In this document: positions 1 to 25,474 of the stretch, piece after piece
How positions within the stretch are numbered: the first letter of the stretch is position 1
Layout of the letters: the number at the start of each line of letters is the position of its first letter
Source of the DNA: an uncultured Solobacterium sp.
Lineage (GTDB): Bacteria; Bacillota_I; Bacilli_A; Erysipelotrichales; Erysipelotrichaceae
Assembly: GCA_905194705.1 (NCBI GenBank)
Contig: CAJJTI010000008.1
Location: forward strand, 1 to 25,474
Direction: 5' to 3'
DNA: 25,474 nt
Notes under the pieces: generated by a model
The model's database searches: none
Told to the model about the DNA's origin: nothing
Seen by the model: the letters and a program-made list of their open reading frames with translations, nothing else
Program-made: the position numbers and the translations under genes

Positions 1-3
1 TAA

Positions 4-1422
4 TTAATTGCCGAAGCGACAGAATGCGATTTCAAAGTTGCACTTGAAACAAAGAAACCAAAAAGTTGGTTAAAAAGTGTTAGTGCATTTTCTAATGGCA
101 TTGGTGGAACTTTATTTTTTGGTATTTCAGATGATAGAGAACCAATTGGATTATCAGATGTGCAAAGTGATGCTGAAACAATTAGTCGTTTAATTAAAGA
201 ACGTATAACACCGCTACCTCAATTCAATTTAAAACCCTTTGTAGAAGATAATAAAAATCTATTGGCTATAGAAGTTTCTTCTGGTCGTTCTACACCTTAT
301 TATTACAAAGCAGATGGTGTTATGGAAGCTTATGTTCGTGTTGGAAATGAAAGCGTAATTGCTCCAGATTACATTGTCAATGAATTAATTCTAAAAGGAA
401 CTAATCAATCATTTGACACTTTATTAACAGATGCTTTAAAGAGGGATTACAGTTTCACGCTCCTAGAAGCAACTTACTTAGAAAGAACTGGTCTTCATTT
501 TGAACCATCAGATTATATCTCTTTTGGTTTAGCTAATAAAAATGGCTTTTTAACAAATGCTGGAAAACTCATGGCCGATCAACATATAGTGTACAATTCC
601 CGCATATTTTGCACTAGATGGAACGGTTTAGAAAAAGGTTCTATTTTTGATGATGCACTCGATGATAAAGAATATGAAGGAAATTTAATCTATCTATTAA
701 AGAGCGCTTCTGACTTTATTAAAAACAATTCCAAAGTCAGATTTGCTAAAGAAGCACAATACAGAGTAGATAAACCTGATTACGCTGAACGAGCTATAAC
801 AGAAGCTATTGTCAATGCGCTGATTCACCGTGATTATATAGTGCTTGGCAGTGAAATTCATATTGATATGTTTGATGATCGTTTAGAAATTGTTTCTCCA
901 GGCGGTATGTTTGGAGGTGGGACAATTCAAGAATACGATGTTTATAATATACGTTCTATGCGAAGAAATCCCGTAATTGCTGATTTATTTCATCGTATGA
1001 AGTATATGGAAAGACGAGGAAGTGGTTTAAAAAAGATTATTAGCGAAACAGAAATGCTTCCAGGATATAAAGCTGAATTTAAGCCTAAATTTTCATCAAC
1101 TGCAATGAATTTTAAAGTTACTTTCAAAAATTTAAACTATGCCCCAAATTTGAACGACTTAGTTAGTGACCAAGTTAGTGACCAAGTTAGTGACCAAGTT
1201 AGTAACCAAGTTAGCCCAAAGGATATTACACAATCAATTCTAGAATTCTGTGTAATAGAAAAAAGCAAGCAAGAAATATGCTCATTCGTGGGATATAAAA
1301 ATCTTACTTATTTTACAAGAAAGTATTTAAAGCCATTAATATTAAGCGGACAGCTTAAGATGACTATCCCAGATAAGCCAAATAGTAGAAACCAAAAATA
1401 CATTACTACTAGCAATAAATGA
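4..1422 (+). CDS. Schlafen AlbA_2 / GHKL-ATPase / winged-helix transcriptional regulator-like protein (5' end unresolved)
   Basis: The frame is open from base 4, just after a TAA at 1-3. A GTG at 160 is the first conventional start, but the codons before it already encode a typical AlbA_2 (Schlafen-type) core, with KPKSWLKSVSAF, an SNGIGGTLFFGI strand and SDDREPIGLSD. GTG 160 is therefore probably too late. The middle, around bases 790-1060, carries the HATPase_c_4 signature: EAIVNALIHRDY, then RLEIVSPGGMFGG and RRGSGLKKI. A VSDQ repeat linker (1162-1209) leads to a C-terminal winged helix ending in a KPNSRNQKY motif. Proteins with this layout are usually annotated as ATP-binding or RecG-like putative transcriptional regulators; the ligand and target are unknown. 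The real N-terminus either uses a rare start such as ATT at 7, lies outside the window behind a premature stop, or is lost. The gene is monocistronic and followed by a strong terminator. Confidence 0.75.
   Translation, partial: LIAEATECDFKVALETKKPKSWLKSVSAFSNGIGGTLFFGISDDREPIGLSDVQSDAETISRLIKERITPLPQFNLKPFVEDNKNLLAIEVSSGRSTPYYYKADGVMEAYVRVGNESVIAPDYIVNELILKGTNQSFDTLLTDALKRDYSFTLLEATYLERTGLHFEPSDYISFGLANKNGFLTNAGKLMADQHIVYNSRIFCTRWNGLEKGSIFDDALDDKEYEGNLIYLLKSASDFIKNNSKVRFAKEAQYRVDKPDYAERAITEAIVNALIHRDYIVLGSEIHIDMFDDRLEIVSPGGMFGGGTIQEYDVYNIRSMRRNPVIADLFHRMKYMERRGSGLKKIISETEMLPGYKAEFKPKFSSTAMNFKVTFKNLNYAPNLNDLVSDQVSDQVSDQVSNQVSPKDITQSILEFCVIEKSKQEICSFVGYKNLTYFTRKYLKPLILSGQLKMTIPDKPNSRNQKYITTSNK
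1162..1209 (+). repeat. 12-bp tandem repeat coding a VSDQ linker
   Basis: Four head-to-tail copies of gttagtgaccaa, the last with one change (gttagtaaccaa), followed by a partial fifth. They are in frame and encode VSDQ three times then VSNQ. They lie between the ATPase-like domain and the C-terminal winged helix. A copy-number change would lengthen or shorten the linker by four residues without shifting the frame. DQV-type repeats at this place are common in this protein family. Confidence 0.9.
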
Positions 1423-1442
1423 GACAATACCCATCACCCATA

Positions 1443-1484
1443 AACAAGCCCTTCCACGCTATGTAGAAGGGCTTGTTATTTTTA
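1443..1484 (+). terminator. Rho-independent terminator of the AlbA_2 gene
   Basis: A perfect 12-bp stem (aacaagcccttc paired with gaagggcttgtt) encloses an 11-nt loop and is followed by attttt. It ends the plus-strand gene 20 bp upstream. On the minus strand there is no U-run after the stem, so it is a poor terminator for the convergent guaA. Confidence 0.9.
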
Positions 1485-1529
1485 AGAATATGCAATAATT
1501 TTTAAATTAAATCTAGCTACTGTAACCTG

Positions 1530-3071
1530 TCATTCAAACTCGATTGTTCCAGGAGGCTTAGAAGTGATATCTAAGAGTACCCTGTTAACATGTTTTACTT
1601 CATTTACAATTCTACTTGAGATAACAGATAATACATCATATGGAATCTGTGCCCAGTCCGCTGTCATACCATCAATTGATGTTACAGCACGAATTGCAAC
1701 AGCATAATCATATGTTCTTTGGTCACCCATAACACCTACTGACTTCATATTTGTAAGTGCTGTAAAGTATTGCCAAATCTCTCTCTGTAAGCCAGCTTTA
1801 GCAATTTCTTCTCTTAAAATTGCATCACTTTCCCTTACAATCTCTAGTTTTTCTTCCGTAATTTCTCCAAGAACTCTTATACCAAGTCCTGGTCCTGGGA
1901 AAGGTTGACGCCATACCATTTCTTCTGGTAAGCCAAGTTCTGTACCCACTTTACGTACTTCATCTTTAAATAATGTATTTAATGGTTCAATTAACTTGAA
2001 ATCCATATCTTTTGGTAAACCACCAACATTATGATGAGATTTAATTGTTTGAGCAGTCTTCGTACCAGATTCAATAACATCTGTATATAAAGTACCTTGT
2101 GCTAACCAGTGAATCTTTTCAGTAGTAACTAACTTCTTTACTTCTTCATCAAAAGTATAGATAAATTCACTACCGATAATTTTACGCTTTTGTTCAGGTT
2201 CACTTACACCCTTTAATTTACTTAAGAAACGATCTTTTGCATCAATCTTTGTTAAGTTAACATTCATGTTTTTACCAAACATTTCAACTACAGATTCCGC
2301 TTCACCTTTTCTTAATAAACCATGGTCAATAAACATGCAATATAAGTTATCACCAATAGCTTTATGTAAAAGAGCAGCTACGACACTACTATCTACGCCA
2401 CCACTTAGGGCAAGTAATACTTTTTCATTTCCAACAGTTTCTCTAATTTTAGCAATTTGATCATCAATGAAATTCTGCATTGACCAGTTTGCGTCTGCTT
2501 TACATACTTCAAACACAAAGTTTTTAAGTATTTGTAAACCATATTCACTATTTCTTACTTCTGGATGAAACTGTAAAGTATAAATCTTTTTTTCATCATT
2601 TGCACTTGCCGCAAAAGGACAAGTACTGCTTGAAGCTATTACTTTAAAACCATCAGCTAATTGACTAACTTGGTCCCCATGACTCATCCAGACAATCTGT
2701 TTTTCTGGTGTATCTTTAAATAAAGGACTAGTTGTATCTACCGTAATTTCTGTTCTACCATATTCTTTTTTCTCACAAGCTTTTACATTTCCACCATTCA
2801 TGAAATGTGTCATTTGCATACCATAGCAAATACCTAAAATTGGTAAACCACTTGTAAAGATTTTAGGATCGCATTTTGGTGCACCATCATCATAAACACT
2901 ATTAGGTCCACCACTGAATACAATACCCTTAACGTCACCTAAAGCTTTGATTTCTTCAAGTGTCATTTCATTTGAGTGTAATTCACTATATACACCAAAT
3001 TCACGAATACGACGAGCAATTAATTGGTTATACTGACTACCGAAATCTAATACGATTATCTTATCTCTCAC
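1530..3071 (-). CDS. guaA: GMP synthase (glutamine-hydrolysing)
   Basis: This 513-residue protein converts XMP to GMP, using ATP and the amide nitrogen of glutamine, the last step of guanine nucleotide synthesis in the cytoplasm. The N-terminal class I glutamine amidotransferase domain (about 1-190) has nucleophile Cys82 in GICYG and the His169/Glu171 pair in FHPEV. The ATP pyrophosphatase domain follows, with the PP-loop SGGVDSS at 223-229. The dimerisation domain ends in the family's usual [11 protein letters not shown]. Length is normal for bacterial GuaA. The start is GTG at 3071, preceded by a GGGTGG ribosome binding site that overlaps the end of pyrG. Only 2 bp separate the two genes, so they are almost surely cotranscribed, joining CTP and GMP synthesis. 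No convincing minus-strand terminator is seen downstream. Confidence 0.97.
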
Positions 3072-3073
3072 AA

Positions 3074-4751
<1,678 letters not shown>

Positions 4752-4764
4752 TTTTGACTTGGTT

Positions 4765-4794
4765 ATTATATTACACGTACCAACATTCGTGCAA
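4765..4794 (-). promoter_or_regulatory. Promoter of pyrG-guaA
   Basis: On the minus strand TTGCAC (4794-4789) and a perfect TATAAT (4770-4765) are separated by 18 bp. Initiation would fall near 4758, just upstream of the leader hairpin. The GGG run at 4751 is about 14 bases past the -10 box, further than usual for a start at GGG. Confidence 0.6.
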
Positions 4795-4816
4795 TATCAT
4801 TTATGCTTTTTTTTAA

Positions 4817-5980
4817 TTATTTTTGACATTCCTCTAAAATGCTGATTAAACTGCTTTCTTCAACATATCCTGGAACATATCCTAGGACACTTCCATCAGG
4901 TTTGAAAAAGAAAGATGTAGGTAAACCAGACACATTGTACTTACTAACAACTTCACCTGTTTCATCATATAAAACAGTCATAGAATAACCATTTTCTTCC
5001 ATAAAAGATTCAATGTATTCTTTACTTCCTTCATTACCTATATTTGGTGTAGCAACTAAGAATATAACAATATCATCTCTTGTACTATTTATTTCTTCTA
5101 ATGAAGGTAACTCCATCTTGCAATAGGTACACCATGTCGCAAAGAAATTTAATACAACTGTTTTTCCTTTATATTCTGATAAAGTCACATCATTTCCTTT
5201 GTTATCTTTTAAAGTAAATGAATACTTTTCAATATCTGTTAAATTTTCATCATTTGAATTTTCTACTACTGTTGTATTATCAGAAGTTTTATTTTCTAAT
5301 GCCTTAATTGAAGTAAAACCAGTATTCAACATATAAATACCCATACAAAGTACAACAATTCCACCAATAATCTTTGTATAACGAACAATGTTTGTATGTT
5401 TTTTTAACAACATTAGTACTTCTTCAGTAAATAGTCCTAATAAAATAAAGATAATAATAAATCCAAGTGTATAACAACCAATATATAACCAGCCAATTAA
5501 AGAACTTTCTGCTGAAGCACTTTTTAACATTGCACTGGCTAACAACGGTCCAACACATGGAGACCAGGCAAAGCTAAAGAAGAAACCTAGCAAATAAGAA
5601 CGAATAATACCTTTTTTATTTTGCTTGAAAGATATAATACGATGCTCTCTCTGTAAAAATGGAATATCTATAATTCCAAGTGAAAATAAACCAAACAAAA
5701 TTAGTAAAAAGCCACCAATAATAGAAAAGAATATTGTGTTTTTTTGAAAGAAATATCTTAATGCACTTGATCCAAGTCCTGCTAAAAAGAATACTGTAGA
5801 AATACCAAGCACAAAGAAGAGTGTTCTAACTGTTGTTTGAATACGTACTTTAGCTTTACTTAAGTTTGTATCAATACCACTAGTTAAATAGCCAATATAT
5901 AAAGGAACAAGTGGTAATACACATGGTGAAAAGAAAGATAATAATCCTTCTAAAAATAACGCACTGCAATCTTGTATCAT
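4817..5980 (-). CDS. CcdA/DsbD-type membrane thiol transporter fused to a TlpA-like thioredoxin
   Basis: This 387-residue fusion should pass electrons from cytoplasmic thioredoxin across the membrane to an extracytoplasmic thioredoxin domain. Residues 1-220 form a CcdA-like unit of about six hydrophobic segments. The two redox cysteines sit in the family motifs FSPCVLPLVPLY (Cys20) and AWSPCVGPLL (Cys142). After a polar linker (about 225-250) comes a TlpA/ResA-like redoxin domain with active site WCTYC (Cys284, Cys287) and a cis-Pro region GLPTSFF. Many Firmicutes keep these as separate genes; here both steps are in one chain. The start overlaps the end of uppP by 4 bp (ATGA), so the two are translationally coupled. 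No cytochrome c maturation genes are visible nearby, so repair or reduction of surface protein thiols is a likelier role than cytochrome c biogenesis. Confidence 0.9.
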   Translation of the reverse strand: MIQDCSALFLEGLLSFFSPCVLPLVPLYIGYLTSGIDTNLSKAKVRIQTTVRTLFFVLGISTVFFLAGLGSSALRYFFQKNTIFFSIIGGFLLILFGLFSLGIIDIPFLQREHRIISFKQNKKGIIRSYLLGFFFSFAWSPCVGPLLASAMLKSASAESSLIGWLYIGCYTLGFIIIFILLGLFTEEVLMLLKKHTNIVRYTKIIGGIVVLCMGIYMLNTGFTSIKALENKTSDNTTVVENSNDENLTDIEKYSFTLKDNKGNDVTLSEYKGKTVVLNFFATWCTYCKMELPSLEEINSTRDDIVIFLVATPNIGNEGSKEYIESFMEENGYSMTVLYDETGEVVSKYNVSGLPTSFFFKPDGSVLGYVPGYVEESSLISILEECQK

Positions 5981-6834
5981 GCAACTAGTCCTGTAGGTAA
6001 TACTTTAGTTAAGGCTAGAATAAGAATTAAAATACCTAGAATAATTCTATAAATACCAAAGACTTTAAAGTCATGTTTACGAATATACTGCATCAAATAA
6101 CGAATTGCGAATACAGATACAACAAAAGATACAATACATCCAACAAGCAATACAGAAATACTTGCCACTGTCACTTCAATATGTGCCTTGATAATCTTCA
6201 ACAAAGATGCACCAAACATAACTGGAATTGCCATAAAGAATGAAAATTCTGTTGCTGTAGTTCTGGAGCAGCCAACAAGAGTTGATCCTAGAATTGTACT
6301 ACCTGAACGGGATGTACCTGGAATTAAAGCTAGCATCTGGAAACAACCAATCTTGAATGCAGTTAAATAATCCATATTTTTAACAGAAGTAACTTTTGTT
6401 TTACCAACGTTTTTCATAATGATAAATAAAACACCATAAACAATTAAAGCTACAGCTACAACAACTGGTGTAGAAAACTTTGCATCAATAAAGTCATCAA
6501 GTAAAACACCAGCAATACCTGCAGGAATTGTTGCGACAATAATCTTTATCCATAAATTCCATGTAGACTCTTTTTCTATTTTATTTTTCTTTGAAGAAAA
6601 CGGATTTAATTTTTCAAAGTAAATTAAAGCTACTGCTAAAATAGAACCAAATTGAATAACAACTTTGTACATATCCCAAAAAGCAATATTCTTAGCTGCA
6701 TCATTAAATACATTTAAAGGTAATACTGTATTCAAAAGAATTAAATGTCCAGTACTGCTTATAGGCAACCATTCTGTAATTCCCTGAATCACACCATATA
6801 TAACTGATTTCAATATTTCAAATATAAATTCCAT
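5977..6834 (-). CDS. uppP: Undecaprenyl-diphosphatase
   Basis: This polytopic membrane enzyme of 285 residues removes a phosphate from undecaprenyl diphosphate, recycling the lipid carrier for peptidoglycan and giving some bacitracin resistance. The two family signatures are clear: QGITEWLPISSTGHLIL (from residue 17) and the phosphate-binding PGTSRSGST (172-180). The hydrophobic pattern and length are typical of the BacA/UppP family. An AGGAG ribosome binding site lies 10 bases upstream of ATG 6834. The gene is first in a two-gene operon with the CcdA-thioredoxin fusion and has its own promoter candidate. Confidence 0.96.
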   Translation of the reverse strand: MEFIFEILKSVIYGVIQGITEWLPISSTGHLILLNTVLPLNVFNDAAKNIAFWDMYKVVIQFGSILAVALIYFEKLNPFSSKKNKIEKESTWNLWIKIIVATIPAGIAGVLLDDFIDAKFSTPVVVAVALIVYGVLFIIMKNVGKTKVTSVKNMDYLTAFKIGCFQMLALIPGTSRSGSTILGSTLVGCSRTTATEFSFFMAIPVMFGASLLKIIKAHIEVTVASISVLLVGCIVSFVVSVFAIRYLMQYIRKHDFKVFGIYRIILGILILILALTKVLPTGLVA

Positions 6835-6878
6835 AATTTTTTTATCTCCTAAGTAAAGCTATGCACAAAGCAAGTAGT

Positions 6879-6887
6879 ATTATAACA
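6879..6887 (-). promoter_or_regulatory. Extended -10 promoter element of uppP
   Basis: TGT followed by TATAAT on the minus strand forms an extended -10 box about 45 bp upstream of the uppP start. No good -35 hexamer is visible, as is usual for extended -10 promoters. The leader would be roughly 38 nt. Confidence 0.55.
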
Positions 6888-6931
6888 CATAAGGAAAAAG
6901 TAATACTCGTTTCATAGCTTTGGGGCAAAAT

Positions 6932-6953
6932 AAAAGACTCTTTCGAGCTTTTT
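6932..6953 (-). terminator. Terminator after the Cof-type HAD gene
   Basis: Minus-strand RNA folds as AAAAGCUC, GAAA loop, GAG-U-CUUUU with one bulged U, then AUUUU. The stop codon of the HAD gene overlaps the foot of the stem. It separates this operon from uppP. Confidence 0.65.
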
Positions 6954-7791
6954 ATTTATCCCAGCCTTTTGGTTCAATAATATGTTTCATCAAATAATGG
7001 CCAATACCATCATGATTGTTATCATATTCCGTTATGTCATTTGCAATCTTTTTGGTTTCATTATTTCCATTACATAGGCATACTCCTAATCCTGCTGTTT
7101 CTAATAATTCATTGTCGTTAGTCATATCACCAAATGCAATTACTGATTCTAGTGGAATATCATTATTATTACAGAAATACACTAAAGCATTTCCTTTATT
7201 AATACGTGCATCCATAAATTCAAGCATTGTTGTCTGAGTTTTAAATGCTCTATATGGTTTATCCTTAATATTCACAACTAGTTTTTCTGCTTCAGGCATT
7301 ACACTTTCAGGCATACGAAACATTATTTTTGATATATCTGTTTCATATAATTCCGATATATCTTTAGCCACATGGACATCTTGAGAGTTACGCTCACTTG
7401 AAGCTTTCATCTGTTCATCCATGCGACTTGCAACCATTACATCATCACGATATATAAATGGATTTAAATCTAAAGGAGACATCAAATCAATAATTTCTTT
7501 GATATATTCTCTTTTTAATTTATAGAATTCTTTTCTGGAATCATGTATTTCATCATATACTTCACCACCATTTAAACCAATTAGCAATTCAAATGGCTTC
7601 GTAAATCCCCAGTCTGTAACTCTTTCTTTCATTTGATGATTTATACCGCGTCCTGATGCAATCCCTAAATATACACCATGATCTTGTAAGATATGATAGG
7701 CCTTTTGCGTTAAAGGCATCATCTTGTGGTATTTATCATCAACTAATGTTCCATCAATATCTGCTACAACTAAAGAAACATCCTGAATCAT
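6952..7791 (-). CDS. Cof-type HAD family sugar-phosphate phosphatase
   Basis: A soluble 279-residue phosphatase of HAD subfamily IIB (Cof/YidA type). Motif I is ADIDGTLVDD (nucleophile Asp11, acid/base Asp13), the motif III lysine lies in the RINKGNAL region, and motif IV is FGDMTNDNELLE. The C2-type cap domain lies between. Substrates in this group are sugar phosphates or small phosphorylated metabolites, and the sequence does not say which. An SD (GAGGTG) sits 9 bases upstream of ATG 7791. It follows the MgtC-like gene after 58 bp and may be the last gene of the antiporter operon, although a weak TATGAT box upstream could also serve it. Confidence 0.92.
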   Translation of the reverse strand: MIQDVSLVVADIDGTLVDDKYHKMMPLTQKAYHILQDHGVYLGIASGRGINHQMKERVTDWGFTKPFELLIGLNGGEVYDEIHDSRKEFYKLKREYIKEIIDLMSPLDLNPFIYRDDVMVASRMDEQMKASSERNSQDVHVAKDISELYETDISKIMFRMPESVMPEAEKLVVNIKDKPYRAFKTQTTMLEFMDARINKGNALVYFCNNNDIPLESVIAFGDMTNDNELLETAGLGVCLCNGNNETKKIANDITEYDNNHDGIGHYLMKHIIEPKGWDK

Positions 7792-7849
7792 ATATTTTCA
7801 CCTCGTTTAGTTAATCATAACGCAACATTTTTACATGAGAAATATTTTT

Positions 7850-8587
7850 TTATCGTAATTCTTCAATATGATATATATAATCTAATGAACTTAGCGCCTC
7901 AATTATCTCTTTATGTGTCTTATATTTTTGAAGTGTTTCACTGAATATCGTAAAAGTAATTGTATAAACACTAAGTCCAGAACTTATATAAGCCTGGTTA
8001 GCTTCTATATCATCTATACGTAATCCAAGTTGTCTACTGACTGTTACAAAATCACGTAAATAATTACTATTCTTTAGTTCCAAATGAATCTCAAAGTGAT
8101 TGGAACGGTTATTTAAATATATTTCAATTGAAGAAAACCATGTCAAAATACAAAAGAATAATATATAGACAATAAGAGTAAATGTATATTGTCCTGCACC
8201 AATAATAAATCCCAAAAATGTGCAGAACCAAAGAGCAGCTGAAGTAGTTAATCCTTTAATTTGACTACGTGAACTAAAGACTATGGAATTACCTGAAATT
8301 AAGGCTGTCGCAATAATTGTACTGCATGATAATAATGGTAAAGTAAGATGATATTCTTCTATAAAATAAAGATCCAGTATCATACAAATACATGAAGAAA
8401 AAGATATTAAGATAAATGTTCTAAGTCCTGCCGAATGACGTTTACTCGCTCTTTCCCAACCGATAATTGCAGTTAAAATAACAACAACAATTAATCTAAA
8501 TATAATAGAGTATATATTTAGTTCTATTGCCCAGTTTCCTAAAATATGAGCAATTGGATCAGAAAACTTATTTACATTTAATATCAT
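7850..8587 (-). CDS. MgtC/SapB family membrane protein
   Basis: A 245-residue protein with about four or five N-terminal membrane segments (to roughly residue 150) and a soluble C-terminal domain of about 85 residues. The family signature IIGWERASKRHSAGLRTF is present just after the first helix. In MgtC proteins the C-terminal domain has an ACT-like fold and the protein is tied to Mg2+ stress, ATPase control and virulence; non-pathogens carry relatives of unknown role. The start codon overlaps the stop of the upstream antiporter gene by 4 bp (ATGA), which argues for coupled translation and a shared function in ion or pH balance. The specific role is inference. Confidence 0.85.
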   Translation of the reverse strand: MILNVNKFSDPIAHILGNWAIELNIYSIIFRLIVVVILTAIIGWERASKRHSAGLRTFILISFSSCICMILDLYFIEEYHLTLPLLSCSTIIATALISGNSIVFSSRSQIKGLTTSAALWFCTFLGFIIGAGQYTFTLIVYILFFCILTWFSSIEIYLNNRSNHFEIHLELKNSNYLRDFVTVSRQLGLRIDDIEANQAYISSGLSVYTITFTIFSETLQKYKTHKEIIEALSSLDYIYHIEELR

Positions 8588-10047
8588 AGACGAGATATAC
8601 CTCTCTTTCGATCGAAGTTAGTTGTAGGTAAAGATAATGTTGCATAATGTTCTTCAGCAGCTTCAGAAAATGCTTTTTCATCTTCATAAAATGGATCATC
8701 ATGTTTTGGTAATTTACTTTGTATTGCCTGAATTCTTTCAATTAACAGTTCTACATCTGTTTTTGGTGTACCTGTAGTTTCTTTCGTTTCAACTTCAGGT
8801 ACCAGGTCTTCTAATTTATTAGAATAAGATTTAGATAAATATAGTGATAACTTGGCACAGGCTGGACCAATTAATTCATATAGAACACTTGAGGCAAGAA
8901 TAACCGTTTCAAGAATATTACCTGTTTCTCCACCCAATGTTCTTGCGCCCATGGCAGCTAAACCAATTGCTACACCAGCTTGTGGAATTAAAGCTAAACC
9001 CAAATAATTACGTACTAATGGATTTTTATGCACCATTGCACATCCTATATAAGCTCCAAGATACTTGCCTATAATACGAACAATAAAATAAACAATCCCT
9101 ATATGTAACAATGATACAGAGCCTATACTTTCTGAACTGTTCACTAAAGCACTAAGATTAAAATTAACGCCAGAACGTACAAAGAAGAGTAATAGAATTG
9201 GTGGATTAAAATAATTCAATTGTTTAAATAAACGTTCGTCATCAGTTAGATTAATATAAATCATACTCATTGACATACAACCTAATAATGGAGAAACATT
9301 GAATATTGCACAAATTCCACAGAATGCAAAAAGCAAAGCAATTGAAACAATTAAACGATTATCAGTTGAACGTTCATGCAGAAATATTTTTAATAGCACA
9401 CCAAATAATGCACCTAAGATAAATACAAATAGATTTAAAAGTATCGGTTGAATAATATTACCAACTTGAAAACTACCGGTTAATGAAGCTAAAGCAACTG
9501 ATATTGCTATACTATATGCAATTAAACCAACCACATCATCTAAAGCTACAACCTGTAATAATGTTTCTACAAAATCTCCCTTTGCGTGTGTCTGACGAAT
9601 TGTCATTACGGTAGAAGCAGGTGCTGTTGCCGAAGCTAAAGCAGCTAAAACAACTGAGAAATTTAATTCTAATCCAAGCATAAAATAGACAGCAATAAAA
9701 ACAAGTATCGAAGCTAGACACGCTTCCATAACCGTAATAACCAATACTTTTGGTCCACTTTTCTTTAGTGTTGAAAACTTAATGAATTCACCTGTACTAA
9801 AGGCAATAAAAGCTAATGCTATATCACCAATAAAGCTCATCCCATCCACAATATTTTTTGGAATTAAATTCAAACAATATGGGCCAATCAAAATACCTGC
9901 CAGAATATAGGCAGTAACGTTAGGTAATCGTAATCGTTTGGTTATTCTTGTCATTAAAAAACCAGAAATAAGCATTAATGAAATTGAAACGATTATTATA
10001 GATACATTAGATGTTATATTAAACATCTCGTAAAGTGGGGTAACCAT
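8584..10047 (-). CDS. Cation:proton antiporter (CPA/Kef-type) with long cytoplasmic tail
   Basis: A 487-residue membrane antiporter of the Na+/H+ exchanger superfamily. The N-terminus shows the typical RLRLPNVTAYILAGILIGP helix, later ALASATAPASTVM (discontinuous helix) and VALDDVVGL, whose two Asp residues form the ion-binding DD motif. Helices run to about residue 425, then a charged tail of about 60 residues without a recognisable TrkA-N domain. I chose ATG 10047 because AAAGGAGG and GGGGAGG lie directly upstream; the frame stays open further upstream but lacks another good RBS and runs through the preceding terminator. It is first in a probable antiporter-mgtC-HAD operon. The transported ion (Na+ or K+) cannot be read from the sequence. 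Confidence 0.9.
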   Translation of the reverse strand: MVTPLYEMFNITSNVSIIIVSISLMLISGFLMTRITKRLRLPNVTAYILAGILIGPYCLNLIPKNIVDGMSFIGDIALAFIAFSTGEFIKFSTLKKSGPKVLVITVMEACLASILVFIAVYFMLGLELNFSVVLAALASATAPASTVMTIRQTHAKGDFVETLLQVVALDDVVGLIAYSIAISVALASLTGSFQVGNIIQPILLNLFVFILGALFGVLLKIFLHERSTDNRLIVSIALLFAFCGICAIFNVSPLLGCMSMSMIYINLTDDERLFKQLNYFNPPILLLFFVRSGVNFNLSALVNSSESIGSVSLLHIGIVYFIVRIIGKYLGAYIGCAMVHKNPLVRNYLGLALIPQAGVAIGLAAMGARTLGGETGNILETVILASSVLYELIGPACAKLSLYLSKSYSNKLEDLVPEVETKETTGTPKTDVELLIERIQAIQSKLPKHDDPFYEDEKAFSEAAEEHYATLSLPTTNFDRKRGISRL

Positions 10048-10075
10048 GAAACCTCCCCCCTCCTTTCTATTACTT

Positions 10076-10084
10076 ATTTTATCA
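10076..10084 (-). promoter_or_regulatory. Extended -10 promoter of the antiporter-mgtC operon
   Basis: TGA followed by TAAAAT on the minus strand, about 30 bp upstream of ATG 10047 and downstream of the terminator at 10120-10149. The expected leader is short, about 20 nt, leaving no room for a riboswitch. Confidence 0.45.
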
Positions 10085-10119
10085 CAAATCAATTTACAAA
10101 GATGATATTTAAATATATT

Positions 10120-10149
10120 AAAAGCCCCAAAATCATAAGACTTTGAGGC
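10120..10149 (-). terminator. Terminator of the radical SAM gene
   Basis: An 11-bp minus-strand stem (GCCUCAAAGUC with GAUUUUGGGGC, two G-U pairs) closes a UUAU loop and is followed by UUUUAAUAU. It lies 30 bp past the stop of the radical SAM gene and insulates it from the antiporter operon. Confidence 0.8.
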
Positions 10150-10179
10150 AAAGGATATAGTGAGCAATTTTTATTTTAT

Positions 10180-11556
10180 TTAAGCGTTTTTCTTAGCTTC
10201 CTTAGCTTGTTTTTCTGCTTCCCATAGCTCTTTTGCTTTAGGAGCCCATTTTTCAGCGTAAGGAGTTGTCTTCTTAGCTAAATCTTCTGGTGATTCTTTA
10301 GATAAGAAATCCGTGTTATGTGCACCAGTTTCTTTAACCATTTCACCTAATCTAGTTGGATTTTCTAACATTGGACAAGGTTGAAGCATATTTTCGTTAA
10401 ATGGTTGATTTTCATGATACTTCATGAATAATGGTTGTCTTAAGCAGTCAAGTAAATCTTGATCCTTAATATTTGCATTACTGTAGTGGATAAATACACA
10501 TGGTTCTACATCACCATTTGAGTTGATATGACAATAGTTCTTACCACCCGCAATACAACCACCAATATATTCACCATCATTCTGGAAGTCGATTGTGAAA
10601 ATCTTGAATGGACTTTCTTCAGAGCGAACATATCTTAGTCTCTTATAAACATATTCTCTTTCTTCAGGTGTTAACAGTAGATTTGTATCGGCATCGTTTC
10701 CTACTGGCATATAGTGGAAGAACCATGCAATACGTGCACCTTTTTCAATTAACATGTTGAAGAATTCATCACTAGTAACTTCTTTATAGTTTAAATGTGT
10801 ATAGCAAACAGATACTGAATATACGATTCCATATTTCTTTAGTAAATCTAACGCAGCTAATACTTTGTCGTAGCAACCTTCACCACGTCTAGCATCTGTT
10901 GTTTCACGGCTTCCTTCAATAGATGGAGCGAATGAAATATTACCTAAACGAACAACTTCTCTACAGAATGGTTCATCAATTAATGTTGTGTTTGTGAAGA
11001 TGTGGAAATAGCAGTCGTTATGTTTTTCAGCTAGTTTTAATACATCTTGTTTTCTTGTTAGAGGTTCACCACCTGTTAACAAATACATATATATACCAAG
11101 TTCTTTACCTTGAGAAACAATTTTATCCATATCTTCAAAAGATAAAGCTAATGTATGTCCATACTCAGCTGCCCAGCATCCAGTACACGCCATGTTACAA
11201 GCTGACGTTGGATCAAATAAAATTGTCCAAGGTATATTACAGTTGTATTTTTCCTTCATCTTATTTTGTTGTGGAATGCCCAACATAGAAGCATTAATAA
11301 CAAAGTCTTCCATGAACTTGTCAATGCAGTGTGGATTGATATCTCTGAAAATATCCATTGTATATTGATACCACTTATTATTTGGATCTTCTAATACTCT
11401 TCTCACAAAAGCTAATTGTCCAGGCATTGCTGAGCCACCATATTTTTCTAACCAATCCAAAATTTGTGGAATGTGTTTTTCAGGATCCTTTTGTAAATAA
11501 CTAAATACTTGTTTAGCACCAAATGCTTTAACGCTTTCTGAAAATGTTCTTGCCAT
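10180..11556 (-). CDS. Radical SAM/SPASM-domain protein of unknown substrate
   Basis: This 458-residue protein has a helical N-terminal region of about 110 residues, then a radical SAM barrel opening with FDPTSACNMACTGCWAAEYG. Cys120, Cys124 and Cys127 form the CxxxCxxC that binds the [4Fe-4S] cluster cleaving S-adenosylmethionine; GGEP is at 162-165. The C-terminal part has further cysteines (334, 342, 353, 394) in a SPASM-like pattern around CHINSNGDVEPCVF, so auxiliary clusters are likely. The tail (about 410-458) is Lys/Ala/Glu-rich. The gene stands alone, with its own SD (GAAGGAG) and terminator. No small precursor-peptide gene is visible beside it, which is unusual for a SPASM peptide maturase. 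I cannot assign a reaction. Confidence 0.85.
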   Translation of the reverse strand: MARTFSESVKAFGAKQVFSYLQKDPEKHIPQILDWLEKYGGSAMPGQLAFVRRVLEDPNNKWYQYTMDIFRDINPHCIDKFMEDFVINASMLGIPQQNKMKEKYNCNIPWTILFDPTSACNMACTGCWAAEYGHTLALSFEDMDKIVSQGKELGIYMYLLTGGEPLTRKQDVLKLAEKHNDCYFHIFTNTTLIDEPFCREVVRLGNISFAPSIEGSRETTDARRGEGCYDKVLAALDLLKKYGIVYSVSVCYTHLNYKEVTSDEFFNMLIEKGARIAWFFHYMPVGNDADTNLLLTPEEREYVYKRLRYVRSEESPFKIFTIDFQNDGEYIGGCIAGGKNYCHINSNGDVEPCVFIHYSNANIKDQDLLDCLRQPLFMKYHENQPFNENMLQPCPMLENPTRLGEMVKETGAHNTDFLSKESPEDLAKKTTPYAEKWAPKAKELWEAEKQAKEAKKNA

Positions 11557-11592
11557 AATGTTATCTCCTTCATTACGTCTTCAATTTAGCAC

Positions 11593-11598
11593 TTTATA
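11593..11598 (-). promoter_or_regulatory. -10 box candidate for the radical SAM gene
   Basis: TATAAA on the minus strand about 40 bp upstream of ATG 11556. TTAAAC or TTGAAC lies further upstream, but with spacings of 15 or 21 bp, so the -35 element is uncertain. Confidence 0.35.
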
Positions 11599-11649
11599 AA
11601 CGGCGATGAAATGGTTTAAGTTCAAACTATTTACACATCCGCAAATCTG

Positions 11650-11655
11650 TATAAA
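11650..11655 (+). promoter_or_regulatory. -10 box candidate for the LD-carboxypeptidase-GNAT pair
   Basis: TATAAA on the plus strand about 50 bp upstream of ATG 11707, preceded by TTTACA at a short 14-bp spacing. The GGAGG ribosome binding site ends 4 bases before the ATG. Confidence 0.35.
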
Positions 11656-11706
11656 ATGTTATCATTCAGTTAAAAATGATATTATTTAAAGGAAAATGGA
11701 GGTTTT

Positions 11707-12690
11707 ATGAAATACCCAAATTTTATTAAACAAAACGGAACGATAGGAATATGTGCACCAAGTGCTGGAATCGGCTTAAAAAGTGAAGATTTTGACCATT
11801 CACTTAATGTATTAAAACAACATGGTTATCACATTATTGAAACCGAATCTGTAAGAAGTACAGAATTAAGAAGTGCTGATGCAAAAACAAGAGCGAAAGA
11901 ATTAAAAGAATTATTTACAAACGATAAAGTTGATATTGTTATGGCTGCTGCAGGTGGCGATTTCTTATATGAAATGCTTGGCGAAACAGACTTTGAAACA
12001 ATGCAGAAAAATCCTAAATGGTTACTAGGTATGTCTGATCCTACAAGCCTTCTATTTACATATACTGTCAAATATGATGTTGCAACAATGTATGGCATTA
12101 ATGCCGGAAGCTTTGATTTAAATCCATATCATTCTTCTTTAGATGATTGTTTATCTTTATTAGAAGGTGATTTAGTAACTCAAGAAAGCTATGACTATAT
12201 TTCTTCCACAAAAAGATTTTCTGATTTACCAGAAGTTTATGATAAACCTAACTACTGGAAATCTAATGTAACTGAATATCATGGTTCAGGAAGATTAATT
12301 GGTGGCTGCTTAGATGTATTAAAAGATTTAATTGGTACTAAATTTGCAGATATGAAAGGTTTTAATGAAAGATATAAAGATGATGGTATCATTTTATACT
12401 TTGAAGATTTTGCCTTAAGTGCTGAAGCATTTTATCTAACAATTTTACAGATGCGTTATGCGGGATGGCTTGATCAAGTAAAAGCTGTCATCGTTGGTAG
12501 AACATTATTTGGCTCAAGTGGTACAGGTTTAACTTATGAAGAAGCTTTAGAAAGAGCTCTTAGTGATATTCCTTATTTCTATGATGCTGATATTGGTCAT
12601 ACTATTCCAACTATGACATTTATCAATGGTGCAATTTGTCATCTCGATTATCAAGATAAAAAAGCAAGCATCAAATTTGAATTAAAATAA
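11707..12690 (+). CDS. S66 family LD-carboxypeptidase (LdcA/MccF-like)
   Basis: A cytoplasmic serine peptidase of 327 residues. Family S66 cleaves the L,D bond of murein tetrapeptides during recycling (LdcA) or detoxifies microcin C-like peptides (MccF). The catalytic triad can be placed as Ser110 in LLGMSDPTS, Glu233 in YFEDFALSAEAF and His298 in DIGHTIPT. The N-terminal IGICAPSAG and central GRLIGGCLDVLKDLIGT motifs are typical. The LdcA and MccF branches cannot be separated confidently by eye. Start ATG 11707 follows AATGGAGG. The GNAT gene begins 1 bp after its stop, so the two form an operon. Confidence 0.93.
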   Translation: MKYPNFIKQNGTIGICAPSAGIGLKSEDFDHSLNVLKQHGYHIIETESVRSTELRSADAKTRAKELKELFTNDKVDIVMAAAGGDFLYEMLGETDFETMQKNPKWLLGMSDPTSLLFTYTVKYDVATMYGINAGSFDLNPYHSSLDDCLSLLEGDLVTQESYDYISSTKRFSDLPEVYDKPNYWKSNVTEYHGSGRLIGGCLDVLKDLIGTKFADMKGFNERYKDDGIILYFEDFALSAEAFYLTILQMRYAGWLDQVKAVIVGRTLFGSSGTGLTYEEALERALSDIPYFYDADIGHTIPTMTFINGAICHLDYQDKKASIKFELK

Positions 12691-12691
12691 T

Positions 12692-13132
12692 ATGGAATTT
12701 GTTATTAAACAATTTAATGAATTAACTCTTGATGAACTTTATAAGATACTAAAAGTACGTACAAGTATATTTGTTGTAGAACAAAATTGTCCCTATCAGG
12801 AATTAGATGATTTAGATCAAAGCTCATATCACATTTACCTTGAAGAAGATAATCAAATCATCGCCTATGCAAGAGTGATTTCAAAAGATAATCCATTCCA
12901 TGAAGTATCTATTGGTAGAGTTCTTGTCACAAAGAGAAGACATGGTTATGGAACTAAAGTAGTTCAAAAAGCAATTGAAGTAGCAACAGAAAAATATCAT
13001 GCAGAAAAAATTGTTATAGAGGCTCAAACTTACGTCAAAAAAATGTATGAAAATGTTGGTTTCAAACAAATATCCATGCCATTTCTAGAAGATGGTATAG
13101 AACATATCAAAATGGTTTATGAGAGAGTATAA
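12692..13132 (+). CDS. ElaA-like GNAT family N-acetyltransferase
   Basis: A 146-residue protein of the GCN5-related acetyltransferase fold. The ElaA-type opening (KQFNELTLDELYKILKVR, then FVVEQNCPYQELDDLD) is clear, as is the acetyl-CoA-binding segment SIGRVLVTKRRHGYGTKV. The C-terminal VIEAQTYVKKMYENVGF strand-helix unit is also typical. The substrate is unknown. It follows the LD-carboxypeptidase gene by a single base. Its stop codon lies inside the long palindrome at 13127-13160. Confidence 0.9.
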   Translation: MEFVIKQFNELTLDELYKILKVRTSIFVVEQNCPYQELDDLDQSSYHIYLEEDNQIIAYARVISKDNPFHEVSIGRVLVTKRRHGYGTKVVQKAIEVATEKYHAEKIVIEAQTYVKKMYENVGFKQISMPFLEDGIEHIKMVYERV

Positions 13133-13160
13133 AAAAAGAACATATGTTCTTTTTTTATAC
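13127..13160. terminator. Bidirectional terminator, 34-bp perfect palindrome
   Basis: Each half of 17 bases reads gtataaaaaaagaacat on its own strand, giving a perfect inverted repeat with A7 and T7 tracts. It can terminate transcription in both directions. Stop codons of both convergent genes (13130-13132 plus, 13155-13157 minus) lie within it. Confidence 0.9.
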
Positions 13161-14122
13161 TAACTTTCTTAGTCTTTCCTTTTCTTCTTCGCTAGTAAAT
13201 GCACCATCAACAGCGTAAAGCATCATTTGATGTATTTCTTCATCTGTAAAATGCATATACTTTTTCAATTTATCAATTTCTTTCTGTAATGTTGTACCAG
13301 ATAAAGAGCGATTATCTGTATTAACGGTTACTTTTATACCAGCATCAAATAAAGGTCTAATAGCATGCAAGTCATAAGAAGGTTAGAAGTCACGCATTGT
13401 TCAAGAACTACTTTTTTGTCTAATAATTCCTGTATAACTTCTGGATCATCTAAAGCATGGCCGCCATGACCTATACGATCGGCACCTACTTTTAATGCAT
13501 CATGAACGTTACTTGCAGGACCTGATTCTCCAGCATGTAAAGTAACTGGAACATTCTTTTCTTTTACAATAGAAAAACATTTTTCATAGTTGCTGTATGG
13601 AACAAGTCCTTCTACCCCGGCTAAATCTAATGCACATACTCCTTGACCATAATATTTAGCTGCAAGTCTTGCTGTTTCTAGGTTTACTTCACTATCGCCA
13701 ATATCATCACACATCATACATAAAATTAATTGTACTGTAATATCCTTATACAATTCTTTTGCCTTATTAACACCATCAATACATGCAATTACAGTTTCTT
13801 CTTGTGTTAAACCTTTTAATAAATGTGCTTGTGGTGCAAAACGTATTTCTGCATAACATACATTATCTTTTTCTAAATCAGAAATACATGCAATCATTGA
13901 TTCATAAATTGCTTCTTTATCCTGTAAGATAGCCAAAGGAAATGTGAAATGATCCAAAAATGTTTCAAGACTGACATTGTCAGATGGTACTGGCATTTCT
14001 TTCGCAAATTGTTCATAACTCATATCTTCAGGAAGAATATTTCTCTCTTTAGCTAATTCATAACTTTTTTCTACATTTAAAGAGCCATCAAAGTGGCAAT
14101 GAAGTTCAATATATTTACCCAT
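13155..14122 (-). pseudogene. add: Adenosine deaminase, interrupted by a deletion/frameshift
   Basis: Adenosine deaminase hydrolyses adenosine to inosine in purine salvage. The upstream piece (14122-13334) carries the metal-binding ELHCHFDGSL, a VTLHAGES segment and DRIGHGGHALDD. The downstream piece (to 13155) continues in another frame with YDLHAIRPLFDAGIKVTVNTDN and SGTTL, which includes the catalytic metal-binding Asp. The break lies at about 13373-13385, after CVTSNLL. Relatives have about 11 residues between SN and the following His; here only about 5 codons remain, so about 17 bases seem deleted, not a single base. The upstream frame ends after an unrelated LMTCMLLDLYLMLV tail and lacks the catalytic Asp, so the product should be inactive unless the break is an assembly error. 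AAAGGA lies 8 bases before the start. Confidence 0.85.
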
Positions 14123-14158
14123 ATCTTTTATCCTTTACTGAATTTATGATACCAAATT

Positions 14159-14181
14159 AAAAAAAAGAGGCAACCGCCTCT
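14159..14181 (-). terminator. Terminator of the HU gene
   Basis: AGAGGC, loop GGUU, GCCUCU followed by a run of eight U on the minus strand, 15 bp past the HU stop codon. Confidence 0.92.
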
Positions 14182-14195
14182 AATATGAATCATTA

Positions 14196-14489
14196 TTACT
14201 TTACAAGTTCTTTTAATGTCTTGCTGGCTTTGAAACCTGGAGCTTTAGAAGCCTCAATTTTAATTTGTTCGCCAGTACGAGGATTAACACCAGTGCGTGC
14301 TGCCCTTGTCTTTACTGTAAATTTACCAAAGCCATTGATATCAACAACGCCACCGTTTGCAAGAGTCTTACTCATAGATTCAAATACATCATTAACTACT
14401 TCAGTTGCTGCTTTCTTCGTCATGTCATATTTTTCAGCTAATTCTTCAACTAATACTTTCTTTGTAAGAGTTTCTACTTCTTTTGCCAT
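14196..14489 (-). CDS. hup: HU family nucleoid DNA-binding protein
   Basis: A 97-residue protein with the full HU layout: an N-terminal helical dimerisation part beginning LTKKVLVEELAEKY, the GFGKFTVKTRAARTGVNPRTG beta-arm with the conserved Pro that intercalates DNA, and the C-terminal KAPGFKASKTLKELV. HU compacts and bends DNA without strong sequence preference. The gene has its own promoter, an AAGGAG ribosome binding site and a strong terminator, so it is a single-gene unit, as expected for an abundant protein. Confidence 0.96.
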   Translation of the reverse strand: MAKEVETLTKKVLVEELAEKYDMTKKAATEVVNDVFESMSKTLANGGVVDINGFGKFTVKTRAARTGVNPRTGEQIKIEASKAPGFKASKTLKELVK

Positions 14490-14523
14490 ATTGTTTTCTC
14501 CTTTAGCTATCTCTTATAACTTC

Positions 14524-14551
14524 ATTGTAGTACGTCACCTATAAATTGCAA
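14524..14551 (-). promoter_or_regulatory. Promoter of the HU gene
   Basis: TTGCAA (14551-14546) and TACAAT (14529-14524) on the minus strand are 16 bp apart, about 35 bp upstream of the HU start. The -35 box lies inside one copy of an 11-bp direct repeat (14545-14555 and 14563-14573). Confidence 0.55.
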
Positions 14552-14575
14552 TATTGTGAATAATTGCGATATTTC

Positions 14576-15280
14576 TTACAACATCGCTGATAAAATACCA
14601 ACTAAATCATAAGTAGAAATAACACCCAATGGTTCTTCATTACAATTACCAGTTTCTGTAATGATAATAAATGGCGTTTTCTGTTTGTTTTTAATACTAT
14701 TTTCAAATAAAGTAATGACATCATGAATGGAACTCTTTTGACGTATAAAAACAACTCTTTCTTGTTTAGATTCATCTAATATTTCACTAATTGTTTGGTT
14801 AGCAAAATTATGTTCTAAGCCCCAGCCAGCTATTTCTTCCATTGTAATTAATGTTAAGAATTCAGCATTACGATATACAGGCATTTTGGTTAAAGCATGT
14901 TCCTTCATCAAATCATATACTTCTTTGATTGTTTGATTTTCACGAGCTTTATGTACTGGTTTATTTGCATAATTCAAAGCATATTTGCCTGATTTTAATA
15001 CTTCAGCAATATGCTCTATATTGTTAACAGTCGCATCACTTGGTTCCGCTATAATTTCCATTTGTTCATCACGATGATGCACTATTGCATTTCGTAACTC
15101 GTTATATTCTTTTAAATCTGCATAATGTTGTTCAACAAGTTTATTTTGTTTAGCACAATATGATAGCAGCATTGAAAATGGAATATATTTCTTTGAACCA
15201 TTAATTTCATTTAATGATTTTTCAATTGAATTGTAGGCAATTAAAAAGCGTTCTGAATTTAACATTGTCTTATTTTCCAT
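14576..15280 (-). CDS. HEPN-motif domain fused to tandem CBS domains
   Basis: A 234-residue protein in two parts. The helical N-terminal 100 residues contain ELRNAIVHH with Arg63 and His68, matching the Rx4-6H signature of HEPN domains, many of which are RNases or toxins. Residues of about 107-232 form two CBS domains (first with EVYDLMKEHALTKMPVY, second ending PLGVISTYDLVGIL), which in other proteins bind adenine nucleotides and regulate an attached domain. The function here is unproven; nucleotide-controlled RNA binding or cleavage is one reading. The start is uncertain: ATG 15280 overlaps the upstream amidase by 11 bp, while ATG 15265 follows GGAAAA and begins 4 bp after that stop. It is last in a three-gene overlapping cluster. 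Confidence 0.75.
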   Translation of the reverse strand: MENKTMLNSERFLIAYNSIEKSLNEINGSKKYIPFSMLLSYCAKQNKLVEQHYADLKEYNELRNAIVHHRDEQMEIIAEPSDATVNNIEHIAEVLKSGKYALNYANKPVHKARENQTIKEVYDLMKEHALTKMPVYRNAEFLTLITMEEIAGWGLEHNFANQTISEILDESKQERVVFIRQKSSIHDVITLFENSIKNKQKTPFIIITETGNCNEEPLGVISTYDLVGILSAML

Positions 15281-15995
15281 ATACTTCTTTTAAAGCTTCA
15301 ACAATTTTATCTGCCACTTCATTCATCTTTTCATCACTCATATATGTATCCACATCACTTTGACTAGTTACATACATTCCATCAATTTCTACAACTGGAA
15401 TATCAACAGCCTCCATAAGTTCCATTGTTTCATAGTCGTATTTTGTTTCATCTGTAATATCGACATACTTTACACCAAATTCAGTATCATTTACAGGTTC
15501 ATAATACGCATAGCAAGCAGTACTGTTTTCTAATTTTTCTGCTATCTTTTCTGTCACTTTTCTACTTTGTGAGTATCCTTTTAAAGTAGATGGCTTAGAA
15601 ATAATATGCATATTTGAAGCATTTGTATCACTGCTACTACTTGCATGAATCGTCAAGATAATATCAGCATCTTTCGCTTTATCTACACGACCAGCTATTG
15701 GCATATTTTCATCTATCTGATGGGTTAAAATCACTTTATAGTTTTTATCTTCTTTCAGTTTTTCTGCTAAAACTGTACTCATCTTTGATGTATATTCATA
15801 TTCAGAAATAATACCTGTAAAACCAGGATGACCAGCATCATGTCCTGCATCAACCGCAATAGTGATTTTACCTTCTTTATTACCACATGATTTTAAAGTG
15901 AAAACTAAAACACAACTTAATATCACAAGAAATGACAGGCATAAAAGAATAAATACCTTGGATAATTTTCTTCTTTTCTTTTTCTTATTACTCAT
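15270..15995 (-). CDS. Membrane-anchored N-acetylmuramoyl-L-alanine amidase (Amidase_3)
   Basis: This 241-residue protein should cut the bond between muramic acid and the stem peptide at the cell surface. A Lys/Arg-rich start (KKKKRRK) precedes one hydrophobic segment (about 13-35), giving an anchor with the catalytic domain outside. The zinc site follows the family order: His52 in VDAGHDAGH, a Glu near 65-67, His117 in LTIHASS, and the catalytic-type Glu203 in VVEIDGMYV. The domain is somewhat short and the usual NPDLR-type Ser/Asn-rich segment is simplified. It overlaps the upstream HAD gene by 4 bp and the downstream HEPN-CBS gene, so all three are probably coexpressed. Confidence 0.85.
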   Translation of the reverse strand: MSNKKKKRRKLSKVFILLCLSFLVILSCVLVFTLKSCGNKEGKITIAVDAGHDAGHPGFTGIISEYEYTSKMSTVLAEKLKEDKNYKVILTHQIDENMPIAGRVDKAKDADIILTIHASSSSDTNASNMHIISKPSTLKGYSQSRKVTEKIAEKLENSTACYAYYEPVNDTEFGVKYVDITDETKYDYETMELMEAVDIPVVEIDGMYVTSQSDVDTYMSDEKMNEVADKIVEALKEVYGK

Positions 15996-16828
15996 CTTAT
16001 TTTCCCTTCAATATCCTCTAAAACTGATGTATCACTCATCATACGTAATATTTGTTTCAGCAGATTTTCCATATCTTTATTTTCTCGATAATCAGCTTTA
16101 CTCATAAAATCAGCACGTGCTTCATTTACTAATTGAATTGCTGTACTACTTGGTTCATTTAAATTGGGATTATAAACCGCTATTGATTTACCACCATATT
16201 CTCGTACCAGTCGCATACATGGTACATCCGTCAAACCATCCGCAATATAAATCATACGTTTGAATGGAATAGGTCTTTTTGATGGTTTTATCCATGTATT
16301 TAAATCCGTATCGTTATTTTCATCCAGTACCTGTTTATTGATACGGAAGATATATTGAGTCTTGGTTGTATAGTTCACAATTACTGCAGGCCACTTAGCA
16401 ATACCTTCTTCATCATAAAAATATCTGCAGGCATATATTTTCTTGAATTCTTTTGCAATATCTACACTTTCAATAATTTCACTCATACCGCTGGAAATGA
16501 CATAGTGCTCAATTTCTAATCCTAACTCTTTACCATATTCATTCATGCGTTTAAACCATGTTTTAACACCAGGATATAAATGAATTTGTTTGCCCACTGT
16601 CAAAAAATCACTTTGTTTTAAAGGTTTACCTTGATTGGCAAATTTTTGTTGTAATAAATATAAATATGCGCTGATATGATCCATATGATGAGTCTCACTT
16701 AACTCACCAACTTCTTTCCAGAATAAACCTGGATCATTATAGCCAAGATGAGGAATAAGACTGTATTCCTGCATATCTTTGTCACATAACGTTTTATCAA
16801 AATCGTATAAAATAGCTACTTTTTTCAT
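15992..16828 (-). CDS. HAD superfamily hydrolase (phosphoserine-phosphatase-like)
   Basis: A cytoplasmic phosphatase-like protein of 278 residues. Motif I is ILYDFDKTLCD with the two Asp of DxD at 9 and 11. Motif II is YVISSGMSE and motif IV is IYIADGLTDVPCM, a pattern like HAD subfamily IB. The substrate is unknown. I chose ATG 16828 (MKKVAILYDFDKT); ATG 16837 is also in frame. Neither has a good SD, and a TATAAT box ends 7 bases before 16828, so the mRNA may be nearly leaderless. It leads an overlapping cluster with the amidase and HEPN-CBS genes. Confidence 0.85.
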   Translation of the reverse strand: MKKVAILYDFDKTLCDKDMQEYSLIPHLGYNDPGLFWKEVGELSETHHMDHISAYLYLLQQKFANQGKPLKQSDFLTVGKQIHLYPGVKTWFKRMNEYGKELGLEIEHYVISSGMSEIIESVDIAKEFKKIYACRYFYDEEGIAKWPAVIVNYTTKTQYIFRINKQVLDENNDTDLNTWIKPSKRPIPFKRMIYIADGLTDVPCMRLVREYGGKSIAVYNPNLNEPSSTAIQLVNEARADFMSKADYRENKDMENLLKQILRMMSDTSVLEDIEGKIR

Positions 16829-16835
16829 GTATCTC

Positions 16836-16841
16836 ATTATA
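16836..16841 (-). promoter_or_regulatory. -10 box next to the HAD gene start
   Basis: A perfect TATAAT on the minus strand immediately upstream of ATG 16828 and downstream of the pepV terminator. No -35 box is visible at the normal distance, so this is a weak call. Confidence 0.35.
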
Positions 16842-16845
16842 CAAC

Positions 16846-16872
16846 AAAAAAGAGTAGCTATTATGCTACTCT
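16846..16872 (-). terminator. Terminator of pepV
   Basis: AGAGUAGC, loop AUAAUA, GCUACUCU then UUUUU on the minus strand, 13 bp after the pepV stop codon. Confidence 0.92.
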
Positions 16873-16885
16873 AATTAAGTATTTA

Positions 16886-18253
16886 TTAAACATTTAATAA
16901 GTTGATGATTGCTTGTACATAGATTTCAGCCTGTAGTAACAATTCATCAATTTCTACCCATTCATTTACATTATGAATCCGATAGTCTTTTCCAGGGAAT
17001 GCACATCCAAAAGCGATAGTGTTACCAATTTCTTTTGCATATGTACCACCACCAATTGTCATTGGTTCAGTTTCTGTATCACCTGTTACATCACGATATG
17101 CTTTTAATAAGCTAGTAACAAGTGTTGATTCTGGTGGATAGAACAATGGATCAACTGTTCTTTCAATCACAATTTCTCCACCTTCATCCTTTAATTTATT
17201 TTCTTCCTGCATTTGACGAACAACCTGCTTAACATTCATTGATACAGGAGATCTCATATCAATTGTTCCAGTAATAACGCCATCTTTCATACGTATTACA
17301 CCATTGTTTGAAGTTAAAGCACCATATTCATCTTTACATGCCGCACCAAATAATGAACCATCTGTTTCTAGTCCAAAGTGTGAACAATAGAAATCAACAA
17401 ACAAGTCTTGATATCCAGCACGCTTTAAAGCCATAAATAATTCTGAAATAGCGTTAACACCTAAATGAGGAAGAGAAGCGTGAGCTGCTACACCTAAAAC
17501 TGTAATAGTGTCACTGTCTGTACCTTCTTCAATAGAATAAGTTAAATTCTTCTGGTTAAAATATTCTTTTAATGTTTTTGGTGAATATGAATTCTTTTCT
17601 ACTTTAATTGTACATTTTGAACATACTATGTTAGAAACAGAACCACCTTCAATATCCAGAATATTTGTATTTAATGAATGATAAGATGCTTTAATCATTC
17701 CTTTTTCACCATAAACACCTGGGAAATCACCATCTGGTGTAAAACCATATGTTACATCCCCTTCTTTTTTAACATAGTATTCTAAACACTTAGAACCGCT
17801 TTCTTCATTTGTTCCCATGATTAAACGAATTCTTTTAGTTAGTGGTATTTCTAAATCACGAATAACCTTCATTGCAATCATAGATGCAACTACTGCACCT
17901 TTATCATCACTTACGCCACGGCCATATAAAACACCATCTTTTTCAGTTTGAACAAAAGGATCAGTGTCCCAACCATCTTCTTTTTTTGCAGGTACGACAT
18001 CAAGGTGACCAATAATACCAATAACGTCATCACCTTCACCCATTTCAGCATATCCCACATAATTATCTAAATTAACTGTTTTAAAGCCATCTTGATCAAG
18101 CATATCCAAAGCAGTTAATAAAGCTTCTTTAGGTCCTTTCCCAAATGGAGCACCTTCTTCAGCTTCACCATAAACACTTTCAATATTAACAAGTTTTGCC
18201 AGTTTTTCTATAAGCTCATTTCTGTACTTCTCGACTAGCACTTTCGCGTCCAT
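16886..18253 (-). CDS. pepV: M20 family dipeptidase PepV
   Basis: A 455-residue cytoplasmic zinc dipeptidase that finishes peptide breakdown. Metal-binding and catalytic segments are in place: GHLDVVP (His83, Asp85), the bridging Asp in GRGVSDDKGA, the catalytic pair Glu150-Glu151 in GTNEESGS, an Asp in TPDGDFP and a C-terminal His in RIHNVNEW. A lid/dimerisation domain of about 190 residues lies between, as in the PepV branch. ATG 18253 was chosen because GGAGGG lies about 9 bases upstream; the frame is open for 8 more codons to 18277 without an RBS. A terminator follows directly. It is 52 bp downstream of xth on the same strand and may be cotranscribed with it. Confidence 0.94.
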   Translation of the reverse strand: MDAKVLVEKYRNELIEKLAKLVNIESVYGEAEEGAPFGKGPKEALLTALDMLDQDGFKTVNLDNYVGYAEMGEGDDVIGIIGHLDVVPAKKEDGWDTDPFVQTEKDGVLYGRGVSDDKGAVVASMIAMKVIRDLEIPLTKRIRLIMGTNEESGSKCLEYYVKKEGDVTYGFTPDGDFPGVYGEKGMIKASYHSLNTNILDIEGGSVSNIVCSKCTIKVEKNSYSPKTLKEYFNQKNLTYSIEEGTDSDTITVLGVAAHASLPHLGVNAISELFMALKRAGYQDLFVDFYCSHFGLETDGSLFGAACKDEYGALTSNNGVIRMKDGVITGTIDMRSPVSMNVKQVVRQMQEENKLKDEGGEIVIERTVDPLFYPPESTLVTSLLKAYRDVTGDTETEPMTIGGGTYAKEIGNTIAFGCAFPGKDYRIHNVNEWVEIDELLLQAEIYVQAIINLLNV

Positions 18254-18305
18254 ATTATTTTCCCTCCGATATGACAATATGCTTATATTTTAATCTTATT
18301 TATGC

Positions 18306-19061
18306 TTAAAACGCAACTTTTAAGCCAACAGGGCAATGATCAGAGCCATAAATATCATCATAAATTAAGCTGTCTTCTACTTTATCCATCAAATTATTTG
18401 ATACAACAAAGTAGTCAATTCGCCATCCTGCATTGTTCTTTCTCGCATTGAAACGATAACTCCACCAGGAATACTTCACTTTTTCTGGATATAGTTCTCT
18501 AAATGTATCCTTAAATCCAGCATTTAAAAGTTCTGTAAACTTAGCTCTTTCTTCATCACTGAAGCCTGCATTTTGATGATTTGTATCAGGATTTTTAATA
18601 TCAATTTCTTCATGTGCTACATTTAAGTCACCCGTATAAATAACCGGTTTTTTCTCATTCAACTTTAATAAATGATTTCTTAAATGATCTTCCCATTTCA
18701 TTCTAAAATCTAATCTAGCTAGTTTTTCTTTAGAATTAGGAACATAAGCACATACAAAATAGAAATCTTCATACTCAAGAGTAATGACTCTACCTTCCTT
18801 TGAATCATCTCCCTCAATATCATAAGTACAAGAAATTGGTGTTTTTTTTGTATAAACAAGTGTACCACTGTAGCCTTTTCTTTCGGCACTGTTCATATAC
18901 ATCTTGTATCCTTCAAATTTCATCGTATCTGTTAACTGCGATTCTTGCATTTTTGTTTCTTGAATGGCAAATATATCCGCATCTTCTTCCAAAAAGAATT
19001 CCGTAAAACCTTTTTTCTCAGCTGCTCTTAATCCATTTACATTCCAGGAAATAATTTTCAT
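18306..19061 (-). CDS. xth: Exodeoxyribonuclease III (AP endonuclease)
   Basis: A 251-residue exonuclease/endonuclease/phosphatase-fold enzyme of base excision repair that cuts DNA at abasic sites. The family motifs appear in order: KIISWNVNGLRA, the metal-binding Glu in AIQETKMQ, GDLNVAHEEID, the DNA-binding NNAGWRIDYF, and the catalytic SDHCPV near the end. Length is typical of the bacterial ExoA/Xth group. Its ATG overlaps the stop of the aminopeptidase gene by 4 bp, so it is translationally coupled to it. Confidence 0.96.
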   Translation of the reverse strand: MKIISWNVNGLRAAEKKGFTEFFLEEDADIFAIQETKMQESQLTDTMKFEGYKMYMNSAERKGYSGTLVYTKKTPISCTYDIEGDDSKEGRVITLEYEDFYFVCAYVPNSKEKLARLDFRMKWEDHLRNHLLKLNEKKPVIYTGDLNVAHEEIDIKNPDTNHQNAGFSDEERAKFTELLNAGFKDTFRELYPEKVKYSWWSYRFNARKNNAGWRIDYFVVSNNLMDKVEDSLIYDDIYGSDHCPVGLKVAF

Positions 19062-20863
19062 CTTTTAATTTCCTTAGTAACACTCTTTAGCCATTCAGCT
19101 TCTTCTTTAACTAGATATGGACTTAGTGTTTCATAAACATGCTTGTGATAACTATTAATATCTTCTAAATCTCTATCATCTAAATATTGAGGATCAATCG
19201 CATCAATATCAATTGGACAAACAGTAATATTTTCAAAATGTAAGAATTGACCATAGAAGTTTTTCACACCCTTACGAACAATCAACTCATTTTCTATACG
19301 AATACCTACTACATGAGGAATATATACACCAGGTTCATTTGTTACAATCATACCTTCTTCTAATACGGCTGCACTTCTTCCAGGAAGTGGACTACCCCAG
19401 CGAATACCATGAGGACCTTCATGAACACCTAAAACGTGTCCTACACCATGTCCTGTACCACATTGATAATCAATATCAATATCCCATAAAACCCCACGAG
19501 CTAAAATATCTAAGTTAACACCTGTTGTGCCATGTAAAAATTTTGCTCTACCAAGTTGTAAATTAGCTTTTAATACTTTAGTAAAGTACATCTTTTCTTC
19601 ATCAGATAACTTACCTAGAGCGATAGTTCTAGTAATATCAGTTGTACCATCAAAGTATGTTCCTCCTGAATCAACTAATAAAAATCCTTCTGGATGTAAC
19701 TCAGCATTAGTTTCATCATTAGCTGTGTAATGCATCATTGCGGCATTACCTTTATAGGCTGAAATTGTATGGAATGAAGGTTCAATAAATCCTTCTTGTT
19801 CTTCTCTAAAACTGAGCAACTTGTCTTCAGCGCTTCTTTCTGTCATAGGTACAGTTTGAATATTATGCTTTAACCAGTATAAGAAACGAACCATTGCGAC
19901 ACCATCTTTGATATGGGCATTAATTGTATTTGTAAGTTCTGTTTCATTTTTAATTGCTCTAAATAAAACAACAGGACTATCTTCATTGATAATTTGATTA
20001 GAAGAATCTAAATGACTGTAGAAGGAAGTGTTGAAACTTCTTAAATTTACCCAGATTTTCTTATCTTTCAAGTCTTCTAAATCTTTTTCAATATCGTTAT
20101 ATCCTTTCAATGTAACTTTTGCTTCAATAAAGTACTTTTCTACTTCATCTGTTACTTTCGCTTTATCAACATAATAAACAACTTCATCCTCTGTTACTAC
20201 AGCAAAAGCATAAGATACAGGTGTAGATTCAATATCATTACCACGGATATTTAACATCCAGCATGGATCTTCAAGTTTAGTCAAAACAAGTACATCTGCA
20301 CCCTTTTCTTTCATCGCATCACGTACTTTTTGTATTCTTTCTGTAATATCTTCACCTACATACTTTTTAGGTAGAATATAAATTTCTTCTTGAGGCATAG
20401 ATGGTCTATCTTTTCCCCATACTGTATCTACTAAATCATCTGTTGTATGTAGTTTGGCATTTTTCTTTTCTAATTCTTTTGATAGATGAATTGCATCGCT
20501 GCTTGATACAATCTTTCCATCAAAGCCCAGGCATCCATTTTCTGGTGTATTATCAATTAAAAATGGAATAGGATCAACAACACCTTCTTGTCTTAAACGC
20601 ATTAAAGTGACACAAGTTCCTTCAAGTTCATGTTCTGCTTGTGTAAAGTAACGTCCATCAGTCCATAATCCTGCAAAGTCTTTTGTTACAATAGTGCATC
20701 CTGCTTCACCAGAGAAACCACTGATGAATGATTTGCATTTAAAATAATCTGCTGTATATTCTTCTGATAAATGGTCGTCTTCATTTGGAATATAGTAAAT
20801 ATCTATACCCTTTTCTTCCATTAATTCTCTTAATTTTTCAATTCTTTGGTCTACTGTTTGCAT
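19058..20863 (-). CDS. Xaa-Pro aminopeptidase (aminopeptidase P, M24B, three-domain form)
   Basis: A 601-residue metallopeptidase that removes N-terminal residues preceding proline. Two creatinase-like N-terminal domains (about 1-310) precede the pita-bread catalytic domain. Its dinuclear metal ligands can be placed as Asp398 (LLVDSGG), Asp409 (GTTDITRT), His476 (GHGVGHVLG), Glu510 (VTNEPG) and Glu524 (GIRIENE). The C-terminal extension of about 60 residues is usual in the long form. A TATAAT box lies at 20893-20888, and AGGAG and GAGAAAG upstream of ATG 20863 are modest ribosome binding sites. It starts an operon with xth. Confidence 0.94.
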   Translation of the reverse strand: MQTVDQRIEKLRELMEEKGIDIYYIPNEDDHLSEEYTADYFKCKSFISGFSGEAGCTIVTKDFAGLWTDGRYFTQAEHELEGTCVTLMRLRQEGVVDPIPFLIDNTPENGCLGFDGKIVSSSDAIHLSKELEKKNAKLHTTDDLVDTVWGKDRPSMPQEEIYILPKKYVGEDITERIQKVRDAMKEKGADVLVLTKLEDPCWMLNIRGNDIESTPVSYAFAVVTEDEVVYYVDKAKVTDEVEKYFIEAKVTLKGYNDIEKDLEDLKDKKIWVNLRSFNTSFYSHLDSSNQIINEDSPVVLFRAIKNETELTNTINAHIKDGVAMVRFLYWLKHNIQTVPMTERSAEDKLLSFREEQEGFIEPSFHTISAYKGNAAMMHYTANDETNAELHPEGFLLVDSGGTYFDGTTDITRTIALGKLSDEEKMYFTKVLKANLQLGRAKFLHGTTGVNLDILARGVLWDIDIDYQCGTGHGVGHVLGVHEGPHGIRWGSPLPGRSAAVLEEGMIVTNEPGVYIPHVVGIRIENELIVRKGVKNFYGQFLHFENITVCPIDIDAIDPQYLDDRDLEDINSYHKHVYETLSPYLVKEEAEWLKSVTKEIKR

Positions 20864-20887
20864 ATCTTTCTCAACTCTCCTAGTATC

Positions 20888-20893
20888 ATTATA
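20888..20893 (-). promoter_or_regulatory. -10 box of the aminopeptidase-xth operon
   Basis: TATAAT on the minus strand, 24 bp upstream of ATG 20863. No good -35 box at 16-18 bp. Confidence 0.45.
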
Positions 20894-20916
20894 TGCAAAT
20901 TTTTAAATTGCACATG

Positions 20917-20953
20917 AAAAAAGGACTCTATAAAGCATTTTCTTTTATCCTCC
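20917..20953 (-). terminator. Possible weak terminator upstream of the aminopeptidase
   Basis: Minus-strand RNA can pair GGA with UCC and AUAAA-A-G with CUUUAU, with an internal loop and a bulge, followed by six U. If real, it would end a transcript coming from the intergenic region near 21205. Pairing is imperfect, so confidence is low. Confidence 0.35.
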
Positions 20954-21055
20954 ATGCTTATTAAGCCCTTTTATATACTTATTGTTCTGCTTAATGTTTC
21001 ACCATTATCAAGACATGTAGTCTTGTATTACTGTTGTACAGATATATTTAAATAT

Positions 21056-21205
21056 TCAATTGTTATCTAAACTGTCCATTGGTCTACCCTCTAATAAAAT
21101 CACTTTCTTTTCGGGTAAATAAAACATTTTTTAACGTCGCCTCTATAGCTCAATTACCGTTTCTATAGAAACGACTTCTTAATATTCGAGTAGTACCTTC
21201 TTCAT
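21056..21205 (-). pseudogene. Short gene relic or leader ORF with strong ribosome binding site
   Basis: AAAGGAGG lies 9 bases upstream of an ATG at 21205, an excellent SD. The frame gives MKKVLLEY, then TAA. Read on in the same frame it gives EVVSIETVIEL, TAG, RRR, TAA, then KMFYLPEKKVILLEGRPMD and SLDNN before TGA. The pieces look protein-like, and three of the stops are one transition away from Gln codons. This could be a decayed small gene, an 8-codon leader peptide, or two small ORFs (the second from ATG 21127, without a good SD). I do not recognise a family. Confidence 0.3.
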
Positions 21206-21303
21206 ATGAGTTACCTCCTTTATGTTTGGTTGGTATCTCTACACCCATAATATAATGAATGTTCAAGCTAAATTACAGTCTTTTTTTATAAAAATTTTTT
21301 AGC

Positions 21304-21309
21304 TATAAT
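21304..21309 (+). promoter_or_regulatory. -10 box of the Nudix gene
   Basis: TATAAT on the plus strand 21 bp upstream of ATG 21331. A T-rich stretch occupies the -35 position. The resulting leader would be only about 15 nt, with a weak GGGG as ribosome binding site. Confidence 0.4.
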
Positions 21310-21330
21310 TAATATGTTGGGGTCGTAAAA

Positions 21331-22131
21331 ATGATTCAGGATATTTTTCCACATATATTTAAAAATGAATATCATCCTAAAAAGCCAAAAGAAGACGATT
21401 ATGTTTTTTCTTTTTTTCAAAATCTTGTAACAGTTAAAAAAGAGCATTCTTTCTTTAAATATCAAGACTTATCACAAGACAATACTGAATTTATCTATCT
21501 ATTTGAAATTGATAATACTTCCTTTTTCTTATGTAATGAAATTAAAGAAGAGCATGACACTATATCTGTAAAAACAATGCGTACATATTTACCACAAGAA
21601 TTAGCTTTTGCATGTATTACCGGATGGCAGTTATATGATTGGATGAAAAATAATCAATATTGCGGTAGATGCAGTACACCTACTGTTAGAGATACTAAAG
21701 AAAGAGCAATGCGCTGTCCAAAGTGTGGTAATGTCATTTATCCAAAATTATCACCAGCAGTAATTGTCTGTATTATAAATGCCAAAAAAGAAATACTGAT
21801 CACCCATTACTCAAGCAGCTTTTATACGCATGATGCTTTAGTAGCAGGATATGCTGAAATTGGAGAAACAATTGAAGAAACCGTACATCGTGAAGTAAAA
21901 GAAGAAACAGGCTTAAATGTTAAAAATCTAGTTTATTATAAATCGCAACCATGGTCATTTTCACAAACTTTACTATTTGGATTTTTCTGTGAAGTAGATG
22001 GTGATGATACCATTCATATGGACCAAAATGAATTAAAATACGCTGCGTGGCATAAAACAAGCGATACCTTCGATTTACCAGATACCGCTTCTTTGACTGC
22101 TGAAATGATCCACTATATAAAAACTAAATAA
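21331..22131 (+). CDS. nudC: NudC-like Nudix hydrolase (NAD+/NADH diphosphatase family)
   Basis: A 266-residue hydrolase whose family splits NAD(H) into NMN(H) and AMP and can remove NAD caps from RNA. A divergent N-terminal domain (to about 105) precedes a four-cysteine zinc ribbon (Cys111, 114, 129, 132). The catalytic Nudix box is complete at 173-195, from GYAEIGETIEE to REVKEETGL. The NudC-specific SQPW motif follows at 205-208, here SQPWSF where most members have SQPWPFP. Length is normal for NudC. It is a single plus-strand gene, divergent from the aminopeptidase operon and convergent with the kinase-like gene. Confidence 0.9.
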   Translation: MIQDIFPHIFKNEYHPKKPKEDDYVFSFFQNLVTVKKEHSFFKYQDLSQDNTEFIYLFEIDNTSFFLCNEIKEEHDTISVKTMRTYLPQELAFACITGWQLYDWMKNNQYCGRCSTPTVRDTKERAMRCPKCGNVIYPKLSPAVIVCIINAKKEILITHYSSSFYTHDALVAGYAEIGETIEETVHREVKEETGLNVKNLVYYKSQPWSFSQTLLFGFFCEVDGDDTIHMDQNELKYAAWHKTSDTFDLPDTASLTAEMIHYIKTK

Positions 22132-22151
22132 TTATTTATTCATCTATTTAC

Positions 22152-22173
22152 AAAAAAGCAACTTGCTTCTTTT
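22152..22173. terminator. Terminator between the Nudix and kinase-like genes
   Basis: On the minus strand AAAGAAGC, loop AAGUU, GCUUUUUU forms an 8-bp stem with one G-U pair, merging into the U-run. On the plus strand the same hairpin has one A-C mismatch and is followed by UUUUAUUU. It probably serves both convergent genes. Confidence 0.7.
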
Positions 22174-22176
22174 ATT

Positions 22177-22755
22177 TCAAAATAAACTTGTAATAATATC
22201 TACACAATTATCAATTCCTAAAACACCACTATTAAGTGTTAAGTCATAATTTTGTGCATAACCCCACTTCATATTTGTATAGAAACGATGATATGCTGCA
22301 CGACGTTTATCTTTATCTTTAATTCTTTCTTCAGGTGATTCTGCTCTTTCACCATATACTTCTACAATACGTTTAGCACGAAACTCTAAGTCAGCATGAA
22401 TAAAAACTTTAAGACAATCCGCTTTATCTTCTAAAATATAATCTGCACAACGACCTACGATTATACATGGTCCTTTCTCGGCTAATTCTGTAATAACGCG
22501 ATATTGATGTTGCCACAAGATATCTTCATTTGTAGGACCAAACATACGATTAGAAAAAGCTGCAGAGAGAAAACTTCCAGGAGAATATTCACCTGCTTCT
22601 TTAACATAATCTGGTGCAAAACCTGTTTCATCTGCCATCTTTTGAATGATTTCTGCGTCATAACAAGGAATACCAAGTTTTTCTGCAACCATTTTACCGA
22701 TAGTACGTCCACCACTGCCAAATTCACGACTAATTGTAATTATTCTGTTTTTCAT
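22177..22755 (-). CDS. Cytidylate kinase-like family protein
   Basis: A 192-residue P-loop kinase-like protein of the cytidylate kinase-2 family. The start MKNRIITISREFGSGGRTIG carries the P-loop at 13-20; a lid-like segment (about 135-175) contains ERIKDKDKRRAAYHRFYT, and the NMKWGYAQNYDLTLNSG block is typical of this family. Classical Cmk is longer, and this branch has no assigned substrate that I know of. It starts 4 bp after the end of the upstream cysteine-rich gene, with an AGAAGGG ribosome binding site, so the two form an operon. Confidence 0.88.
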   Translation of the reverse strand: MKNRIITISREFGSGGRTIGKMVAEKLGIPCYDAEIIQKMADETGFAPDYVKEAGEYSPGSFLSAAFSNRMFGPTNEDILWQHQYRVITELAEKGPCIIVGRCADYILEDKADCLKVFIHADLEFRAKRIVEVYGERAESPEERIKDKDKRRAAYHRFYTNMKWGYAQNYDLTLNSGVLGIDNCVDIITSLF

Positions 22756-22759
22756 ATTT

Positions 22760-23494
22760 CTATATCCCTTCTGTATTTCTTATATGATTGAATATAATCT
22801 GTATTTCTTCATGCTTTAATATAACTTCAGATAATTCAGGTTTATCCATATCTTTGCCTTTATACAACTTACCTTTTTCAATGATTTCCGTAATTTGTAT
22901 CGTTCTACCATCCAAGGTATATGCATATTGATTAACATGTACATTAATATCAAATTTATCTTTATCAGTTTCTTTTAACCTTTTATAAAAAGCGTACTCA
23001 TAATAGTTTGACTGGTAATAACCAAATTCTACTTTTCCATTTTGATTTATAGCATAAAAGCAGTTCTTATCTGGTGATACTCTATATCTGTATTTAAATG
23101 TATATGATTCTATCGCTAACAATGGATTCATACCCTCATAATAGTCCTGAAACTCTTCAAAATCATGATCTCTTAAGGCAATATACTCTTCCCATGCTAA
23201 AAGCTCATCCATATTAATTTCTGGTAATTTATCCATAATTTTGAAATCATACCGTATATGATCCACAAAGACTACTAAGCATTTACACTCGTCACAATAC
23301 CAACAGTCTAAATCTTCCCCTCGAATACCATCTACGCAATCATATATTTGTGATAAGTATTCATCATTTCCTAATTGAAAATATGGATATTTCTTTACAA
23401 TATCTTTAAAGAAATTAACACGAAAAGCATAAACAACTGGTTTTCCATCACCATTCCACATGCTATGACCTGAAGGACATGACGTATGTGCCAT
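22760..23494 (-). CDS. Conserved cysteine-rich protein of unknown function
   Basis: A soluble 244-residue protein I cannot assign. It opens with AHTSCPSGHSMWNGDGKP, and a second cluster CWYCDECKC (Cys64, 67, 70, 72) follows, so one or two metal sites formed with Cys6 and His10 are likely. The rest is rich in Tyr, Asp and Glu, with no membrane segment. Its style suggests a zinc-ribbon protein of gut Firmicutes. It is cotranscribed with the cytidylate kinase-like gene. A TATAAT (23519-23514) about 20 bp upstream of ATG 23494 and a GAGGT ribosome binding site are visible. Confidence 0.75.
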   Translation of the reverse strand: MAHTSCPSGHSMWNGDGKPVVYAFRVNFFKDIVKKYPYFQLGNDEYLSQIYDCVDGIRGEDLDCWYCDECKCLVVFVDHIRYDFKIMDKLPEINMDELLAWEEYIALRDHDFEEFQDYYEGMNPLLAIESYTFKYRYRVSPDKNCFYAINQNGKVEFGYYQSNYYEYAFYKRLKETDKDKFDINVHVNQYAYTLDGRTIQITEIIEKGKLYKGKDMDKPELSEVILKHEEIQIIFNHIRNTEGI

Positions 23495-23513
23495 AATTTT
23501 TACCTCACAACCG

Positions 23514-23519
23514 ATTATA
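23514..23519 (-). promoter_or_regulatory. -10 box of the cysteine-rich protein/kinase-like operon
   Basis: A perfect TATAAT on the minus strand; the leader would be about 12-13 nt with GAGGT as SD. The -35 region is not recognisable. Confidence 0.45.
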
Positions 23520-23614
23520 ATTAAAGACTAGTTTTTTCTACACCATTATTATCTAACGAACTTTTAATTTGAACAATAATTTACTTGGAAATAATATCTA
23601 AAATCATGAATAAA

Positions 23615-24794
23615 CTATAGACCATATTTCAATAATTTTTTATATGTAGAATCTATTGCAAATGCCCCTAATGGAGTCGTTAACACTATTGCTAAAACTG
23701 CTACAGTAAGAACTGTATCACCACAAGCAAGTCCTAAAGAAAGAGGTATCCCTCCAATTGCCGCTTGAACTGTAGCTTTTGGTGTATAAGCCATCATTGT
23801 AAACAGTTTTTCATTTGGTTTAATACATGTTCCTAGTAAGCTAACAAATACCCCAACCATCCGAAACATCAGGGCAACAAGAATAACAATCAATGCTTTA
23901 ATTCCTACTTTACCTAAATAATTAATATTCACTGTTACTCCAACTAATACAAACAAGAATATTTCTGCCGCAACCCATAACTTACTATATTTAATAGAAA
24001 GTCTTTTCGCTACAATCTCTCTTTTTTTCTGTATGCCGATACCAATAAACATAATGGCAATTAAACCGGAAAAAGTAATAGAGGTTGTTAAAGAATCTTC
24101 AATTACGACAAGCAAGAAAGAAACACTTAAAATAATTAGTACTTTCGAAGTATCTCTAATATGGACTTTCTTAAAAAGATATGCCATTAAATAACCAATA
24201 AGTAATCCAATTAGAATACCCAAAAATATTGACACAGGAATATTAATGAAATTAAGTATTGATGCATTTTCACCTTGTATCATCCCAGTAAATGTTGAAA
24301 ATAGCACTATCACATAAACATCATCGACTGATGCTCCTGCAAGAATTAATTGAGGAATTCCTTCTTTTACACCATATCCTTCATCTATTAACTTAACCAT
24401 TCTTGGCACAACAACAGCAGGAGATACTGCCGCAAGAACTGAACCCATTATCGCCGCTTCTAAAACGCTTATCCCCATGAGTTTTGGAGCAATAAATCAT
24501 TCCAATTAATTCAAAAGTTGCTGGTACAAAACACATTAATATTGCTGGTTTACCTAATTTTTTTAAACCTGATAAATCTAGACCGAAACCTGCTCTAGTT
24601 AAAATAATAATTAAAGCTATTTTTCTTAAATCAGCAGATATTCCTAAAATACTGCTATCTAATAAATTTAAAACATATGGTCCTAATATAATTCCTGTAA
24701 CTAACATACCTATTAAGCTTGGCAGTTTTAATTTACTACATATATACCCCATTGACATACCTACAATTAAAATTAATGAAATACTTAATAACAT
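23615..24794 (-). pseudogene. Cation:proton antiporter, frameshifted
   Basis: A second antiporter of the Na+/H+ exchanger superfamily, split in two frames. The N-terminal piece (24794 to about 24490) has LKLPSLIGMLVTGIILGPYVL and the RAGFGLDL helix, and in the right frame ends at FELIGM. The rest continues one frame over as FIAPKLMGISVLEAAIMGS, then AAVSPAVVVPRMVKL and the ion-binding GASVDDVYVIVLF. Removing one base, or adding two, near 24495 restores one continuous chain of about 390 residues. Unless it is a sequence error, the first frame ends in a cysteine-rich nonsense tail at 24393 and the second piece could only be made from an internal ATG (24478). GGAGG precedes ATG 24794, just after the candidate riboswitch terminator. 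Confidence 0.85.
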
Positions 24795-24811
24795 ATATCC
24801 TCCTAAATAAA

Positions 24812-24863
24812 CAAAGAAAAAGCTGACACTATCTGCGTAAATTTTGCGGAAGTCATCAGCTTT
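24812..24863 (-). terminator. Riboswitch expression-platform terminator
   Basis: AAAGCUGA (24863-24856) pairs perfectly with UCAGCUUU (24826-24819), extended by two G-U pairs, and is followed by UUUUUCUUU. The 5' arm includes GCUGAUGAC, which is also the 3' part of the proposed aptamer, so aptamer folding and terminator folding compete. It lies about 18 bp before the antiporter start codon. Confidence 0.75.
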
Positions 24864-24911
24864 AATATGCGGTTTAAGTAAATATTTTACTTAGGGAGAA
24901 CCTCATTCCCT
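24846..24911 (-). promoter_or_regulatory. Candidate fluoride (crcB-motif) riboswitch aptamer
   Basis: Minus-strand RNA from 24911: P1 AGGGA/UCCCU encloses loop AUGAGGUUC. A 7-bp optional stem follows (AAGUAAA, loop AUA, UUUACUU), then AAACCGC, a weak P3, and GCUGAUGACUUCC. Loop bases GAGGUU (24904-24899) can pair with GACUUC (24854-24849) as the pseudoknot. The order of AUG-loop, UAA/AAAC joiner and GCUGAUGAC matches the fluoride riboswitch as I remember it from Bacillus and Thermotoga examples. Departures are the weak P3 and CCGC where U-A-C is usual. The family is known upstream of fluoride exporters and some Na+/H+ antiporters. Confidence 0.6.
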
Positions 24912-24944
24912 TTTATTCCTTAAAAGGATGTCATATCAATCCAT

Positions 24945-25423
24945 CTATTTCAATAGATATCTTTCTATCATTTTTACTTTTTCTTTTCTTCCCATTAATT
25001 GATAGTATTTACACCATAGTTGTGGAGATTGTAATGGAACTAATTCTCTTCCAAGTTTAATTTTTTCTACTATCTGATTTTCACTCAATGAACAGTCATA
25101 TAGTTTACCTTCATATAGAATGGATAATCCTGCCATCACATCAACATCAATATCATCTATGACAAATTCCATAAATGTCTTTGTACGATAGATAGAATTT
25201 TGATCTTGATTAGATTCTTGAATTTTTCCCATTCCAAGTAAAATATCTTTCACTTTTTTGCATCATCATTAGAAACCATTAAGTCAATATCGTGGAATTC
25301 AGTTGTAATTCCTTTAAAATACAACAGCATTGAAGCACCCAATGCCCATTCAACATTTTCTTTATTAAAGTGATATGCTATCTTTTCTAATAATTCTAAT
25401 TTTTCTTTTACTGTTTTCATCAT
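24945..25423 (-). pseudogene. Nucleotidyltransferase-fold protein, frameshifted at an A6 run
   Basis: From ATG 25423 (or 25420) the frame reads MMKTVKEKLELLEK, then WALGASMLLYFKG and EFHDIDLMVSNDDAKK before TGA. The GAS and DID elements resemble the nucleotide-binding Gly-Ser and metal-binding Asp pair of minimal nucleotidyltransferases. The continuation, KDILLGMGKIQESN through to LWCKYYQLMGRKEK, lies one frame over and begins at a GTG (25253). Adding one A to the six-A run at about 25254-25259 joins the two into about 160 residues. This may be a sequencing or assembly slip in a homopolymer, or a true frameshift. The function is unknown; such proteins include antibiotic-modifying enzymes and toxin-antitoxin members. 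Its start overlaps the stop of an upstream gene. Confidence 0.7.
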
Positions 25424-25474
25424 TTACCCACAAAGTTACCAATTAACGCGATAATTGTATAAACAATCACATAA
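25420..25474 (-). CDS. C-terminal end of a membrane protein (partial)
   Basis: The minus-strand frame entering from the window edge reads YVIVYTIIALIGNFVGK then TGA, a hydrophobic segment fit for a last membrane helix. The stop overlaps the ATGATG start of the nucleotidyltransferase, which supports a real coupled gene. Family unknown. Confidence 0.45.
   Translation of the reverse strand, partial: YVIVYTIIALIGNFVGK

What the first reader, a model, noticed from the sequence alone, without database searches (positions are those of the whole stretch)
24812..24911. Candidate fluoride riboswitch with overlapping terminator in front of an antiporter gene
The minus-strand leader of the 23615-24794 antiporter shows the fluoride aptamer order: P1 with an AUGAGGUU loop, an optional extra stem, AAAC, and GCUGAUGAC. 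A six-pair pseudoknot GAGGUU/GACUUC is possible. The aptamer's 3' segment is also the 5' arm of a U-tailed terminator, a sound ON-switch design. The target would be a CPA antiporter and not CrcB or the CLC-F exporter. The sequence departs from consensus at the end (CCGC for CUAC), where a conserved long-range A-U contact is expected, so it may be a variant or a decaying aptamer.
Basis: partly seen in the sequence, partly recalled or inferred. Interest (0 to 1): 0.72.

Follow-up and report, generated by a model that had tools for sequence, protein, structure and literature searches.

The report
Worn fluoride riboswitch before antiporter gene
This is a genuine but apparently decaying fluoride-sensing RNA switch in front of a broken ion-exchanger gene, and intact copies in related bacteria suggest that this little-studied exchanger may stand in for the known fluoride exporters.

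Summary
Window 24840-24919 (minus) matches Rfam RF01734 (fluoride riboswitch), 34.8 bits against a gathering score of 34. In 14 of 23 genomes with a related antiporter the aptamer occurs 37-52 nt before that antiporter or a paralogue.

The window copy looks worn. It alone has C at position 48 (U in all 112 recognisable relatives), which breaks the A40-U48 linchpin. Terminator and -10 box are weakened; the antiporter and the gene upstream are frame-broken.

Antiporter targets are known for this riboswitch. What the relatives add is quantity. In 397 Lachnospiraceae genomes 59 of 70 riboswitches precede this NHA2-like antiporter; in 83 genomes of a second order, 21 of 24. Antiporter genomes rarely carry CrcB (1 of 85, 18.0 expected) or CLC-F (0 of 85, 4.5 expected), while another CLC type is not excluded (33, 37.5 expected). 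That suggests that the antiporter replaces the exporters. Kinship is not corrected for, and 209 of 397 genomes have none of the three. Whether it moves fluoride or lowers the pH gradient that traps fluoride is untested.

The parts
24925..24953 (-). promoter-like site: -35 TTGAAA (24953-24948), 17-nt spacer, -10 CATCCT (24930-24925); of 13 relatives printed, 11 read TATnnT and 2 TACAAT or TAGAAT about this place
   Evidence: read by eye; the consensus scan found no promoter here
24840..24919 (-). fluoride riboswitch aptamer (RF01734), window copy
   Evidence: cmscan 34.8 bits, gathering 34; alignment A1
24894..24910 (-). P1 hairpin, stem 24910-24907 with 24897-24894, loop holding the 5' pseudoknot strand
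   Evidence: 95.3% of cells paired in A1
24899..24904 (-). pseudoknot 5' strand GAGGUU
   Evidence: 97.3% of cells paired in A1
24876..24892 (-). optional extra stem AAGUAAA/UUUACUU
   Evidence: 4 of 4 counted pairs with changes on both sides in A1; 77.5% of cells paired
24859..24870 (-). second core stem, two G-C pairs plus a mismatched A24868-A24861 (a standard pair in 74 of 80 rows)
24849..24854 (-). pseudoknot 3' strand GACUUC, shared with the terminator 5' arm
24848..24856 (-). linchpin position: A40 (24856) and C48 (24848) in place of U48; broken pair
   Evidence: pair kept in 79 of 80 rows, the exception being the window; U48 in all recognisable relatives
24819..24863 (-). intrinsic terminator overlapping the aptamer 3' half, with a U-rich tract at its end; C-A mismatch at C48
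   Evidence: fold -14.3 kcal/mol over the 59 nt 24812-24870, z -2.62; -13.8 for the hairpin alone, median of 81 relatives -22.0
24799..24804 (-). ribosome binding site AGGAGG
   Evidence: read
24393..24794 (-). antiporter, N-terminal piece (133 aa frame)
   Evidence: PF00999 39.6 bits, cut-off 26.2
23615..24478 (-). antiporter, C-terminal piece (287 aa frame) in another frame: gene is frame-broken
   Evidence: PF00999 105 bits; of the 104 listed proteins at 94-99% identity 103 are 379-406 aa and one is 307 aa
24945..25423 (-). upstream gene, also frame-broken (57-aa piece 25423-25253 and 102-aa frame 25253-24945)
   Evidence: 58 of 63 listed relatives are 153-172 aa; translation with stops

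Best explanation
It is a copy, by descent, of an ON-type fluoride riboswitch that in relatives controls an NHA/SLC9B2-like cation/proton antiporter. [quoted passage not shown] without fluoride the terminator forms. Layout and conservation are shown here; the switching step is inferred from the published class mechanism. In the window, C48 removes the linchpin and also mismatches the terminator, the terminator is weakened, the -10 box is off-pattern, and antiporter and upstream gene are frame-broken. Most likely this strain's copy is recently decayed: poorly responsive to fluoride, and with no full-length product if it is transcribed.
For: RF01734 hit above gathering. Same element before related antiporters. 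Structure supported across 80 sequences. U48 in 105 of 105 relatives over the cut-off and in 7 of 7 recognisable aptamers below it; C only in the window. Published U48A mutant loses the fluoride-locked state (PMC8752731, passages). Terminator -13.8 against a median of -22.0 kcal/mol. Antiporter in two frames while 103 of 104 listed close relatives are 379 aa or more. Upstream gene 102 aa where 58 of 63 listed relatives have 153-172 aa. Other linked antiporters are broken too: L094, L125, L131, L147, a truncated one at L119 and one behind a group II intron maturase at L151.
Against: The aptamer still passes the Rfam gathering score, and pseudoknot, P1, extra stem and RBS are intact, so decay is recent or partial. 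U48C was not in any passage that I read; an A-C contact might keep some function. Seven of 81 relatives had terminators as weak or weaker in the script (five of them cut short by it). Leader DNA of the 94-99% relatives could not be fetched, so whether C48 is confined to this strain is unknown. Assembly error is not excluded.
Confidence: 0.72

Rival explanations
1. A working sequence variant: C48 keeps enough of the contact with A40 (for example as an A-C pair), and the switch still responds to fluoride, perhaps with altered threshold.
For: The other core parts are intact, apart from one mismatch in the second stem, and the score passes gathering. Position 49 does vary naturally (A or G).
Against: C48 in none of the recognisable relatives. 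The terminator partner base was not changed with it, so both alternative folds are weakened. The controlled gene is broken. U48A abolished the locked state in Bacillus cereus (PMC8752731, passages).
Confidence: 0.13
2. The odd base and the frame breaks are sequencing or assembly errors in the window's contig; the true locus is an ordinary working riboswitch and antiporter.
For: No whole genome is held for the window. The upstream break lies at a run of A. Nearly all listed close antiporter relatives are intact.
Against: Two other database clusters, 98% identical, have the same 102-aa upstream frame (P0123 and P0124). The 287-aa frame represents a cluster of 13 member sequences on 3 contigs (P0001), though the members' own lengths were not shown. 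One search lists long frames over most of the rest of the window. Substitutions (C48, -10 box) are not the usual homopolymer error.
Confidence: 0.15
3. In the relatives the antiporter is not a mere accessory but replaces the fluoride exporters, either by exporting fluoride or by admitting protons so that the pH gradient that traps fluoride as a weak acid collapses and HF leaks out.
For: 59 of 70 riboswitches in Lachnospiraceae and 21 of 24 in the order of G013 precede it. Overlap with CrcB 1 of 85 (expected 18.0, Fisher 3.0e-09) and with CLC-F 0 of 85 (expected 4.5, p 5.5e-03). Negative control: another CLC type 33 of 85 (expected 37.5, p 0.32). Tolerance of a lower internal pH is reported for fluoride-acclimated yeast (PMC11139923, passages).
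Against: Counts are not corrected for kinship. 209 of 397 genomes have none of the three genes, so lacking an exporter is common here. D158, D159, E95 and R312 are invariant, as fits a cation/proton antiporter. In Clostridioides difficile an NhaP-type antiporter sits beside a CLC gene under one riboswitch (PMC11477304, passages). 29 of 85 antiporter genomes have no riboswitch over the cut-off.
Confidence: 0.3
4. Chance resemblance, not a riboswitch.
For: Score only 0.8 bits above gathering.
Against: Position, structure and gene context are conserved across many species.
Confidence: 0.01

Closest known systems
Fluoride riboswitch (Rfam RF01734, crcB motif), type example Bacillus cereus crcB
   Same: P1, pseudoknot, second stem, AAACC, GCUGAUGAC, overlapping terminator, ON layout
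   Different: Window has C48 in place of the linchpin U; lineage has G49 as a rule and a covarying extra stem; target is an antiporter
Clostridioides difficile CD0656-0657 fluoride riboswitch operon
   Same: Fluoride riboswitch controlling a gene annotated as NhaP-type antiporter (PMC11477304, passages)
   Different: There the antiporter follows a CLC-type gene; here it follows the riboswitch directly, and CLC-F was found in none of the 85 antiporter genomes. Whether the two antiporters are of one subfamily was not tested
Mammalian NHA2 (SLC9B2), PDB 7b4l and 7p1i
   Same: Closest solved relatives of the intact 393-aa antiporter P0010 by sequence, E 2e-40 and 4.4e-39; aspartate pair aligned
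   Different: Eukaryotic; no fluoride link seen in the listing
CrcB/Fluc and CLC-F exporters
   Same: Other genes under the same riboswitch (CrcB 1 and CLC-F 7 of 70 in Lachnospiraceae; CLC-F 3 of 24 in the order of G013)
   Different: Unrelated proteins; found with the antiporter in 1 of 85 antiporter genomes

Membership tests
Fluoride riboswitch RF01734 (by descent) | covariance-model score at or above gathering | tested here: met
   34.8 vs 34
Fluoride riboswitch RF01734 (by descent) | P1 and H-type pseudoknot | tested here: met
   six pseudoknot pairs possible in the window
Fluoride riboswitch (functioning) | linchpin pair A40-U48 | tested here: not met
   A-C in the window; kept in the 79 other rows of A1
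Fluoride riboswitch (functioning) | expression platform overlapping the aptamer | tested here: met
   terminator 24863-24819 shares the 3' pseudoknot strand, though weak
Fluoride riboswitch (functioning) | 5' leader of an intact gene of fluoride defence | tested here: not met
   antiporter frame-broken; the class of target is right (PMC11139923, passages)
Fluoride riboswitch (functioning) | binds fluoride with Mg and changes transcription | not testable with these tools
   needs in-line probing and a termination assay
Na_H_Exchanger PF00999 | profile score over cut-off | tested here: met
   both pieces, 39.6 and 105 bits vs 26.2; intact relative P0010 147.3
NHA/SLC9B-type antiporter | closest to NHA2, aspartate pair and the Glu/Arg positions kept | tested here: met
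   tested in relatives, not in the broken window gene as a whole; D158, D159, E95, R312 invariant in 67 proteins; the meaning of Glu/Arg is recalled
named NCBIfam antiporter equivalog | score over curated cut-off | tested here: not met
   best 72 vs 355 for P0010

The most novel reading that the evidence does not exclude
In Lachnospiraceae and a second order of Bacillota an NHA/SLC9B2-type antiporter, switched on by fluoride, is a third principal fluoride defence that replaces CrcB and CLC-F, either as a fluoride exporter of a new fold class or by deliberately lowering the pH gradient so that trapped fluoride leaves as HF. The window holds a decaying copy of this module.
Probability: 0.27. Interest if true: 0.8.

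Novelty: new member of a known kind. Interest (0 to 1): 0.48.

Why it matters
Antiporters under fluoride riboswitches are put down to pH upkeep in the review that I read (PMC11139923, passages). The near-absence of both known exporters from genomes that carry this antiporter, without exclusion of a CLC type that lacks the published fluoride motifs, makes a sharper question testable: is there a defence against fluoride without CrcB, CLC-F or FEX? The window copy adds a natural case in which the linchpin base, known to me only from a designed mutant, has changed together with loss of the controlled gene. A bacterial relative of mammalian NHA2 with a fluoride-linked role would also bear on that transporter family.

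Tried and rejected
Chance match: rejected. Mobile plasmid or phage origin of the locus: no DNA match in plasmids or phages. Close relatives in viral contigs: none. Pattern scripts missed some aptamers; 11 and 2 were read by eye. Because the Rfam cut-off itself could hide C48 aptamers, the 18 matches below it were fetched and read: 7 are recognisable aptamers, all with U48; 11 look like chance matches in other sequence. Searches used stricter filters that lose weak matches. Terminator energies: of 7 relatives as weak as the window or weaker, 5 were cut short by the script at an early T run, so the comparison is rough. A terminator-like site on the plus strand (24893-24911) is the mirror of P1 and was set aside. 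CrcB was counted at E up to 0.001 (84 genomes, one of them below the curated cut-off). One search repeated at a looser threshold and added nothing. Structure prediction was not run.

Full report
What is there. On the minus strand, 24919-24840, Rfam's fluoride model scores 34.8 bits against a gathering score of 34, over its whole length; it is the only family that reaches its gathering score in the window. Next come an intrinsic terminator that reuses the 3' pseudoknot strand (24863-24819), AGGAGG at 24804-24799 and a start codon at 24794.

What it is in relatives. A scan of one genome per species found 23 loci with a related antiporter at 56-83% identity. A search of those 23 genomes found 15 fluoride riboswitches in 14 of them; all 15 lie 37-52 nt before this antiporter or a paralogue. 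In the other 9 genomes no riboswitch was found, although two of their antiporters are 80-81% identical to the window's (L003, L005), so the link is common, not universal.

Structure. Of the 82 relatives, 79 were aligned with the window (three with hits over 90 nt were left out). Pseudoknot cells pair in 97.3%, P1 in 95.3%, the second stem in 97.5% and the extra stem in 77.5%; all four counted pairs of the extra stem show changes on both sides. Sliding the partners by 1-3 columns lowers paired cells from 92.6% to at most 66.7%. For three of the five measures none of 500 shuffles reached the observed value; for pairs with a change on both sides 6 of 500 did, and for further pair types 31 of 500. 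The linchpin A40-U48 (numbering of the published aptamer) is kept in 79 of 80 rows; the exception is the window.

The window copy is worn. Position 48 is U in 105 of 105 distinct riboswitches over the cut-off (92 by script, 13 by eye) and C in the window. Since the cut-off itself could hide such cases, the 18 matches below it were read as well: 7 are recognisable aptamers, all with U48. In a single-molecule study the U48A mutant lost the fluoride-locked state (PMC8752731, passages); U48C was not in what I read. The base opposite in the terminator was not changed, so the terminator loses a pair too: -13.8 kcal/mol against a median of -22.0 for 81 relatives (7 relatives are as weak or weaker, 5 of them cut short by the script). 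The -10 hexamer reads CATCCT; of 13 relatives printed, 11 have TATnnT and two TACAAT or TAGAAT (read by eye). A consensus scan finds no promoter in the window region. The antiporter lies in two overlapping frames, each matching part of PF00999. Among the 104 listed proteins at 94-99% identity 103 are 379-406 aa and one is 307 aa. The gene upstream is a 102-aa frame where 58 of 63 listed relatives have 153-172 aa. The same 102-aa frame recurs in two other clusters (P0123, P0124), which speaks against a private assembly error but does not exclude it. Of 71 riboswitch-linked antiporters, 66 are open for 340 aa or more; of the 5 shorter ones L092 runs off its contig, and L094, L125, L131 and L147 are broken. 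With the truncated L119 and the interrupted L151, loss of the gene behind a good riboswitch is a recurrent event.

Known or new. A review states that after the exporters, Na+/H+ antiporters are the next most common genes under fluoride riboswitches (PMC11139923, passages; section 11; its source, Baker 2012, is not held). In C. difficile one fluoride riboswitch precedes a CLC gene and an NhaP-type antiporter (PMC11477304, passages). So riboswitch and target class are known. No listing, nor the passages that I read, showed me a paper that treats this antiporter as a replacement for the exporters; most subscription papers are outside that library.

What the relatives add. The same 397 genomes of the family of G001 (Blautia sp., hence Lachnospiraceae) were searched four times. 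Antiporter at E up to 1e-60: 85 genomes. Riboswitch over the cut-off: 70 places in 68 genomes. CrcB: 84. CLC-F, at least 47% identical to a riboswitch-linked CLC-F: 21. Of the 70 riboswitches, 59 have antiporter sequence downstream on the same strand, with the start 18-328 nt away; the other 11 are 7 before CLC-F, 1 before CrcB, 1 before a MutS-domain gene, one before a truncated antiporter and one with a group II intron maturase in between. Antiporter and CrcB share 1 genome (18.0 expected, p 3.0e-09), antiporter and CLC-F none (4.5 expected, p 5.5e-03); of the 56 genomes with both antiporter and riboswitch none has CrcB or CLC-F (14.7 expected, p 8.7e-09). CrcB and CLC-F share 1 (4.4 expected, p 0.041). 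As a control, a CLC type with other motifs is shared by 33 (37.5 expected, p 0.32). In 83 genomes of the order of G013 (an Erysipelotrichaceae bacterium) 21 of 24 riboswitches over the cut-off precede an antiporter at 40-77% identity and 3 precede CLC-F; the 4 below the cut-off also lie in loci with the antiporter. Against a strong reading: no correction for kinship, completeness of genomes not told, and 209 of 397 genomes have none of the three.

The protein. The intact relative P0010 (393 aa) is closest among solved structures to NHA2/SLC9B2 (E 2e-40), ahead of a Na+/H+ antiporter 1 (4czb, 9e-12; recalled as an archaeal NhaP1). No NCBIfam antiporter model reaches its cut-off. In 66 linked antiporters plus P0010, D158, D159, E95, R312 and PKATV are invariant, so a cation/proton site seems kept. 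That favours gradient control over direct fluoride transport. The argument: fluoride enters as HF and is trapped by the pH gradient, so an exchanger that admits protons lowers the trap. This is inference from weak-acid chemistry, not a result.

Verdict. A real riboswitch by descent, most likely recently decayed in this strain, of a known kind; the pattern in its relatives is the more interesting part and is directly testable.

Noticed in passing
L161 4025-4573 (Klebsiella plasmid) and other records: A short cation:proton antiporter relative (58% identity over query residues 99-284) lies between IS26 and rmtB1; 339 plasmid records match the antiporter, 304 of them Escherichia or Klebsiella. Described only.
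   Followed up: partly
L151 1152-2543 (-): A group II intron maturase ORF (RVT_1 and GIIM) lies between a fluoride riboswitch and its antiporter about 2.3 kb away.
   Followed up: partly
L130 366-440 and 501-573 (+): Two fluoride aptamers in tandem before one antiporter.
   Followed up: no
L189 and L193, matches as printed: Two matches below the cut-off keep the 3' half of the aptamer (AAAC..GCUGAUGACUUCUGC) with a degenerate P1 and no antiporter in the stretch fetched: possible further riboswitch remnants.
   Followed up: partly
window 8584-10167 (-) and 7850-8587 (-): A second Na_H_Exchanger protein (527 aa, CPA2-like) next to an MgtC-family protein.
   Followed up: no
window 160-1422 (+): Protein with HATPase_c_4 and Fic-like C-terminal domains and a weak AlbA_2 match.
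   Followed up: no
window 22760-23494 (-): 244-aa protein directly after the antiporter without any Pfam or NCBIfam match.
   Followed up: no
L072-L080, L082-L085 (CLC proteins): A CLC subfamily with GREGA and GEIVP in place of GREGT/V and GEVTP, at 33-39% identity to CLC-F, taken to occur in 175 of 397 Lachnospiraceae; its ion is unknown.
   Followed up: partly
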